DNA of 64,000 bases from Promicromonospora sp. AC04 (GTDB lineage: Bacteria > Actinomycetota > Actinomycetes > Actinomycetales > Cellulomonadaceae), in contig NZ_QBUG01000010.1 in assembly GCF_003058225.1 (NCBI RefSeq), forward strand, positions 1-64,000, written 5' to 3'. Below, in pieces: positions 1 to 64,000 of this stretch. Within the stretch, counting starts at the first letter, position 1. Each line of letters starts with the position of its first letter. Below the pieces are notes generated by a model. That model worked only from the letters and a program-made list of their open reading frames with translations. It did no database searches and was not told where the DNA came from. The translations under genes and the position numbers were made by a program.

Positions 1-2
1 AC

Positions 3-74
3 CCCCGGACCATCGGCCCCCTCGCCCGCGCCGCCCTCGTCCTGATCCACCACACCACCGGACGCCAGGTCTAA
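3..74 (+). CDS. C-terminal end of an unidentified gene (partial)
   Basis: A frame open from the left edge of the window runs to a TAA at 72-74 and reads ...ARAALVLIHHTTGRQV. Codon composition (GC-rich third positions, alternating hydrophobic and small residues) looks like real coding sequence, and the other two frames are either closed or proline/arginine junk. Only about 23 residues are visible, too few to name a family. The gene would start outside the window. Confidence 0.35.
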   Translation, partial: PRTIGPLARAALVLIHHTTGRQV

Positions 75-126
75 CCCACTACCGGGAAAGGCTCATTGTC
101 TACGTGGAGCAACGCACCTCACCCGG

Positions 127-384
127 ATGTGCTGTGTGCCCGGCCGTTCCGGGCGGCAGGAGCTGGTCCCGCTCGACCTGCTCGGCCGGGTCAACAGCGT
201 CTACCGCTTGCTCGGCTGGAGGCTCATCCCCCTCGGCACGCTCGCCGGAGGCCTCATCGCCCACGAGATCGACGTCCGAGCGGGTTATCCCGTCGCCGGT
301 GCGCTCAGGGCGGCCGCGTTGGTGGTCAGCCTGCCGATCCTGATCCGGGTGCACCGCCAGGGGCCGCCGTCGGGCGGGGATTGA
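127..384 (+). pseudogene. C-terminal remnant of an MFS transporter
   Basis: From about base 148 the frame reads RQELVPLDLLGRVNSVYRLL followed by an IPLGTLAGGL stretch and a last hydrophobic helix ending near ILIRVHRQG. This matches the final two membrane helices of MFS_3-type drug or effector exporters; the intact MFS gene at 44398-45633 has the corresponding segment (RQLVTPDALLGRV...). About 330 N-terminal residues are missing. The ATG at 127 gives a non-homologous first six or so residues and has no ribosome binding site, so this is most likely a decayed fragment rather than an 85-residue gene. The upstream 81-120 region resembles half of the dispersed palindromic element described at 28909, which may mark the breakpoint. 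Confidence 0.65.
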
Positions 385-457
385 TCCGCCGTTCGGCATT
401 TTGCCGGCCTCTTGCGCCCGAAGTCGGCACCTTGCTGGGCCCTTCCGCTGAGGTCGG

Positions 458-507
458 CACTTGGCATCGAGATCGGTCCAGGGCTGGACCGATCTTGATG
501 CCAAGTG
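458..507. terminator. Long palindrome between convergent genes, probable bidirectional terminator
   Basis: Arms 458-480 and 485-507 are 23 bases each with one mismatch, around a GGGC loop. The structure lies between the MFS remnant (+) and the TauE-like gene (-). There is no T-tract, so intrinsic termination is inferred from position and stem strength only. Confidence 0.6.
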
Positions 508-551
508 TCGATCTGGGCGAACGAGGTTCAGCAAGCTGCTGACCGTGCTCG

Positions 552-1352
552 TCAGCGCCCCTGCTTCTCCAGGGCCTTGCGGATCTGCTGGATCAGCGCG
601 AACACCAGGAGCGCGGCGAAAGCGATCGAGGCGACGTTGTCGGGCAGCACCACCGACAGGCTGGCGCCGCCGAACGAGAAGACGGACGCCACCAGGCCGA
701 TGATTGCCGCCGTCTTGAGGTGGACCAGGCGGTTGCGGGCGTTGACCCAGGTCCCCGAGATGGCGGTGGGGATCATCGCGACCAGGGACGTGCCCTTGGC
801 GAGCGCGGGCGCGAAGTCGAACAGGGCGGACAGGCCCGGCACGGCGATCTGGCCGCCGCCGATACCGAGCAGACCCGACGCGATCCCCATGACGAGGCCG
901 AGCCCGACCATCCCCGCACCGTCGAGCAGGCTGGGGATGCCTTCGGCGGTGTCGACCGATGGCGGCTCGCCGAACCCGTCCAGCAGCGACCGCACGATGC
1001 CCGCGACGAGCACCCCGACGAACAGCCAGCGCAGCAGGGCCTCCGGGACGCGGGCGAGCAGCCGCGCGCCGTACGCCGCGCCGACCACCGAGCCCACAAC
1101 CAGCAGCGCGGCGGAGATCAGGTCGACGGCGTCGTGGGTCAGGTACGGGATGGACCCGACGATCGCGGCCGGGAGGATCGCGGCGAGCGAGTAGGCGCTG
1201 GCGCGGCGCTGGGTGAGGCCGCCGAGGGAGGTCAGGAGCGGCACCATCACGATTCCGCCGCCGAGGCCGAACAGTCCGGAGAACGACCCGCCGACGATCC
1301 CGACGAGGACGGCGCGGGGAGGAGTCAGGGAGTCGTCAGTCTGCTCGGTCAC
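552..1352 (-). CDS. TauE/SafE family sulfite/organosulfonate exporter-like membrane protein
   Basis: A 266-residue polytopic membrane protein of the TauE/SafE (old DUF81) family, whose members are anion exporters for sulfite, sulfoacetate or related organic anions; the true substrate is unknown here. The two diagnostic glycine-rich repeats are visible: [15 protein letters not shown] near residue 27 and [15 protein letters not shown] in the second half, consistent with the internally duplicated eight-helix fold and with normal length. The start overlaps the end of the upstream kinase-like gene by 17 bases, so both are probably one minus-strand operon. No sulfur gene sits alongside, so the substrate cannot be inferred from context. 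Confidence 0.85.
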
Positions 1353-1893
1353 CCCGTGATGATCTCAGGTGTGTGGCGATGGTCCGCGCACAGTCCATCG
1401 ACGAGGTGTTCGTGGTGTCGACCTCCAGGTCGTAGGCGACGCCCTCGTGGACGACGTCGGCCTGCTTCGCGGCCATGCCCGCCACGCGGTCGCCGCGGGC
1501 GGCCTCACGCTCCTCGGCGACCGCGGCGTCGCAGCGCACGCCGACCCAGAGCGTCGGCACGTCGCCCAGTGCGTCGAGCCAGCGCCGCTGCGACCCGGCG
1601 CCCCCGAGAAACACGTCGTCGACCACTATGTGCGCGCCCGCGCGCGCCATCGCGACGAGCCCGGTGATCCAGGCGTCCTGCAGCACCATGAACTCGTGCC
1701 CGACGTCGACGCCGCCGTCGTCCGCGAAGCCGATCCCGTCGCCGCCGGACGTCAGGCGGGCGGGCATCGCGTCGACGAGCGTGTCGATGCTCAGCGAGAG
1801 CCAGGCGTCGGGGAGGGCGGACTGCAGGTCGCGCGCGATCCTGGACTTGCCGGAGCTGGACCCGCCGTTGAGAACGATGACCTGGGTGTTCAT
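1336..1893 (-). CDS. Chloramphenicol phosphotransferase-like P-loop protein
   Basis: A 185-residue small P-loop kinase-like protein. It opens with [17 protein letters not shown], giving a Walker A motif at residues 10-17, and continues with [12 protein letters not shown] and an [14 protein letters not shown] segment typical of the CPT (chloramphenicol 3-O-phosphotransferase-like) family. Most chromosomal members have no proven antibiotic substrate, so resistance is not claimed. I chose the ATG at 1893 rather than an upstream one because the P-loop then begins at residue 10 and a -10-like TACCGT (1900-1905, minus strand) lies exactly six bases upstream, suggesting a leaderless message. It leads the operon with the TauE-like exporter. 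Confidence 0.75.
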
Positions 1894-1899
1894 GCGGCA

Positions 1900-1905
1900 A
1901 CGGTA
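1900..1905 (-). promoter_or_regulatory. -10 hexamer of a leaderless promoter
   Basis: TACCGT on the minus strand, six bases before the ATG at 1893. Part of the recurring TAnnnT-N6/7-start pattern in this window. Confidence 0.45.
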
Positions 1906-1941
1906 CGAGTGTCGGTGACGCGCGCTACAGTGGAATTCCAA

Positions 1942-1962
1942 GTTGAGCGGAGTAGACTCAAC
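1942..1962. promoter_or_regulatory. HAIR element (HspR operator) in front of clpB
   Basis: GTTGAGC, seven bases, ACTCAAC: an inverted repeat matching the HAIR consensus CTTGAGT-N7-ACTCAAG bound by HspR, the MerR-type repressor of dnaK and clpB in actinobacteria. It lies 50 bases before the clpB start. A further half-site-like TTTGAGC follows at 1963-1969. This predicts heat-shock derepression of clpB. HspR itself is not in the window. Confidence 0.85.
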
Positions 1963-2011
1963 TTTGAGCTCGTTTCATCTTGTGCAACCTTCAGGACCCT
2001 TGGGAGGCCTC

Positions 2012-4642
<2,631 letters not shown>

Positions 4643-4648
4643 ACCGCT

Positions 4649-4688
4649 GGTCCCGGTGGCCCCCGCGCGCGGGCGGGCCACCGGGACC
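4649..4688. terminator. Bidirectional terminator between clpB and the GH43 gene
   Basis: Perfect 14-bp stem (4649-4662 with 4675-4688) starting seven bases after the clpB stop; the loop is itself GC-rich and self-complementary. The two flanking genes converge on it. Confidence 0.75.
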
Positions 4689-4701
4689 GGGCGAGGGCTG
4701 G

Positions 4702-6147
4702 TCAGCCCCTGCGCCAGAGCTGGGCGCCGGTGCCGTTGCACGCGTACATCGACAGGCGCGCGCCGTTGGCGGCGTTCCACTCGTAGTTGTCGAGGCACAG
4801 CCCCGAGGTCCGGTTCCGGAGCGAGAACCAGCCGTTCCCTCGGTCCTGGACCGACCAGTCCTGGTTGCTGCCGCCGTTGCAGGTCCACAGACCCACGTCG
4901 GAGTTGTTGGCCGTGGCACCGCCAAGGTTGTCGAGGCACTTGCCGGCGTAGAGGTTCTTGATCCGGTAGTAGCCGTTGACGTAGGTGAACTCCCACTTCT
5001 GAACGGAGTTCGAGCTGCACGTGTAGAGGCGCACGAGGGCGCCATCGGCCCTGTTCCACTCGTAGTCGTCGACACACTTGTCGCTGTACTGGCCGCGGAT
5101 GCCCGGCTGGCGCGTGCCGTTCGCGATGGGCTGGCCGAAGAACGGGTCACCCGTGTCCGACCAGTAGAGCTGCTGGGCCCGCGTGTGCCGGTTGGGGTCC
5201 GTGAGAGCGTCCGGCGTCGGGGTGGCGTAGTCGCGCGCGTGAAAGATCAGCATGTCGGTCACGCCGTCCTCGGCGACGGTGAAGCTGCCGTGGCCCGGAC
5301 CGTAGACGCCGTTGGCGGTCTGGAAGACGGGCGTCGACTTCTTGGTCCAGGAGGCGGGGTCCAGCAGGTTCGCCGACGCGGACGCCGAGAGGAGGCCCAG
5401 CTTGTACCGGGAGTCGGTCGCCGAAGCGGAGTACGCGATGAACACCTTCCCGTTCCTGACCAGCGGCGACGGGCCCTCGACCACGCCGGCGACGCCCTCC
5501 ATCTCCCACGAGTACGTCGGCCGGGCGATCTCGATCGCCGACGCTGTGTCGATCGTCGTCGGCGACGTCATCCGCGCCAGGTACATGTGGCTGTTGTAGC
5601 TGGTGCTCGGGCTGTCCTGCGCCCACGTGAAGTACCGGGTGCCGTTCACCGTGAACGACGCCGGGTCGAGCTGGAACGACTCCCAGCCGGTCGTCACCCG
5701 CGCGGGTGCGGTCCACGTGCCGGTGGTGGGGTCCGCCGACGTGTTCCTCATCCAGTAGAGGCGCTGCGCGAACTGTGAGGTGCTCGGTGACGCCGAGAAG
5801 TAGAGGTACCACGCGCCGTCGACGTACTGGATGTCGGGCGCCCAGATCCAGCCGCTGAGGTTGCCGGTGGACGGCGCGGTCAACGCGGTGACGGGCGTCG
5901 CGGTGGCGAGGCCCTCAAGGGTCTGGGAACGGCGCACCTCGACCCGCTTGTAGTCGGGCACGGAGGCGGTCATGTAGTAGTAGCCGTCGGTGTGCTTGTA
6001 GATCGCCGTGTCGGCGCGCTGCTGCACCAGCGGGTTCGGTACGTCGATGAACTGGGCGGCCGCGGGCGCTGCGACCAGCGCGAGGACCGACGCGGCGACG
6101 GCGAGGGCGGCGACGGTACGCCGTCGGATACGGGCGAGGATGCTCAA
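4702..6147 (-). CDS. Secreted GH43 exo/endo-arabinanase with C-terminal ricin-type (CBM13) module
   Basis: A 481-residue exported glycosidase. A signal peptide (residues 1-32, RIRRR then a hydrophobic core ending AAPAAA) precedes a five-bladed GH43 domain (about 35-340) with the early Asp in ADTAIYKHTDGYYY, WAPDIQYVDGAWYLYFSA and the probable catalytic acid in VVEGPSPLV. A ricin-B/CBM13 trefoil (about 348-480) follows with three QxW motifs (QKWEF, QDWSV, QLWRR). This order matches exo-1,5-alpha-L-arabinofuranosidases of GH43 subfamily 26, so arabinan is the likely substrate; xylan or arabinoxylan side chains are alternatives. The start is TTG at 6147, chosen because AAGGAG lies at 6153-6158. 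A LacI-type operator sits just upstream. Confidence 0.88.
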   Translation of the reverse strand: MSILARIRRRTVAALAVAASVLALVAAPAAAQFIDVPNPLVQQRADTAIYKHTDGYYYMTASVPDYKRVEVRRSQTLEGLATATPVTALTAPSTGNLSGWIWAPDIQYVDGAWYLYFSASPSTSQFAQRLYWMRNTSADPTTGTWTAPARVTTGWESFQLDPASFTVNGTRYFTWAQDSPSTSYNSHMYLARMTSPTTIDTASAIEIARPTYSWEMEGVAGVVEGPSPLVRNGKVFIAYSASATDSRYKLGLLSASASANLLDPASWTKKSTPVFQTANGVYGPGHGSFTVAEDGVTDMLIFHARDYATPTPDALTDPNRHTRAQQLYWSDTGDPFFGQPIANGTRQPGIRGQYSDKCVDDYEWNRADGALVRLYTCSSNSVQKWEFTYVNGYYRIKNLYAGKCLDNLGGATANNSDVGLWTCNGGSNQDWSVQDRGNGWFSLRNRTSGLCLDNYEWNAANGARLSMYACNGTGAQLWRRG

Positions 6148-6535
6148 GGCGACTCCTTTGTCATGTGAGCGCTAACATGGCGTACGGTGCCGCACCAGGA
6201 TGCTCCGGTCAAGGCTGGGCGTGCAGCCCGGTGTCCGCCGACCGACGGACTGCCCGTTACGCCGATCGGCCGACGCGGCGCCCCGCCCGGGTCTGCGATC
6301 CTCGGGGGGTCGACCGACGACGTAGCGGTCGGGCGTCCGAGCCGACCGACGCCAGTATGTGATGGTGTTGTGCAGGTGGCTGCCCGCTCGTTCATAACCG
6401 GAAATCCCGTACGTCCCTCTGTGTGCGGGTGAATCTGTGTGCGGGCATGCCGTGCACAGGCTCAGCACGGTAAGGGCGCGCGGGGGGCGAGCCGATGGGA
6501 GCCATTGGGAGAGGCAGACGGTCAGGGAGGGCCCG
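6148..6535. other. 388-bp divergent intergenic region
   Basis: Separates the GH43 gene (-) from the HTH regulator (+). The left end carries the GH43 ribosome binding site and the operator at 6162-6179. The remainder has no frame with convincing codon use; short frames here are arginine- and proline-rich shadows. GTGTGCGGG occurs twice at 6420-6445. No clear promoter for the plus-strand gene was recognised. Confidence 0.6.
6162..6179. promoter_or_regulatory. LacI-family operator upstream of GH43
   Basis: CATGTGAGCGCTAACATG is an 18-base palindrome with a single mismatched pair and the central CG step (AGCGCT) typical of LacI-family operators. It begins four bases beyond the GH43 ribosome binding site, where a bound repressor would block the promoter or early elongation. 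The cognate repressor is not adjacent; the LacI protein at 56268 is a distant candidate. Confidence 0.65.
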
Positions 6536-7555
6536 GTGCTGCGGTTCCACTTCACTTCGGATGATCTTGCCCGGGTTCGGATCGCGCCGGGCCCGGACCC
6601 CATGTGGGAGACGCTGCTCAGCGCCCACGTGGTGAACCAGCGTTCGGGCTCGATCCTGTTCGGGCCCTGGCGCGGGCGAGTGTTGTCCGGCCTGCCGCCG
6701 GCGGCACGGATGCTGCTGCGCCTGACGCCGCCGCAGGGCTACTCGCCGGACTTCCTCACGCCCCTGACCGGCGCCGAAGACTTCGAGGTCGGGCTCGACG
6801 CGGTGTTGTCCACACCGCCGGCCCGGCTCCGCCACGACATCTCGCGGCTCGCGCGGGGCAAGAAGCCGCATCTCTGGATGCGTGACCTCGCCGACGGGTC
6901 CGCGCCGGCCCTGCGCGGGCTGGGCGTTGCTATGCGCACCTACTACGAGCAGGCGGTCGGGCCGTACTGGAGCGGGATCCGTGCGGCCGTCGACCTCGAC
7001 CGGGCCGCGCGTACCCGCGCCTGGGTGGAGGGCGGCACCGAGCACGCGCTCCGGACCCTGCACCCCTCGATCCGGTGGGAGCATCCCGTGCTGTCGGTCT
7101 CGACGGCCGCGGAGCGGGACGTCCACCTGGCCGGTCGCGGCCTGCTGATCATCCCGTCGTACTTCTGCCATCGTGCCCCGATCTCGCTGGCCGACCCCGA
7201 GCTTCAGCCGCTGCTGCTCTACCCGATCGCCCACGAGCAGGTCTGGACGGACCGGAACTTCGAGAAACGGGCCGACGGCGGCCGTCAGCTCACCGCACTC
7301 CTCGGGCGCACGCGGGCCGCGGTGCTGCGCGCGCTCGACACCGGGGCGACGACCAGCGAGCTGGCGCAGCGGCTCGCGATCTCGCCGGCGTCGGCCTCGG
7401 AGCACGCCACGGTGCTGCGCAATGCCGGGCTCATCGCCAGCGAGCGTGAGCGCAACACCGTGATCCACGCGCTGACCCCGTTGGGCCGGACCTTGCTGGA
7501 CGGCGGCGGGCGAGTCCCGACGCCGCTGACGGCTACTGCAGCAGATCCTCTGTGA
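6536..7555 (+). CDS. ArsR-like winged-helix transcriptional regulator
   Basis: A 339-residue protein of a Streptomyces/actinobacterial regulator type: a long N-terminal region without catalytic motifs beginning MLRFHFTSDDLARVRIA, and a C-terminal winged helix (about residues 255-325) reading TTSELAQRLAISPASASEHATVLRNAGLI, which is ArsR-like in the recognition helix. The effector and targets are unknown. GTG at 6536 is chosen because GGGAGG lies seven bases upstream and the conserved RFHFT motif starts immediately. The last 23 bases overlap the convergent gene at 7533. It is divergent from the GH43 enzyme, but nothing shows that it controls it. Confidence 0.75.
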   Translation: MLRFHFTSDDLARVRIAPGPDPMWETLLSAHVVNQRSGSILFGPWRGRVLSGLPPAARMLLRLTPPQGYSPDFLTPLTGAEDFEVGLDAVLSTPPARLRHDISRLARGKKPHLWMRDLADGSAPALRGLGVAMRTYYEQAVGPYWSGIRAAVDLDRAARTRAWVEGGTEHALRTLHPSIRWEHPVLSVSTAAERDVHLAGRGLLIIPSYFCHRAPISLADPELQPLLLYPIAHEQVWTDRNFEKRADGGRQLTALLGRTRAAVLRALDTGATTSELAQRLAISPASASEHATVLRNAGLIASERERNTVIHALTPLGRTLLDGGGRVPTPLTATAADPL

Positions 7556-9470
7556 TCGGTTCCGCCGTGGTCGCCAGGCACAGGCCGACGCGGTCGCCGT
7601 CGCCCCACGACTCCTCGCTGGGCCCCCAGACCACGTAGCTCACCGAGTTCGTGACCGGGCTCGTGCGCGCCGTCGGACCGAGCTGCTTGGTGCCGCACAC
7701 CTGCGCGATGCGCTTGTCGACCTCGTCCCGGCCCGGCCAGACGGCGGCGTCGGCGAAGTCGGTGCGGCCCACCACCTGCGCGGTGTGCGAGGCATCGCAG
7801 GGAACCGCGAGCACCTCGGAGATCTCCCCGTCCGCGGGAACGGTCTCCACGCACGAGCCGAGCACCAGCTGCAGCGGGTGAACCTCCTGGGGCTCCGCGA
7901 TCATCGCGTCGATCGGCTCCCACTGCTGCCTGCTGACCACGTTCGCGATGATGGCGATCACCGCTACGACGGCCACCACGGCCAGCACCGCTCCGCCGAT
8001 CAGCGCGAACCGACGCCGCTTCGCGGTCTCGTCGGCCGGCGTGGGCGGGCGCCAGCCGGCGTACGAGGCCTCGGGCGCGTAGTCGTGCACGGCCGGGAAC
8101 GAGTGCGCCGAACCGCCGCGCGAAACGGGGAACGGCGACGGCGGCGTGGCGGAAGGCTGCGCCTGCGTCGGCGCGACCGGCTGATGCTGCGGCGGGGCGG
8201 TCTGCGTCGGGAACGGGCTCGGTGGCGCAGGCTCTGGCGGGGTGCGCGTCGCGGGCGGCGCGAAGAGTTCCGGCGTCTCGGCCGGAACTTTCTCCCCGGC
8301 GGACGGTTCCTCCGGGGGAGCTTCCTTGGCGGGAACTTCTTTGGTGGGGGCCTCGTCCGCGGGCGCGGCGGGGGGCCCATCCGCGGGCGCGCCTGCAGGA
8401 GAGGCCTCGTCCTCGGCCTTCTGCTCGTCGGCCTTCTGCCCCTCGGGCTTCTCGACCTCACTTGCGACGGTGCGCGGCCCCAGCGCCTTCTTGTGCGCTG
8501 CGGCGATCGCCGCGAAGGAGAGGGCCTTGAAGTCGAACGTCTCGTCGACGTCCGGGGCCGCCTCACTGCTCGACGGCGACTTGGCGCCGGCCTCGCCCTG
8601 ATCGACGGCGGCGGGCGCGGCGGGTTTGCTGTCGGCGGCGCCGTTCGCCCGCAGCTCCACTGCTTCCCTCCGCTCCGTCGCGGGTTCGGGGCTCGGCGCC
8701 GCTGCTTCCGCGGGTTCGGGCGTCGACCGCGCGGTCGGCGGAACGACGGCGATCTCCTCGGTGGGCGCCTGGTTAGGCTGCGGACGGCTCGGGGATCTCG
8801 GCGCGGGCTTGGTCGGCGTGGCGGGCTCAGCAGGTTCGGCGGGCGCGGCGGGTTCCGCGGCCTGCGGTTCGGGCGTGGGCTCCGCCTCTGCGGCGGGCTC
8901 GGCCAGGGTCGGCTCGGCCTCCGGGGCGAGCTTCGCTTCACCCTTGGCTGCCGCCTCCACACTCTCTGCCTCAGGCTCCGACGCGGACGACGCCTCCGCC
9001 GTCGGCGCGGGCGAGGAATCCTCGTCGGTCTCCGAAGTCGTGGTCTCCGAAGTCGTGGTCTCCGAAGTCGTGGTTTCTGGAGCCGTGGTTTCTGGAGCCG
9101 CATTCTCGGCGGCCGCCGTCTTGGCGCCCGCGATCTTGGCGACCGGGGTCTCCACGGCCGCCGACTCTGCGGTCTCGTCGCCCTTGGTCGGCACCTCCGC
9201 GGTCGGCACCTCCGCGGTTGGCACCTCCGCGGTCGGCGCCGACTCAATGATCTTGTCCGCAGGCTCGGACGCCTCGCCATCGGCAGCCTCGGGAGCGTCG
9301 CCGGCCTGCCCTGACGTCTCCGCGCCGCTCGCGCCGTCGTCCTTGCCGGTGAGGGTGTCGGGCGCGGGATCGGGCTCCGACCCGACCGCGGACGCCTTCG
9401 CTACGGGATCCTTTGCAGCAACCTCGGCGACTTCGGTGGCGGCCGGGGACTGGTCGGGCTTCGACGTCAT
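7533..9470 (-). CDS. Septum-formation-family membrane protein with long Ala/Pro/Glu-rich repeat tail
   Basis: A 645-residue type II-like membrane protein. Residues 1-480 are cytoplasmic low-complexity Ala/Pro/Glu sequence, with two arrays of 15-bp units (TTSET-type at 9031-9105, AEVPT-type at 9186-9240). One transmembrane helix (about 486-510, FALIGGAVLAVVAVVAVIAI) leads to an outer domain of about 120 residues (LGSCVETV...AVPCDASHTAQVVG...VCGTKQLG) that matches the actinobacterial Septum_form-type domain with paired cysteines. A role near the division septum is a family-level inference. ATG at 9470 (MTSKPDQSPAA) is preferred over an upstream in-frame ATG because composition changes there. 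The tail is far longer than in most members. Confidence 0.7.
   Translation of the reverse strand: MTSKPDQSPAATEVAEVAAKDPVAKASAVGSEPDPAPDTLTGKDDGASGAETSGQAGDAPEAADGEASEPADKIIESAPTAEVPTAEVPTAEVPTKGDETAESAAVETPVAKIAGAKTAAAENAAPETTAPETTTSETTTSETTTSETDEDSSPAPTAEASSASEPEAESVEAAAKGEAKLAPEAEPTLAEPAAEAEPTPEPQAAEPAAPAEPAEPATPTKPAPRSPSRPQPNQAPTEEIAVVPPTARSTPEPAEAAAPSPEPATERREAVELRANGAADSKPAAPAAVDQGEAGAKSPSSSEAAPDVDETFDFKALSFAAIAAAHKKALGPRTVASEVEKPEGQKADEQKAEDEASPAGAPADGPPAAPADEAPTKEVPAKEAPPEEPSAGEKVPAETPELFAPPATRTPPEPAPPSPFPTQTAPPQHQPVAPTQAQPSATPPSPFPVSRGGSAHSFPAVHDYAPEASYAGWRPPTPADETAKRRRFALIGGAVLAVVAVVAVIAIIANVVSRQQWEPIDAMIAEPQEVHPLQLVLGSCVETVPADGEISEVLAVPCDASHTAQVVGRTDFADAAVWPGRDEVDKRIAQVCGTKQLGPTARTSPVTNSVSYVVWGPSEESWGDGDRVGLCLATTAEPITEDLLQ
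9031..9240 (-). repeat. Two arrays of 15-bp in-frame repeats
   Basis: Five 15-bp units at 9031-9105 (TCCGAAGTCGTGGTC three times, then two TCTGGAGCCG variants) and about four at 9186-9240 (GGTCGGCACCTCCGC). Units are multiples of three, so copy-number change would preserve the frame of the septum-formation-family protein. Confidence 0.9.
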
Positions 9471-9616
9471 GCAGGTTAACTTACCGACATTCGGCAACGA
9501 CCTTGCTACCAGGAGGGCACCCACTTTCGGTGCGCTCCATTTATGGACAACTTCACCCGCTGATTTCCCCATCGCGAGTGGAACCTGGGCGCATCGCGCC
9601 CGGAACTCGTGACAGA

Positions 9617-10438
9617 TCAGTCCATAAGGTCGACGATCACGGGGACATGGTCGGAGGCGCCCTTGCCCTTGCGCTCGTCCCGGTCGATCACGGCACCCGA
9701 CGCGCGGCCCGCGAGCGCGGGCGACGCCCAGCAGAAGTCGATCCGCAGCCCCTTGTTCCGCGGGAAGGCGAGCTGCTGGTAGTCCCAGTAGGTGTAGGTG
9801 TGCTCCTCCGGGAGGAACTTCCGCGTCAGCTCCGTGTAGCCGGCCCCGCCGAACGCCTCGAACGCCGCCCGTTCCGGCGGGGACACGTGTGTCTTGCCCG
9901 CGAAGTCCGCGGCGTTGTACACGTCGGTGTCCAGCGGGATCACGTTCCAGTCACCCGTGAGCGCGACGGCGTCACCGGCGTCGGCCCAGGTCCGTGCCGA
10001 GGCCCGCAGGGCCTCCAGCCAGGCCAGCTTGTAGGTGTAGTGCGGGTCGTCGAGCGCGCGGCCGTGCGGCACGTACAGACTCCACACACGGACGCCGCCG
10101 CAGGTCGCGCCGATCGCCCGAGCCTCGACCGGCGGTGCGACGTCGAGCAGCGCATCGGGGCCGTCGTCGAGCACCTTGGCGAAACCGGGCTGGCCCGGGA
10201 ACTGGGTGGCGACGTCGTCCAGGCCGACGCGGGACGCGATCGCCACGCCGTTCCACTGCGACAGCCCGAAGTGCGCCACCTGGTACCCGGCGGCCTCGAA
10301 GGCCGCCGTCGGGAACTGGTCGTCCCGGCACTTGGTCTCCTGGATCGCCAGGACGTCGGTCTGCGACCGGTCGAGGAAGGCGAGCGCGCGGTCGAGACGC
10401 GTGCGGATGGAGTTGACGTTCCAGGTGACGAGGCGCAC
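9617..10438 (-). CDS. xthA: Exodeoxyribonuclease III
   Basis: A 273-residue AP endonuclease/3'-5' exonuclease of the EEP fold for base-excision repair. Motifs in order: RLVTWNVNSIR at the N-terminus, the metal-binding Glu in LAIQETKCRDDQFP, GVAIASR, LTGDWNVIPLDTDVYN, the WDYQQLAFPRNKGLRIDF segment and the C-terminal SDHVPVIVDL with the catalytic Asp-His. Length is typical. GTG at 10438 gives the family-standard start at RLVTWN, and TACGCT lies seven bases upstream on the minus strand, so the message is probably leaderless. Divergent from the peptide transporter operon. Confidence 0.95.
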   Translation of the reverse strand: MRLVTWNVNSIRTRLDRALAFLDRSQTDVLAIQETKCRDDQFPTAAFEAAGYQVAHFGLSQWNGVAIASRVGLDDVATQFPGQPGFAKVLDDGPDALLDVAPPVEARAIGATCGGVRVWSLYVPHGRALDDPHYTYKLAWLEALRASARTWADAGDAVALTGDWNVIPLDTDVYNAADFAGKTHVSPPERAAFEAFGGAGYTELTRKFLPEEHTYTYWDYQQLAFPRNKGLRIDFCWASPALAGRASGAVIDRDERKGKGASDHVPVIVDLMD

Positions 10439-10445
10439 GTGGGCC

Positions 10446-10451
10446 AGCGTA
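10446..10451 (-). promoter_or_regulatory. -10 hexamer of leaderless xthA promoter
   Basis: TACGCT on the minus strand, seven bases before GTG 10438. Confidence 0.45.
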
Positions 10452-10573
10452 CTTGCGGTACTCCGATGGCTCCTCGACCCGACCGGCAAGTACGCCTACC
10501 GGCGTCAGGACGGCGTCGCTGTGATTCCCGCCGCACTTCTGGGACCCTGACAACCGAGCGGTTTCACCCCGAC

Positions 10574-10579
10574 TACCCT
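10574..10579 (+). promoter_or_regulatory. -10 hexamer of leaderless peptide-transporter promoter
   Basis: TACCCT lies six bases before GTG 10586, and CTGACA at 10547-10552 could be a loosely spaced -35. No ribosome binding site precedes the start. Confidence 0.5.
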
Positions 10580-10585
10580 GGTTTC

Positions 10586-12106
10586 GTGCAGATCCTCACC
10601 AGGCGTATCGCCGTCGGCGCCGCCGTCGCTCTCACCACCGCGGTGCTCGGGGCGTGCTCTGCCGGAAGCTCGTCCGGCGAGGCCTCGGGAGAGGGGCGCA
10701 CGGACGTCGTCGTCGGGCTGACCGGGGAGCCGACCAACCTCGACTTCACGACCACGTCGGGCTCGGCCATCCCGCAGCTGCTGATGAACAACGTGTACGA
10801 GGGCCTGGTGACGATCGACCAGGAGGGCGAGGTACAGCCGCAGCTCGCCGAGTCGTGGGAGATCAACGGGGACCGCACCGTCTACACGTTCAAGCTGCAC
10901 GAGGGCGTGACGTTCTCCGACGGCTCGCCCTTCACGGCGGACGACGTCGTCGCGTCGATCGACCGGGTCCAGGACGACTGGACGCTGAGCCTCAAGTCCA
11001 AGATGGACGTGGTGGAGAAGGCCGAGGCGATCAGCGACACCGAGGTCGCCGTGACCCTGCAGCACCCGAGCAACTCGTGGCTGTTCGACATGGGGACGTC
11101 CGTCGGCGCCATGTTCCCGGACGACCTGTCCGCAGACCTCGCGACCGAGGCGGTCGGCACCGGTCCCTACACGGTCGAGGACGTCGCCACCGGCGAGCAC
11201 GTCACGCTCGCCGCCCGCGACGACTACTGGGGCGAGGCGCCCGCGATCACCGACGTCACCGTCCGCTACTTCGCCGACGCCAACGCCCAGGCCAACGCGG
11301 TCCGCGCCGGCGACATCGACATGGCGTACAACATGCAGGCCCCGGACCTGCTGTCCAGCCTCCAGCAGGACGAGAACCTGCAGGTCATCGACGGCACCTC
11401 GACGGGAGAGGTCCTGCTCGCGCTGAACAACGCCGCGCCGCCCTTCGACGACCTCAGGGTGCGCCAGGCGATCATGTACGCGATCGACCGGCAGGCGGTC
11501 CTCGACACCGCATGGGCCGGGCACGGGGAGCTCATCGGGTCGATGGTCCCGCCCACCGACCCGTACTACCAGGACCTGACGGACGCATACCCCTACGACC
11601 CGGACAAGGCGCGGGAGCTGCTCGCCGAGGCCGGCGCCGAGGACCTGAGCATCACGTTCGACGTCCCGACTCGCCCGTACGCCGAGGCGGTCGCCCAGGT
11701 AGTGGTGTCGCAGCTCAAGGACGTCGGGATCGACGCGAAGATCGTCCCGGCCGAGTTCCCCGCCGTCTGGCTGGACAAGGTGTTCACCGAGCACGACTAC
11801 CAGATGTCAGTGATCCTCCACACCGAGGCCCGGGACATACTGACGATCTTCGGCGACCCCGACTACTACATCGGCTACGACAACCCGCAGCTCAGCCAGG
11901 TAGCCGAGGAGGCCGACGAGGGCAGCCCCGACCAGTACGTAGCGGGCATGCAGGAGGTCGCCCGGATGATCGTCGACGACGCCGCGAGCGACCCGCTGTT
12001 CCTCTTCCCCAACACCGTGGTGGCCGACGCCGGCCTGACGGGCATCGCCGCGAACGCGACGACGGAGTCGATGGACCTGACCGGCCTGCGCTGGTCCGAC
12101 AGCTGA
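10586..12106 (+). CDS. Peptide ABC transporter substrate-binding lipoprotein (family 5)
   Basis: A 506-residue extracellular receptor of the DppA/OppA class (SBP_bac_5). A lipoprotein signal peptide ends in the lipobox LGAC with Cys24, followed by a Ser/Gly-rich tether. Family motifs follow: GEPTNLDFTTTSGSA, NNVYEGLVTIDQEGEVQPQLAESW, TFKLHEGVTFSDGSPFTADDVV and the C-terminal VRQAIMYAIDRQAVLDTAW. The GTG at 10586 is chosen because it places the charged signal-peptide start correctly and has a -10 hexamer six bases away; no ribosome binding site is seen. Gene order with the permease and fused permease-ATPases, and the proteases downstream, favours oligopeptides over nickel or glutathione as ligand. 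Confidence 0.9.
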   Translation: MQILTRRIAVGAAVALTTAVLGACSAGSSSGEASGEGRTDVVVGLTGEPTNLDFTTTSGSAIPQLLMNNVYEGLVTIDQEGEVQPQLAESWEINGDRTVYTFKLHEGVTFSDGSPFTADDVVASIDRVQDDWTLSLKSKMDVVEKAEAISDTEVAVTLQHPSNSWLFDMGTSVGAMFPDDLSADLATEAVGTGPYTVEDVATGEHVTLAARDDYWGEAPAITDVTVRYFADANAQANAVRAGDIDMAYNMQAPDLLSSLQQDENLQVIDGTSTGEVLLALNNAAPPFDDLRVRQAIMYAIDRQAVLDTAWAGHGELIGSMVPPTDPYYQDLTDAYPYDPDKARELLAEAGAEDLSITFDVPTRPYAEAVAQVVVSQLKDVGIDAKIVPAEFPAVWLDKVFTEHDYQMSVILHTEARDILTIFGDPDYYIGYDNPQLSQVAEEADEGSPDQYVAGMQEVARMIVDDAASDPLFLFPNTVVADAGLTGIAANATTESMDLTGLRWSDS

Positions 12107-12132
12107 CCCGGCCCGACGCCGGACAACCATCC

Positions 12133-13080
12133 GTGGTCAGACACCTCGCCTCGCATGTCGCGCAGCTCGCCGCCACGCTCCTCGTAGCGACGGCGGCGAT
12201 CTTCGTGCTGCTGCGCGTGCTGCCCGGCGACCCCGCGATCGTCGCCCTCGGGATTGAGGCCTCCCCGGAGGCGCTCGCGGGCTGGCGCGCCGAGCACGGC
12301 ACCGACGGACCGTTGCTCGCCCAATACCTGCAATGGGTGGGCGGGCTGCTCACGGGGGACCTCGGCACCAGCTACGTGACGTCGCAGGACCTGACGCCGC
12401 TGGTCGCGGACCGGGTGCAGGTGACGGGCATCCTCGTGCTGCTCGGCATGCTGATCGCCCTGGTGGTGGCGGTGCCGCTGGGCACGCTGGCCGCCGTCTG
12501 GCACCGGAACGCGGGTGGCGTGACCCTGTCCGCCGTGAGCCAGGTGGGCGTGGCCGTGCCGAACTTCCTGGTGGGCGTGCTGCTCATCTCGCTGTTCGCG
12601 GTGCGCCTGGGCTGGCTGCCGTCGGGCGGCTGGACCGTGCCCGTCGACGGGCTCACGGAGTTCTGGCGGCACGTGCTGTTGCCGGCGCTCGCGCTGGGCT
12701 CCGTACAGGCGGCGATCATCACACGGTACGTGCGCAGCGCCGTGCTGGAGATCATGCGCGAGGACTTTCTGCGCACGGCCCGCGCCAAGGGGCTCACCTT
12801 CACGGGCGCGCTCGTGAAGCACGGGCTGCGCAACGCCGGCGTGCCGATCGTGACGGTGGTGGGCGTGCAGATCGCGTCCATGCTGATCGGCGCCGTCGTG
12901 ATCGAGCGGGTCTTCGCCGTGCCCGGCCTCGGCAGCCTCCTGCTGGACTCGGTGGGCAACCGCGACCTGCTCGCCGTGCAGTCGATAGTGGCGGTGCTCG
13001 TCGTGCTGGTGGTGCTGCTGAACTTCCTGGTCGACCTCGCGTACACGCTGCTGGACCCCCGGCTGAGGAGGGCGTCATGA
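12133..13080 (+). CDS. Peptide ABC transporter permease (DppB type)
   Basis: A 315-residue inner-membrane permease. It opens with the DppB-family N-terminal helix (QLAATLLVATAAIFVLLRVLPGDPA) and carries the cytoplasmic coupling EAA loop near REDFLRTARAKGLTFTGALVKHGLRNAGVPIVT. The conserved C-terminal VFAVPGLGSLLLDSVGNRDLLAVQ is present. GTG 12133 lies 26 bases after the receptor gene; the stop shares the ATGA overlap with the next gene (13077), indicating translational coupling. Pairs with the permease half of the fusion protein to make the channel. Confidence 0.92.
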   Translation: MVRHLASHVAQLAATLLVATAAIFVLLRVLPGDPAIVALGIEASPEALAGWRAEHGTDGPLLAQYLQWVGGLLTGDLGTSYVTSQDLTPLVADRVQVTGILVLLGMLIALVVAVPLGTLAAVWHRNAGGVTLSAVSQVGVAVPNFLVGVLLISLFAVRLGWLPSGGWTVPVDGLTEFWRHVLLPALALGSVQAAIITRYVRSAVLEIMREDFLRTARAKGLTFTGALVKHGLRNAGVPIVTVVGVQIASMLIGAVVIERVFAVPGLGSLLLDSVGNRDLLAVQSIVAVLVVLVVLLNFLVDLAYTLLDPRLRRAS

Positions 13081-15830
13081 CCGGCCCGGCCACGGTCACC
13101 ACCGGGTCCGCCGACGGCGCCGCGCAGCCGCTGCCCGACCTCGGGCCGGCCGGCGGAACCCGCCGACGCCCGGGCCCGCACCCCCAGCTTGTCATCGGTG
13201 CGGGGCTGGTGGGGCTGGTCGTGGTCACGGCCCTGGTGTCGCTCGTCTGGACCCCGTACGACCCGGAGCACGCCGGTGCCGAGCGCCTCCTGCCGCCGGG
13301 CGCCGAGCACTGGTTCGGCACCGACCGGTTCGGCCGCGACGTGTTCTCGCAGGTCATGGCCGGTGCGCAGATCACGTTGCTGGTGGGGCTGGTGGCGGTA
13401 GGGATAGCCGCGGTCGCGGGCGTGCCGCTCGGCGTGCTCGCGGGGATGCGCGGCGGCCGGCTCGGCGCGCTCCTCATGCGGGGCAGCGACATTCTGCTGG
13501 CGTTCCCCGGCCTGCTGCTGGCGATCGTGCTGGGCGCGGTCTACGGCGCGGGGACGGTGACGGCGATGGTTGCGCTCGGCATCGGCTCGATCCCGGCCTT
13601 CGCACGCGTGGCGCGAAGCGGGACCCTGCAGGTGATGCGGTCCGACTACGTGCTCGCCGCCCGCGCGGCGAACCGCGGGGAGCTTGCGATCGCGGCGCGG
13701 CACGTGCTGCCCAACATCGCCGGCACCGTGCTGGTGCAGTGCTCGGTGAACTTCGCGATCGCCGTGCTCGCCGAGGCCGGGCTGTCCTTCCTCGGCCTGG
13801 GCACGCCCCCGCCGACGCCGTCGTGGGGCCGCATGCTGCAGGAGTCGCAGCAGTTCCTCGGCACCGCCGACCACCTCGCGATCGTGCCGGGCGTCGCGGT
13901 CGCGGTGGCGGTGCTCGGGTTCAACCTGCTGGGCGACGGGTTGCGGGACGTCTTCGACCCGCGGCTCGCCGGCATCGGCCCGACGGCGGAGGCCGGGACG
14001 TCCCACTCCCTGTCGGTCGAGCCGTCCCCCTCGGTCGAGCCCGTCGACACCCCGGCCCTCGACCTGCGGGACCTCACCGTCCGCACCGCAGGCGGCCGCA
14101 CCCTCCTGGACGACGTCTCCCTGAGCATCGCCGCGGGCGAGCGGGTGGGCCTGATCGGCGAGTCCGGCTCGGGCAAGACCATGACCGCCCTCGTCGCGCT
14201 CGGCCTGCTGCCCGACGGCGTCGCGGCCACCGGGCACGTCGGCCTCGCCGGGGCGGAGGGGAACCTCCTGGACCGGGGCGAGCGGGCCCTGGCCCGGCTG
14301 CGTGGCCGGGAGATCTCGATGGTGTTCCAGGAGCCGATGACGGCCCTGAACCCGCTGCTGCGCGTCGGCCGCCAGGTCGCGGAGACCATGACGGTGCACG
14401 GGGCCACACGCCGGGCGGCGACGCAGCGGGCCGCGGACCTGCTGGCCGAGGTCGGCCTGCCGGACGGCGCCGCCCGCCGGTACCCGCACGAGCTCTCGGG
14501 CGGGCAGCGGCAGCGGGTGGTGCTGGCGATGGCGCTGGCCAACGACCCGGCGGTGCTGGTGGCGGACGAGCCGACCACCGCCCTCGACGTCACCGTGCAG
14601 CGGCAGGTGCTGGACCTCATGGTGCGGCTGGTCCGCGATCGGGGCGCCGGCCTGCTGTTCATCACGCACGACCTCGCCGTGGTGTCCCAGGTCTGTGAGC
14701 GGGTCGTGGTGCTGCTCGACGGCGTGGTGGTCGAGGAGGGCCCGGTCGCCGACGTCTTCGCGAACCCGCGGCACGACTACACGAAGCGGCTGCTTGCTGC
14801 GTCGACCCTCGAACCCTTGGCGGGGCGCGCGGAGGCGACGGCGCAGCCCATGTTTGACCATGCGGTTGCTACGGGATCTGACGCCGGATCCCGTAGCAAC
14901 CGCATGGTCAAACCTGTCATCCAGGTTGAGGATATGAGCCGCAGCTATCGCGGGCGGGGGTCGACGGTGCAGGCGCTGCGGGGGGTCTCACTGGAGGTTC
15001 AGGAGGGGCAGCGGTTCGGGATCGTCGGGGAGTCCGGGTCCGGCAAGTCGACGCTGCTGCGGATCGTGGCTGGGCTGGATCGCGCGACGTCGGGCCGGGT
15101 CACGAGTGCGGGCGTGGACCTGAGCGCGGCGTTCAGCGGCCCGCCGTCCGGCGCACGCGGTGCGGGCGGCGCACGAATTGCACGCGGCCCACGCCGTGCG
15201 GGCGGCGCACGCGGTGCGGGCGGCGCACGAGGCGCGAGTAGCGCGCGCGGTGCGGGCGGGCCGACGGCGTCGCCCGGGCTGGGCGACCTGCGCGCCGCCC
15301 TGCAGCTCGTGTTCCAGGACCCGTACGGCTCGCTCGATCCGAGGATGACCGTCGGCGACATCGTCGCGGAGCCGCTCCTGAACCCGGCGAACGTCCGTGA
15401 CGGCGGCCCCCGGACGGCGTCCGCCCGGCGCGACGCGGTGCGCGAGATGCTGGACGCCGTCGGGCTGCCGCTCGACGCGACCGAGCGGTACCCGCACCAG
15501 TTCTCGGGCGGGCAGCGGCAGCGCATAGCGATCGCGCGGGCCCTGGTGTGCCGGCCGCGCATCCTCGTGGCGGACGAGCCGGTCAGCGCGCTCGACGTCT
15601 CCGTGCGGCGGCAGGTGCTGGACCTGCTCGCGCGGCTCGCGGACGAGCACGCCCTGACGCTGCTGCTCGTGTCGCACGACCTGGGCGTGGTGCGGCACGT
15701 CTGCGACCACGTCGCGGTGATGCGCGACGGCCTGATCGTGGAGCAGGGCCCGACCGCTCAGGTCTACGACGACCCGCAGCACGAGTACACGCGCCGTCTC
15801 CGCGAGGCGACCCCGCAGCTCGCGCGCTGA
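13077..15830 (+). CDS. Triple fusion: peptide permease (DppC type) + two ABC ATPases (DppD and DppF types)
   Basis: One uninterrupted 917-residue frame. Residues 1-300 are a DppC-type permease (HWFGTDRFGRDVFSQV, EAA loop RSDYVLAARAANRGELAIA). A short Ser/Pro linker leads to ATPase 1 with Walker A GESGSGKT at 361-368 and signature LSGGQRQR at 473. After a 62-base palindrome that is read through in frame, ATPase 2 has Walker A GESGSGKST from 651 and signature FSGGQRQR near 808. Between its Walker A strand and its Q-loop (LVFQDPYGSLDP) is a ~38-residue Gly/Ala/Arg repeat absent from normal DppF. Permease-ATPase fusions are known in actinobacteria; fusion of all three is rarer. An internal ATG at 14904, just past the palindrome, could give separate ATPase 2. 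Confidence 0.88.
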   Translation: MTGPATVTTGSADGAAQPLPDLGPAGGTRRRPGPHPQLVIGAGLVGLVVVTALVSLVWTPYDPEHAGAERLLPPGAEHWFGTDRFGRDVFSQVMAGAQITLLVGLVAVGIAAVAGVPLGVLAGMRGGRLGALLMRGSDILLAFPGLLLAIVLGAVYGAGTVTAMVALGIGSIPAFARVARSGTLQVMRSDYVLAARAANRGELAIAARHVLPNIAGTVLVQCSVNFAIAVLAEAGLSFLGLGTPPPTPSWGRMLQESQQFLGTADHLAIVPGVAVAVAVLGFNLLGDGLRDVFDPRLAGIGPTAEAGTSHSLSVEPSPSVEPVDTPALDLRDLTVRTAGGRTLLDDVSLSIAAGERVGLIGESGSGKTMTALVALGLLPDGVAATGHVGLAGAEGNLLDRGERALARLRGREISMVFQEPMTALNPLLRVGRQVAETMTVHGATRRAATQRAADLLAEVGLPDGAARRYPHELSGGQRQRVVLAMALANDPAVLVADEPTTALDVTVQRQVLDLMVRLVRDRGAGLLFITHDLAVVSQVCERVVVLLDGVVVEEGPVADVFANPRHDYTKRLLAASTLEPLAGRAEATAQPMFDHAVATGSDAGSRSNRMVKPVIQVEDMSRSYRGRGSTVQALRGVSLEVQEGQRFGIVGESGSGKSTLLRIVAGLDRATSGRVTSAGVDLSAAFSGPPSGARGAGGARIARGPRRAGGARGAGGARGASSARGAGGPTASPGLGDLRAALQLVFQDPYGSLDPRMTVGDIVAEPLLNPANVRDGGPRTASARRDAVREMLDAVGLPLDATERYPHQFSGGQRQRIAIARALVCRPRILVADEPVSALDVSVRRQVLDLLARLADEHALTLLLVSHDLGVVRHVCDHVAVMRDGLIVEQGPTAQVYDDPQHEYTRRLREATPQLAR
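14852..14913. repeat. Perfect 27-bp palindrome inside the ABC transporter fusion gene
   Basis: Arms 14852-14878 and 14887-14913 are perfectly complementary over 27 bases around an 8-base loop. The sequence is read in frame between ATPase 1 and ATPase 2 (residues about 593-612, containing DHAVATGSDAGSRSNRMV) and has no counterpart in DppD or DppF families. It looks like a terminator-like or mobile palindrome captured in frame. Confidence 0.95.
15149..15260 (+). repeat. 18-bp-unit minisatellite inside ATPase 2
   Basis: Imperfect repeats of GGCGCACGCGGTGCGGGC encode GARGAG-type units. It sits in a surface region before the Q-loop, and all length steps seen keep the frame. Confidence 0.85.
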
Positions 15831-15846
15831 CCTGGTCGGAGACCCA

Positions 15847-15878
15847 GACCCGCAGGTCACCCGGGTGACCTGCGGGTC
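15847..15878. terminator. Perfect 32-base palindrome after the peptide transporter operon
   Basis: The two 16-base halves of 15847-15878 are exactly complementary with no spacer; in RNA a few central bases would form the loop. It lies 17 bases after the stop of the fusion gene and before the first protease leader. The core CGCAGGTCACCCGGGTGACC recurs after protease 1 (19412-19459). Confidence 0.7.
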
Positions 15879-15934
15879 CGACGCTTCCGCGCGCTGCCCA
15901 ACCCCCTGCCCTCTTCGTTCGTCTGCCCTGCTGC

Positions 15935-15952
15935 GGGCGGCACACGCCGCCC
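15935..15952 (+). promoter_or_regulatory. Leader hairpin upstream of protease 1
   Basis: GGGCGGC, ACAC, GCCGCCC: a 7-bp stem 24 bases before the start and just ahead of the ribosome binding site. All three protease genes have a CGGCA..TGCCG hairpin at this place followed by a conserved GAAGGAGACAG segment. Confidence 0.5.
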
Positions 15953-15975
15953 ATACCTCGCGAAGGAGACAGCAG

Positions 15976-18900
15976 ATGCGTGCCAGAACAGGTGCAGCGG
16001 CGGTGCTCGCCGCGGTCTTGGTGGGCGGTGGGACGGCGGCCTCGGTCGCGGTCCCGGCGAGCCCGCCGGGGCTCTCGGCGTCCGCCGGGACTTCACAGTC
16101 CGCCGCGACCTCGGCGTCCGCCACGATGGGAGCTGGTCCCGCGACAGTCACGCTGATCACGGGCGACCGGGTGACGCTCACGCGGACCGCGGACGGCCAC
16201 CCCCTGCTGACCGGCATCGAGCCCGGGGAGGGCCGCGAGGGGGTCGGCTTCCTCCAGCTGGTCGAGAACGATCGCCTGTACGTGATCCCCACGGACGTGG
16301 CCGACCTGGTCCCCGATCGCCTCGATCGGGCGCTGTTCGACGTCGCGGGCCTGGCCGAGGCCGGCTACGAGGAGTCCCATCAGGGCACCGTCCCCGTCAT
16401 CGTCCAGACGATCACCGCCTCCGGCGCGAAGGCGCCGGCCAGGCGGGCGGCGTCGGCCGAGCCCGACTGGGCAGGCCTGGGTATCGAGCCGGAACGCAAG
16501 CTGGAGTCCGTCGACGCCGTGGCGGCGGACCTCGACCGCGACGCGGCGGCCGACCTGCTGGCGGCCCTCCACGAGCCGCGCGCTGACGCCCGGACGACGG
16601 CGGACACGCCGCCCGACCTCAAGGTCTGGCTGGACGCTCCGGTCCGGGCGCTCGACGCGGACTCGACGCCTCAGATCGGCGCGCCGGAGGCGTGGGCCGC
16701 CGGGTACACGGGTGAGGGCGTCACAGTGGCGGTCCTCGACACCGGCGTGGACACGACGCATCCGGACCTGGACGACGTGATGGTCGGGTCGCAGGACTTC
16801 ACCGGTTCGGGGAGCACGTCGGACCGCGTCGGGCACGGCACGCACGTCGCCTCCATCGCGCTCGGCTCGGGCGACGCGTCCGACGGCGTGAACCGCGGGG
16901 TGGCTCCGGGCGCCGATCTTCTGGTCGGCAAGGTCCTGGACGACGACGGCTACGGCGAGACGTCCTGGGTGATCGACGGGATGGAGTGGGCCGCCGGCCA
17001 GGGGGCCGACATCGTCAACCTCAGCCTCGGCGAACGCGGGAACTACAGCGACGGTACGGACCCCGGATCGCTGGCCGTGAACGCGCTGAGCGCGGAGCAC
17101 GGCACGCTGTTCGTCATCTCCGCGGGCAACGACGGGGAGTACGGGACGGTAAGTGCCCCCGGGGCCGCCGACGCGGCGCTGACCGTCGGTGCGGTGGATG
17201 ACGCCGACGACGTCACCTGGTTCTCGAGCCGTGGCCCGCGCGGCGGGGACTACGCCCTCAAGCCGGACGTGACCGCCCCTGGTGACGAGATCGTCGCTGC
17301 CCGCGGGGCCGGGACGGAGCTGGGCACGGTCGTGGACGACTACCACGTCGCCGTTTCTGGCACCTCGATGGCGGCGCCGCACGTTGCGGGTGCCGCGGCC
17401 GTGCTCAAGCAGGCCCGGCCGGAGCTCACTGGCCAGGAGCTCAAGTCGATCCTCATGGGCTCGGCCCAGCACACCTCCGGGACGGTCTGGGACGAGGGCG
17501 CCGGGCGCATCTACCTGCCGGCCGCGCTGGACCAGCAGGTCGCGGCCTCGCCGTCGTCGCTCTCTTTCGGCGTGCTCGCGTACCCGCAGACGGGCTCCGA
17601 GACGCGCACCCTCACCTACGAGAACCCGACAGACGCTGATGTCACGCTCGACCTCGCGGTCGACGCCACCGACCCGGACGGCGAACCGCTGCCGGCCGAT
17701 GCGGCCGCGCTCTCGGCGGCGACCGTGACCGTGCCCGCGCACGGCACTGCCGCCGTGGACGTCACGGTGGACACCACATCGGGCACTCCGGGACGCGCCT
17801 CCGGCGCCGTGATCGCGACCACCGCCGACGGCGGCGTGGTCCGCACGACCCTCGGCTGGTACAAGGAGTCGGAGCGCTACGACCTGACGGTCGAGGGCAT
17901 CGGGCGGGACGGCGCGCGGCATGACGGCGGAGCCCTGGTGAACGTGACGAACGTCGACGACGGCACGCTGTTCAGCGAGTTCGGCGAGCTCGAGAACGGG
18001 ACGTGGACCGGACGCGTCCCGGCAGGCACCTACTCGGTGACGGGCAAGCTGTGGGACGGGGACGCCGAGGGCGCGATCACCGAGCTTACGGAGGTGATGG
18101 AGCCGCAGATCGAGGTCACGAGCGACACCACGGTGGTTCTCGACGCGACCGCGGGCGAGCCGGTCTCGGTGACCACCGAGCGGCCGGCGGACCGGGATCA
18201 GGTCTATCTCGACGTCTTTCGGCAGGACGAGCCCCAGACGTGGATCAGCGGATTCGGCGCCACCATCCCCGGCGACGCCGACGTGTACGCGACGCCGACC
18301 GAGCCGGTCACCGAGGGCAGCTTCGGCTTCGGCGCGGCGTTCGCGCTGGCGGCGCCCACCGCCGCCGACGAGGCGCCCGCGTACACGTACGACCTCATGC
18401 ACTTCCAGGAGGAGGCCGTGGAGACGCTCGCGTTCGCGGCGACGTCCGAGAACACGACGGCGGTCACCGTCGGCTACGCCGACCTTGGTCCCGGTGTCGA
18501 CATGTCGAGTGCCCGGTTCGGCGTGCTGGCCGACAAGGAGTGGATCTTCTGGCCCGGGTACTCGCGGCCGGTCGAACCCGGTGCTACCCGCACCGAATAC
18601 GTCACCGCGAACGACGTGAACTGGATCAACAGCGCGTCGCTCAGCGTCCGTGACGGCTCGGAAGACATGTCCATCAACGGCGACTTCCGTGCCTATCCGC
18701 TGGGTGAAGCGGCCGCCGACACGCTGGGTGGGGCGGTGCTCAATACCCAGCTCACGGAGCACAACACCTTCGATGTCCAGGGCGACCGGCTCGTCGTGAA
18801 CATCGGGGCGTGGACCGACGCCGACCGGCATGGAATCACGTCGTCCGGAGACTTTGAGAACCTGCGGGTGTGGCAGGACGGCACCGAGGTGGACGCCGAC

Positions 18901-19380
18901 GACATCTGGCTGGGCGTCCCCATCCCCGCCCAGGGCGCCGACTACCGCGTCGTCCTGGACGGGGTACGGGACGCCCCCTGGTGGAACCGGTCCACGCGGG
19001 TGAGCACGGAGTGGACGGTCCACGCCGAGCCCGGGGGCTCCGAGGACGAGTCGGTCGAGCTGCCGGTGCTCGACGTCGCCTTCGACGTCGACGGCATGGA
19101 CCTGGCCAACGAGGCCCCGAAGCGGACCACCGCCACGGTGATCGTCGGCCATCAGGCCGGCACCACGGGCAGCAAGATCGTCGACGCTCGCTTCTGGTGG
19201 TCGCCCGACGACGGCGCCACCTGGCGCAAGGCGACGCTGCGCCGGACCGGCACCGGCGCGTACACCGCCGACCTGCGCGTTCCGGCGGGTACGGAGCACG
19301 TCTCGCTCCGCGTCGAGGCGAAGGACAAGGCGGGCGCCACGATCAAGCAGACAGTGATCCGCGCCTACGGCGTCCGCTGA
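15976..19380 (+). CDS. Secreted S8 (subtilisin-like) serine protease, paralogue 1
   Basis: A 1134-residue exported protease. Signal peptide (MRARTGAAAVLAAVLVGGG...), then an N-terminal region starting TVTLITGDRVTL, the hallmark of large actinobacterial S8 peptidases, then the catalytic domain with Asp255 (AVLDTGVDTTHPDLD), His287 (GHGTHVAS) and Ser464 (SGTSMAAPHVAGAA). About 550 further residues form beta-rich domains ending in SLRVEAKDKAGATIKQTVI. All catalytic residues are intact. ATG 15976 follows GAAGGAGACAGCAG. It is the first of three tandem copies directly downstream of a peptide ABC transporter, suggesting extracellular protein digestion feeding that importer. Confidence 0.93.
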   Translation: MRARTGAAAVLAAVLVGGGTAASVAVPASPPGLSASAGTSQSAATSASATMGAGPATVTLITGDRVTLTRTADGHPLLTGIEPGEGREGVGFLQLVENDRLYVIPTDVADLVPDRLDRALFDVAGLAEAGYEESHQGTVPVIVQTITASGAKAPARRAASAEPDWAGLGIEPERKLESVDAVAADLDRDAAADLLAALHEPRADARTTADTPPDLKVWLDAPVRALDADSTPQIGAPEAWAAGYTGEGVTVAVLDTGVDTTHPDLDDVMVGSQDFTGSGSTSDRVGHGTHVASIALGSGDASDGVNRGVAPGADLLVGKVLDDDGYGETSWVIDGMEWAAGQGADIVNLSLGERGNYSDGTDPGSLAVNALSAEHGTLFVISAGNDGEYGTVSAPGAADAALTVGAVDDADDVTWFSSRGPRGGDYALKPDVTAPGDEIVAARGAGTELGTVVDDYHVAVSGTSMAAPHVAGAAAVLKQARPELTGQELKSILMGSAQHTSGTVWDEGAGRIYLPAALDQQVAASPSSLSFGVLAYPQTGSETRTLTYENPTDADVTLDLAVDATDPDGEPLPADAAALSAATVTVPAHGTAAVDVTVDTTSGTPGRASGAVIATTADGGVVRTTLGWYKESERYDLTVEGIGRDGARHDGGALVNVTNVDDGTLFSEFGELENGTWTGRVPAGTYSVTGKLWDGDAEGAITELTEVMEPQIEVTSDTTVVLDATAGEPVSVTTERPADRDQVYLDVFRQDEPQTWISGFGATIPGDADVYATPTEPVTEGSFGFGAAFALAAPTAADEAPAYTYDLMHFQEEAVETLAFAATSENTTAVTVGYADLGPGVDMSSARFGVLADKEWIFWPGYSRPVEPGATRTEYVTANDVNWINSASLSVRDGSEDMSINGDFRAYPLGEAAADTLGGAVLNTQLTEHNTFDVQGDRLVVNIGAWTDADRHGITSSGDFENLRVWQDGTEVDADDIWLGVPIPAQGADYRVVLDGVRDAPWWNRSTRVSTEWTVHAEPGGSEDESVELPVLDVAFDVDGMDLANEAPKRTTATVIVGHQAGTTGSKIVDARFWWSPDDGATWRKATLRRTGTGAYTADLRVPAGTEHVSLRVEAKDKAGATIKQTVIRAYGVR

Positions 19381-19411
19381 GCCCCATCTGCTGAGCCTGG
19401 TCCGCTGAGCA

Positions 19412-19459
19412 ACGTGTCAGACCCGCAGGTCACCCGGGTGACCTGCGGGCCTGACACGT
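19412..19459. terminator. Palindrome after protease 1
   Basis: Two 24-base halves with a single mismatch, beginning 32 bases after the stop codon. The core is the same as at 15847-15878. No T-tract. Confidence 0.7.
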
Positions 19460-19561
19460 CCGGGAGTTTCTGACGGGCGTTAAGTGCAACGACCTCGCCC
19501 TCCCCGTGCGTCTCTACTGCGGACGGCACATGCCGCCCATTCCTCGCGAAGGAGACAGTAG

Positions 19562-22500
19562 ATGCGTGCCAGAGCAGGTGCAGCAGCGGTGCTCGCCGCA
19601 GTCCTGGTGGGCGGAGGGACGGCGGCTTCGGCCGCCGGGCCCGGGAGCCCGCCCCCGGCCTCGACGTCCGCGGCCCCGACATCCGCCACGACCGGGTCCA
19701 CCTCCGCAACAGTCACCCTGATCACGGGCGACCGGGTCACCTTCACGCGGTCCGCGGACGGCCCGAGGGGCGTCACCATCGAGCGCGGGGCGGGTCGCGA
19801 GGGCGTCGGCTTCCTCCAGCAGACCGTGAACGACCGGCTCTACGTCATCCCGACGGACGTCGCCGACCTGGTCCCGGACCGCCTCGACCGGGCGCTGTTC
19901 GACGTCACGCGCCTGGTGGACGCCGGCTACCACGAGTCCCATCAGGGCACCGTCCCCGTCATCGTCCAGGCGAATGCCGCCTCCGGCGAGGCGACGAAGG
20001 GCACGCGGGCGGCGTCGGCCGAACCCGACTGGGCCGACCTGGGTATCGAACCCGAACGCAAGCTGGAGTCCGTCGACGCCGTCGCCGCGGACCTCGACCG
20101 CGCCGCGGCAGGCGACCTGCTGGCGGCCCTCCAGGCCCCGGCACCGGACGCGCGCGCGGCGACCGCCGCGGCGTCCGGCGTCAAGGTCTGGCTCGACGCG
20201 CCCGTCCAGGCGCTCGACGCGGACTCGACGCCCCAGATCGGCGCGCCCGAAGCCTGGGCCGCCGGTTACACCGGCGAGGGCGTCACGGTGGCGGTCCTGG
20301 ACACGGGCGTGGACACCACGCACCCCGACCTCGACGACGTGACGGTCGGGTCGCGGGACTTCACCGGTACCGGGAACACGGCCGACGGCTTCGGCCACGG
20401 CACGCACGTCGCCTCCATCGCGCTCGGCTCGGGTGATGCGTCCGACGGCGTGAACCGCGGGGTGGCTCCGGGCGCCGATCTTCTGGTCGGCAAGGTCCTG
20501 GACAACGACGGCTACGGCGAGATGTCGTGGGTGATCGACGGGATGGAGTGGGCCGCGGGTGAGGGCGCCGACGTCGTCAACCTGAGCCTCGGCGAGTCCG
20601 GGAACTACAGCGACGGCACGGACCCCGCGTCCCTGGCCGTGAACACGCTGAGCGCCCAGTACGACACGCTCTTCGTCATCTCCGCCGGAAACGACGGGGA
20701 GCTCGGCAACGGGACCGTGACCTCCCCGGGATCCGCCGACGCCGCGCTGACCGTTGGCGCCGTGGACGACGCCGACGAGGTCACCTGGTTCTCGAGCCGC
20801 GGACCGCGCGGCGGGGACAACGCCCTCAAGCCGGACGTGACCGCTCCCGGCGACGCCATCGTCGCGGCCCGAGCGGCAGGGACGGCGATGGACACGGTCG
20901 TCGACGAGTATCACGTCGCCGCCTCGGGGACGTCGATGGCGGCCCCGCACGTCGCGGGCGCAGCGGCCGTGCTCAAGCAGGCCCGGCCTGAGCTCACCGG
21001 TCAGGAGCTCAAGTCGATCCTCATGGGCTCGGCCCAGCACACCTCCGGGTCGGTGTGGGAGGAGGGCGCCGGCCGCGTCTACCTGCCGACAGCCCTGGAG
21101 CAGCGGGTCGAGGCCTCGCCGTCGTCGCTCTCCTTCGGCACCTTCGAGTACCCGCAGTCGGGCTCGGAGACGCGGACCCTCACGTACGAGAACCCGACGG
21201 ACGCGGACGTCACGCTCGACCTCGCGCTCGACGCGACCGGCCCCGACGGCGAACCGCTGCCGGCCGGTGCGGCAGCGCTCTCGGCGGCCTCGGTGACCGT
21301 GCCCGCGCAGGGCACCGCCACCGTGGACCTCACCGTGGACACCGCGGCGGGCGCTGCCGGCCGGGTGTCCGGCGCCGTCGTCGCGACGACCCCTGGCGGC
21401 GGCGAGATCCGCACGACCCTCGGCTGGGACAAGGAGCCGGAGCTCTACGACCTGACTGTCGAGGTCCTCGGCCGGGACGGCGCGACGTACGACGGCGAGG
21501 CGTCGGTCGGCGTGATGAACGTCGACGACGGCACGCGCTTCAACGAGTTCGTCCAGCTCGAGGGCGGCACGCAGACCGTGCGTGTCCCGGTCGGGACCTA
21601 CTCGGTGGCCGGCAAGCTGTGGGACGAGGACGCCGAAGGCGCGATCACCGAGCTGACGGCGGCCGTCGAACCCGAGGTCGAGGTCACCGCGGACACCACA
21701 GCGGTCCTCGACGCCGGCGACGGCGAACCGGTAACGGTCACCACTCAGCGGCCGGCGGACCTGCAGCAGATCTCCCTCGGCGTCGACCGGACCGACGAGC
21801 CCTACGAGCAGCTCAACGGGTTCGGCGCCATAGTTCCCGGGACGGCCGAGGTGTACGCGACGCCGACCGCCCCGGTCACCGAGGGCGGCCTGGACTTCAG
21901 CACCGGGTTTGCGCTGGCGGCGCCCACCACCGGCGACGAGGCCCCCGCGTACACGTACGACCTCCTGTACGCACAGGACGGCGTCGAGACCGTCGACTTC
22001 GCGGCGACCTCGGAGAACACCGCGGCGGTCCGGGCCGGCTACGCCGATCTCGGCGACGGCGCCGTCGTGCAGAGCGGCTGGTTCGGGGAGCTGGAGGACA
22101 AGTGGTGGATCTACAAGCCGGGGTATCCCCGCCCGGCCACCACGGGCAGCGTCCGCACCGAGTACCTCAGCGCGGACGTGAGCTGGAGAAGCTTCCTCGA
22201 CATCGAACCGGCCGACGGCTCGGACACCGTGCTGTTCAACAGTGAGAACCGCATCTACACGGGGGGTGAGGAAGACGCGGAGACATACGGAGGGGCAGTG
22301 CTCAACACCCAGGTCCGCGCGGACCGTGTGTTCGAGACCCAGGGTGACCTGCTCGCCCTGAACATCGCGGGGTGGACAGACGCCGAGGGGCACCAGTCCT
22401 CGGCATACGGGGTGTCCGAGCACCTGCGGGTGTGGCAGGACGGCACCCAGGTGGCGGACGTCGAGGACTTCTGGGCGGACGTCCCCGTCCCTGCAGAGGG

Positions 22501-22945
22501 CGCCGACTACCGCGTCGCCCTGGACGCGGTACGGGACACCTCCTGGTGGAACCGGTCCACGAGGGTGAGCACGGAGTGGACCTTCCACGCCAAGCCCGGT
22601 GGTTCCGCGGAGGAGCCGGTCGACCTGCCCGTGCTCGACGTCGGCTTCGCCGTCGCCGGCATGGACCTGGCCAACAAGGCACCGGCGCGTACCAAGGCCA
22701 CCCTGACCGTCCGCCACCAGCCCGGCACCACCGGCAGCAAGATCGTCGAGACCCGCCTCTGGTGGTCGCCTGACGACGGCGCCACCTGGCGCAAGGCGAC
22801 GCTGAACCGGACGGGCGACGGCGTCTACACCGCCGACCTGCGCGTCCCGGCGGGCACGGAGCAGGTCTCGCTCCGCGTCGAGGCGAAGGACAAGGCGGGC
22901 GCCACGATCAAGCAGACGGTGATCGACGCCTACGGCGTCCGCTGA
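19562..22945 (+). CDS. Secreted S8 serine protease, paralogue 2
   Basis: A 1127-residue protein, collinear with paralogue 1 from signal peptide to the last residue (both end IDAYGVR or IRAYGVR). Catalytic Asp247, His279 and Ser458 are in the same motifs. Large stretches are nearly the same at the DNA level (for example around 20400-20530), so the duplication looks fairly recent, while the last 300 residues differ more. The start codon follows GAAGGAGACAGTAG, with a weaker leader hairpin (CGGCA/TGCCG at 19524-19535). It could differ in substrate preference; nothing in the sequence names the substrate. Confidence 0.93.
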   Translation: MRARAGAAAVLAAVLVGGGTAASAAGPGSPPPASTSAAPTSATTGSTSATVTLITGDRVTFTRSADGPRGVTIERGAGREGVGFLQQTVNDRLYVIPTDVADLVPDRLDRALFDVTRLVDAGYHESHQGTVPVIVQANAASGEATKGTRAASAEPDWADLGIEPERKLESVDAVAADLDRAAAGDLLAALQAPAPDARAATAAASGVKVWLDAPVQALDADSTPQIGAPEAWAAGYTGEGVTVAVLDTGVDTTHPDLDDVTVGSRDFTGTGNTADGFGHGTHVASIALGSGDASDGVNRGVAPGADLLVGKVLDNDGYGEMSWVIDGMEWAAGEGADVVNLSLGESGNYSDGTDPASLAVNTLSAQYDTLFVISAGNDGELGNGTVTSPGSADAALTVGAVDDADEVTWFSSRGPRGGDNALKPDVTAPGDAIVAARAAGTAMDTVVDEYHVAASGTSMAAPHVAGAAAVLKQARPELTGQELKSILMGSAQHTSGSVWEEGAGRVYLPTALEQRVEASPSSLSFGTFEYPQSGSETRTLTYENPTDADVTLDLALDATGPDGEPLPAGAAALSAASVTVPAQGTATVDLTVDTAAGAAGRVSGAVVATTPGGGEIRTTLGWDKEPELYDLTVEVLGRDGATYDGEASVGVMNVDDGTRFNEFVQLEGGTQTVRVPVGTYSVAGKLWDEDAEGAITELTAAVEPEVEVTADTTAVLDAGDGEPVTVTTQRPADLQQISLGVDRTDEPYEQLNGFGAIVPGTAEVYATPTAPVTEGGLDFSTGFALAAPTTGDEAPAYTYDLLYAQDGVETVDFAATSENTAAVRAGYADLGDGAVVQSGWFGELEDKWWIYKPGYPRPATTGSVRTEYLSADVSWRSFLDIEPADGSDTVLFNSENRIYTGGEEDAETYGGAVLNTQVRADRVFETQGDLLALNIAGWTDAEGHQSSAYGVSEHLRVWQDGTQVADVEDFWADVPVPAEGADYRVALDAVRDTSWWNRSTRVSTEWTFHAKPGGSAEEPVDLPVLDVGFAVAGMDLANKAPARTKATLTVRHQPGTTGSKIVETRLWWSPDDGATWRKATLNRTGDGVYTADLRVPAGTEQVSLRVEAKDKAGATIKQTVIDAYGVR

Positions 22946-22980
22946 GCCCCATCTGCTGAGCCCAGTCCGCCGAGCCATGT

Positions 22981-23020
22981 GTCAGACCCTCAGGTCGCCC
23001 GAGCGACCTGAGGGTCTGAC
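22981..23020. terminator. Palindrome after protease 2
   Basis: Perfect 18-bp stem (22981-22998 with 23003-23020), loop CCGA, 35 bases after the stop. Related to but distinct from the upstream pair: CAGGTCGCCCGAGCGACCTG core. Confidence 0.72.
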
Positions 23021-23133
23021 CCTGCGGGCGGCGCGTCCGACGTCAGCCCCCCGTGCCACTTCGCTGACCAGCCAGAATGCCGAGCGAGTCCGCCGTTCTG
23101 CCCAACCTTCTCGAGAGTCCGAGCGTCAGTCCC

Positions 23134-23167
23134 CGTGAGGCGGCACCATGCCGCCGGCTTCCTCACG
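23134..23167 (+). promoter_or_regulatory. Leader hairpin upstream of protease 3
   Basis: An outer stem CGTGAGG/CCTCACG (23134-23140, 23161-23167) encloses GGCGGCA/TGCCGCC (23139-23145, 23149-23155); the outer stem ends two bases before the ribosome binding site. Same position as the hairpins of the two paralogues. Confidence 0.5.
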
Positions 23168-23180
23168 AAGGAGACAGCAG

Positions 23181-26100
23181 ATGCGCGCCAGAGCAGGTGC
23201 GGCAGCAGCCGCGATCGCCGTGGCGATCGCGCTGGGTGCGGGCATACCAGCGTGGTCACTCGGGTCCGACGCGGCGGGCCGGGACGACGGCGATGCCGCC
23301 CCGGGGGCGGTGGCTGCCGAGCTCTCGGGCACCTCGACCGTCACCCTGATCACGGGCGACCAGGTCTCGCTCACGCAGTACGCCGACGGGCGCAGGTCCG
23401 TCACGGTCGAGCCCGGTGCGGGCCGGGAGGGGATCGGGTTCCAGCGGCTCACCGAGGGCGACCGCCTGCACGTGATCCCGGCCGACGTCGCCGGGCTCGT
23501 CCCTGATCGCCTGGACCAGGCACTGTTCGACGTCACGGGCCTGGTCGCCGCCGGGTACGGCGATCCTCGCCGGGGCACGGTGCCGGTCATCGTCCAGGAG
23601 ACAGCGGCCGGAGCGGCCCGGTCTGCAACCTCCACCTCGGACTGGGCGGCGCTGGGTCTGGAGCCTGAGCGGACGCTCGAGTCGGCCGGGGCGATCTCAG
23701 CGGACCTGGACCGGGACGGGGCCGCCGCACTGCTCGGGGCCCTGCGGGCGCCGCAGGCCTCGGCCCGCTCTGCCTCGGGCACGGTGCCGGACGTGAAGGT
23801 CTGGCTGGACGCCCCCGTCCGGGCGCTCGACGCGGACTCGATGCCGCAGATCGGCGCTCCGGCCGCCTGGGAGTCGGGATACACCGGCGACGGCGTGACC
23901 GTCGCCGTGCTCGACTCGGGTGTCGACTCGACCCACCCGGACCTGGACGACGCGGTGGTCGGTGCCCGGGACTTCACCGGCAGCGGGAACACCGAGGACC
24001 ACTACGGCCACGGCACGCACGTGGCGTCGATCGTCCTGGGTTCGGGCGACGCGTCGGGCGGGACCAACCGCGGCGTGGCACCAGGTGCCGACCTGCTGGT
24101 CGGCAAGGTGCTCGACGAGTCCGGCGGCGGCGAGATGTCGTCGATCATCGACGGCATGGAGTGGGCCGCCGAGCAGGGCGCCGACGTCGTGAACATGAGC
24201 CTCGGCGAGGCGGAGCACTACACCGACGGCACCGACCCGGCCTCGGTGGCGCTCGACACGCTGAGCGCCCGGTACGGGACGCTGTTCGTCGTCGCGGCGG
24301 GCAACGCGGGCGAGTACGGGACGGTCTCCACCCCCGGGTCCGCGAGCTCCGGCCTGACCGTCGGTGCCGTGGACGACGCCGACGAGGTCGCGGCCTTCTC
24401 CAGCCGCGGGCCCCGCGGCGGCGACTACGCGATCAAGCCCGACGTCACCGCGCCGGGCGTCGAGATCGTCGCGGCGCGCGCCGCCGGCACGAACGAGGGC
24501 TCCGGCGAGGGGGAGTACGTCTCCTGGAGCGGCACCTCGATGGCCGCCCCGCACGTCGCCGGGGCCGCCGCGGTCCTCAAGCAGGCCCGTCCCGAGCTGA
24601 CCGGGCGGCAGCTCAAGGCGATCCTGATGGGCTCGGCCCAGCACACCAGCGGGAGCGTGTTCGACGAGGGCGCGGGGCGCGTCTACCTGCCCGCCGCCCT
24701 GGAGCTCCCGGTCACGCCGGTGCCCGCCTCGCTGTCCTTCGGCGCGCTGGAGTACCCGCAGCAGGGAACCGCGACCCGGACCCTTACCTACAAGAACGCC
24801 ACCGACGCCGCGGTCACCCTCGATCTCGCCGTCGAGGCGACCGGCCAGGGCGGCAGGCCCCTGCCGGACGGCGCCGTCCGGCTCGGCTCGACCACGCTGA
24901 CCGTCCCGGCCCATGGCGCCGCGAAGGTCAAGGTCACTGTCGACCGGACCGTCGGTGACATCGAGCGCCGCTACTCCGGCGCGGTCACGGCCACCGACCC
25001 CGACGGCCGGGAGGTCCGTACCGCGCTCGGCTACTACAAGGAGCCGGACCTCGCTGATCTGAACCTCCGGGCGGTCGGTCGCGACGGGAAGCCGCACACG
25101 GGCGTGTCCAGCGTCCGTGTGGTGAACGTCGACGACCCGACGCTGTTCAGCGAGCACCTGGAGGTCGGCGCGGACGGACGGGACCTGCGGGTGCCGCCGG
25201 GCAGGTACTCGGTCACCGGGTTCCTCTGGACGACGGACGAGGCGTTTGTCGTCTCCGAGGCCACGGCGGTGCTTCGCCCGGAGATCGAGGTGGCGGACGA
25301 CACCACGGTGGTGCTCGACGCCCGCAAGGCACGGGAGCTGTCCGTGACCACTCAGCGCCCCGCGGACCTGCAGTGGCTCGCGCTGGACGACACCCGGACC
25401 GCGGGGGACGGTGAGCCGTACGGCTTCGGCCTCGTGGTCACCGGTGACGCTGACGTCTACGCGACGCCGACGGCAGCCCCCGTGGCGGTCGGCACGCACG
25501 ACCTGCAGGCCCACTTCATCCTGGCGGGACCAGCCACGGGCGGCCGGGCGCCGTCGTACACGTACGACCTCCTGTACACGCAGGACGTGATGAAGACCTT
25601 CGCGTTCCGCGCGACGGCCCGGAACACGGCGGCGATCAGGACCGGCTATGCCGCTCTGGGGCCCGATCACCTGGCGGAGAGCTCGCGGGTCGGTTTCGCC
25701 CCCGGCGACCTCTGGGGTTCGGCCGTCGCGGGCCCGGTCGCGGCGCCCGGCCAGCGCACGGAGTACGTGAGCGCGAACGGCGTCGCCTGGGGCCACGAGG
25801 TGTACTCGGGCTCGACCGAGGAGCCGCAGCAGGGCTTCTTCCGTGGCGAGCCCCGCACCTACGCCCCGGGTGAGCAGGCCCGGACGACCGTGGGCGGGGC
25901 AGTGCTGGGCACGCGGCTCGGCGCCGGCGCGATGACCACGGCCAGGAACAGGCTCACCCTCGATCTTGTGCCCTGGAGCGACTCCGACCGGCATCCGTTC
26001 GCGTCCTTCGGCTCCGACAGCACCCGCCTGCGCGTCTGGCAGGACGGCGCCCTCGTCGCCGACAGGAAGTCGTCGAACGCCCGGGTCACCCTGCCCGACG

Positions 26101-26549
26101 GCGGCGCGGACCATCGCGTAGTGCTCGACGCCGCGCGAGAGGCGTCCTGGTGGAACCGGTCCACCAGCGTGCGCACGGAGTGGACGTTCCACGCCGAGCC
26201 CGGCGGCACGCCGGGCGAGCCCGTCGTCGTGCCCGCGCTCGACGTCGCCTATCGCGTAGGGGGCGTCGACCTGACGAACTCCGCGCCGCGGAGCACCAGG
26301 GTCACGCTGTCCGCGGGACACCAGGCCGGCGCCGAGTCCGGCAAGGTCACGTCCGCTCGCCTGTGGTGGTCTGCGGACGACGGCGCCACCTGGCACCGCA
26401 CGCCCCTGACCACCGGGCCCGACGGGACGTTCGCAGGGGACGTCCGCGCCCCCGCGGGTACGGAGCACGTCTCGCTCCGCGTCGAGGCGAAGGACAGGGC
26501 GGGCGCCACGATCAAGCAGACGGTGATCGACGCCTACGGCGTCCGCTGA
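23181..26549 (+). CDS. Secreted S8 serine protease, paralogue 3
   Basis: A 1122-residue protein with the same architecture as paralogues 1 and 2 but more diverged. Catalytic Asp245, His277 and Ser453 are intact (SGTSMAAPHVAGAAAVL), and the TVTLITGDQVSL segment starts the N-terminal region. The signal peptide is different (MRARAGAAAAAIAVAIALGAG). ATG 23181 follows GAAGGAGACAGCAG. The gene ends with the same VEAKDRAGATIKQTVID tail, indicating that the repeated unit is the whole leader-gene-palindrome cassette. It is the last member of the array. Confidence 0.93.
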   Translation: MRARAGAAAAAIAVAIALGAGIPAWSLGSDAAGRDDGDAAPGAVAAELSGTSTVTLITGDQVSLTQYADGRRSVTVEPGAGREGIGFQRLTEGDRLHVIPADVAGLVPDRLDQALFDVTGLVAAGYGDPRRGTVPVIVQETAAGAARSATSTSDWAALGLEPERTLESAGAISADLDRDGAAALLGALRAPQASARSASGTVPDVKVWLDAPVRALDADSMPQIGAPAAWESGYTGDGVTVAVLDSGVDSTHPDLDDAVVGARDFTGSGNTEDHYGHGTHVASIVLGSGDASGGTNRGVAPGADLLVGKVLDESGGGEMSSIIDGMEWAAEQGADVVNMSLGEAEHYTDGTDPASVALDTLSARYGTLFVVAAGNAGEYGTVSTPGSASSGLTVGAVDDADEVAAFSSRGPRGGDYAIKPDVTAPGVEIVAARAAGTNEGSGEGEYVSWSGTSMAAPHVAGAAAVLKQARPELTGRQLKAILMGSAQHTSGSVFDEGAGRVYLPAALELPVTPVPASLSFGALEYPQQGTATRTLTYKNATDAAVTLDLAVEATGQGGRPLPDGAVRLGSTTLTVPAHGAAKVKVTVDRTVGDIERRYSGAVTATDPDGREVRTALGYYKEPDLADLNLRAVGRDGKPHTGVSSVRVVNVDDPTLFSEHLEVGADGRDLRVPPGRYSVTGFLWTTDEAFVVSEATAVLRPEIEVADDTTVVLDARKARELSVTTQRPADLQWLALDDTRTAGDGEPYGFGLVVTGDADVYATPTAAPVAVGTHDLQAHFILAGPATGGRAPSYTYDLLYTQDVMKTFAFRATARNTAAIRTGYAALGPDHLAESSRVGFAPGDLWGSAVAGPVAAPGQRTEYVSANGVAWGHEVYSGSTEEPQQGFFRGEPRTYAPGEQARTTVGGAVLGTRLGAGAMTTARNRLTLDLVPWSDSDRHPFASFGSDSTRLRVWQDGALVADRKSSNARVTLPDGGADHRVVLDAAREASWWNRSTSVRTEWTFHAEPGGTPGEPVVVPALDVAYRVGGVDLTNSAPRSTRVTLSAGHQAGAESGKVTSARLWWSADDGATWHRTPLTTGPDGTFAGDVRAPAGTEHVSLRVEAKDRAGATIKQTVIDAYGVR

Positions 26550-26570
26550 GCCAGGTCTGCTGAGCCACGT

Positions 26571-26610
26571 GTAAGACCCTCGGGTCGCCCGAGCGACCTG
26601 AGGGTCTGAC
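26571..26610. terminator. Palindrome after protease 3
   Basis: 18-base arms (26571-26588, 26593-26610) with two mismatches and loop CCGA; almost the same sequence as after protease 2, so the palindrome was duplicated with the gene. Confidence 0.7.
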
Positions 26611-26658
26611 AGGTCCGAGCGTTCCTGACCCGTGCGCCGGTGTAGCCTCCTGCGCGAC

Positions 26659-27474
26659 ATGAGCGAGCACACGACCAGCGGCAACAGCGACCTCCCGGCG
26701 CCCGACGGCGGTGCCTCAAGCGTCACGGGAGCCACCGGTGTTCCGGCCGCGACGGGATCCGGCGGTGTTCCGGCCGCGACGGGAGCCGGCGGTGTTCCGG
26801 CCGCGACGGGATCCGGCGGTGTTCCAGTCGCCACGGGAGCCGATGGCGTCCCGGGCGCCGCGGGAACGCGCACCGGGAAGCCGCCGATCCGCGTGATTTT
26901 CGTACCCGGGCTCGGCGATCGGATACCGCCCGTGGTGCACCTCCAGCGGGAGGCGCTGCGCACGTGGCGCGCCCTCGGGGTGCGCACCACCATGTTCCGC
27001 GTCCGCTGGTCGTCGGACGCGTCCTTCCAGGATCGGCTGGACCGGCTCGACGCGATGGTCGAGCGGTTCGAGCAGCGGGGCGAACGGGTGGCGCTCATGG
27101 GCGCGTCCGCAGGCGCGGGCGCGGTGCTCGCGGAGTACGCGCGACGCCGCTCGATCGTCGCCGTCGTGATCATCGCCGGGAAGTTCCTCGAGCCCGAGGA
27201 CATCATCAAGCCCGTGCTCGACCGCAACGCGCCGTTCGCACAGTCGATGTCGGCGGTGCCGAAGCTGCTGGAGGGCCTGGGCCCGGAGGACCGGGCCAAG
27301 ATCCTGAGCCTGCGCTCGGCCCGGGACGGCGTGATCGACGACGAGGACACGCTGCTCGAAGGCGCCGTGAACGAGACGATGCGCGTCGTGGGCCACGTGA
27401 TCGCGATCGGCTACGCGCTGATGTTCCGTGCACGAAGGGTCGTGCGGTTCCTGCGCGAGGTCGTGACGGACTGA
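26659..27474 (+). CDS. Alpha/beta-hydrolase-like protein with N-terminal repeat
   Basis: A 271-residue, probably cytoplasmic protein. Residues 1-75 are low complexity: about four 27-bp repeats encode GVPAATGSG-type units. From residue 80 a compact alpha/beta-hydrolase core follows: RVIFVPGLGDRIPP, then the nucleophile-elbow-like ALMGASAGAGAVLAEYA and a helical C-terminus ending FLREVVTD. The substrate is unknown; a clear catalytic Asp/His pair is not obvious, so enzymatic activity is uncertain. ATG 26659 is preferred; TAGCCT at 26643-26648 could be its -10. The gene stands alone between the protease array and the oxygenase leader. Confidence 0.6.
   Translation: MSEHTTSGNSDLPAPDGGASSVTGATGVPAATGSGGVPAATGAGGVPAATGSGGVPVATGADGVPGAAGTRTGKPPIRVIFVPGLGDRIPPVVHLQREALRTWRALGVRTTMFRVRWSSDASFQDRLDRLDAMVERFEQRGERVALMGASAGAGAVLAEYARRRSIVAVVIIAGKFLEPEDIIKPVLDRNAPFAQSMSAVPKLLEGLGPEDRAKILSLRSARDGVIDDEDTLLEGAVNETMRVVGHVIAIGYALMFRARRVVRFLREVVTD
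26737..26863 (+). repeat. 27-bp in-frame minisatellite
   Basis: Units begin GGTGTTCCGGCCGCGACGGG and repeat about 4.5 times with few differences; the last two copies are more diverged. Encodes nine-residue GVPAATGSG-like repeats. Confidence 0.92.
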
Positions 27475-27560
27475 CCGGTGTGCCGGACTGACCGGTGCCG
27501 AGCTGACCGGTGCCGAGCTGACCGGTGCCGAGCTGACCGGTGTGCCGAGCTGACCGGGAC
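27471..27560 (+). repeat. Intergenic tandem repeat overlapping a stop codon
   Basis: CTGACCGGTG starts at 27471, 27488, 27503, 27518, 27533 and (variant) 27550; three intervals are 15 bp and two are 17. The first copy contains the TGA of the preceding gene. The ACCGGT core is palindromic. Confidence 0.9.
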
Positions 27561-27605
27561 CCGGCCTGTGCTGCTCCCGTTCGGGATGCTAACGTGTCTC
27601 ACATC

Positions 27606-27641
27606 GTGAGCACCTTCCTCTGTACCTGCTGTCGCCGCTGA
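27606..27641 (+). CDS. Cysteine-rich leader peptide (candidate attenuator uORF)
   Basis: GTG AGC ACC TTC CTC TGT ACC TGC TGT CGC CGC TGA encodes the 11-residue MSTFLCTCCRR. Three of four successive codons near its end specify cysteine. No ribosome binding site precedes it, and a -10-like TAACGT or GCTAAC lies 10-12 bases upstream, so it may be at or near the 5' end of the message. Poly-cysteine leader peptides that control sulfur-related genes by ribosome stalling are known in mycobacteria. The downstream RNA has competing structures suited to attenuation. Not proven to be translated. Confidence 0.6.
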   Translation: MSTFLCTCCRR

Positions 27642-27662
27642 GCGGTCGCCGACAAGGCGACC
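27631..27662 (+). promoter_or_regulatory. Alternative RNA hairpins at the leader peptide (attenuator-like)
   Basis: GTCGCC occurs twice: at 27631-27636 across the last Cys/Arg codons and at 27645-27650 just after the stop. Both can pair with GGCGAC at 27656-27661. The downstream pair gives a 7-bp stem with loop GACAA (27644-27662). A ribosome at the Cys codons would cover the first copy, so pairing depends on its position. A second hairpin follows at 27668-27685. Confidence 0.5.
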
Positions 27663-27846
27663 CCCTTGGCGCGGTTCCTCGCGCCGCCGACAGCAGCCCC
27701 CGCTCACATCGCATCCCTGTGCACGCGTCGGCCTCCCTCGCACGCCCTTTCCTGGCGGCCGGGAGTGCCGGGCGGAGCTCATCGACGGATGCCAGGGCCG
27801 CCGCCGTCGGCGTACCCACCCGGCACCCATCGAAAGGACCCTTCTC

Positions 27847-28851
27847 ATGCCCGGCATCCCCGTACTGGACCTCTCGCTGCTCGACGGCGACCCCGACGAC
27901 CAGGCGCGTTTCCGCGACGAGCTGCGGCGCGCCACGCACGAGGTCGGCTTCTTCTCGCTGGTCGGCCACGGCGTCCCGCGCGACCTGATCGACCGCGCCT
28001 ACGCCACGGCCCGGGAGTTCTTCGCGCTCCCCGAGGAGCAGAAGCGCGCGATCGAGAACGTCAACAGCCCGCACTTCCGCGGCTGGACGCGCATGGGTGG
28101 CGAGCGCACGCTCGGCCGCGTCGACCAGCGCGAACAGATCGACATCGGGGCCGAGCGGCCGGCGGTACCGATCGAGCCCGGCACCCCCGACCACTGGATC
28201 CTGGAGGGCCCGAACCTGTGGCCCGAGTCCCTCCCCGCGCTCCGTGAGGTGGCCGAGGAGTGGCTGGAGCGGCTCGACGGCGTCGCCACGCGCCTGCTGC
28301 GGGCGTGGGCGGAGGCGCTCGGGGCGCCGTCGGACACGTTCGACGCCGTGTTCGAGCGGCCCTCGCCGCACCTGAAGATCGCCCGCTACCCGGGCGTCGC
28401 GGCGGCCACGCCCGCGCAGGGCGTCGGCGCGCACAAGGACCTGGGCGTGCTCACGCTGCTCTCGGTCGAGGACGGCAAGGCGGGCCTGCAGGTCGAGAAG
28501 GACGGCGAGTGGCTCGACGTCGTCCCGCCCGCCGGCGCGTTCGTCGTGAACATCGGCGAGCTGCTCGAGATCGCGACCGACGGCTACCTCAAGGCGACCC
28601 TGCACCGTGTGGTCTCCCCGGCGCCGGGCACCGAGCGCATCTCGATCCCGTACTTCCACGGGCCCGCGCTCGACGCGACGATCCCGACGATCGACCTGCC
28701 GCCCGCGCTCGCCGCCGACGCGCCCGGCGTGACCCGGGACCCGGCCAACCCGCTGCACGCGGTGTTCGGCGACAACTGGCTCAAGAGCCGGCTGCGCGCG
28801 CACCCGAACGTGGTGGAGGCGCAGCACCCCCGGCTGCTGCAGACCGTGTGA
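27847..28851 (+). CDS. Isopenicillin-N-synthase-like Fe(II)/2-oxoglutarate-type oxygenase
   Basis: A 334-residue cytosolic non-haem iron oxygenase of the IPNS/2OG-Fe(II) family. An N-terminal DIOX_N segment (IPVLDLSLL, GFFSLVGHGVP) precedes the jelly-roll core. The iron triad is His196, Asp198 (GAHKDLGVLTLL) and His253 (TLHRVVSP), and Arg264 with Ser266 (RISIPYF) is the usual cosubstrate carboxylate site. All key residues are present. The true substrate is unknown; no beta-lactam genes are nearby, so antibiotic synthesis is unlikely. AAAGGA precedes the ATG. The cysteine leader peptide upstream suggests expression responds to cysteine supply, which would fit a thiol- or sulfur-containing substrate (inference). 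Confidence 0.88.
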   Translation: MPGIPVLDLSLLDGDPDDQARFRDELRRATHEVGFFSLVGHGVPRDLIDRAYATAREFFALPEEQKRAIENVNSPHFRGWTRMGGERTLGRVDQREQIDIGAERPAVPIEPGTPDHWILEGPNLWPESLPALREVAEEWLERLDGVATRLLRAWAEALGAPSDTFDAVFERPSPHLKIARYPGVAAATPAQGVGAHKDLGVLTLLSVEDGKAGLQVEKDGEWLDVVPPAGAFVVNIGELLEIATDGYLKATLHRVVSPAPGTERISIPYFHGPALDATIPTIDLPPALAADAPGVTRDPANPLHAVFGDNWLKSRLRAHPNVVEAQHPRLLQTV

Positions 28852-28908
28852 CGGCCCGCCCGGCGGCGTAACGCGCCGGGCTGTAGTTCCGGGCGTCGGT
28901 CCGACCCG

Positions 28909-28977
28909 GGGGAAAACAGGTACTCCTGGGGCTGTGTTGCCGAGAGTAGACGTTGTCTACTGTCGGCAACACAGCCC
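28909..28977 (+). repeat. Dispersed palindromic element, copy A
   Basis: A purine-rich tail (GGGGGAAAACAGGTACTCCT from 28909) is followed by 23-base arms 28929-28951 and 28955-28977 with one mismatch and loop GTT. Copies B (53885-53949, same orientation) and C (63533-63603, reverse orientation) share tail and hairpin. It lies 58 bases after the oxygenase stop and could end its transcript. Confidence 0.85.
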
Positions 28978-29076
28978 GAGTGTGTGGACTCTCCCAGGCG
29001 CTCGGAGTAGCGCGCCTTACGGACACTTCAGAAACAGTGCGCGTCCGGACCCTTGTCCCGGCGCGCGTGGCGTCCG

Positions 29077-29082
29077 CAGAAT
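29077..29082 (+). promoter_or_regulatory. -10 hexamer of leaderless rhodanese promoter
   Basis: CAGAAT, six bases before ATG 29089. Confidence 0.4.
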
Positions 29083-29088
29083 CTGGCC

Positions 29089-29508
29089 ATGACGACCTCC
29101 CTGGACACCTCCGCCGCCGTCGCGCACTTCGCCGGGCGGCTCGCCTTCGAGACCGACGTCAGCGACGTCCACGCCGCGCTCGCCGCGGGCAGCCCGTTCA
29201 CCCTGGTCGACGTCCGGTCGCCGGACTGCTGGGACCAGGGCCACATCCCCGGCGCGGTGCACCTGCCCGGCGGCAAGGTGCGCCTGCGCGCTGAGCAGAC
29301 GATCGACCGGGAGCGGCCCGTCGTCGTGTACTGCTGGGGCCCGGCCTGCAACGGGGCGACCAAGGCGGCCCTCGAGTTCGCGAAGCTCGGCTACGACGTC
29401 AAGGAGATGATCGGCGGCTTCGAGTACTGGGTCCGGGAGGGCTTCTCCTACGAGACGGCGACGGGCCCGATCCACCCCACCCCGGACCCCCTCACCGCCC
29501 CGGTCTGA
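29089..29508 (+). CDS. Rhodanese-domain protein
   Basis: A 139-residue single-domain rhodanese (sulfurtransferase-like). Motifs are FTLVDVRSPDCWDQGHIPGAVHLPGG (CH2-A type) and VVVYCWGPACNGATKAALEFAKLGY. The active loop reads C-N-G-A-T-K, so a lysine stands where many active rhodaneses have arginine. Sulfur transfer from thiosulfate or persulfides, or detoxification, is possible but unproven. ATG 29089 is chosen because the conserved fold starts soon after and a -10 hexamer lies six bases upstream. It follows the oxygenase gene, separated by palindromic element A, and may belong to the same cysteine/sulfur theme. Confidence 0.85.
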   Translation: MTTSLDTSAAVAHFAGRLAFETDVSDVHAALAAGSPFTLVDVRSPDCWDQGHIPGAVHLPGGKVRLRAEQTIDRERPVVVYCWGPACNGATKAALEFAKLGYDVKEMIGGFEYWVREGFSYETATGPIHPTPDPLTAPV

Positions 29509-29539
29509 CGTGCGGGTGGCTCGCGGAGGCTCGCGCGAG

Positions 29540-29611
29540 GTCCGCTTCGATCAAGCACTTGCGCATGCTTTTAGCGCCGGATGCCTGCGTAAGTGCTTGA
29601 TCGAAGCGGAC
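29540..29611. terminator. Long palindrome between convergent rhodanese and response-regulator genes
   Basis: The arms share a perfect 21-bp stem (GTCCGCTTCGATCAAGCACTT and its complement, 29540-29560 and 29591-29611) that continues inward with mismatches. The loop centre is TTTTAGCGCC. It lies at the end of both genes. Confidence 0.72.
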
Positions 29612-29630
29612 TTCGCGACCGGCCGGCGGC

Positions 29631-30467
29631 TCACGCCGGGCGGTAGCGGTTCTCCGGGCGGCCCGTTGCTCCGTATCGTGGCGTGACCTGCGCGTATCCC
29701 TCGGTCACCAGGTGCTCCAGGTACCGGCGGGCGCTGACCCGCGACATCCCGACCGCTTCGGCGACCTCGGCCGCCGAGGCGTCCCGGACTGCCGCCCCAC
29801 CTGCACCCGCCGCACCACCTGCACCCGCCGCCCCACCCGCGCCCGCCGATCCACCCGCGCCCGGCTCGCCGAGGACGCCCGACCCGGTGTCCAGCCCGCA
29901 CAGGCGGGCCAGCGCCTCCCGGACCAGGTCACGGCTCCGGCCGGAGAGCCCCTTGGGCAGCCGGTCCGTGGCGGAGCGTGGCCCGGCGAGGAGCTGGTCC
30001 ACCTCCTCCTGGTCGAGCGTGTCCTGGGCCCGGCGCAGGTCCTCGCGCCGCTGCCACACCTCGTCGAGCCGCTCGCGCAGGGCGGCGGAGGTGAACGGCT
30101 TGACCAGGTAGGCGAGCACGCCCCCGGCCATTGCCTGCCGCACGCTGTCGAGCTCCCGTGCTGCGGTCGTGGCGACGACGTCGACGGGCGGGCCGGGCAG
30201 CAGGCGGAGCCGTTGGAGCACGTCGAGCCCGCCGATGTCCGGCAGGTGCAGGTCCAGCAGCACCAGGTCGGGCCGCAGGGCGGACGCGAGGCGCAGCGCG
30301 TCCGCGCCGTTCCGCGCCTCGCCCACCACGACGAACCGGGGATGGCTCTCCACGAAGCCGCGGTGCACCACGGCGACGGCCGGATCGTCCTCGACGATCA
30401 GCGTCCGCGCCCGGTTGTCGGCCCCGCCCGTCCCGTGCCCGACGGCGGAACTCGCCCTCGCGATCAC
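29631..30467 (-). CDS. CitB/DcuR-type response regulator
   Basis: A 278-residue cytosolic regulator. The receiver domain (about 20-140) has the acidic pair in IVEDDPA, phospho-acceptor Asp72 (LVLLDLHLPD), Thr/Ser and Lys of LVKPFTSAALRERLDEV. A linker contains four 18-bp Gly/Ala repeats, and a C-terminal winged helix ends VAEAVGMSRVSARRYLEHLVTEGYAQVTPRYG, typical of the CitB/DcuR/MalR class. The GTG at 30467 overlaps the kinase stop (GTGA). With the partner kinase it probably activates the divergent tctCBA genes in response to an extracellular carboxylate. Confidence 0.88.
   Translation of the reverse strand: MIARASSAVGHGTGGADNRARTLIVEDDPAVAVVHRGFVESHPRFVVVGEARNGADALRLASALRPDLVLLDLHLPDIGGLDVLQRLRLLPGPPVDVVATTAARELDSVRQAMAGGVLAYLVKPFTSAALRERLDEVWQRREDLRRAQDTLDQEEVDQLLAGPRSATDRLPKGLSGRSRDLVREALARLCGLDTGSGVLGEPGAGGSAGAGGAAGAGGAAGAGGAAVRDASAAEVAEAVGMSRVSARRYLEHLVTEGYAQVTPRYGATGRPENRYRPA
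29791..29862 (-). repeat. 18-bp in-frame repeats in the response-regulator linker
   Basis: Four units start GCCGCCCCACCTGCACCC at 29791, 29809, 29827 and 29845, encoding Gly/Ala-rich linker sequence between receiver and DNA-binding domain. Confidence 0.9.
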
Positions 30468-31960
30468 GGCCCCGTCTCCCTGGGTCCGGCAACCGCCCGC
30501 GTCACCGCGGTCACACCCGTCCCGGCGGCCTCCCGGGGCGCGCCGGCGGCGTGTGTGCCCGCGCCGGCCGCGTGGTTGCCCGCGCCGGCGGCGTGTGTGC
30601 CCGCGCCGGCCGCGTGGTTGCCCGCCTCGGCTGCGCGAGCGCCCGCAACGGCCACGCGTTCCCCCGCGCCGGCCCGCGATCGGCTCGCCGAGGCGGATGC
30701 CGGTACGGGCAGGTCGACGGTCACCCGCGCCCCGCCGAGGTCGCCGGTCCCGATGACGACCTCGCCGTCGCGCCGGTCCACCACGCGCCGGACCAGGGCC
30801 AGGCCGATGCCTCGGCTGTGCTCCCGGTCGCCCGGCACCTTCGTGGAGAACCCGGCCTTGAACACCTGGTGGTGCAGGTTGGCGGGCACGCCGGGGCCGT
30901 CGTCGTCCACCTGCAGGCGCAGGTGCGCCCCGTCCGAACGGAGCAGCACGCGGACTCGCCCGTCCGGGCCGGTCGCGTCGACCGCGTTGTCGATCAGGTT
31001 CCCGAGCACGACGAGGGCGTCCGTGTGCAGCGACGAGGCGTCCGGGGTGGTCGGCGCGTCGAGCTCGGAGGCGTCGTCGACGTCGAGCGTCGCGCCGCGT
31101 TCGCGTGCCGTGATCGCCTTGACCAGGAGCAGCGCCGCGAGCTCGGGTGAGCGCACGCCCGGGGCGACCGCGGACGCGGTGAGCAGCCCGCCGTACCCCG
31201 ACCGCTCGATGAAGGCGACGGCCTCCTCGGTGCGGCCCAGCTCCAGCAGCCCCGAGATGACGTGCACGGTGTTGGCGAACTCGTGCGACTGGGAGCGCAG
31301 GGCGTCGGTGAGGCCCTGGGTCTCCAGCAGGGTCGCGATGTCCTCGGGCTCGAGCAGGTAGATGCGGCGGCGGACCAGGCGGGTCACCCACGCTGCACAC
31401 AGCACGCCGACGACCGTCGCGGCGGCGAGCGCGCCGAGCAGCCAGCCCCGGTCGTCGGTCAGGTCTGCGCGCAGCTCGGACTCCAGGATCCCGACGCTGG
31501 CGGTGCCGATGACGGGGGCGGGCGAGGCGTCGTCGGCGGCGTCGCCGAAGACGGGCACCTTGACGCGCCACGACGTGCCGAGCGTGCCGGTCTGCGTGCC
31601 CGTCCACACCCGGCCGGACAGCGGCACCGACGGATCGGTCGACACCTGCTGCCCGATCTGCTCGGGGTCGGGGTGGGAGTAGCGGACGCCGTGCTCGTCC
31701 GTGACCACCACGTAAGTAACGGCCGACGCCTCACGGATCACCTCCGCGATCGGCTGGATCGTGGCGGACGGGTCCTCGTCGTCGAACGCGTCGTGGATGG
31801 CGGGCAGGCGCGCGACCGACTGTGCCACCCCGGTCATCCGGTCGACGTAGGCGTCGCGGAGCTGGCGCTCCTGCAGGTTGAAGGCCACGAGCCCGGTCGT
31901 GCACACGAGTACGAGCACGATGACGACCTGCAGCACCAATAGCTGCGCCCGGAGCGTCAT
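30464..31960 (-). CDS. CitA/DcuS-type sensor histidine kinase
   Basis: A 498-residue membrane sensor. TM1 (about 5-28) and TM2 (about 180-200) flank an extracytoplasmic PDC/CitA-like PAS domain (VTYVVVTDEHGVRYSHPDPEQIGQ), the class that binds citrate, malate or fumarate. The phospho-acceptor is His226 in RSQSHEFANTVHVISGLLELG, followed by the N box NLIDNAVDA, VDDDGPGVP and RGIGLALVRRVV. The C-terminal 60 residues are an Ala/Gly/His repeat (AGNHAAGAGTHAAG, 42-bp units) with no known role. ATG 31960 gives a normal first helix. It is in an operon with the response regulator and divergent from tctC. Confidence 0.9.
   Translation of the reverse strand: MTLRAQLLVLQVVIVLVLVCTTGLVAFNLQERQLRDAYVDRMTGVAQSVARLPAIHDAFDDEDPSATIQPIAEVIREASAVTYVVVTDEHGVRYSHPDPEQIGQQVSTDPSVPLSGRVWTGTQTGTLGTSWRVKVPVFGDAADDASPAPVIGTASVGILESELRADLTDDRGWLLGALAAATVVGVLCAAWVTRLVRRRIYLLEPEDIATLLETQGLTDALRSQSHEFANTVHVISGLLELGRTEEAVAFIERSGYGGLLTASAVAPGVRSPELAALLLVKAITARERGATLDVDDASELDAPTTPDASSLHTDALVVLGNLIDNAVDATGPDGRVRVLLRSDGAHLRLQVDDDGPGVPANLHHQVFKAGFSTKVPGDREHSRGIGLALVRRVVDRRDGEVVIGTGDLGGARVTVDLPVPASASASRSRAGAGERVAVAGARAAEAGNHAAGAGTHAAGAGNHAAGAGTHAAGAPREAAGTGVTAVTRAVAGPRETGP
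30540..30623 (-). repeat. 42-bp in-frame repeat in the kinase tail
   Basis: Two identical 42-bp units (30540-30581, 30582-30623), each made of two similar 21-bp halves, encode AGNHAAGAGTHAAG. Confidence 0.92.
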
Positions 31961-32157
31961 TGCCCTTCTCACGGACGCCAGTGTGCACCGGGTGACGGCC
32001 GGTGCGGTAGCCGCGCGGCGCGACCTAAACGACCACAACCTTCGTTGCGACCAGAACCCGGCTCCGGCGCGCGGCGCTTCCTAGACTCCCGCCGCAGGTG
32101 AACCCGAGTGTCGGCGACGTAGCGGGCCGGGTACACGCATCCGCTCAAGGAGGAGAC

Positions 32158-33162
32158 ATGCGCATCATCCGGACCGGGGTTGCCCCCGTCGGAATCGTCC
32201 TGGCACTGGCCCTGGCGGGCTGTTCGAGCCTGGAGCCGAGCGGCGGTGGCGGTGGCGACGCCGCCATCGACGAGCTCAGCATCGTGGTCCCAGCGGGCCC
32301 GGGCGGTGGCTGGGACCAGACCGGCCGCGCGATGCAGGCCGACCTGCAGGACGAGGGCCTGGTCGGCACCGCCACGGTCACCAACGTCGACGGCGCCGGC
32401 GGCACCGTCGGCCTGGCGAACATCGCCAACGCCTCCGACCCGAACACCCTGCTGGTGATGGGCCTGGTCATGGTGGGCGCCGTCGAGACCAACCAGTCCC
32501 AGGCCCGCATCGAGGACACCACCCCGATCGCGCGCCTCACCGAGGAGCAGGAGGTCATAGTGGTCCCGGCGGAGTCGCCGTACGAGACCATCGACGACCT
32601 CGTCGCCGACATCGAGGAGAACGGCAAGGACGTCGCCATCACCGGCGGGTCCGCCGGCGGCACCGACCACATCCTCGCCGGCATGCTGCTCAAGGCCGCG
32701 GGTATGCCCGCGGAGGACATCGCGAGCAGCCTCAACTACGTCGCCTACTCCGGCGGCGGCGAGTCCCTCGCTGCCCTGCTCGGCAACAACGTCGACGCGG
32801 GCATCTCCGGCATCAGCGAGTACGCCGAGCAGGTAGAGGCGGGCGAGCTGCGGGCGCTCGCGGTCTCCGGCGACGAGCGCGTCGACGCCCTCCCGGACGC
32901 GCCGACCCTCACCGAGGCCGGCTACGACGTCGTCCTGACCAACTGGCGCGGCGTGGTCGCCCCAGGCTCGATCGACGACGCCGAGAAGGAGGCGCTGACC
33001 ACCGCCGTCACCGAGCTCGCGGAGTCCGAGGCGTGGCAGGCCACGCTCGAGGAGAAGGGCTGGGACGACGCCTTCCTCGCCGGCGACGAGTTCGACTCCT
33101 ACCTCGAGGGCAACATCGCCGAGATCCAGGTGGTGCTCCAGGACATCGGGCTCGTCGAGTGA
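32158..33162 (+). CDS. tctC: Tricarboxylate transporter receptor TctC
   Basis: A 334-residue extracellular binding lipoprotein of the tripartite tricarboxylate transporter family. The lipobox LALAGC places the lipidated Cys at residue 22. The Bug/TctC fold motifs are visible: IVVPAGPGGGWDQTGRAMQ, VTNVDGAGGTVGLANIA, and AVSGDERVDALPDAPTLTEAG. The ATG at 32158 follows AGGAGG (32149-32154). The ligand is probably a di- or tricarboxylate such as citrate, in keeping with the divergent CitA/CitB-type system. The stop overlaps the GTG of tctB by four bases. Confidence 0.93.
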   Translation: MRIIRTGVAPVGIVLALALAGCSSLEPSGGGGGDAAIDELSIVVPAGPGGGWDQTGRAMQADLQDEGLVGTATVTNVDGAGGTVGLANIANASDPNTLLVMGLVMVGAVETNQSQARIEDTTPIARLTEEQEVIVVPAESPYETIDDLVADIEENGKDVAITGGSAGGTDHILAGMLLKAAGMPAEDIASSLNYVAYSGGGESLAALLGNNVDAGISGISEYAEQVEAGELRALAVSGDERVDALPDAPTLTEAGYDVVLTNWRGVVAPGSIDDAEKEALTTAVTELAESEAWQATLEEKGWDDAFLAGDEFDSYLEGNIAEIQVVLQDIGLVE

Positions 33163-33764
33163 GCACCGAAGGCGTGGCGCCCGAGGCGCCCACCCAACCG
33201 GGTGAGCCGACGGCGGAGGCCGGCCCTCCGCCGTCGGACGCCCTGGAACCGGCCGCGGCCGAACCGACGCGCCGGAAGTGGGGCGAGCTCGTGCTGGCCC
33301 TGGCCACGGCCGCCCTCGGCGGCTACGTGCTGGTGGCCGCCGGGAGCATCACCGTGCCGGGCTCGACGAATACGCTCGGCCCGCGGGCCTTCCCCTACCT
33401 GGTGGGCGGCCTGCTGGTCGCGGCGGGGGTCGCGCTCGTCGTCCTGGTCCTGAGCGGCCGGGCCGGGGAGGAGGAGGGCGGCGAGGACGTCGACCCCACC
33501 GTTCGGACCGACTGGCTGACGGTGGTACTGCTCGTGGTCACCCTGGTGGTGCACGTGTTCGCGATCAACGTCGTCGGCTGGCCGCTCGCCGCCGCGGTCC
33601 TGTTCGCGGGCGCCGCGGTCGTCCTGGGTGCCCGCCCGTGGTGGCGCGCCGCCCTGGTCGGGCTCGTGCTGGGCCTGGTCGTCCAAGTGATCTTCGGCGG
33701 GCTGCTGGGGCTGTCGCTCCCGGCCGGCCCGCTGCTGGAAGGGGTGCCGTTCCTCCGTGGATAA
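33159..33764 (+). CDS. tctB: Tricarboxylate transporter small membrane subunit TctB
   Basis: A 201-residue membrane protein with four predicted helices and a Pro/Ala-rich N-terminal extension (residues 1-40). Family features include [19 protein letters not shown] in the first half and a hydrophobic C-terminus ending near [14 protein letters not shown] 33159 shares GTGA with the tctC stop; the end overlaps the start of tctA by eight bases, so the three genes are tightly coupled. TctB is the least conserved subunit, and assignment leans on position and topology. Confidence 0.9.
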
Positions 33765-35259
33765 CTTCTCCGCCCTGCTCGAAGGGTTCGCCACCGTCCT
33801 GCACCCCGTCTACCTGCTGTGGGCGCTGTTCGGCGTGTTCATCGGGACGGCGGTCGGCGTGCTGCCGGGCATCGGCCCGGCCATGACCATCGCCCTCCTC
33901 CTGCCGCTGACCTACTCGCTGGAGCCGACGGCGGCGATCATCGTCTTCGCCGGCATCTACTACGGCGGCATGTACGGCGGTTCGACGACGTCGATCCTGC
34001 TCAACACACCCGGCGAGTCCTCATCGATAGTCACGGCGATCGAGGGCAACAAGATGGCCCGCGCCGGGCGCGGGGCCGCGGCGCTCGCCACCGCCGCCAT
34101 CGGCTCCTTCGTGGCGGGCACGCTCGCCACGGTGGCGCTCACGTTCATGGCGCCGGTGATCGCCGACCTCGCCGTCCAGCTCGGTGAGCCCGACTACTTC
34201 GCCCTGATGGTGGTCGCGTTCATCACCGTGGGCGCCCTGCTCGGGTCCTCCGTCTCGCGCGGTATCGCGTCGCTCGCCCTCGGCCTGTTCCTCGGCCTGG
34301 TCGGCACGGACACCCTGACCGGCCAGCAGCGGTTCACGTTCGGCGTGCCCAACCTGGCGGACGGGATCGACGTCGTGGTGGTCGCCGTCGGGCTGTTCGC
34401 CGTCGGCGAGGCCCTGTACGTGGGCTCGCGGATGCGGCACGGCCCGATCAGGATCATCCCCTTCGAGAAGGGCTGGCGCTCCTGGATGAAGCGCGACGAC
34501 TGGCGTCGCTCCTGGAGGCCGTGGCTACGCGGCGCCGCGATCGGGTTCCCGGTGGGCACCATCCCGGCGGGCGGGGCCGACGTCGCGACGTTCCTCTCCT
34601 ACGCCTCCGAGAAGCGCCTCGCCGGGAAGGAACGGCGCAAGGAGTTCGGCAAGGGCGCCATCGAGGGCGTGGCCGGCCCGGAGGCCGCGAACAACGCGGC
34701 GGCCGCCGGCGTGCTGGTCCCGCTGCTCACCCTGGGCCTGCCCACTACCGCCACGGCGGCGATCATGATCGTCGCGTTCCAGTCCTACGGCATCCAGCCC
34801 GGCCCGCTGCTGATGCAGAGCGAGTCCGCGCTGGTGTGGGCGCTGGTCGCGAGCCTGTACCTCGGCAACCTCATGCTGGTGGTGCTGAACCTGCCGCTGG
34901 TGGGCATGTGGGTGAAGGTGCTGCGCATCCCCCGGCACTACCTGTACGCGGGCATCATCCTGTTCGGCGCGCTGGGCTCGTACGCGCTGAACTTCTCGCC
35001 CGTTGACGTGCTGCTCCTGGTGCTCATCGGCCTGGCCGGGTTCTTCATGCGGCGGTACGGGTACCCCGTGGCGCCCCTGGTGGTCGGCATGATCCTCGGC
35101 CCGATGGCGGAGGACCGGCTGCGCCGCTCCCTCGCGATCAGCCAGGGCGACCTGAGCTACCTGGTGACCAGCCCGTTCGCCGCGATCGCGTACGCCGCGA
35201 TAGTGGTGCTGCTGGCCGTGGGCATCTGGCTGAAGCGCCGGGAGCGGGCCGCGGCCTAG
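33757..35259 (+). CDS. tctA: Tricarboxylate transporter large membrane subunit TctA
   Basis: A 500-residue protein with about 12 helices. The TctA signatures [22 protein letters not shown] and the duplicated [21 protein letters not shown] are present, as is [23 protein letters not shown] at 33757 overlaps the tctB end. Together with TctC and TctB this forms a complete secondary, ion-driven high-affinity carboxylate importer. Confidence 0.95.
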
Positions 35260-35262
35260 GCT
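35257..35262 (+). promoter_or_regulatory. -10 hexamer of leaderless SDR promoter
   Basis: TAGGCT, six bases before ATG 35269; its first three bases are the tctA stop codon. Confidence 0.5.
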
Positions 35263-35268
35263 GGTCGG

Positions 35269-36048
35269 ATGAGCACAGCACTGATCACCGGCGGGTCCGC
35301 GGGCCTGGGCCGCGAGTTCGCGCGGCAGCTCGCCGCCGACCAGCACGACCTGGTGCTGGTGGCGCGCGACGAGGACCGGCTGAACGAGGTCGCCGAGGAG
35401 CTCCGCTCCGCCACCGGTGTGGCGGTCGAGGTGCTCCCGGCGGACCTCTCGGTGCCCGACGACGTCGCGCGGGTCGCGCGGCGCCTCGCGATCGTCGGCG
35501 GCCGGCCCGGGGAGGGCGACCTGCGGCCCGTCGGACTGCTCGTCAACAACGCCGGCTTCGCCACCTCCGCGAGCTTCACGAAGGGCCGGGTCACCACCGA
35601 GCGGCGGGGGATCGACGTCATGGTGAAGGCGGTGGTGGAGCTGACGCACGCCGCCGTCGGGCAGATGCTCGAACGCGACCGCGGCGCGATCCTCAACGTC
35701 GGCTCGGTCGCGGCCCTCACCGCCGGCGGCACGTACGCCGCCGCGAAGGCGTACGTCCGGACGTTCACCGAGTCGCTCGCGGCCGAGCTCAAGGGCACCG
35801 GCGTCACCGCGACCGTGGTGGCCCCCGGGCTCACGCACACGGAGTTCCACGCGCGGGCGGGCATCCCCGACTCGTCGATAGTCCCGGAGTGGGGCTGGCT
35901 CGACGCCGAGGACGTGGTCCGGGTGGCGCTCGCCGACGCGCGCCGCGGCGTCGTCCTGTCCACGCCTTCGGTGCGCTACAAGGTGGCCACGGCCCTGCTG
36001 CGGGTCGCGCCGCGCTGGGCGGTGCGCGCCGTCGGCCGCTACCGCTGA
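35269..36048 (+). CDS. Short-chain dehydrogenase/reductase
   Basis: A 259-residue cytosolic NAD(P)-dependent oxidoreductase of the classical SDR type. Cofactor motif TGGSAGLG at residues 7-14, NNAG at 93-96, catalytic Ser146, Tyr156 and Lys160 (SVAALTAGGTYAAAK). The basic residue after the glycine motif (VARDEDRL at 31-38) would suit NADP. The substrate is unknown. It starts ten bases after tctA but has its own probable leaderless promoter overlapping the tctA stop. Confidence 0.9.
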   Translation: MSTALITGGSAGLGREFARQLAADQHDLVLVARDEDRLNEVAEELRSATGVAVEVLPADLSVPDDVARVARRLAIVGGRPGEGDLRPVGLLVNNAGFATSASFTKGRVTTERRGIDVMVKAVVELTHAAVGQMLERDRGAILNVGSVAALTAGGTYAAAKAYVRTFTESLAAELKGTGVTATVVAPGLTHTEFHARAGIPDSSIVPEWGWLDAEDVVRVALADARRGVVLSTPSVRYKVATALLRVAPRWAVRAVGRYR

Positions 36049-36071
36049 CGAGCCGGGCGGGCTTCGCGGGC

Positions 36072-36103
36072 CTGGCAGGCCCGGCGGACGGCGGGCCTGC
36101 CGG
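36072..36103. terminator. Hairpin between convergent SDR and CorA genes
   Basis: 12-bp stem (36072-36083 with 36092-36103, one G-U pair) with an 8-base loop. Confidence 0.55.
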
Positions 36104-36106
36104 ACG

Positions 36107-37162
36107 TCAGAGCCAGCCGACCCTCTTGAAGATCCAGTAGAAGATCCCGCCCAGGCCGACCATCCCAGCGAGCGCGAGCGGGTACCCCAGGGTCCAGTGC
36201 AGCTCAGGCATGTGGTCGAAGTTCATGCCGTAGATGGTGCCGATCAGGGTGGGGGCGAAGAGGATGGCCGCCCAGGCGGAGATCTTCTTGGTGTGCTCGC
36301 TCTGCTGGAGGTTCGTCTCCGACATGCGGCGCATCTCCTCGTTCTGCTCCTGCGTCACGAGGGTGGAGTGCACGTTCAGGGCGTTCGTCAGCAGCGACCG
36401 GAACGTGTCAGAGGTCTCCGCGTGCTTGATGGCGTGGTCCAGCACGTTGCGCAGGTTGCGCTGCAGCTCGACGTAGCGGTGGTCCTGCGCCGGATCCGAG
36501 CCGGACCGCCCTTCGACGTCGTCGTGCAGCGTGTGCAGGATGTCGACCAGCGGGCCCGTGGCCCGCTGCAGCCCGATCGCCTCGCGCGTTGCCTCGTAGA
36601 TTCGCAGGGACACGTCGGGGTCGCGGGAGAAGAGCTGGTCCTCCACCCGGTCGATGTCGCGGCGGAGCCGCGCGACCACCGGCCGGTAGGTGTCGACCAC
36701 CCTGTCCAGCAGCGTCGCGAGGATCGCGACGGGCCCGAGGCGCAGCAGGTCCGGGTCCTCCTCCAGCCGGTCGCGCATCGCCTCCAGGTCGGGTGTGACG
36801 GACCGCCGGATCGTGACGACGAAGTCAGGGCCCACCCACGCGTGCACCTCACCGAACTCGACCCGGTCGACGTGTCCGTCGCCGTCGTCGTCGACGCTGC
36901 GCGCGGGGTGCAGCACCAGGAACAGCACGTCGTCGTAGTGCTCGATCTTGGGGCGCTGGTGCGCGTGGATGGCGTCCTCGACCGCGAGCGGGTGCAGGGA
37001 GAACTCCTCGGCGACCGCCTCGATCTCGGCGGACGTGGGCCAGGCCATGTCCACCCAGGCGGTCCCGCCGCGTTCCCTGGTGGTCTCGCAGGTCTCCTCG
37101 ATGCTGGCCGGGTTGGCCGTGCGCTTGCCGTCCACGTACACCGCGTTGTCCATGATGCTCAC
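36107..37162 (-). CDS. corA: CorA family magnesium/cobalt transporter
   Basis: A 351-residue inner-membrane channel subunit. The cytosolic N-terminal domain contains WVDMAWPTSAEIEAVAEEF and HPLAVEDAIHAHQRPKIEHYDDVLFLVLHP. The long helix leads to two C-terminal transmembrane helices with the selectivity signature YGMNFDHMPE between them and a positively charged C-terminus (KRVGWL). GTG 37162 is chosen since GGAGGG lies seven bases upstream; ATG 37153 three codons in is an alternative. Length is typical. Mg2+ is the usual substrate. Confidence 0.93.
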   Translation of the reverse strand: MSIMDNAVYVDGKRTANPASIEETCETTRERGGTAWVDMAWPTSAEIEAVAEEFSLHPLAVEDAIHAHQRPKIEHYDDVLFLVLHPARSVDDDGDGHVDRVEFGEVHAWVGPDFVVTIRRSVTPDLEAMRDRLEEDPDLLRLGPVAILATLLDRVVDTYRPVVARLRRDIDRVEDQLFSRDPDVSLRIYEATREAIGLQRATGPLVDILHTLHDDVEGRSGSDPAQDHRYVELQRNLRNVLDHAIKHAETSDTFRSLLTNALNVHSTLVTQEQNEEMRRMSETNLQQSEHTKKISAWAAILFAPTLIGTIYGMNFDHMPELHWTLGYPLALAGMVGLGGIFYWIFKRVGWL

Positions 37163-37198
37163 AGCACAACCCTCCCAGACGTCGGCGGCAACCCGCGC

Positions 37199-37266
37199 CG
37201 TCGTCCGGCAACCCGGCCGTCGTCCGGAACCGCTGTCGTCCGGAACCGCCGTCGTCCGGAACCGCC
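37199..37266. repeat. Direct repeats in the corA-pyrE intergenic region
   Basis: GTCGTCCGG(C/A)AACC begins at 37200, 37219, 37235 and 37251 (spacings 19, 16, 16). The array lies upstream of the corA start and about 50 bases before the pyrE -10. It could be an operator array or a tandem duplication without function. Confidence 0.85.
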
Positions 37267-37304
37267 TCCTGCCGCTGGCCGAACTGCCGATGCGGCGCGC
37301 GTCG

Positions 37305-37310
37305 TAACCT
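37305..37310 (+). promoter_or_regulatory. -10 hexamer of leaderless pyrE promoter
   Basis: TAACCT, six bases before GTG 37317; no ribosome binding site is present. Confidence 0.55.
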
Positions 37311-37316
37311 TGCACC

Positions 37317-37892
37317 GTGAACGCTGACTTCTCCCCGACCCCGCGCGAGCAGCTCGCCGAGCTCATCAAGGAGCTCGCCGTGGTGCACGGCAAGGTGACC
37401 CTGTCCTCCGGCAAGGAGGCCGACTACTACGTCGACCTGCGCCGCATCACGCTGCACCACCGGGCCGCCCCGCTCGTGGGGCACGTGCTCCTGGACCACC
37501 TCGAGGAGGTCGGGCTCGGCACGGCCGAGATCGACGCCGTCGGCGGGCTCACCCTCGGCGCCGACCCGATCGCGGACGCGCTGCTGCACGCCGCCGCCTC
37601 GCGCGGGCAGGACCTGGACGCGTTCGTGGTGCGCAAGGCGGCGAAGGCGCACGGCATGCAGCGGCAGATCGAGGGGCCGGACATCGCGGGCCGCAAGGTG
37701 GTCGTCGTGGAGGACACCACCACCACTGGCGGCTCGCCGATCGCGGCGATCGAGGCCGCCCGAGCCGCCGGCGCGGAGGTGCTGGGAGTGGCGACGATCG
37801 TCGACCGGGCCACCGGCGCGGGCGAGAAGATCGAGGCCCTCGGCGTGCCGTACCACTACCTGTTCGGCCTGCAGGATCTCGATCTCGCCTGA
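37317..37892 (+). CDS. pyrE: Orotate phosphoribosyltransferase
   Basis: A 191-residue cytosolic enzyme that transfers phosphoribosyl from PRPP to orotate to make OMP in pyrimidine synthesis. The substrate loop region DAFVVRKAAKAHG (with the catalytic Arg/Lys pair) and the PRPP-binding signature KVVVVEDTTTTGGSP are intact, along with YYVDLRRITLHHRAAP. Length is normal for actinobacterial PyrE. The GTG start has no ribosome binding site but sits six bases after a TAACCT -10 hexamer, so the transcript is probably leaderless. No other pyr gene is adjacent. Confidence 0.95.
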   Translation: MNADFSPTPREQLAELIKELAVVHGKVTLSSGKEADYYVDLRRITLHHRAAPLVGHVLLDHLEEVGLGTAEIDAVGGLTLGADPIADALLHAAASRGQDLDAFVVRKAAKAHGMQRQIEGPDIAGRKVVVVEDTTTTGGSPIAAIEAARAAGAEVLGVATIVDRATGAGEKIEALGVPYHYLFGLQDLDLA

Positions 37893-37961
37893 ATCCGCCC
37901 ATACCGGCGTCTGGGAGTCTCAATATCGCTCTCACGTGCAGACTTTTCCCTAGCACTACGG

Positions 37962-37967
37962 TATCTT
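37962..37967 (+). promoter_or_regulatory. -10 hexamer of leaderless promoter
   Basis: TATCTT, seven bases before ATG 37975, inside an unusually AT-rich stretch (37915-37975). Confidence 0.5.
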
Positions 37968-37974
37968 TAATGTC

Positions 37975-38700
37975 ATGGGCACATTTGTCGCTTTAGTCCT
38001 GCTTGTCGTCGGCGTCGTGGTATTTACCGTTGCCGCGGCGCGGGTGATGAAGCGCGGGCGCTCGCAGGACGTCGCCCAGTGGGCTGAGGCGAACGGCTGG
38101 GAGTACATCGGCCTGGACCCGGCGCTCGCCCAGCGCTGGAGCGGCAGACCGTTCGGCATCGGCCTGGACCGCGAGGCCCGCGACGTGTTGCGCGGGCGCG
38201 TCGACGGCTACGAGGTCGTCTCGTTCACCTACACGTGGCGCGCGGGCTCGCCCGGCGCCGACACTCGCCGTCCCGGTCTGCGTCGCACGGCGCACGTCGT
38301 CGCGCTCGATGCGCTGCCGGGCGAGCCCGTCGTCGACCTGTCCCCCGAGGGGCTTCGCGAGAAGTGGCAGAAGCTCTTCGGCGCCCAGGACGTCCAGATC
38401 GACAACCCGGCGTTCGACGGGCAGTGGCTGGTGCGTACCTCCGACGAGGTGTTCGCGCGCCGCGCCCTCGACGCGCGCCTCGCGAACATCGTGATGCTGC
38501 CCGACTTCCACGGCTCCCGGCTGCGGATCGAGGGCCCGTCGGTGCTGCTGTGGCGCCCGGGCCGCACTGACGTGACGACCCTGACCGAGCGGGCCAAGCG
38601 GGTCGCGGACGTCGCGCGGATCGTGCTGCCGCTCGAGAAGGGCCCGCGGTTCGAGACCGGCGGCAAGATCGACGGCTTCGGGATCCCGGGCCTGACCTGA
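37975..38700 (+). CDS. Membrane-anchored protein of unknown function
   Basis: A 241-residue protein that I do not recognise. One N-terminal transmembrane helix (residues 4-22, VALVLLVVGVVVFTVAAA) is followed by a soluble domain of about 210 residues with WAEANGWEYIGLDPALAQRW near its start, LRGRVDGYEVVSFTYTW, and VRTSDEVFARRALD. The order resembles actinobacterial proteins of about this size in which a short anchor precedes a domain beginning with a WA..NGW segment; no catalytic motif is evident. The ATG lacks a ribosome binding site and follows a -10 hexamer by seven bases. The gene is monocistronic between pyrE and the HAD phosphatase. Confidence 0.7.
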   Translation: MGTFVALVLLVVGVVVFTVAAARVMKRGRSQDVAQWAEANGWEYIGLDPALAQRWSGRPFGIGLDREARDVLRGRVDGYEVVSFTYTWRAGSPGADTRRPGLRRTAHVVALDALPGEPVVDLSPEGLREKWQKLFGAQDVQIDNPAFDGQWLVRTSDEVFARRALDARLANIVMLPDFHGSRLRIEGPSVLLWRPGRTDVTTLTERAKRVADVARIVLPLEKGPRFETGGKIDGFGIPGLT

Positions 38701-38808
38701 CGCTGCCCGGCCGGAGCGCGGCGGTCCGCTGCGACCAAGCCGTTGGGCCAGCCTGATCGCTCGATGCAGGCGGACTTCTCGGACCGCGTAGGGCACTTCC
38801 GCGGCCTA

Positions 38809-38814
38809 TAGGCT
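38809..38814 (+). promoter_or_regulatory. -10 hexamer of leaderless HAD-gene promoter
   Basis: TAGGCT, seven bases before ATG 38822. Confidence 0.45.
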
Positions 38815-38821
38815 GACGCCC

Positions 38822-39598
38822 ATGATCGAGCGGACCACCGAAGCCTGGCTCACGGACATGGACGGCGTGCTGGTGCACGAGGGCACCGCCCTCCCCGGCG
38901 GCCCCGAGTTCATCAAGGCGCTGCGGGAGAAGGACCTGCCGTTCCTCGTCCTGACGAACAACTCGATCTTCACGCCACGCGACCTGCGCGCCCGCCTGGT
39001 GTACAGCGGGATCGACGTACCTGAGCAGAACATCTGGACGTCGGCCCTGGCCACTGCCCAGTTCGTCTCGGACCAGATCCCGAACGGCAGCGCGTACGCG
39101 ATCGGCGAGGCGGGCCTGACGACGGCGCTGCACCAGGCGGGCTACACGCTCACCGAGTCCGACCCGGACTACGTGGTGCTGGGCGAGACCCGCACCTACT
39201 CGTTCGAGGCCATCACCAAGGCCATCCGGCTCATCGTGGACGGCGCCCGGTTCATCTGCACCAACCCGGACGTGACGGGCCCGTCGCAGGAGGGGCTGCT
39301 GCCCGCAGCCGGGTCCGTGGCCGCGATGATCACGGCGGCGACCGGCCGGCAGCCCTACTACGTGGGCAAGCCCAACCCGGTGCTGTTCCGGTCGGCGCTC
39401 AACCTGATCGGCGCGCACTCGGAGTCCACGACTATGGTGGGCGACCGCATGGACACCGACATCCTGGGCGGCATGGAGGCCGGCCTGGAGACGTTCCTGG
39501 TGCTCACGGGGTCGACGTCGGCCGAGGAGGTGGAGAAGTACCCCTTCCGCCCCAGCCAGGTCGTGAGCTCGATAGCGGACATCGTCGACCTGGTCTGA
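38822..39598 (+). CDS. HAD-IIA (NagD-like) phosphatase
   Basis: A 258-residue cytosolic phosphatase of the haloacid dehalogenase superfamily, subclass IIA. Motif I is LTDMDGVLVHEG with the nucleophile Asp12 and the acid/base Asp14, motif II is VLTNNSIFTPRDLRARL, motif III is YYVGKPNPVLF and motif IV is TTMVGDRMDTDILGGMEAGL. These are the features of NagD-like sugar-phosphate or nucleotide phosphatases; the physiological substrate is not predictable. ATG 38822 lacks a ribosome binding site and follows a -10 hexamer. Confidence 0.92.
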   Translation: MIERTTEAWLTDMDGVLVHEGTALPGGPEFIKALREKDLPFLVLTNNSIFTPRDLRARLVYSGIDVPEQNIWTSALATAQFVSDQIPNGSAYAIGEAGLTTALHQAGYTLTESDPDYVVLGETRTYSFEAITKAIRLIVDGARFICTNPDVTGPSQEGLLPAAGSVAAMITAATGRQPYYVGKPNPVLFRSALNLIGAHSESTTMVGDRMDTDILGGMEAGLETFLVLTGSTSAEEVEKYPFRPSQVVSSIADIVDLV

Positions 39599-39635
39599 CG
39601 CAGGCGGGTCACACCCCGCGAACCCAGGAGGAACC

Positions 39636-39715
39636 ATGCCCGTCCAGGTCGCCGTCTGCGGGCCCCGCCACTGCACCGAGCAGGACGCCACCAACGCGTA
39701 CGACGTCGACCGTCG
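39636..39715 (+). pseudogene. 5' fossil of a TIGR00725/LOG-like nucleotide-binding protein gene
   Basis: AGGAGG (39627-39632) and ATG 39636 begin MPVQVAVCGPRHCTEQDATNAY, matching the N-terminal Rossmann strand and first helix of TIGR00725-type (LOG-family relative) proteins. After about 26 residues the frame runs into the 3' end of the convergent dedA gene and has no further homology: the rest of the gene is missing. The intact start signals argue for a recent deletion rather than a chance match. An 91-residue frame does continue antisense to dedA but is not likely to be functional. Confidence 0.6.
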
Positions 39716-40480
39716 TCAGCGGCCTGACGGGCCGACCGGGGTCTCCTCGTCGGTGGGCTCGGCCTCGTTCTGTGCCGAGCTCTTCGCCGCCTTCTCGGCG
39801 CGCCTCGCCCGCCAGATCTCGACGATCATCGGGATCACGGAGACGAGCACGATGAGGATGAGCAGCGCCTCGATGTTCTCCTTGACGAACGTGAAGTTGC
39901 CGAGCACGTAGCCCAGCAGCGTCACGCCGACGGCCCACAGCAGCGCGCCGATCGCGTTGTAGGTGGCGAAGTGCCGGTACGCCATCTTGCCGACGCCGGC
40001 CGCGACCGGGGCGTAGGTGCGCACGATCGGCACGAACCGCGCGACGATGATGGTGCGGCCGCCGTACTTGTCGAAGTAGGCGTTGGTCTGGTCGATGTAG
40101 GACCGCTTGAAGAGCTTCGAGTCCGGCTTGTCGAAGATCTTGGGGCCGGCCTTGCGGCCGATGAGGTAACCCGTCTGGTCACCGAGGAACGCGGCGGCGA
40201 ACAGCATCAGGCACAGCACCACGATGTTGATCTGCAGCGTGCCCTGGGCCACGAGCGCACCCGCCGTGAACAGCAGCGAGTCGCCGGGCAGGATCGGGAA
40301 CAGCAGGCCCGTCTCGACGAAGATGACGAGCGCGATTCCCACCAGCGCCGCATCGCCGAACCGCTCGATGAGGTAGTTCGGGTCCATCCAGTCGATGCCC
40401 AGCAGCTGCGGCATCGGGGCGGCGTGTACGGGGGCGGCGGCCAGCCCGGACAAGACCTCCGGGAGTGCGGTCGTCAACAT
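39716..40480 (-). CDS. DedA family membrane protein
   Basis: A 254-residue polytopic protein of the DedA/VTT family (lipid-scramblase-like proteins; undecaprenyl-phosphate or phospholipid translocation in some members). Diagnostic segments are VFVETGLLFPILPGDSLLF-type near residue 55 (here IFVETGLLFPILPGDSLLF), FLGDQTGYLIGRKAGPKIF, and FVPIVRTYAPVAAGVGKM with the conserved Arg-Thr-x3-Pro-x2-Ala-Gly. A charged C-terminal tail ends EETPVGPSGR. The -10-like TAGGCT (40487-40492, minus strand) lies six bases before ATG 40480. Confidence 0.93.
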   Translation of the reverse strand: MLTTALPEVLSGLAAAPVHAAPMPQLLGIDWMDPNYLIERFGDAALVGIALVIFVETGLLFPILPGDSLLFTAGALVAQGTLQINIVVLCLMLFAAAFLGDQTGYLIGRKAGPKIFDKPDSKLFKRSYIDQTNAYFDKYGGRTIIVARFVPIVRTYAPVAAGVGKMAYRHFATYNAIGALLWAVGVTLLGYVLGNFTFVKENIEALLILIVLVSVIPMIVEIWRARRAEKAAKSSAQNEAEPTDEETPVGPSGR

Positions 40481-40486
40481 GGCGCG

Positions 40487-40492
40487 AGCCTA
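40487..40492 (-). promoter_or_regulatory. -10 hexamer of leaderless dedA promoter
   Basis: TAGGCT on the minus strand, six bases before ATG 40480. Confidence 0.5.
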
Positions 40493-40579
40493 CCGGGGGC
40501 ACAATGACGGGCATGACCAGCGCGTCCGCTTCCCCGGGAACCGTCACAGCACTCGCACACGGGTCCGACAGGGTGCACC

Positions 40580-41269
40580 TTGTCTGAACATCCGGCCGCG
40601 CCCGAGTCCCCGCTCGAGTCCCCGCTCGAGACCGCGCCCGAGTCCGCGCCCGAGACCGAGGTCGGCGTCGGCCCCTGGCCGGGCCCCCTGCCCGACGACC
40701 CCCGCTACGACCCCGAGCTCCTGGCCGACGGCGATCGCCGGAACGTGGCTGACCAGTACCGATACTGGTCCGTGGAGGCGATAGTCGCCGACCTGGACAC
40801 GCGGCGGCACCCGTTCCACGTGGCGATCGAGAACTGGGCGCACGACCTCAACATCGGTTCGGTGGTCCGCACCGCCAACGCGTTCAACGCGGCGGGCGTA
40901 CACATCGTGGGCCGACGCCGGTGGAACCGCCGCGGCGCGATGGTCACCGACCGGTACCTGCACGTGACGCACCACGCGGACGCCGACGCGCTGGCCGAGT
41001 GGGCGGCGTCGGCCGGGTCGGGGGCCGACGAACGCCTGCCGATCGTCGGCATCGACAACGTGCCCGGCTCCGTGCCGATCGAGGGCCACCCGCTCCCGCG
41101 CGAGTGCGTGCTGCTGTTCGGCCAGGAGTCGACCGGCCTGACGGCGGAGGCCCAGGCGGCGTGCGACGTCGTCCTGCACATCACGCAGTACGGCTCGACC
41201 CGTTCGATCAATGCGGGTGCCGCGGCCGCCATCGCGATGCACGCCTGGGTGACGCAGCACGTGCCGTAG
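40580..41269 (+). CDS. TrmH/SpoU family RNA 2'-O-methyltransferase
   Basis: A 229-residue SPOUT-fold enzyme acting on tRNA or rRNA with SAM. The three SpoU motifs are in order: NIGSVVRTANAFNAAGVHIVG, LLFGQESTGLTAEAQAACD and YGSTRSINAGAAAAIAMHAW. The first 40 residues are acidic low complexity (ESPLESPLETAPESAPETE, made from short direct repeats). The start is uncertain: TTG 40580 has no strong ribosome binding site, although no better in-frame start precedes the conserved region. The target nucleotide cannot be told from sequence. Confidence 0.88.
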   Translation: MSEHPAAPESPLESPLETAPESAPETEVGVGPWPGPLPDDPRYDPELLADGDRRNVADQYRYWSVEAIVADLDTRRHPFHVAIENWAHDLNIGSVVRTANAFNAAGVHIVGRRRWNRRGAMVTDRYLHVTHHADADALAEWAASAGSGADERLPIVGIDNVPGSVPIEGHPLPRECVLLFGQESTGLTAEAQAACDVVLHITQYGSTRSINAGAAAAIAMHAWVTQHVP

Positions 41270-41376
41270 GCCGTCGAACAGGACGGGAGCGAAAGTCGTG
41301 GCGGTCGCGACTCCACATCTGGCCGGCGGGCGGCGTCTTAAGAGGGCAAGCACGTTCCGCTCACCTGGAGGTCCCC

Positions 41377-41931
41377 GTGACCAGCTCCGCCCGCACCCTC
41401 CGCTCCAAGACCATCCGCCTCACCGCGATCGGCGTCGCGGCCACGACCCTGTGCGTCGGCGGCGCCGGCCTGGCCGCCGCGGCCAACCCGAGCTCGAGCT
41501 TCGGCCAGGCGGTCGGCACCGCGGCACACGCCGCCGGCGTCGACTGGTCCGACATGCCCGAGGGCTACACCCAGGCGCAGTACGAGGCGTTCTGGGGCGC
41601 CGGGTACAGCCCCGAGGACCAGGCGGAGCTGGAGGAGCTCTGGTCGCTCGAGCCCACCGAGGCCAAGTCCCGCGCCGGCCAGATGATCCTCGACGGCGAG
41701 CAGCTCCCGTTCGCGCCCGGCACCCACACCACGCCGGAGCTGCCGGCGGACGAGCAGGCGGCGATCGCCGCCTTCTTCGACGCCGGGTACACGGCCGACG
41801 ACGTCGAGGCCCTGAACGACCTGTGGGACACCGAGCACGTCGAGACCAAGGCGCGTGCCGGCCAGATGATCCTCGACGGCGAGGAGCTGCCCATCGGCCC
41901 CGCCGGCGCAGCCACCTCGGCCGCCAGCTGA
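41377..41931 (+). CDS. Exported protein with two ~48-residue AGYT/LW/RAGQMILDGE repeats
   Basis: A 184-residue protein I do not recognise as a named family. A hydrophobic N-terminal segment (residues 14-37, TAIGVAATTLCVGGAGLAAAA) looks like a signal peptide or anchor. Two repeats follow: 64-112 (YTQAQYEAFWGAGYSPEDQ...LW...AKSRAGQMILDGEQLP) and 126-172 (QAAIAAFFDAGYTADD...LW...TKARAGQMILDGEELP). The region 41-170 is clearly paralogous to the outer domain of the protein at 43644 (shared AGVDWSxMPxGYTxxQY). GTG 41377 follows GGAGG. It begins a four-gene run with amidoligase, sigma factor and one-TM protein; the next gene may start four bases after its stop. Confidence 0.75.
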   Translation: MTSSARTLRSKTIRLTAIGVAATTLCVGGAGLAAAANPSSSFGQAVGTAAHAAGVDWSDMPEGYTQAQYEAFWGAGYSPEDQAELEELWSLEPTEAKSRAGQMILDGEQLPFAPGTHTTPELPADEQAAIAAFFDAGYTADDVEALNDLWDTEHVETKARAGQMILDGEELPIGPAGAATSAAS

Positions 41932-41935
41932 TCCT

Positions 41936-43042
41936 GTGCGCCTGGCACCGCTGACGACTCGCCAGGAGGCGACCATCAACACCCTCACGCTGCGCATCGG
42001 CTTCGAGATCGAGCTGCTCGCGCCAGCCGGCTCCGACCGGCAGGTGCTGGCGGACGCTCTTGCCGCCCGCCGCGCCGGCCGGGTGCTCCGGTCGTTCCAC
42101 ACCGACAGCGAGCCGTCAGCGGTGCCAGGCGTCGGGGTGTTCCGGCACCTGTCCCCCGCGTTCGACGTGGTCGACGGCGCCGGTGCCCCGGTGGTGCGGC
42201 TCGTGGACGACATCACCATCGTGTCCGACCTGGCCGGCACGACCACCCGGCCCGGGCACCGGGGGTGGTACCGGGTGCTGTGCGACGAGCCTCGCCTGCT
42301 ACGTCTGATCGAGGGGCACATCAACCCGGGCGCGGCCCTGCCCGACGTCCTGGCCCCCGTGGCCGAGCTGTTCGGCACCCGGGTCGAGCTGAGGGGCGGC
42401 GCGGCGCGGGTGAACGACGCCGCGGGTGCCACTGTCGCCGTCGTCATGCCGCTGCCCGCCGGGCGCGAGCGGCCCTGCGAGGTGATCACCCCGCCGATCG
42501 CCGCGGACCACTGCCGGGTGCTCGACGAGCTGCTCACCCCCGCGCGGGACCTCGGGTTCACCGTGCCCGCCGAGGCCGCGGTCCACCTGCACCTGGACGG
42601 CGCGCCCTTCCGGCGGTCTGCGGCGTTCGCCAACCTGGTCCGGCTGTTCGGACACTGGCGGGAACCGCTGTGGGAGGCGCTGGGCACGAACGACGCGTGC
42701 CGGCGCCTGGCGCCGCTGCCCGCCGAGCTGCTCCAGCTCGTGGAACGAGATGACCTGTCGTGGCCCGAGCTGGGCGAGGCCGCACGCGGGATCGGCCTGA
42801 CGAAGTACGCCGACGTGAACCTCACCCAGCTCGTCGCTCCGCGTCCGGCCCGCGACACCGTCGAGGTGCGGATCCTGCCCGGCGCGCTGGACGCCTCGGA
42901 CGTCGTCCGCGGGGCCGCGCTCGTCGAGCGCCTCGTGCGGCGCTGCCTCGACGACACCCCGATACCGCGGCCCGACGGCGGCGCGGCGCACGACCCAGCA
43001 GGGGCACTCCTGGCCCTGGCGACGGCAGGTGCCGGCCGATGA
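41936..43042 (+). CDS. Amidoligase-family enzyme
   Basis: A protein of 355-368 residues with the signatures of the amidoligase (COOH-NH2 ligase-like, glutamine-synthetase fold) family: GFEIELLAP near the N-terminus, the paired histidines of AAVHLHLDGAPF, LTKYADVNLTQL and VEVRILPGALDASDV near the C-terminus. Members are predicted to form amide bonds on peptides or proteins with ATP. The start is unusual: GTG 41936 has no ribosome binding site, while a perfect AGGAGG (41964-41969) stands five bases before an in-frame ATC at 41975. Coupling to the preceding stop could explain GTG; an ATC start is the alternative. Its stop overlaps the sigma-factor ATG. Confidence 0.78.
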   Translation: MRLAPLTTRQEATINTLTLRIGFEIELLAPAGSDRQVLADALAARRAGRVLRSFHTDSEPSAVPGVGVFRHLSPAFDVVDGAGAPVVRLVDDITIVSDLAGTTTRPGHRGWYRVLCDEPRLLRLIEGHINPGAALPDVLAPVAELFGTRVELRGGAARVNDAAGATVAVVMPLPAGRERPCEVITPPIAADHCRVLDELLTPARDLGFTVPAEAAVHLHLDGAPFRRSAAFANLVRLFGHWREPLWEALGTNDACRRLAPLPAELLQLVERDDLSWPELGEAARGIGLTKYADVNLTQLVAPRPARDTVEVRILPGALDASDVVRGAALVERLVRRCLDDTPIPRPDGGAAHDPAGALLALATAGAGR

Positions 43043-43647
43043 CGACCTGGCTGAAGGCCACCGGCCCGGACAGCACGCCCACGCGGTGGGTGGTGGAGGC
43101 ACCGGCGCCCGCTCCTGACGCCCCTGACGCCGACGACGTCGACCCGGCCCGAACGCTCGACGACCTGGTGCGCACGCACCTGCCCGGGCTGATCCGGTAC
43201 GCGACCGTGCTCGTCGGGGACCAGCACACCGCCGCCGACCTGGTTCAGGAGGTGCTGCTGCGTGCTCACCAGCGGTGGCACCGGATCACTCTGACCGAGC
43301 GTCCCGACCTGTACCTGCGGCGCATGGTCACCAACGAGCACCTGTCGTGGCGCCGCCGCTGGCACGTGCGCATGGTCCGGCCCACCGCCGACGACGCACT
43401 CGTCGGCCACGCAGGCACCGCGGGCGACCACGCGGAGGACCTCGCCCAGGAGGACGCCATGTGGCATCGCCTCGCACAGCTTCCGGCCCGCCAGCGTACG
43501 GTGCTCGTCCTGCGGTACTACGAGGGGCTGGCCGACGCCGAGATCGCGACCGTGCTCGGCACCTCGCCGGCCACCGTCCGCTCCCACGCCTCGCGCGCCC
43601 TGACCACCCTCCGGGACACCGACACGACCTTCACGGAGACGCCATGA
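43039..43647 (+). CDS. ECF-like (SigE family) RNA polymerase sigma factor
   Basis: A 202-residue sigma-70-family factor with region 2 (about 45-110: VRTHLPGLIRYATVLVGDQHTAADLVQEVLLRAHQRW) and region 4 (about 145-192: LPARQRTVLVLRYYEGLADAEIATVLGTSPATVRSHASRAL). It lacks region 3, as ECF-type factors do, and is closest to the actinobacterial SigE-family group. The stop shares ATGA with the following one-TM protein, the usual arrangement for a sigma/anti-sigma pair. The -35/-10 it reads is unknown, and I see no promoter repeat that would prove autoregulation. Confidence 0.92.
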   Translation: MTTWLKATGPDSTPTRWVVEAPAPAPDAPDADDVDPARTLDDLVRTHLPGLIRYATVLVGDQHTAADLVQEVLLRAHQRWHRITLTERPDLYLRRMVTNEHLSWRRRWHVRMVRPTADDALVGHAGTAGDHAEDLAQEDAMWHRLAQLPARQRTVLVLRYYEGLADAEIATVLGTSPATVRSHASRALTTLRDTDTTFTETP

Positions 43648-44339
43648 CCCAGGACCGTCCCACCGGCACGCCGGTGCCAGAGCCCCGGCCGGGGGGCAAC
43701 GCCCGCCAGGACGACCTCGCCGAGCGCGTCACAGCGGCCCTGCGCTCGCGCGAGCCCGACGCCGCCGGCACCGCGGCCACCGCGCGGCGGATCGCTGCCC
43801 GTCTCGAAGCGGCCGACGGCCGGAGCGAAGTCGTGACACCGTTCGCCCGGCGCGCGGGCACGATCGCGGTCACCGGCGTGGTCGTGTCGGCCCTGGGCGT
43901 GGTCGGTGCGGGTGCCGCAGCCGCGGCCAATCCCTACACGGAGTTCGCGGCAGCGGTCGACGGCGTCGCGCACGCCGTCGGCGTCGACTGGTCCTCGATG
44001 CCCGACGGCTACACACGCGAGCAGTACGACGCGTTCTGGGGCGCCGAGTACACGGCGGCGGACCTGGAGGAGCTCCGCGACCTGTGGAACGTCGACTCGC
44101 TGGAGGCCAAGGCGCGCGCCGGTCAGATGATCCTCGACGGCGAGACCCCCCCGGTGGCACCGGACCCGACCAAGGAGGTGCCCTTCCTCGATCCGGCGGA
44201 TCAGGAGGTCTTCCGGGAGGCCGGGTACACGATCGAGGACGCCCAGCAGCTCGCCGAGCTGTGGCAGATCGACATCTACGAGGCGAAGGCGCGCGCCGCG
44301 GACATGCTGCTCGACGGCGAGACGCCCCCGGTGCCCTGA
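43644..44339 (+). CDS. One-TM putative anti-sigma factor with repeat outer domain
   Basis: A 231-residue membrane protein: a cytoplasmic N-terminal 70 residues (ARQDDLAERVTAALRSREPDAAGTAATARRIAARLEAADG, helical, charged), one TM helix (71-95) and an outer domain with two repeats (123-170 and 183-230), each with GYT, LW and AKARA..(M/L)LDGE. The outer domain is paralogous to the protein at 41377. There is no HXXXCXXC zinc motif, so it is not a ZAS anti-sigma factor; the role rests on ATGA coupling to the sigma gene and topology. It might sense a cell-surface state and release the sigma factor. Confidence 0.65.
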   Translation: MTQDRPTGTPVPEPRPGGNARQDDLAERVTAALRSREPDAAGTAATARRIAARLEAADGRSEVVTPFARRAGTIAVTGVVVSALGVVGAGAAAAANPYTEFAAAVDGVAHAVGVDWSSMPDGYTREQYDAFWGAEYTAADLEELRDLWNVDSLEAKARAGQMILDGETPPVAPDPTKEVPFLDPADQEVFREAGYTIEDAQQLAELWQIDIYEAKARAADMLLDGETPPVP

Positions 44340-44385
44340 CCCCGCGGCGCGGCGGTAAACCGTTGCTTCCGGTTGGCGGCTCGGA

Positions 44386-44391
44386 CAGGAT
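44386..44391 (+). promoter_or_regulatory. -10-like hexamer of leaderless MFS promoter
   Basis: CAGGAT, six bases before GTG 44398. Confidence 0.35.
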
Positions 44392-44397
44392 CAACGG

Positions 44398-45633
44398 GTG
44401 AGTCCCCGATCCCTGACGCGAGACCGGAACTTCGTCGTCTTCTGGGGCACCCAGACGTTCTCGGTGCTGGGGGACTCGTTCTCGATGATCGCGTTCCCGC
44501 TGCTGATGCTGGAGGCGACCGGGTCGCTGGTGCAGATGGGCCTGCTGACGAGCGTCATGGCGGCGGGGTCGCTCTCGATGGGGCTGATCGGCGGGGCGAT
44601 CGTCGACCGGTTCGACCGGCGTCGGCTCCTGATCGCCTGCGACGTGGCGCGCCTGCTCCTCTTCGCGGCTGTCCCCGTCTGCTGGGCGATCGACCCGCAG
44701 GTGTGGTTGCTCTTTGTCGTCGCGGGCGTGGCGTCGGTGTTCGGGCAGCTCTTCCAGATCACCTACATCACGGCCGTGCCGAACATCGTCGGCAGGGAGC
44801 GGGTGGCCGAGGCAAACAGCAAGCTCCAGGCGACGGCCTCGCTGGCCAGCATCGGCGGGCCCGCGCTCGCCGGGCTGGTCGCGGCGGCGTTCGGGGTCAC
44901 CGCGGCGATCGCCATCGACGCGGCGACCTTCGGCATCTCGGCGCTCGGGCTGCTCGCCGTCCGCCTGTCGCGAGTGGCTCCCGCCGCGCCGCCGGACCGG
45001 GCGGGCCTCGGGCGTGACCTCCGGACGGGCTTTGTCACGGGCGCCCGGTTCCTGTGGGGACACCCGGTGCTCCGGGTGCTCACCATCTTCCTGACGATCA
45101 CCACCTTCGTCACGTACGGCATGACCGACGTGATCATCTACCAGGTGCGCAACGGGCTGGGGCAGAGCGAGAACGTCGTCGGGCTCGTGATGGCGGCGGC
45201 CGGCGTGGGCACGTGCGTGTCGGCGGTGATGTCCGCCTGGCTGCGCAGGAAGCTCGGGTTCGGCGCATGCTGGCTCGGGGCCATGACCCTGTGCGGGGTG
45301 GCCGCCGCGGTCCTGGCCCTGAACCGCGACGTCGTCGTGATGGGCGCCGCCGTCTTCGTGTTCTGGTTCGGGCTGATGCTGGCGGCGGTCTGCTCCATGT
45401 CGCTGCGTCAGCTGGTCACGCCCGATGCCCTGCTCGGCCGCGTCACCGCTGCGTTCTGGACCATCCACTACAGCCTGGCGCCCCTCGGCGCCGCCGCGCT
45501 CACCGCGTCGGCCGACCGCCTCGGGGCGTCCGGGCCGCTGCTCGCCGTCGCGGTCATCTACGTGACGGTGGTCGGCGTCGCCGCCTTCACCCCGATCCGC
45601 AGCCGGAACCCGGAGGACGGGGCGGTCGGCTGA
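44398..45633 (+). CDS. MFS transporter (MFS_3/enterobactin-exporter-like)
   Basis: A 411-residue protein with 12 predicted helices. The N-terminal FVVFWGTQTFSVLGDSFSMIAFPLL and loop GGAIVDRFDRRRLLIACD are typical of the MFS_3 group of drug, siderophore or effector exporters. The C-terminal RQLVTPDALLGRVTAAFWTIHYSLAPLGAA is the equivalent of the fragment at 127-384. No linked biosynthetic genes suggest a substrate. GTG 44398 is used; it has no ribosome binding site. Confidence 0.88.
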   Translation: MSPRSLTRDRNFVVFWGTQTFSVLGDSFSMIAFPLLMLEATGSLVQMGLLTSVMAAGSLSMGLIGGAIVDRFDRRRLLIACDVARLLLFAAVPVCWAIDPQVWLLFVVAGVASVFGQLFQITYITAVPNIVGRERVAEANSKLQATASLASIGGPALAGLVAAAFGVTAAIAIDAATFGISALGLLAVRLSRVAPAAPPDRAGLGRDLRTGFVTGARFLWGHPVLRVLTIFLTITTFVTYGMTDVIIYQVRNGLGQSENVVGLVMAAAGVGTCVSAVMSAWLRRKLGFGACWLGAMTLCGVAAAVLALNRDVVVMGAAVFVFWFGLMLAAVCSMSLRQLVTPDALLGRVTAAFWTIHYSLAPLGAAALTASADRLGASGPLLAVAVIYVTVVGVAAFTPIRSRNPEDGAVG

Positions 45634-45639
45634 CCGCCC
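45620..45639 (+). terminator. Hairpin spanning the MFS stop codon
   Basis: GGGCGGTC (45620-45627) pairs perfectly with GACCGCCC (45632-45639), the TGA stop lying partly in the loop. A second GGGCGGCC at 45649-45656 could compete for the same arm. Confidence 0.4.
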
Positions 45640-45760
45640 GGCCTGTCGGGGCGGCCCAAGCGTCCGGGGCCGTCCGGGATCATCGAACGCCATCCGAGGC
45701 GGTCCCGGGTGGTACGGGGCCGCGCGGCGCCGTCGGAAAGACGAAAACCACAGTGTTTCA

Positions 45761-45781
45761 GCCGTTCGATTGGCGAACGGC
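45761..45781. promoter_or_regulatory. Inverted repeat upstream of fbaA
   Basis: GCCGTTCG, five bases, CGAACGGC, a perfect 8-bp inverted repeat 106 bases before the fbaA start. It could be an operator or a 5' leader hairpin. Confidence 0.4.
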
Positions 45782-45886
45782 CGCACACAGCCGCCTGTGG
45801 ATCGTGGCAAGATCGAAGGTGCATACCCGGGCGGCCTTGGGAACTCTTGCGACCGCCCACCTCACCAGTCGTTTGGAGTTTTGCAG

Positions 45887-46906
<1,020 letters not shown>

Positions 46907-46928
46907 GCAGACTGCTCGGGTAATCGGA

Positions 46929-46976
46929 AAAAGGTCAGGTGATCGGTAGTTGGAGCTACCGATCACCTGACCTTTT
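46929..46976. terminator. Strong bidirectional intrinsic terminator after fbaA
   Basis: Perfect 21-bp stem (46929-46949 with 46956-46976), loop TTGGAG, with A-tract on the left and T-tract on the right (AAAAGG...CCTTTT). This is the only palindrome in the window with a clear run of Ts at each exit. It serves fbaA (+) and the STAS gene (-). Confidence 0.85.
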
Positions 46977-46990
46977 ACCGTCGACTTGCT

Positions 46991-47461
46991 TCAGGAAGCG
47001 GACGGGCCGCCCACACCAGCGGGGGTCGGGGCGCCGCCGGACGGCGGGCCGTCGTCGTCCAGCTCGAAGCCCGGGTCCTCGTCCACGATGTCGAGGAGAT
47101 CGCCGATCCGGGTGACCTCAAGCAGGAAACGCACGGTCGGCGGTGCGCGCAGCACGCGCACGCGGTGCGGGCTGCGGCTCGCGAGACGCGCGAGGAACGC
47201 GACGCCGGACGAGTCCATGAAGGTCACGTGGTGCGCGTCGATCTCGACCGGGAGGCGGGACTCCTCGGCCGCGGCCGTCGCCTCGTGCAGGTCACCGCCG
47301 ATGTCGGCGTCGATCTCTCCGGAGAGCACGATCCTGGCGCGCGAGCGGCCCACGATGACGTGGATACTCGCAGGATCGCCGATCTCGGTGTTCTGATGGC
47401 CGGGGTCCTGGGGGCTCCCGCCCTGCGGACCGCGCGGCGGGTCGTAAGTTCCGTCCTGCAC
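46991..47461 (-). CDS. STAS-domain anti-sigma factor antagonist, long tail type
   Basis: A 156-residue cytosolic SpoIIAA/RsbV-like protein. The STAS core (about 30-125) includes ARIVLSGEIDADIGGDL and the phosphorylation-site motif FMDSSGVAFL with Ser84/Ser85. N-terminal (30 residues) and C-terminal (25 residues, Gly/Pro-rich) extensions are low complexity. GTG 47461 follows AGGAG. It is divergent from a SpoIIE phosphatase that also carries an HATPase domain, the expected eraser and writer of its phosphate, so a partner-switching circuit is likely. Confidence 0.88.
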   Translation of the reverse strand: MQDGTYDPPRGPQGGSPQDPGHQNTEIGDPASIHVIVGRSRARIVLSGEIDADIGGDLHEATAAAEESRLPVEIDAHHVTFMDSSGVAFLARLASRSPHRVRVLRAPPTVRFLLEVTRIGDLLDIVDEDPGFELDDDGPPSGGAPTPAGVGGPSAS

Positions 47462-47497
47462 GGTTCTCCTTCCGGGAGCATTGGTCGTAGCGTTGTA

Positions 47498-47538
47498 ACG
47501 GTCCGATGATAGAGGTTGAGGTTCAGATCTCGGACCGT
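47498..47538. promoter_or_regulatory. Inverted repeat in the STAS/SpoIIE divergent region
   Basis: ACGGTCCGA (47498-47506) and TCGGACCGT (47530-47538) form a perfect 9-bp inverted repeat separated by 23 bases, suitable for a dimer bound at a divergent promoter. Confidence 0.4.
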
Positions 47539-47605
47539 CCCAATCTACGGTTGAATGTCCTGCTGGAACAGCACCTCGAGCAATAGAGACCGTAGGGAGG
47601 GCATT

Positions 47606-50092
47606 ATGACCGATTCATCCGGTCTGACACCGTCCTCTCCTCCGCCGCGGCGCCCCGGCCTTCCAGTTTTCGGCATTGCTCCGGCCCAGGACGGGATATC
47701 GAACGGCGCAACGAGCGCCCAGCCGAACGGGACGTCCAACGGGGCGTCGAACGGAAACGGTCTCGACGCCGGTCGGCACACGCCACCCGCCGCGAGCGTG
47801 CCCCCGAGCATCCCGCCGAGCACGCCTTCGGGCGGCACCTACCGGGTGCCGGGCACCGAGCCGCGCCCGCACTCGCCCGGGTCGGGGATCCCGCGCACCC
47901 TTCCGCCGTCGATCGGCGACGTGGTGCTGCGCGCCGCGGTGACCGTTGGCCTCCCCGTGTTCCTGACCGGTCCCACCGAGGACGGCATGCCCATGCTGTG
48001 GGCCAACCAGGCGTTCGAGAACTACGCGGGCGTGCGGTTCAGCGACTTCGCCGGGTACACGGTGCGCAGGCTCGGCGAGATGCTCGTGGAGCCGCAGGAC
48101 CTGGAGCGCATGACCGAGCTGGTGAACGCGGGCCAGGAGGTGCACGCGACCGTGCGGTCCCACCTGCGCGGTGGGAAGAACGGCTGGGCCCAGCTCACGC
48201 TCACCCCGGCCCGTGCGGGCCACAACGACCGCATCACGCACTGGGTCGGGTTCAGCGTGGACGTCTCCGAGCACGTCGACCGGCACAATGCCCAGGTGGC
48301 GAGCCTGGAGATCGAGCGGCAGCAGCGTGAGGACCTCGACCTCATCGCGCAGACCACCGAGATCCTGACGGATCTCGAGTACCCGTACGCCCTGCGCGAC
48401 ATCGCGGAGCTGCTCCAGTCCATGGTGCGCTGGGCCGGCTTCTACGTGAACGACGACGGCCTCAAGCACGCCGCAGGCATCGACGTCGCGGCGCCGCCGA
48501 GCGGCCGCGGACGCCGTCATGCGCGGTACATCGAGGGCGACAACATCGCGGACAAGACCCAGCGCCGTCGGCCGCAGACCGATGCCCTCGGCGACTCCGT
48601 GACGACGGGCACAGGCCCCATGCCGATCCTCGAGGTGGTGGACTCGGTGCAGGACGTGCTCGACGGCGTGCTCGACGGCCCCGTCACGCTGCACCTCGAC
48701 ATCCCGCACGCGCCGCACTCGGCGTCGGGCTGGCTGCAGCGCGACCTGGCGCTGCGCCTCGCGGACGAGCTGGGCAAGGCGCCCGACTCGGTGGTCGTGC
48801 ACCCGGTCGCCGGGCGGCGGGACGTGCTCGGCCTCGTGGTGATCGTCCCGGACGAGGACGTGGCCGGTGACTACGTCGAGGCCGAGGAGCCCGACACGCT
48901 GCGCACGGTGGTCGAGGTGGTGGCCCGCCGCGCGGGCAGCGCCATCGACAACGCGCGCATGTACGCACGCGAGCACCGCCTCGCCGAGACCCTGCAGCGC
49001 GCCATGCTCCCCGAGCAGGCCGACGTCGCGGGCCTCGACGTGTGGACCTACTACGCCCCGAACGCCGAGCACGCCCAGGTGGGCGGCGACTGGTACGACG
49101 TGCTGCAGATCTCGCCGGAGCTCGTGGGCCTGGTGATCGGCGACGTCGTGGGGCACGACGTCGAGGCCGCCGCGACCATGGGCCAGCTGCGTTCCGTTGT
49201 GCGCTCGTACGCGTTCGAGCTGTCGACGCCGAGCCGCGTGCTCGAACGCGTGGACCAGCTCGTCGCGGGCATGGGCATCCCGCGCTCGGCGAGCATGGTG
49301 TATGCCTCCCTGAAGCGCGAGGAGGAGCCGGACGTCTGGACCATCGGCTACTCGCGCGCGGGCCACCTGCCGCCCCTCCTGCTGCGCTCCGGCGAGGTGA
49401 TCAAGCTGGACGACGGCGGCGGCGCACTCGTCGGCTTCGGCTCACGGGAACGGACAACGGGCGAGGCCCGCCTCCAGCCCGGCGACACGCTCCTGTTCTA
49501 CACGGACGGCCTCATCGAGCGGCGCGACCGGTCCCTGCGGCTGGGTCTTGAGGCGCTGCTGGAGACGGCGTCGGCCATCACGGCGCGCGACGCCGCGGGC
49601 GTGGGCGAGGAGCTGCTCTCCCGCCTGGCCGACGCGCCCGAGGACGACGTCGCGATAGTCGTGGTGCGGATCCCCGACCCGACCGGCGACGCCGGGGAGA
49701 CCGCCCTGTCGCCGCGCTGGCGGCGCTGGATGCTGCCGAGCGAGCCGTCCTCGATCGGCCGGGCCCGGCACGCGGTGCTGCGCACCTGCCAGGCGTGGGG
49801 CATCGAGGAGTCGGCGCAGGCCGAGCTGGTGGTCTCCGAGCTGGTGGCGAACGGCGTGCTGCACGGCTGGGGGCACATCGCGCTGCGCCTGTACGACACG
49901 GGCGACGGGCTGCGCATCGAGGTCGAGGACAACAACCCCGCGCCGCCGGTCGCTACCGACGGGCACCCGAACCGCCTGGGCGGGTTCGGCATGCAGATCG
50001 TGGACCGGCTGGCCGAGTGGGGCTGGCGCCCGTCGGGCTCGGGAAAGCTGGTCTGGGCGAAGCTGCGCCGCCAGCCCACCCCGCCGAAGTAG
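47606..50092 (+). CDS. PAS-GAF-like SpoIIE phosphatase with C-terminal HATPase (RsbW-like) domain
   Basis: An 828-residue multidomain signalling protein. Residues 1-105 are disordered Pro/Ser/Gly/Asn-rich sequence. A PAS domain (about 110-220, MLWANQAFENYAGVRFSDFAGYT) is followed by a helical segment, a GAF-like region (about 260-455), the PP2C-type SpoIIE domain (about 455-690: AETLQRAMLPEQ, GGDWYDVL, GLVIGDVVGHDVEAAATMGQLR, FYTDGLIERRD, DDVAIVVVRI) and an HATPase_c domain (about 710-820: AQAELVVSELVANGVLHG). The last two domains can dephosphorylate and phosphorylate STAS antagonists. ATG 47606 follows GGGAGG. STAS genes lie on both sides. Confidence 0.93.
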   Translation: MTDSSGLTPSSPPPRRPGLPVFGIAPAQDGISNGATSAQPNGTSNGASNGNGLDAGRHTPPAASVPPSIPPSTPSGGTYRVPGTEPRPHSPGSGIPRTLPPSIGDVVLRAAVTVGLPVFLTGPTEDGMPMLWANQAFENYAGVRFSDFAGYTVRRLGEMLVEPQDLERMTELVNAGQEVHATVRSHLRGGKNGWAQLTLTPARAGHNDRITHWVGFSVDVSEHVDRHNAQVASLEIERQQREDLDLIAQTTEILTDLEYPYALRDIAELLQSMVRWAGFYVNDDGLKHAAGIDVAAPPSGRGRRHARYIEGDNIADKTQRRRPQTDALGDSVTTGTGPMPILEVVDSVQDVLDGVLDGPVTLHLDIPHAPHSASGWLQRDLALRLADELGKAPDSVVVHPVAGRRDVLGLVVIVPDEDVAGDYVEAEEPDTLRTVVEVVARRAGSAIDNARMYAREHRLAETLQRAMLPEQADVAGLDVWTYYAPNAEHAQVGGDWYDVLQISPELVGLVIGDVVGHDVEAAATMGQLRSVVRSYAFELSTPSRVLERVDQLVAGMGIPRSASMVYASLKREEEPDVWTIGYSRAGHLPPLLLRSGEVIKLDDGGGALVGFGSRERTTGEARLQPGDTLLFYTDGLIERRDRSLRLGLEALLETASAITARDAAGVGEELLSRLADAPEDDVAIVVVRIPDPTGDAGETALSPRWRRWMLPSEPSSIGRARHAVLRTCQAWGIEESAQAELVVSELVANGVLHGWGHIALRLYDTGDGLRIEVEDNNPAPPVATDGHPNRLGGFGMQIVDRLAEWGWRPSGSGKLVWAKLRRQPTPPK

Positions 50093-50193
50093 TCGTCGTG
50101 GGCGCGATCGTCGCGCGCAGGACGGGCAGATGTTCGCAACGGTCGCGCCCGCAACGAAGTATTTTCGTGCGTGGGGCCGGAATGGATAACGTT

Positions 50194-50598
50194 TTACGCG
50201 GTGGACACGTCGCGGTGCGATAACGGCGAGGTGTCGTCGTCACGGGACGTCATCACCGCGAAACCCGAGTCGGGAGCCGCCGGCTCGCACGAGTGCTCGT
50301 CGTCCACCCGGAAGAGCTCCATCGCGCCGCACACCTCGAGCACGAACAGGTCGCGCTCGTCGGCCCCGCGGATGACTGTGGCCCCGCCGCGCTTGCGGCC
50401 CGCGTCGGCCAGCGAGATGAGGAACGCGGCCCCGGTGGAATCCATGAAGGTGACCCGGCACATGTCGATGACGAGCAGCTGTCGGCGCAGGCCGACCACG
50501 CGCGCTGCGATCTCCGGGAACTGGTCTCGTTCGGCGAGGTCGAGGTCGCCGGCGATCACGAGCGTCGTCGTCGTGGGAGACGTCGCGATCTCGATCAT
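50194..50598 (-). CDS. STAS-domain anti-sigma factor antagonist, short type
   Basis: A 134-residue protein with a compact STAS domain (about 8-110): TTLVIAGDLDLAERDQFPEIAARV and the phosphosite FMDSTGAAFLISLADAGRKRG with Ser54. ATG 50598 begins MIEIATSP; TACGCT (50605-50610, minus strand) lies six bases upstream, suggesting a leaderless transcript, while in-frame upstream starts are not supported. Convergent with the SpoIIE phosphatase and a second probable substrate for it. Confidence 0.88.
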   Translation of the reverse strand: MIEIATSPTTTTLVIAGDLDLAERDQFPEIAARVVGLRRQLLVIDMCRVTFMDSTGAAFLISLADAGRKRGGATVIRGADERDLFVLEVCGAMELFRVDDEHSCEPAAPDSGFAVMTSRDDDTSPLSHRDVSTA

Positions 50599-50604
50599 GT
50601 GTCG

Positions 50605-50610
50605 AGCGTA
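50605..50610 (-). promoter_or_regulatory. -10 hexamer of leaderless STAS promoter
   Basis: TACGCT on the minus strand, six bases before ATG 50598. Confidence 0.5.
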
Positions 50611-50716
50611 ACGACAGTTGCTCGATCGCACCGGATGAAAGGCAAAATTCACCGTTGGGCAGGCCGGGTCGGCAATCCCGCGTGATCCCCTTTGCCCCCC
50701 GGTGTCCCGGAAGTGT

Positions 50717-50722
50717 GAGAAT
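50717..50722 (+). promoter_or_regulatory. -10 hexamer of leaderless DUF3151 promoter
   Basis: GAGAAT, six bases before ATG 50729. Confidence 0.45.
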
Positions 50723-50728
50723 TCGAGC

Positions 50729-51172
50729 ATGAGCACCCACGAGAATCTGCTGCAGGGTCCGGCCCCGACGCTGCTGCCGGACGACTTCCCGGCCGCCCGC
50801 GAGCGCCTGACCAGCGGCGACGACCCGGTCGAGGTTGCGGCGTCGGCGCCGGCGTCGTCCCTCGTGTGGGCTGTTCTCGCGGAGGGTGCGCTCGCGGCGG
50901 GCGGCGGTGCGGGGAACGTCGAGGCCTACGCCTACGCGCGTACCGGCTACCACCGCGGGCTGGATGTGCTGCGTCGGGCGGGCTGGCGGGGGCAGGGCCC
51001 GATCCCGGTGAGCCACGAGCCCAACCAGGGCTTTCTCCGGGCGCTCCTCGCGCTCTCCCGGGCGGCGCACCTCATCGGCGAGGAGGACGAGGCCGAGCGC
51101 TGCGCGAAGTTCCTCGTCGACTCGGGCACGTCTGTGGACGAGGTTCGCGCCCTGGTGCCCACCACGAAGTAG
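50729..51172 (+). CDS. DUF3151 family protein
   Basis: A 147-residue cytosolic protein of a conserved actinobacterial family of unknown function. Family features: ENLLQGPAPTLLPDD at the N-terminus, SLVWAVLAEGALAAG, EAYAYARTGYHRGLDVLRRAGWRGQGPIPVSHEPNQGFLRALLAL, and a C-terminal helix with CAKFLVDSGT. It is commonly encoded beside fba and purA, as here. ATG 50729 sits six bases after GAGAAT and has no ribosome binding site. No function is proposed beyond linkage to central metabolism. Confidence 0.9.
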   Translation: MSTHENLLQGPAPTLLPDDFPAARERLTSGDDPVEVAASAPASSLVWAVLAEGALAAGGGAGNVEAYAYARTGYHRGLDVLRRAGWRGQGPIPVSHEPNQGFLRALLALSRAAHLIGEEDEAERCAKFLVDSGTSVDEVRALVPTTK

Positions 51173-51247
51173 ACTCGGGCGCGGCCTGCGGGCGCCATGG
51201 GGCGCACTCCGCGGAGCAAATCAAGTTATTCGAGAAGGTGGAGATCC

Positions 51248-52540
51248 ATGCCAGGCGTCGTGCTCGTCGGGGCCCAGTGGGGCGATGAGGGCAAGGGAAA
51301 GGCGACGGACCTCCTGGGCTCCCGCGTCGATTACGTGGTCAAGTTCAACGGTGGGAACAACGCGGGGCACACGGTCGTCATCGATGACGAGAAGTACGCG
51401 CTGCACCTGCTGCCGTCGGGCATCCTGTCGCCCGGCGTGGTGCCGGTCATCGCCAACGGCGTGGTGGTCGACATCGAGGTCCTGTTCGAGGAGCTCGACG
51501 CGCTGATCGCGCGGGGCGTGGACGTGTCCCGCCTGCTCGTCTCGGGCAGCGCGCACATCATCGCGCCGTACCACCGCACCATCGACAAGGTGACGGAGCG
51601 GTTCCTCGGCAAGCGTCGGATCGGCACCACGGGCCGGGGGATCGGGCCGGCGTACGCCGACAAGATCAACCGGGTCGGCATCCGCATGTGGGACCTGTTC
51701 GACGAGAAGATCCTGCGCGCCAAGATCGAGGGCGCCCTGGACCAGAAGAACCACCTGCTCGTGAAGATCTACAACCGCCGCGCCATCACGGTGGACGAGA
51801 CGCTCGACGAGCTGCTCCAGTACGCAGACCGGCTCCGGCCCATGGTCACGGACACCGCCGTCGAGCTGAACAAGGCGCTCGACGCGGGCAAGAACGTCCT
51901 GTTCGAGGCAGGTCAGGCGACGATGCTCGACATCGACCACGGCACCTACCCGTTCGTGACGTCGTCCAGCGCGACGGCGGGCGGCGCGGTGACCGGGTCC
52001 GGCGTCGGGCCCACCCGGATCGACTCCGTGATCGGCGTCATCAAGGCGTACACGACGCGTGTGGGCGAGGGGCCGTTCCCCACGGAGCTGTTCGACGACA
52101 AGGGCGAGTTCCTCCGCAAGACGGGCGGCGAGTACGGCGTCACCACGGGCCGCGCGCGCCGCACCGGGTGGTACGACGCCGTCATCGCGCGCTACGCGAC
52201 GCGGATCAACGGGCTCACCGACATCGTGCTCACCAAGCTCGACGTGCTCACCGGCATGGAGAAGGTCCCGGTCTGCGTGGCGTACGACGTCGACGGCGTC
52301 CGCTACGACGAGATGCCCACCGACCAGACGGCGTTCCACCACGCGAAGCCGATCTACGAGGAGCTCGACGGGTGGTGGGAGGACATCTCCAAGGCCCGCG
52401 CGTTCGAGGACCTGCCGCCGGCCGCCCAGGCCTACGTGCGGGCGCTCGAAGAGATGTCGGGCACCCGGATCTCCGCGATCGGCGTGGGCCCCAAGCGCGA
52501 CGAGATCATCCCCGTCCACGACCTCATCCACAGCCGCTGA
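51248..52540 (+). CDS. purA: Adenylosuccinate synthetase
   Basis: A 430-residue cytosolic enzyme joining aspartate to IMP with GTP in AMP synthesis. The P-loop-like GDEGKGK lies at residues 12-18, with [15 protein letters not shown], the [15 protein letters not shown] loop, [18 protein letters not shown] and [12 protein letters not shown] after it; all catalytic segments are present at normal length. ATG 51248 follows GAAGGTGGAG (51233-51242). purD follows 32 bases later and is probably cotranscribed. Confidence 0.97.
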
Positions 52541-52572
52541 GTCCATATCCACCAAGAGAGCCCTCCGCCACA

Positions 52573-53862
52573 GTGAAGATCCTCGTCATCGGGACCGGTG
52601 CCCGCGAGCACGCCATCGTCCACTCGCTCGACCGGGAGACCGCGACCGACGTCGCCGTCCACGAGCTGCACGCCGCGCCCGGCAACCCGGGCATCGCCGC
52701 GGCGGCCGCGCTGCACGAGGTCGACCCCCTCGACGGGGCGTCCGTGGCGGCGCTGGCCGAGCGGCTCGGCGTCGAGCTGGTCGTCGTCGGCCCGGAGGCG
52801 CCGCTGGTCGCGGGCGTCGCGGACGCCGTGCGGGCAGCGGGCATCCCGGTGTTCGGGCCGTCCGGCGAGGCGGCCCGGCTCGAGGGCTCCAAGTCGTTCG
52901 CCAAGGAGGTCATGGCAGCCGCGGGCGTGCCGACCGCGATGGCGCACGTGTGCACCGACGCCACCGAGCTCGCCGCCGCGCTGGACGCGTTCGGCGCCCC
53001 GTACGTGGTCAAGGACGACGGCCTCGCGGCCGGCAAGGGCGTGGTCGTCACCGACGACCGCGCGGCCGCGCTCGCGCACGGCGAGGCGTGCCTGGCCAAC
53101 GAGAACGGCCGGGTGGTGGTCGAGGAATACCTCGACGGCCCCGAGGTCTCCCTCTTCTGCGTGTGCGACGGCGTGACGGTGGTCCCCCTGGTCCCCGCGC
53201 AGGACTTCAAGCGCATCGGGGACGACGACGAGGGCCCCAACACGGGCGGCATGGGCGCCTACACCCCGCTGGGCTGGGCGCCGCCGGGCCTCGTCGACGA
53301 GGTGGTGACCCGGATCGCCCAGCCGACCGTCGACGAGATGGCCCGCCGCGGCACGCCGTTCTCCGGGGTCCTGTACGTCGGGATCGCGCTGACCAGCCGG
53401 GGCACCCGCGTTGTGGAGTTCAACGCGCGCTTCGGCGACCCGGAGGTGCAGTCCGTGCTGGCCCGGCTCGCGACGCCGCTGTCCGCGATCCTGCTCGCGG
53501 CGGCGCGCGGCAGGCTCGCCGAGCTGGAGCCGCTGCGCTGGCGCCCCGAGGCGTCGGTGACGGTGGTCGTCGCGTCCGAGGGCTACCCGGCGTCGGCCCG
53601 GTCGGGCGACCCGATCACGGGCATCGAGGACGCGGAGGCGCTCCCCGGCGTGCACGTGCTGCACGCGGGCACCGGCCTCTCCGAGACCGGCGAGCTGGTC
53701 AGCGCGGGCGGCCGCGTGCTGTCCGTCGTGGCGCTGGGCACCGACCTGGCGGACGCCCGCCGTCGGGCCTACGAGGGCGTCGCGAGGATCGACCTCAAGG
53801 GCTCGCACCACCGCACGGACATCGCGCTGAAGGCGGAGCGCGGCGAGGTCACCGTCCCGTAG
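52573..53862 (+). CDS. purD: Phosphoribosylamine-glycine ligase
   Basis: A 429-residue ATP-grasp enzyme making GAR from phosphoribosylamine and glycine. The N-terminal VKILVIGTGAREHAIVHSL, LVVVGPEAPLVAGVADAV, the ATP-grasp segments SKSFAKEVMAAAGVPTA and YVVKDDGLAAGKGVVV, and QDFKRIGDDDEGPNTGGMGAY with FNARFGDPEVQ are all present. GTG 52573 gives the family-standard N-terminus; upstream is a weak GAGAG. It ends the purA-purD unit and is followed by palindromic element B. Confidence 0.96.
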   Translation: MKILVIGTGAREHAIVHSLDRETATDVAVHELHAAPGNPGIAAAAALHEVDPLDGASVAALAERLGVELVVVGPEAPLVAGVADAVRAAGIPVFGPSGEAARLEGSKSFAKEVMAAAGVPTAMAHVCTDATELAAALDAFGAPYVVKDDGLAAGKGVVVTDDRAAALAHGEACLANENGRVVVEEYLDGPEVSLFCVCDGVTVVPLVPAQDFKRIGDDDEGPNTGGMGAYTPLGWAPPGLVDEVVTRIAQPTVDEMARRGTPFSGVLYVGIALTSRGTRVVEFNARFGDPEVQSVLARLATPLSAILLAAARGRLAELEPLRWRPEASVTVVVASEGYPASARSGDPITGIEDAEALPGVHVLHAGTGLSETGELVSAGGRVLSVVALGTDLADARRRAYEGVARIDLKGSHHRTDIALKAERGEVTVP

Positions 53863-53884
53863 GACGGCGGCCCGCGGACGGCCC

Positions 53885-53949
53885 GGAGAAACAGGTAACC
53901 CGCGGGGTGCGTTGCGCTGCGTAGACAAGTACTACGCAGCGCAACACGC
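53885..53949 (+). repeat. Dispersed palindromic element, copy B
   Basis: The tail GGAGAAACAGGTAACCCGC precedes 18-base arms 53907-53924 and 53932-53949 with two mismatches. Stem sequence differs from copies A and C in several places, but tail, GCGTTGC..GTAGAC start and CTAC..GCAACAC end align. It sits between convergent purD and the receptor/PAS gene. Confidence 0.75.
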
Positions 53950-53975
53950 TCCGCCCGCGCTATCCCTCCACGTCA

Positions 53976-56204
53976 TCAGCGCGCCACGCCCCGCCGTTCC
54001 CGCGCCGGCATGCCAGTGACGTCCATGAGCACGCCGATCATGCGCGCGCGGATGCCTGCGTCGTCGGTCACGGTGGTGGCGCGGCAGCGCACCCACATCT
54101 CGCGGCCGTCCGCCGCGAGCAGTCGGTGCTCCAGGTCGAGCGGGTCCGCGTCGCCCGCGAGCTGCCGGGCTATCGCTATCTGCACGGTCCGCACGTCCTC
54201 GGGGTGCACGCGCCCGGTCCACTCCTCGATGCCGGTGCACGGGGCGTCGTCGGGCAGGCCGACCAGCGCACGCCAGGTGCGCGAGTAGAAGACCTGCCCG
54301 GTCGCGATGTCCCAGTCCCAGGTGCCCTCCAGGGCAACGTCCTGGACCAGCGCGTTGCGCTCGACCTCGGTGCGCAGGTCGAGCACGAGCGCCCGCTCCC
54401 GGTCCGCGGCCTCCGCGAGCGCGGCCTGCTGTCGCTGCAGCGAGGTGAGGCGGTCCTCCCGGTCGAGCGCGACGGCGACCATGGCCGCCCAGTGGTCGTA
54501 CTTGTCGCGGGAGCTCGTGGCGTGCGTGTCCACGCCGCCGCCGATCGCGAGCATGCCCCAGTCGCTCTGCCCGAACGTCACCGGCACCACGAACACGACA
54601 CCCTCGCCGGCCAGCGCGCGCGGCGGGAACTTCCCTACCGGCATGTGCGTGCCCACCAGGGCCGTCGCCTGCCGGGACGCCGCAGTGGTGCCAACGATCT
54701 CCAGCGTCCGTGCCCCGTCCATCGGGGCGGCCGCCGGATTCGTGCCCGGCCCGTGCGTCCCTTCGGTGTCGGTCCACAGGGCGAGCGTGGCCGGGCCGCG
54801 GTGCCCGCGCGGGAGCCACGTCAGCGTGCGGATCGCGCGGCCGTCCGCGTGCAGCAGGTCGAGGTCGAGCTCGTACTGGTCGGTGATCGTGCGTTCCAGC
54901 CGCCCGGACCGGGCCAGCAGGGTCTGGGTGCACCCGGCACTGAGGGCGACGAGCACGTCGGTCGCCGTCCGGGTGACGGCGCGGGCGCGGGCCGCCCGGC
55001 TCGGGGGACGGGACGCCTTCTGCTCACGCTTGACCTGTCCCCGGAACTCCTCCTCGACTGACCGCAGCGCCGGGATGAGCTGTTCGAGCGCCTCGGGGTG
55101 CGGCCGCAGCGCGCGCGTGCTCTCCGCGAGGCTCGTGAGCGTCGCCTGGGTGGGCGGTTGGCCCAGCACCGCCGCGCTCCGGAAGACGCGCTGCACGCCC
55201 CGCATCCAGGACTCGAGGTCGGCGCCCGGCCCGAGGCGCGCCTCCGCGCCGTCGAACGTCGCGCGCGCCACCTCGCCGAGCCGCCGCCACGCCGTCGACC
55301 CCTCCTGCGCGGGCAGTCCCTCGAGGAGGGTGTCGGCCCGCGCGTCGAGACAGCCGCACGACTCGCGGGTCACCAGCGTCGAGCGGGACAGGTGCTGGCC
55401 CGCCACCTGTTCGCCGCGGATCCGGGCGAGCAGCAGCGACACGGCGAGCTCCCCGACCTGGTCGTGGTGCGGGTCCACCGACGCGAGCCGGGGTCGCACG
55501 CGGGAACCCGCCTCGGAGTGGTCGAACCCGACGATCGCCTGATCGCCCGGCAGGGCCAGCCCGTGGGCCTGCAGCACGCGGGAGAACCCGATCGCGTTGC
55601 GGTCGGTAGCTGCGACGGTCGCCGTCGTCGAGAGCCCAGGGCCGCCCAGGAGGGCCTGCGCGACGGTCGCCGCGCTCGCCTCCTGGTTGTCGGCAGTGCG
55701 GTAGAGCCACTCGGGCCGGGGCGTGATGCCGTGCGCGACGAGCGTCGCGAGGTAGGCCTCGTGGCGTTCGACGATGTCGGCCTGCCGCAGGCTGCCCAGG
55801 AACCCGATCTCCCGGTGCCCGTGCGCGATGAGGTGCTCCACCGCCGCGCGGGTGCCGCCCTCGTTGTCGGGGGTCACCACCGGGGCGTCGATGCTGGTCG
55901 CGCGCTGGCTGACCAGCACGACCGGCGTGCCGTCGTCCTCGATCCGGAGCAGTGTCGCCTCGTTCACGGCCGAGGTGATGACGATGACGCCGTCGAGCTG
56001 GCCGAGGCTCACGGCCGCGGTGCCCGGCGGACGGTCCGGGAACTGTTCACGCTCCAGGTCCGCCGGGTAGGTCTGCACCGCGACGACGCGGTGCCCGTCC
56101 GGGCGGACGGTACGCGCGATGCCGGCGAGCACGCGTCCGAAGTAGTAGCCACCGACCACCGGGGACAGCACCCCGATGACATACCTGCGCTTTCCAATAA
56201 GCAT
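53976..56204 (-). CDS. Sugar-receptor-like (LacI effector domain) protein with GAF-like and PAS domains
   Basis: A 742-residue protein with an N-terminal periplasmic-binding-protein-I fold (about 7-290: KRRYVIGVLSPVVGGYYFGRV, TPDNEGGTRAAVEHLIAHGHREIGFLG, AIVGFDHSEAGSRVRPRLASVD, ending VTRESCGCL) but no HTH and no signal peptide. A helical middle region, a GAF-like domain (about 400-585), a coiled coil (about 590-620) and a PAS/PAC domain (about 620-735) follow. Similar N-terminal halves occur in LacI-receptor signalling proteins that end in GGDEF or kinase domains, but this one stops after the PAS domain. It may act by protein contact, or be truncated. Divergent from the LacI/GH6 pair, so sugar sensing is plausible. 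ATG 56204. Confidence 0.75.
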   Translation of the reverse strand: MLIGKRRYVIGVLSPVVGGYYFGRVLAGIARTVRPDGHRVVAVQTYPADLEREQFPDRPPGTAAVSLGQLDGVIVITSAVNEATLLRIEDDGTPVVLVSQRATSIDAPVVTPDNEGGTRAAVEHLIAHGHREIGFLGSLRQADIVERHEAYLATLVAHGITPRPEWLYRTADNQEASAATVAQALLGGPGLSTTATVAATDRNAIGFSRVLQAHGLALPGDQAIVGFDHSEAGSRVRPRLASVDPHHDQVGELAVSLLLARIRGEQVAGQHLSRSTLVTRESCGCLDARADTLLEGLPAQEGSTAWRRLGEVARATFDGAEARLGPGADLESWMRGVQRVFRSAAVLGQPPTQATLTSLAESTRALRPHPEALEQLIPALRSVEEEFRGQVKREQKASRPPSRAARARAVTRTATDVLVALSAGCTQTLLARSGRLERTITDQYELDLDLLHADGRAIRTLTWLPRGHRGPATLALWTDTEGTHGPGTNPAAAPMDGARTLEIVGTTAASRQATALVGTHMPVGKFPPRALAGEGVVFVVPVTFGQSDWGMLAIGGGVDTHATSSRDKYDHWAAMVAVALDREDRLTSLQRQQAALAEAADRERALVLDLRTEVERNALVQDVALEGTWDWDIATGQVFYSRTWRALVGLPDDAPCTGIEEWTGRVHPEDVRTVQIAIARQLAGDADPLDLEHRLLAADGREMWVRCRATTVTDDAGIRARMIGVLMDVTGMPARERRGVAR

Positions 56205-56267
56205 GCAAATACACCCGTCTTCGTTGACGTTGTGCAAAATTCACCCGAGGGTGCATGCTACGTGGTT
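56205..56267. promoter_or_regulatory. Divergent promoter region, receptor gene / LacI gene
   Basis: Only 63 bases separate the two starts. GCATGC occurs at both ends (56201-56206 and 56253-56258), and TTGACG at 56224-56229 could be a -35. The region is AT-richer than its surroundings. Confidence 0.4.
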
Positions 56268-57380
56268 ATGGTCCCAACGTCGCGACCGAACGATCACGAA
56301 GTGTCCGATTATTCGACCCATGCGCGACGGCCGACGATTGTTGACGTTGCCAGGGCTGCGGGGGTGTCCACCGCCGTCGTCTCCTACACGCTCAACGGGC
56401 GTCGGGGGGTCTCCGCCACGACCCGCGAGCGGGTGCTCCGCGTGGCGGACGAGCTGGGCTGGCGGCCCGCCACCGCCGCGCGCTCGCTGCGCAGCGGGCC
56501 TGCGGCCGCGGCCCTGGTCGTCGTGCACGACCAGCCGTTTGGCACCCGGGCCGCGTTCCCGCTCGACCTCGTGACCGGCGCGCTCCAGACCATCGGCCCG
56601 GACACGCTCACGCTGGCCGTGCACGTCGCGGCCTCCCCGGCCGACGCCGCGCAGCTCATGGACCGGTGGTGGACCGAGCGCCGCTACGCGGCGTTTGTCG
56701 TCACGGGCGTCCGGGTCGACGACGCGCGCCTCGCCGCACTGCGCTCCCTCCCCGCGCCCGCGGTGGTCGTGGGCGCGGCAGAGGCCGGCGCGCCGGCCAC
56801 CTGGCAGCACGTTGTGCTCGACGACGGCGACGCGTTTGCGCAGGTGGGAGCATTCCTCGCCGACCTGGGGCACCGGCGGATCGCGATGGTCGCCGGGTCG
56901 GAGCGTCTCGTCTCGCCGGTGCGCCGGGCTGCCGCCCTGGAGTCCGCGCTGGTGCGGTACGGCATCGAGCTGCGCACGGTGGCGGGCGACGGCCCCGAGC
57001 GTGCGCTGGCGGTGCTGCGCCCGCTGCTCTCCGCCGTCGACCGCCCTACGGCGATAGTGACCGACGACGACGCCACCGCCGGACTGGTGCTCGACGTCGC
57101 CCGGCGGCTCGGCCTCGGCGTGCCGTGGGACCTGTCGGTGGTCGCCGGGACCGACTCGCCGGCGTGCTACCTGACGACGCCGTCGCTCACCGCCGTGCCG
57201 TACCCCGTCGAGGAGCTCGGGAGGGCCACCGGCTGGGCGCTGCGCACCGCGCTCGGCACCGTCGCGTCCCGGCGTGCGGCCGGGGCGGACCCGCTGGGAG
57301 GCGAGGCGCCGCCGTCGGGCACCGTGCCTGTCGGCCGGCTCGTGGTGCGGGGCTCGACGGCGCCTCCGGCCGGAGGTTAA
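56268..57380 (+). CDS. LacI-family transcriptional regulator
   Basis: A 370-residue DNA-binding regulator. The N-terminal HTH reads TIVDVARAAGVSTAVVSYTLNGRRGVSATTRERVLRVADELGW, with the hinge RPATAARSLRSG, and the effector domain ends with typical DLSVVAGTDSPACYLTTPSLTAVPYP. ATG 56268 is taken; GTG 56262 two codons upstream is possible. The stop codon lies within a TAAACGTTTA palindrome in front of the GH6 gene, suggesting that it represses GH6 (and possibly itself or the divergent receptor) until a cello-oligosaccharide binds. Confidence 0.9.
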   Translation: MVPTSRPNDHEVSDYSTHARRPTIVDVARAAGVSTAVVSYTLNGRRGVSATTRERVLRVADELGWRPATAARSLRSGPAAAALVVVHDQPFGTRAAFPLDLVTGALQTIGPDTLTLAVHVAASPADAAQLMDRWWTERRYAAFVVTGVRVDDARLAALRSLPAPAVVVGAAEAGAPATWQHVVLDDGDAFAQVGAFLADLGHRRIAMVAGSERLVSPVRRAAALESALVRYGIELRTVAGDGPERALAVLRPLLSAVDRPTAIVTDDDATAGLVLDVARRLGLGVPWDLSVVAGTDSPACYLTTPSLTAVPYPVEELGRATGWALRTALGTVASRRAAGADPLGGEAPPSGTVPVGRLVVRGSTAPPAGG

Positions 57381-57387
57381 ACGTTTA
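57378..57387. promoter_or_regulatory. LacI-type operator upstream of GH6
   Basis: TAAACGTTTA, a perfect 10-base palindrome with central CG, extended as GTTAAACGTTTAG. The first three bases are the stop codon of the LacI gene. It lies 135 bases before the GH6 start. Confidence 0.6.
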
Positions 57388-57521
57388 GGACGGTTCTGCC
57401 GGAGCCAAACGGTAGGCAAAGTTACGACATGCCACGGCGGAACGAGCCGCCGCGGCGCGTGTGCCGCCGTCCGGCCCCGGGCCGGCGCGGTACGCGCTCG
57501 GTTCGGCCAACGGAGGTCACC

Positions 57522-58928
57522 GTGTTCACAGCACCACGCCGCACACGCGGCACGTCCCCACGCAGGTCACGCACAGTGGCGGCTGCAGCAGTGGGCGCTC
57601 TCCTCGCGGCTCCGGCGCTTGTCGCCGTCTCGAGTGCGCCCGCTGTCGCGCTCGAGGACAACCCCTTTGTCGGGGCCGGGCAGTACGTCAACCCGGACTG
57701 GTCGGCGTTGGTCGAGACGGCGGCCGCCGAGGTGGGGGATCCCGGCGTCGCCGCGGACATGCGCGCCATCGCCGACGAGCCGACGTCGGTCTGGATGGAC
57801 CGCATAGCGGCGATCGAAGGCACCGAACGGCAGCACGGCCTGCAGTGGCACCTCGACGAAGCGGTGGCCCAGTCGGGCGGTTCGCCCCTGGTGTTCAACG
57901 TGGTCATCTACGACCTGCCGGGCCGCGACTGCCACGCCCTCGCCTCGAACGGCGAGCTGCCCGCCACGGCGGCGGGGATGGCGCGGTACAAGACCGAGTA
58001 CATCGACCCGATCGCCGCGCTGCTGAACCAGCCGGAGTACGAGAACCTGCGGATCGTCGCCACCATCGAGCCGGACTCGCTGCCCAACCTCGTGACCAAC
58101 CAGTCCGACGCCGACTGCGTCGCCTCGGCGCCGTACTACCGCGAGGGCGTGCAGTACGCGCTCACCGAGCTGTACGAGGTCGGCAACGTGTACTCCTACC
58201 TCGACGCGGCCCACTCGGGCTGGCTCGGCTGGCCCGACAACTCCGGCCGCTCCGCGCAGGAGTTCGCGAACGTCATCGAGGGCAGCACCTACGGGTGGGA
58301 CGCCGTGTCCGGCTTCGTCACCAACACGGCGAACACCACGCCGCTGGAGGAGACGTTCCTGCCCAACCCCGATCTCCAGGTCGGCGGCGGCCAGGTCAAG
58401 TCGGCCGGCTGGTTCGAGTGGAACCCGGACTTCGACGAGATCGACTGGACGGCACACCTCTACGACCTGATGATCGCGCAGGGCGCACCGTCGAGCATCG
58501 GCATGCTCATCGACACCGGGCGCAACGGCTGGGGCGGCGCGGCCCGTCCGACGGCGGTCAGCACGTCCACCGACCTGAACACCTACGTGAACGAGTCCCG
58601 GGTGGACCGCCGCAACCACCGTGGCGCCTGGTGCAACCCGTCGGGCGCCGGCATCGGCCAGCGGCCGACCGTGACGCCGTCGGGCCACGCCGAGTCGCAC
58701 CTGGACGCATTCGTGTGGGTCAAGCCCCCGGGTGAGTCGGACGGCTCGTCGGTGGAGATCCCGAACGACGAGGGCAAGCGTCTCGACCGCATGTGCGACC
58801 CGACGTACCAGTCCAGCGAGCTGGGCGGGCGGCTGACGGGCGCCCTCCCGGACGCGCCGCTGTCGGGCCACTGGTTCCAGGCCCAGTTCGAGATGCTCGT
58901 CGCGAACGCGTACCCCGCGATCGGCTAG
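57522..58928 (+). CDS. Secreted glycoside hydrolase family 6 (cellobiohydrolase/endoglucanase)
   Basis: A 468-residue exported inverting cellulase without a carbohydrate-binding module. A Tat-like or long Sec signal peptide (RRTRGTSPRRSRTVAAAAVGALLAAPALVAVSS, cleavage after APAVA) is followed directly by the GH6 domain. Visible family motifs: FNVVIYDLPGRDCHALASNGELP, the region of the catalytic acid ATIEPDSLPNLVTN with Asp185, SYLDAAHSGWLGWPDN, and C-terminal FVWVKPPGESDG. Three disulfide-type Cys pairs are plausible. GTG 57522 is chosen because CGGAGG lies eight bases upstream. Sequence leans to exo-acting forms. Probably controlled by the upstream LacI protein. Confidence 0.92.
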   Translation: MFTAPRRTRGTSPRRSRTVAAAAVGALLAAPALVAVSSAPAVALEDNPFVGAGQYVNPDWSALVETAAAEVGDPGVAADMRAIADEPTSVWMDRIAAIEGTERQHGLQWHLDEAVAQSGGSPLVFNVVIYDLPGRDCHALASNGELPATAAGMARYKTEYIDPIAALLNQPEYENLRIVATIEPDSLPNLVTNQSDADCVASAPYYREGVQYALTELYEVGNVYSYLDAAHSGWLGWPDNSGRSAQEFANVIEGSTYGWDAVSGFVTNTANTTPLEETFLPNPDLQVGGGQVKSAGWFEWNPDFDEIDWTAHLYDLMIAQGAPSSIGMLIDTGRNGWGGAARPTAVSTSTDLNTYVNESRVDRRNHRGAWCNPSGAGIGQRPTVTPSGHAESHLDAFVWVKPPGESDGSSVEIPNDEGKRLDRMCDPTYQSSELGGRLTGALPDAPLSGHWFQAQFEMLVANAYPAIG

Positions 58929-58993
58929 GGGCACCGGGCGCGGAGCGGAACCGGGCGCGGAGCGGAACCGGGCGCGGGGCAGCACCAGGTACC

Positions 58994-59029
58994 GAGGGGC
59001 AGGGCCACAGCGCGGTGGCCCTGCCCCTC
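58994..59029 (+). terminator. Terminator hairpin after GH6
   Basis: Perfect 15-bp stem (58994-59008 with 59015-59029), loop AGCGCG, 65 bases after the stop. Confidence 0.75.
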
Positions 59030-59050
59030 ATCGTCCCGCCGGTCCGGGCG

Positions 59051-59176
59051 CGCCGAGCCGCAAGTTACTGGTCAGCGCGAGGGCCGAGCCGCAAGATGCC
59101 CGTCAATCCGGCCAGCCTCGGACGCCGAACCGCAGGTTGCTGGCCTGTGTGTACGCCGAGCCGCAAGTTGCCGGTC
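59051..59176 (+). repeat. Four spaced near-identical 22-base direct repeats
   Basis: CGCCGAGCCGCAAGTTGCTGG-like units start at 59051, 59082, 59123 and 59154, that is 31, 41 and 31 bases apart. Copies differ at a few positions each; the intervening sequences are unrelated. Confidence 0.85.
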
Positions 59177-59360
59177 CAAACTGGCGATGATCGACACGTA
59201 TCTTTCGGCTCGAGCGGCGGGAGTGGGTAGTGACTTGCGGGTCGGCGGGCGGGGCTGGCTTGGCGTGGCCGCCGCGCCCGCAGGTCTTGGTGTGCGGCGG
59301 TTTTATCTCCGGGAAACTTGGGTGACGCTAATATCGCGGCCTGTCGACAGGGGAGTAGCC

Positions 59361-60119
59361 GTGGCTGAGCGCGTCACGTTCGAGAGCACTACGGGGCCGC
59401 GCCTCGCGGGCATCATCGACCTGCCCGACGGCGAGGTGCGCGGCTGGGGCGTGTTCTCCCACGGGTTCACGCTCGGCAAGGACTCGCCGGCCGCGGCGCG
59501 AATCTGCAAGCAGCTCGCGAGCGAGGGCATCGGGATGCTCCGCTTCGACAACCTGGGCCTGGGCGACTCCGAGGGCGACTGGGGCGACGGCTCGTTCACG
59601 CACAAGGTCGCGGACACCGTGCGGGCCGCCCAGTTCATGGCCGACGGCGGCCGGCCGGTGCACCTCCTGGTGGGGCACTCGTTCGGCGGCGCGGCAGTGA
59701 TCGCGGCCGCCGGGGACGTCCCGGGCGTGCAGGCCGTCGCGACGATCGGCGCGCCCGTCCAGCCGCGGCACGCGGAGCACAACTACGACGCCGTCCTGGG
59801 CCGGGTGTTCGACGAGGGCCACGCCCAGTGGATGGTGGGCGGGCGCGCGCTGACGCTGAAGCGGCACTTCGTGGAGGACGCCCGGCGGGCCGAGCTTCGG
59901 TCGAAGATCCGGGAGCTCGGGTCGCCCCTGCTGGTGATGCACTCGCCGACGGACAGCACCGTGGACATCTCGAACGCCGGGGAGATCTTCCGGGAGGCCC
60001 GGCACCCACGCTCGTTCGTGTCCCTGGAGGGCGCCGACCACCTGCTCACCGCGCCCGGCCAGGCCAAGCGCGCGGCCCGGATCATCAGCGCCTGGGCAGA
60101 CCAGTACCTGACGGCGTGA
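59361..60119 (+). CDS. Alpha/beta hydrolase
   Basis: A 252-residue cytosolic serine hydrolase. Fold markers: GWGVFSHGFTLGKDS (oxyanion region), LRFDNLGLGDSEGDWGDGSF, nucleophile elbow GHSFGGAAV, the acid in VMHSPTDSTVDISNA and catalytic His in GADHLLTAPGQAKR. The full triad is present. Similar domains are often fused to OsmC; no OsmC part is present here. GTG 59361 follows GGGGAG; a TAATAT -10 (59329-59334) lies upstream. The substrate is unknown. Confidence 0.85.
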   Translation: MAERVTFESTTGPRLAGIIDLPDGEVRGWGVFSHGFTLGKDSPAAARICKQLASEGIGMLRFDNLGLGDSEGDWGDGSFTHKVADTVRAAQFMADGGRPVHLLVGHSFGGAAVIAAAGDVPGVQAVATIGAPVQPRHAEHNYDAVLGRVFDEGHAQWMVGGRALTLKRHFVEDARRAELRSKIRELGSPLLVMHSPTDSTVDISNAGEIFREARHPRSFVSLEGADHLLTAPGQAKRAARIISAWADQYLTA

Positions 60120-60199
60120 CGATCAACTACGAAAAGGTAGTCGTCGACGATGACTACGTCTTCGTATTCGCCGCACAACGGCGATGAACCTCGTATGCC
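60120..60199. other. Convergent junction with weak hairpin
   Basis: GTAGTCGTC, GAC, GATGACTAC around 60138-60158 forms a 9-bp hairpin with one mismatch; flanking CGAA/TTCG can extend it. Possible weak bidirectional terminator. Confidence 0.35.
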
Positions 60200-60901
60200 T
60201 CAGGACGGAGCCGTCACCCGCCTCCGCGTCAGCGTCTCCGGCGTCGACCGGTGGCCGCAGAACGCGAGCCCGTAGAGGAACGTGACGACGACGGCGAGCA
60301 TCAGCACCTCCCCGCCGTCCTCCAGCGCGCTCAGGACCACGTGCCAGACGCCCCGGTTCGTCGTGAAACCGTGCACGGCGTCGATCCCGACGCCGCACAG
60401 CACCAGGAGCGCGAGGAGCACCGTGAGCACGCGGGACGCCGCCCGCCACTCGGGCGCCGCGAACCGGTACCCGACGGCGACGGCCGTCAGCAGGACCGTC
60501 CCGATGAACGCCAGCCACACGATCTCGCCGACCGGCTGCCCGTACGGGTACGGGATGGTGACGTTCGCGGAGACCACCTTGGCCATGCGCTCGTGCAGCA
60601 TGAAGTAGTCGTCGGCCAGGAGCACGGCGAAGACCGCGGACCACCCCGCGAGCACCACCTGCCGGTGCGCGATCGCGAGGTAGAGCGCCAGCCCGGCCGC
60701 CCACGCCGCGAACAAGTACCCGACCACCTCAGGGACGCTGCGCTCCATCGCGAACCGGAAGCCCGTCCACTCCGGGATCCCCAGGAACGAGTGCGTGAGG
60801 AAGATCAGGTTCAGGCCGAGGGCCACCGTCACCAGCATGCCGAAGAGGCCCACGACGGGACGGTTTTCCAGCCCGAGGGCTACGGCGGCTCGCGTGTGCA
60901 C
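60200..60901 (-). CDS. Polytopic membrane protein of unknown function
   Basis: A 233-residue protein with about six or seven helices, not recognised as a named family. Charged or metal-ligand-like residues lie at helix edges: DDYFMLHERMAKV, GVGIDAVHGF and LEDGGEVLML. Such buried Asp/His/Glu sets occur in membrane hydrolases of the ceramidase-like superfamily, but the spacing is not diagnostic. GTG 60901 is chosen because GAGGAG lies seven bases upstream. It stands alone, convergent with the hydrolase gene. Confidence 0.6.
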   Translation of the reverse strand: MHTRAAVALGLENRPVVGLFGMLVTVALGLNLIFLTHSFLGIPEWTGFRFAMERSVPEVVGYLFAAWAAGLALYLAIAHRQVVLAGWSAVFAVLLADDYFMLHERMAKVVSANVTIPYPYGQPVGEIVWLAFIGTVLLTAVAVGYRFAAPEWRAASRVLTVLLALLVLCGVGIDAVHGFTTNRGVWHVVLSALEDGGEVLMLAVVVTFLYGLAFCGHRSTPETLTRRRVTAPS

Positions 60902-60978
60902 TGAAGTTCTCCTCTGGTGACCCGATGACGCGGATGCGGACACGCTTCCGTGACGGGATGAGGCGGTGAGGAGAAGTT

Positions 60979-60996
60979 GATGAGAGTCCTCTCATC
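60979..60996. promoter_or_regulatory. Palindrome between the membrane-protein and purS genes
   Basis: GATGAGAG, TC, CTCTCATC: a perfect 8-bp inverted repeat in the divergent interval (60902-61111). A possible operator for either gene. Confidence 0.45.
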
Positions 60997-61111
60997 TGGC
61001 GTCGTCGGGGCAGCCGCGGCGCCGCGGCGCAGGTCACTCCCGCCGGACGGCGGGGCACCCCGGAGCGCCAGTAGACTTTGCCAGTAATTCCCTCACCTTC
61101 AAGGAGCCTTC

Positions 61112-61390
61112 GTGGGACGCGTCGTCGTCGAGGTCATGCCCAAGCCCGAGATCCTGGACCCCCAGGGCAAGGCTGTGGTCGGAGCGCTGCCGCGCCTCGG
61201 CTTCACCCAGTTCTCCGGTGTGCGTCAGGGCAAGCGGTTCGAGCTCGAGGTGGACGGTGAGGTGACGCCGGAGATCCTCGCCGCCGCTCAGGAAGCAGCG
61301 GCCACCCTGCTGTCCAACCCGGTGATCGAGGACGTCGTGTCGGTGACCGACGCGTCCGCCGAGGTGACCGGCGCGACGGTGAGCGCCTGA
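61112..61390 (+). CDS. purS: FGAM synthetase small subunit PurS
   Basis: A 92-residue protein required, with PurQ and PurL, for conversion of FGAR to FGAM. The family pattern is clear: [43 protein letters not shown], and a helix to [13 protein letters not shown]. It has a short C-terminal extension. GTG 61112 follows AAGGAG (61101-61106). Its stop overlaps the purQ start by one base. PurL is not in the window. Confidence 0.96.
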
Positions 61391-62139
61391 TGTCGGTGAC
61401 CGGGCCGGCGTCCGGCGCCGTGGCGGTGCCCGGGATCGACGGCGCCCGGATCGGCGTCATCACGTTCCCCGGCACGCTCGACGACCGGGACGCGGCACGC
61501 GCCGTGCGCCTGGCCGGCGCCGAAGCCGTGTCGCTCTGGCACGCCGACGCGTCGCTCCAGGACGTCGACGCCGTCGTGCTGCCCGGTGGGTTCTCCTACG
61601 GCGACTACCTGCGCGCGGGCGCGATCAGCCGGTTCGCGCCGGCGATGGCCGCGGTGGTCGACGCCGCCAAGGGTGGCATGCCGGTGCTCGGCATCTGCAA
61701 CGGCTTCCAGGTCCTCACCGAGGCGCACCTGCTGCCGGGCTCGATGGTCAAGAACGACCACCTGCACTTCGTGTGCCGGGAGCAGTCGCTGATCGTCGAG
61801 AACGCGCGCACCGCCTGGACCAACGAGTTTCGCCGCGGGCAGCGGATCACGATCCCGCTGAAGAACCAGGACGGCCAGTTCGTCGCCGACGAGCGCACCC
61901 TCGACGAGCTCGAGGGCGAGGGCCGCGTCGTCTTCCGGTACGACGGCTGGAACCCGAACGGGTCGCGCCGCGACATCGCGGGCATCACCAACGACCGCGG
62001 CAACGTTGTGGGGCTCATGCCGCACCCGGAGCACGCGGTGGAGGCCGGCTTCGGCCCGGCGTCCGCCGAGGGACCGCGCGCCGGCGTCGACGGGCTGACG
62101 TTCTTCACGTCGGTGCTGTCCTCGCTGGTCCACGCGTGA
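61390..62139 (+). CDS. purQ: FGAM synthetase glutaminase subunit PurQ
   Basis: A 249-residue class I glutamine amidotransferase providing ammonia for FGAM synthesis. It has the start strand [20 protein letters not shown], the oxyanion motif [15 protein letters not shown], nucleophile Cys103 in GICNGFQ and the His/Glu pair in [12 protein letters not shown] 61390 overlaps the purS stop (TGATG); this gives about 20 extra N-terminal residues relative to the usual start, and an internal start is possible. Confidence 0.96.
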
Positions 62140-62166
62140 CCGTCGGCTCGGCCGGGGCAGGCACGC

Positions 62167-63432
62167 ATGGCCGCTGAGGTTCTCTCGGATACCGCTATCG
62201 AGACGGTCGCCTGGGACCACGCCGACGCCGTGCGCCTCCGCGCCGACCAGCAGCGCGAGATCGACCTGCGGTACGCGCAGCCGGGCATGCCCTCGGTGAC
62301 GGCCGGGCCGGACCCGCGCGACCAGGTGGATCCCTCGATCGTCTTCGCGACCCTGCTGCTGCGTGTTGGCGGCGAGCCTGCCGGGCACGCCGCGATGCGC
62401 GACCTGTCGGGCCGCGACGACCACCAGGGCGGCCTGCACCCCGAGGGGACCGCCGAGGTCAAGCGCGTGTACGTAGCGCCGGGTTTCCGCGGTCGCGGGC
62501 TGTCCCGCACCCTGATGAACGCGGCGGAGGACGCGGCCCGCGCCGCGGGCGTGCGGCACCTGATCCTGGAGAGCGGGCTCATGCAGCCCGAGTCGCTGGG
62601 GCTGTACCTGCGGCTGGGCTACGACCCGGTCGAGCCGTTCGGCGTGTTCGCGGACGAGCCCGACTCGCGGTGCTTCGGGAAGTGGCTGGTCCCGGCGCAG
62701 AGCGTCCCGGGCGGTGTGCCGGACGGCGGCGCGGTGGGCGGCGGCGCGGCGGACGGCGGCGCGGTGGGCGGCAGCGTGGCGGACGGCGGTGTGCCGGACG
62801 GCGGCGCGGTGGACGGCGGCGCGGTGGCGGGTGCCGCTGCCGAACGCCTGCCCGCTCCGTCGTCGGGCCCGGAGATTCGTGAGGTGCCCTGGGGCGATCC
62901 CGATGCGGCGGCGCTGCGGCGCGGCATGTGGGCCTTCCTGCGGGAGCTGTACCCCGACCTGGTGCGCGACGTCGAGGCACGCGGCGGGTACGACGCCGCT
63001 GACGCCGAGCGCGGGCGCGCCGCGTGTGCGACCTTCCTGGCGACGCTCGACGGGCGGCCGGTCGGCTGCGCGACGCTCGCGGCGGCGCAGGTGGGTCCCG
63101 CACACCTCACGATGGACCCGCTGATCGGTTACGCCGGGCTCGCGCAGTCGGGCGCCGAGCCGAGCGCCGACGACCCCGGCGGCTTCGAGATGCGCAGCGT
63201 GTTCGTGGACCCGTCCGCCCGGCGGGCGGGCGTCGCGAAGGCCCTGGTCCGGCAGATCGAGGACGCCGCCCGACGCCGTGGCGGGCTCGCGCTGTACCTC
63301 GCGACGGGCGTCCGGCAGCCCGAGGCGCTGCGGCTCTACGTGGGGGCCGGCTACCGGCCGGTACTACCGTTCCCGCCGCACGACGACCCGCAGAACGCGG
63401 AGCTCCTGTTCCTGGGCAGGAAGCTCGCGTAA
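62167..63432 (+). CDS. Tandem GNAT acetyltransferase
   Basis: A 421-residue cytosolic protein made of two GNAT domains. The first (about 1-178) has the acetyl-CoA site VKRVYVAPGFRGRGLSRTLMNAAEDAA; the second (about 235-421) has MRSVFVDPSARRAGVAKALVRQIEDAA. The linker (182-221) is eight 15-bp units encoding GGAVD/GGVPD-type pentapeptides. The acceptor is unknown. ATG 62167 is 27 bases after purQ and may be cotranscribed, but no functional link to purine synthesis is apparent. Confidence 0.9.
   Translation: MAAEVLSDTAIETVAWDHADAVRLRADQQREIDLRYAQPGMPSVTAGPDPRDQVDPSIVFATLLLRVGGEPAGHAAMRDLSGRDDHQGGLHPEGTAEVKRVYVAPGFRGRGLSRTLMNAAEDAARAAGVRHLILESGLMQPESLGLYLRLGYDPVEPFGVFADEPDSRCFGKWLVPAQSVPGGVPDGGAVGGGAADGGAVGGSVADGGVPDGGAVDGGAVAGAAAERLPAPSSGPEIREVPWGDPDAAALRRGMWAFLRELYPDLVRDVEARGGYDAADAERGRAACATFLATLDGRPVGCATLAAAQVGPAHLTMDPLIGYAGLAQSGAEPSADDPGGFEMRSVFVDPSARRAGVAKALVRQIEDAARRRGGLALYLATGVRQPEALRLYVGAGYRPVLPFPPHDDPQNAELLFLGRKLA
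62710..62829 (+). repeat. 15-bp in-frame repeats in the GNAT linker
   Basis: Eight consecutive 15-bp units (GGCGGCGCGGTGGAC-like) encode GGVPD, GGAVG, GGAAD and similar pentapeptides. Confidence 0.92.
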
Positions 63433-63532
63433 GTCTTCTTGCTGGTTTCCCTCATACGCAACAAGCCTGGACATGTGCTGGTGCGTGTGGGTGCGACCCG
63501 GGCGTCGGGTGTCGGGGAGAGATCATCCGCTG

Positions 63533-63603
63533 GGGCTGAGTTGCTGACAGTAGACGTTGTCTACTGTCAGCAACACAGCCCGGGGGTACATGTTTCCCCC
63601 GGG
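63533..63603 (-). repeat. Dispersed palindromic element, copy C
   Basis: Arms 63533-63555 and 63559-63581 (23 bases, one mismatch, loop GTT) are followed by GGGGGTACATGTTTCCCCCG, the reverse of the tail seen in copies A and B. Located between convergent GNAT and metallo-hydrolase genes. Confidence 0.85.
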
Positions 63604-63621
63604 GGCGACTCTCCGACGAGG

Positions 63622-64000
63622 TCACCGCTCCCGCAGGAACTCCAGCTGTGCGCGCACCGAAGAGCGAGCCGCGCCGAGTACGGACCGCTCGACGTCCGTG
63701 TAGACAGCGGCGGTCACCGCGTCCAGGAGCGGATCCGGGAGCGGCGTCTCGCCGCCGGGCAGCTCCGCCCTGAGCGTTGCGAGCGCCGAGCGCACCTGGT
63801 CCAGCCGCTCCAGGCGATGCTCGCGGTACGCGTGCACCGCAGCGCCGAGGTCTGGGATGACGGGTCCGTGCCCCGGCAACCCCATGACGCCGGTCTCACC
63901 CAGCCGTTCCGCCGTGCTGGAGAGCCGGTCGAGTGAGGCCAGGTAGTCCCGCAGCGAGCCGTCCGGCTCGGCCAGCACGGTGGTCCCGCGGCCCAGCACC
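63622..64000 (-). CDS. Metallo-beta-lactamase-fold hydrolase, C-terminal part (partial)
   Basis: The last 125-126 residues of a protein whose start is beyond the window. VLGRGTTVLAEPDGSLRDYLASLDRL and VMGLPGHGPVIPDLGAAVHAYREHRLERLDQVRSAL match the C-terminal half of LACTB2-like MBL-fold hydrolases, in which the PGHG histidine is a late metal ligand and a small winged-helix-like domain follows. The substrate is unknown. Confidence 0.82.
   Translation of the reverse strand, partial: VLGRGTTVLAEPDGSLRDYLASLDRLSSTAERLGETGVMGLPGHGPVIPDLGAAVHAYREHRLERLDQVRSALATLRAELPGGETPLPDPLLDAVTAAVYTDVERSVLGAARSSVRAQLEFLRER

What the first reader, a model, noticed from the sequence alone, without database searches (positions are those of the whole stretch)
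41377..44339. Coupled operon of repeat protein, amidoligase, sigma factor and repeat-domain membrane protein
Seen: four genes with gaps of +4, -4 and -4 bases. The first and last share a paralogous outer domain of two ~48-residue units (GYT...LW...RAGQMILDGE), while the last adds a cytoplasmic segment and is coupled to an ECF-like sigma factor. Known: amidoligases form amide bonds on peptides or proteins. Inference: a surface-sensing circuit in which the free repeat protein and the anchored sensor compete for, or are modified by, the same partner. I know of no described system with this composition.
Basis: partly seen in the sequence, partly recalled or inferred. Interest (0 to 1): 0.75.

Follow-up and report, generated by a model that had tools for sequence, protein, structure and literature searches.

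The report
Autoregulated repeat-protein and amidoligase signalling operon
A four-gene operon in soil actinobacteria pairs a peptide-bond-making enzyme with an undescribed secreted repeat protein, and links both to a regulator whose membrane partner carries the same repeats, so it looks like an uncharacterised surface-sensing circuit.

Summary
Four genes at 41377-44339 encode a secreted two-unit repeat protein (REP), a PF12224 amidoligase, a SigE-family ECF sigma factor, and a membrane protein with the same units. In 221 genomes of the family, all 51 with the amidoligase also have REP; 5 have REP alone. In 92 fetched loci REP lies directly upstream of the amidoligase in 70 of 72 cases, and REP follows sigma in 58 of 59. 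Distant lineages keep the REP-amidoligase pair without sigma, or with sigma placed first. An ECF-like promoter box precedes 41 of 41 scored family loci with sigma in view and is missing from five without. The repeat has no significant Pfam, NCBIfam or PDB sequence match. Its conserved lysine is present in 152 of 152 units beside an amidoligase and 141 of 148 elsewhere. Best reading: an autoregulated sigma/anti-sigma circuit whose effector is the REP-amidoligase pair. Whether the amidoligase modifies REP, or an envelope precursor that REP reads, is inferred and untested. Side finding: a probable AUC start codon of the amidoligase.

The parts
41310..41339 (+). Candidate ECF-type promoter of the operon: -35 like ACTCCACA, 16-base spacer, -10 like CGTCTT
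   Evidence: Seen by eye upstream of g1 in window and relatives; 41 of 41 scored family loci with a sigma gene in view; one strict site in this genome, two with a looser pattern
41377..41931 (+). g1: secreted REP protein; hydrophobic signal (residues 17-35), then two repeat units
   Evidence: no Pfam/NCBIfam family over cut-off
41557..41709 (+). g1 repeat unit 1
41740..41892 (+). g1 repeat unit 2
41936..43042 (+). g2: amidoligase, Amidoligase_2 (PF12224), GCS/GS fold; likely true start ATC at 41975
41964..41977 (+). AGGAGG ribosome-binding-like stretch followed after 5 bases by ATC, the probable start codon of g2
   Evidence: among 47 alignable family sequences (window included) the homologous codon is GTG in 27, ATC in 15, ATG in 1, other in 4; in L009 (P. 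citrea) the first ATG/GTG/TTG of the frame lies behind the catalytic motif
43039..43647 (+). g3: SigE-family ECF sigma factor (regions 2 and 4)
   Evidence: TIGR02983 146.1 bits, cut-off 141.55; Sigma70_r2 and r4_2
43644..44339 (+). g4: membrane REP protein, candidate anti-sigma factor
   Evidence: a REP gene follows the sigma gene in 58 of 59 cases
43644..43850 (+). g4 inner segment (residues 1-69), candidate sigma-binding part
   Evidence: sequence; conserved in relatives; low-confidence helices
43863..43919 (+). g4 hydrophobic segment (residues 74-92), mean hydropathy 2.07 over 19 residues
44001..44153 (+). g4 repeat unit 1
44178..44330 (+). g4 repeat unit 2

Best explanation
The locus is a self-contained, autoregulated envelope-signalling operon, REP - amidoligase - sigma - membrane REP. 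Shown by comparison: REP and amidoligase are a near-obligate pair; a REP gene, in the loci read by eye a membrane REP, follows the sigma gene; and a conserved promoter-like box precedes the operon where the sigma gene belongs to it. Inferred: g4 holds the sigma factor with its inner ~70 residues and reads the outside with the same modules that g1 releases. The amidoligase, an ATP-dependent carboxylate-amine ligase of the GCS/GS fold, acts on REP modules; the lysine kept in every unit beside an amidoligase is the first candidate site. The anchored copy gauges the amount, state or ligand of the secreted copy, and release of sigma renews the REP-amidoligase pair. The last steps (g4 is the anti-sigma, REP is the substrate) have no direct evidence.
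For: Co-occurrence: 51 of 51 amidoligase-positive genomes among 221 have REP; in an order-wide sample of 396, 22 have the amidoligase, 22 have REP and 21 have both. Adjacency: REP directly upstream of the amidoligase in 70 of 72, REP directly after sigma in 58 of 59. The pair occurs without sigma in other families, including G853 outside the order. In L187, L189 and L196 a membrane-type REP (by eye) is the only REP beside the amidoligase. Units per gene vary from 1 to 5 against one ligase, as a modular substrate would. The unit lysine is kept in 152 of 152 units of REP genes directly before an amidoligase, but in 141 of 148 units of other REP genes, while Trp is kept in 152 and 147. Promoter box in 41 of 41 scored family loci with sigma; strict form at the operon in 7 of 8 operon-bearing Promicromonospora genomes and 0 sites in the four with neither gene. 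Outgroup operons have a different ECF-like box, GGCAACC-N16-CGTC, near the sigma gene in 8 of 9 examined.
Against: The amidoligase has no evident export signal while REP is exported, so modification would have to precede or accompany export. The lysine may be structural or ligand-binding; the 7 units without it come from only 5 genes (one a fragment, L120), so its link to the amidoligase rests on few events, and most sensor-type units keep it too (102 of 104). No known anti-sigma family matches g4. The box pattern was chosen after seeing these sequences, and the outgroup box had no shuffle control. L186 has sigma but no box in the 120 bases available. Sigma trees hint at two recruitments, but a single origin is not rejected (p-AU 0.144). 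Sigma plus membrane REP loci without an amidoligase beside them exist (L291, L292, L293).
Confidence: 0.4

Rival explanations
1. The amidoligase modifies a cytoplasmic envelope precursor (peptidoglycan or another wall polymer). The REP modules are extracytoplasmic binders of the modified or unmodified wall: g1 is a wall-associated effector and g4 the sensor. This works like sigmaV-RsiV-OatA, where the sigma switches on a wall-modifying enzyme.
For: Fits topology best: cytoplasmic enzyme, exported binding modules, sensor ectodomain. Same coupling and promoter data. REP units are predicted as small three-helix modules.
Against: REP matches no wall-binding family at significance; tests against CW_7 and Ltp found nothing. 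Of 15 flanking frames scanned with Pfam 9 matched a family, none of them a wall enzyme. Why a REP gene must sit beside the amidoligase, and why the lysine is kept strictest there, is less directly explained.
Confidence: 0.3
2. A RiPP-like pathway: REP is a multi-core precursor and the amidoligase installs amide cross-links to give a secreted peptide.
For: Precursor-ligase gene order with a varying number of units, like the three-core microviridin precursor AMdnA with its single ligase (PMC5934393, abstract and outline seen). An ABC transporter frame recurs about 3.6 kb from the amidoligase in seven outgroup f14 loci.
Against: REP units look like folded three-helix domains; the ligase is not an ATP-grasp enzyme; among the flanking clusters examined no transporter or protease recurs in the window's own family (not all clusters were annotated); the same module is an ectodomain of a membrane protein.
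Confidence: 0.1
3. The amidoligase makes a soluble metabolite, and REP and the sigma pair merely sense or bind it.
For: Members of the fold such as glutamate-cysteine ligase make small molecules (fold match; activity recalled).
Against: No pathway gene was found to recur beside it among the clusters annotated; REP sits beside the enzyme even where no regulator is present.
Confidence: 0.12
4. Chance neighbours or an artefact of high G+C open frames.
For: Long antisense frames occur here.
Against: Protein conservation, profile matches and recurrence across families.
Confidence: 0.01

Closest known systems
sigmaV - RsiV with OatA (Bacillus subtilis)
   Same: ECF sigma, membrane anti-sigma with a sensing ectodomain, and an enzyme gene transcribed by that sigma (start of abstract and passages of PMC4183432 seen)
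   Different: Here the enzyme is a GCS-fold amidoligase and the sensor's ectodomain module is also made as a free secreted protein in the same operon; the signal is unknown
Amidoligase_2 (PF12224) enzymes
   Same: Sequence profile and GCS/GS fold
   Different: Paired in 70 of 72 cases with an undescribed exported repeat protein directly upstream
Pupylation (PafA/Dop)
   Different: REP is exported, predicted folded and repetitive, and in the loci read has no Pup-like GGE/GGQ end
Multi-core microviridin (graspetide) pathways
   Same: Repeated units in one gene beside one ligase (PMC5934393, abstract and outline)
   Different: ATP-grasp ligase there, GCS-fold here; folded modules and a membrane sensor here
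SigE-family ECF sigma factors of actinobacteria (TIGR02983)
   Same: g3 passes the model cut-off
   Different: Operon members of the window's type form their own clade with a CTCCACA/CGTC-like box instead of the GCAAC type seen in the outgroup operons

Membership tests
Amidoligase_2 (PF12224) | Profile match over the curated cut-off | tested here: met
   45.7 bits against 22
Amidoligase_2 (PF12224) | GCS/GS catalytic fold with acidic, His and Arg active-site residues | tested here: met
Amidoligase_2 (PF12224) | ATP-dependent amide bond formation | not testable with these tools
   needs purified enzyme
SigE-family ECF sigma (TIGR02983) | Subfamily model over cut-off, regions 2 and 4 | tested here: met
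   146.1 against 141.55; Sigma70_r2 and r4_2
ECF anti-sigma factor (g4) | Match to a known anti-sigma family in Pfam or NCBIfam | tested here: not met
   no family over cut-off
ECF anti-sigma factor (g4) | Gene next to the sigma gene, inner segment, one membrane span | tested here: met
   4-base overlap, hydrophobic segment 74-92, REP gene after sigma in 58 of 59
ECF anti-sigma factor (g4) | Binds and inhibits the sigma factor | not testable with these tools
   needs binding and expression assays
CW_7 cell-wall-binding repeat (PF08230) | Detectable profile similarity, also when circularly permuted | tested here: inconclusive
   no similarity above decoys (9 CW_7 units); no Pfam match
Lipoprotein_Ltp repeat (PF07553) | Detectable profile similarity | tested here: inconclusive
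   no similarity above decoys (22 overlapping Ltp stretches)
Pupylation | Pup-like modifier ending in GGE or GGQ | tested here: not met
   REP ends in the loci read, such as SAAS, TSGS, GETPPVP, LPVAP
Graspetide RiPP | ATP-grasp ligase | tested here: not met
   the ligase is PF12224 with GCS/GS fold
sigmaV-RsiV-OatA type circuit | Autoregulated sigma with a wall-modifying enzyme under its control | tested here: inconclusive
   conserved box before the operon; no transcription data; enzyme target unknown

The most novel reading that the evidence does not exclude
REP plus amidoligase is an unrecognised protein-modification system of actinobacteria. A GCS-fold ligase modifies tandem three-helix modules at a conserved lysine before export, and this pair has been wired, perhaps twice independently, to an autoregulated sigma factor whose membrane partner carries the same modules as a gauge.
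Probability: 0.28. Interest if true: 0.82.

Novelty: new variant of a known kind. Interest (0 to 1): 0.62.

Why it matters
From my own knowledge, few PF12224 amidoligases have a known substrate. Here a strict genetic partner, a conserved candidate residue and a built-in candidate promoter make the substrate question directly testable. It also adds a kind of ECF circuit in which the sensor's outer module is also made as a free product, and an exported repeat domain without a significant match in the libraries searched.

Tried and rejected
Repeat as a known domain: Pfam and NCBIfam scans of g1 and g4, of 26 units (Pfam) and of six multi-unit REP proteins (Pfam) gave nothing over cut-off. A PDB sequence search up to E 10 gave two TFIIA chains, best E 0.28. 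Foldseek with the g4 model (mean pLDDT 60.7) gave no hit at E 0.001 or better; UBA-like chains appear among insignificant rows.

CW_7 and Ltp homology: both came to mind from local resemblance. Members fetched through the genome search compared by hhalign gave scores no better than decoys. The first Ltp comparison used some wrong-strand rows and ended in an error; one search replaced it. The unit list came out empty and was redone.

Defence or mobile origin: PADLOC gave only weak CARF-type matches to g3 (E 0.001). No amidoligase match in the plasmid or phage collections; in viral contigs 22 stretches matched a REP pattern and none was confirmed.

Wider regulon: the looser pattern found 13 sites in 13 Promicromonospora genomes, 8 at the operon (G004's collapsed one included) and 5 elsewhere, against 14 for the reversed control, so the 5 others are at chance level.

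Independent recruitment of sigma: suggested by the trees, but the thinned tree without outgroups cannot decide and the AU test does not reject one origin (p 0.144). In one search two rows labelled paralogs were the operon genes themselves; they were removed in later trees, as were long-branch rows (10 paralog rows dropped, 5, duplicates included) and most of the window-type operon rows (21 of 52 kept).

Flanking genes: one search clustered stop-to-stop frames; its largest cluster (47 loci, mostly opposite strand) was taken for antisense artefacts and not examined, and ten representatives of other clusters were scanned (4 matched a family).

Literature: searches listed no paper on this operon (capped listings and abstract starts seen). 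The 2009 Iyer et al. amidoligase survey, recalled, is not held, so it could not be checked.

A first unit-conservation count was circular, as the regex required residues that it counted; searches use HMM hits instead.
Full report
What is there. The window lies in a genome held as G000, contig C10; its closest named relatives are Promicromonospora species. On the + strand g1 (41377-41931), g2 (41936-43042), g3 (43039-43647) and g4 (43644-44339) follow each other with gaps of +4, -4 and -4. g2 matches Amidoligase_2 (PF12224, 45.7 bits, cut-off 22) and g3 has sigma regions 2 and 4; g3 also passes the SigE-family model. g1 and g4 match no family over its cut-off. Searched with g4, the genome gives g4 itself and g1 (g4 residues 65-230, 54% identity) and nothing else at E 0.001. 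Each carries two units. g1 has an N-terminal hydrophobic signal. g4 has about 70 inner residues before a hydrophobic segment at 74-92. Neighbours are a SpoU methylase and an MFS protein.

The repeat. In the AlphaFold model of g4 (mean pLDDT 60.7) each unit is three helices, with ten-residue means of mostly 75-90 there; the inner segment and the membrane span are low confidence. A profile of 26 diverse units finds 291 units in the first 92 fetched loci: Trp in 99.7%, Pro in 287 of 287 rows that reach it, Gly at two positions in 97%, Asp in 94.5%, Lys in 288 of 291. With four further loci the total is 300. Sorted by gene position, the lysine is present in 152 of 152 units of the 70 REP genes directly before an amidoligase, in 102 of 104 units of REP genes that follow sigma only, in 34 of 35 of other REP genes, and in 5 of 9 of the four extra loci L291-L294, where no amidoligase match lies beside REP. 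Trp is kept in 299 of 300, so the fold is likely kept where the lysine is lost. The 7 units without lysine come from five genes (two units in L202, two in L293, one each in L292, L294 and L120, the last a fragment), so this is suggestive, not strong. Units too diverged for the profile are not counted. No significant relative was found in the PDB by sequence. Profile comparison with CW_7 and Ltp repeats gave nothing above decoys.

Co-occurrence. In the genus, 8 of 13 genomes have the amidoligase. In the family, 51 of 221 have it and 56 of 221 have REP; all 51 are among the 56. The five with REP alone are G004, G015, G051, G094 and G168; the weak G094 match did not recur when its locus was read. 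In an order-wide sample of 396, 22 have the amidoligase and 22 have REP; 21 have both. The amidoligase-only genome, G312, is a weak partial match (E 9e-4). The REP-only one, G393, is 76% complete. In a phylum-wide sample of 396, REP appears in 3: the window's genome, G853, and one weak match, G782. In G853 an amidoligase follows four REP units; in G782 the stretch fetched holds no amidoligase match.

Gene order. I read 92 fetched loci (L049, L071-L143, L186-L202, L212; the window itself not included). They hold 72 amidoligase genes, 70 with REP directly upstream on the same strand. The two misses are L108, at a contig edge, and the first copy in L085. In 69 of the 70 the profile match of REP ends less than 150 bases before that of the amidoligase. 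In L080 6.9 kb lie between, with genes for an effector-associated trypsin-like protein and an AAA ATPase. Of 59 sigma genes 58 are followed by REP; L143 is at a contig edge. Family loci that are complete mostly read REP-AMIDO-SIG-REP. In outgroup family f14, 6 of 11 loci read SIG - REP - REP - AMIDO, where by eye the first REP has an arginine-rich inner part and a membrane span and the second a signal peptide; f15 (4 of 4) reads REP4-AMIDO without sigma; L187, L189 and L196 have one REP of the membrane type between sigma and amidoligase. Extra loci with sigma and membrane-type REP but no amidoligase beside them exist in G306, G319 and G289. Ten genomes listed have a further REP gene of one type away from the operon (L125-L134); all ten also have the amidoligase.

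Promoter. A box, aCTCCACA - 16 or 17 bases - CGTCTT, stands upstream of g1 in the window and the eight Promicromonospora and Myceligenerans loci, with small variants in L009 and L010. With the pattern CT[CG][CA]ACA-N15-17-CGT[CT], 41 of 41 scored family loci with a sigma gene in view have it. Of nine without a sigma gene in view, four have it (L049, L071, L097, L114, all contigs that end just behind the amidoligase) and five do not (L086, L109, L110, L111, L113; L113 is also cut). Shuffled upstream stretches have it in 6 of 5200. Two loci were left out by my filter, L083 (REP in two frames) and the second copy in L085; the latter has a similar box and L083 has no good one. Of the outgroup loci, L202 (sigma of the window's type) has the box, L186 (likewise) has none in the 120 bases available, and the other ten scored have none. 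The pattern was chosen after seeing these sequences, so the contrast with the sigma-less loci is the fairer test. In 13 Promicromonospora genomes the strict form occurs 9 times: at the operon in 7 of the 8 operon-bearing genomes (G001 has a variant), at the collapsed operon of G004, and once elsewhere (G011). It occurs 0 times in the four genomes with neither gene; the reversed control gives 6. In nine outgroup loci with sigma first, GGCAACC-N16-CGTC stands near the start of the sigma match in 8; the miss is L189 (no shuffle control). So in both lineages the operon may be under its own sigma factor; transcription itself is not shown.

Sigma phylogeny. The 52 operon sigmas of the window's type form one clade, and the eight f14 operon sigmas another (in one search two mislabelled duplicate rows lay among them). 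With outgroups, a group of paralogs joins the window's type first (97/94), but one origin for both operon types is not rejected (p-AU 0.144).

Collapse. In G004 the start of g1 runs into an end like that of g4, and amidoligase and sigma are gone from the stretch read. G051 has a similar short REP gene behind the box. Deletion between the paralogous repeats is the simplest reading. The flanking genes recur only within subgroups among the clusters looked at and, where annotated, are unrelated (luciferase-like monooxygenase, DnaG, SpoU; an ABC transporter in seven f14 loci about 3.6 kb away), so the operon does not look like part of a larger cluster.

How it most likely works. Shown: REP and amidoligase belong together; a REP gene accompanies sigma; the promoter box belongs to sigma-bearing operons. 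Inferred: g4 is the anti-sigma factor, and its outer modules gauge what the secreted modules meet or carry. The best-supported mechanism, in my view, is that the amidoligase acts on REP. The pair is strict even without a regulator, unit number varies against one enzyme, a membrane REP can stand in for the secreted one, and one lysine is kept in every unit beside an amidoligase. The main rival, modification of an envelope precursor that REP then reads, fits the compartments better. Present data do not decide between them. The checking step added the lysine count by gene position; I left the odds as they were, because it rests on five genes. The nearest described circuit is sigmaV-RsiV with OatA (PMC4183432, start of abstract and passages).

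A side finding. Of 70 amidoligase sequences 61 could be aligned at the start; 47 are from the family, window included. There the codon at one position is GTG in 27, ATC in 15, ATG in 1 and another in 4, and all 15 with ATC have GGAG shortly before it. The window has ATC at 41975, five bases behind AGGAGG. In L009 (P. citrea) the first ATG, GTG or TTG of the frame lies behind the catalytic motif. The amidoligase of this clade therefore probably starts with AUC, although most of its members also have an upstream GTG, ATG or TTG that could serve.

Noticed in passing
41964-41977 in the window; L009 5994-6060: Probable AUC start codon of the amidoligase: an AGGAGG stretch 5 bases before ATC where most Cellulomonas-type loci have GTG; L009 has no usual start codon upstream of the catalytic motif.
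   Followed up: partly
L292, L293, L294, L202 5058-6149, L120: Seven repeat units lack the otherwise conserved lysine, all in REP genes that are not directly before an amidoligase.
   Followed up: partly
L116 (G004) and L117 (G051): Operon reduced to a single REP gene behind the promoter box, in G004 apparently a fusion of g1's start and g4's end, with amidoligase and sigma lost.
   Followed up: partly
L080 2530-9430 (G043): A 6.9 kb stretch between REP and amidoligase holds an EAD1 plus trypsin-like protein and an AAA_16 ATPase, which I know from conflict systems.
   Followed up: partly
L125-L134; L109-L111, L113: A second REP type, alone or with an amidoligase but without sigma and box; the ten genomes of L125-L134 also hold the amidoligase elsewhere.
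   Followed up: partly
L291, L292, L293: Sigma plus membrane-type REP loci without an amidoligase beside them, in genomes that have the amidoligase elsewhere.
   Followed up: partly
43900-43940: The membrane segment of g4 ends in the same AAAAANP-like stretch as the signal of g1, so a signal-peptidase site may be kept in the anchored protein.
   Followed up: no
L202 3502-4517 (G354): Amidoligase broken into two open frames.
   Followed up: no
41338-43587 - strand: A 749-residue antisense open frame across the operon, taken for an effect of high G+C.
   Followed up: no
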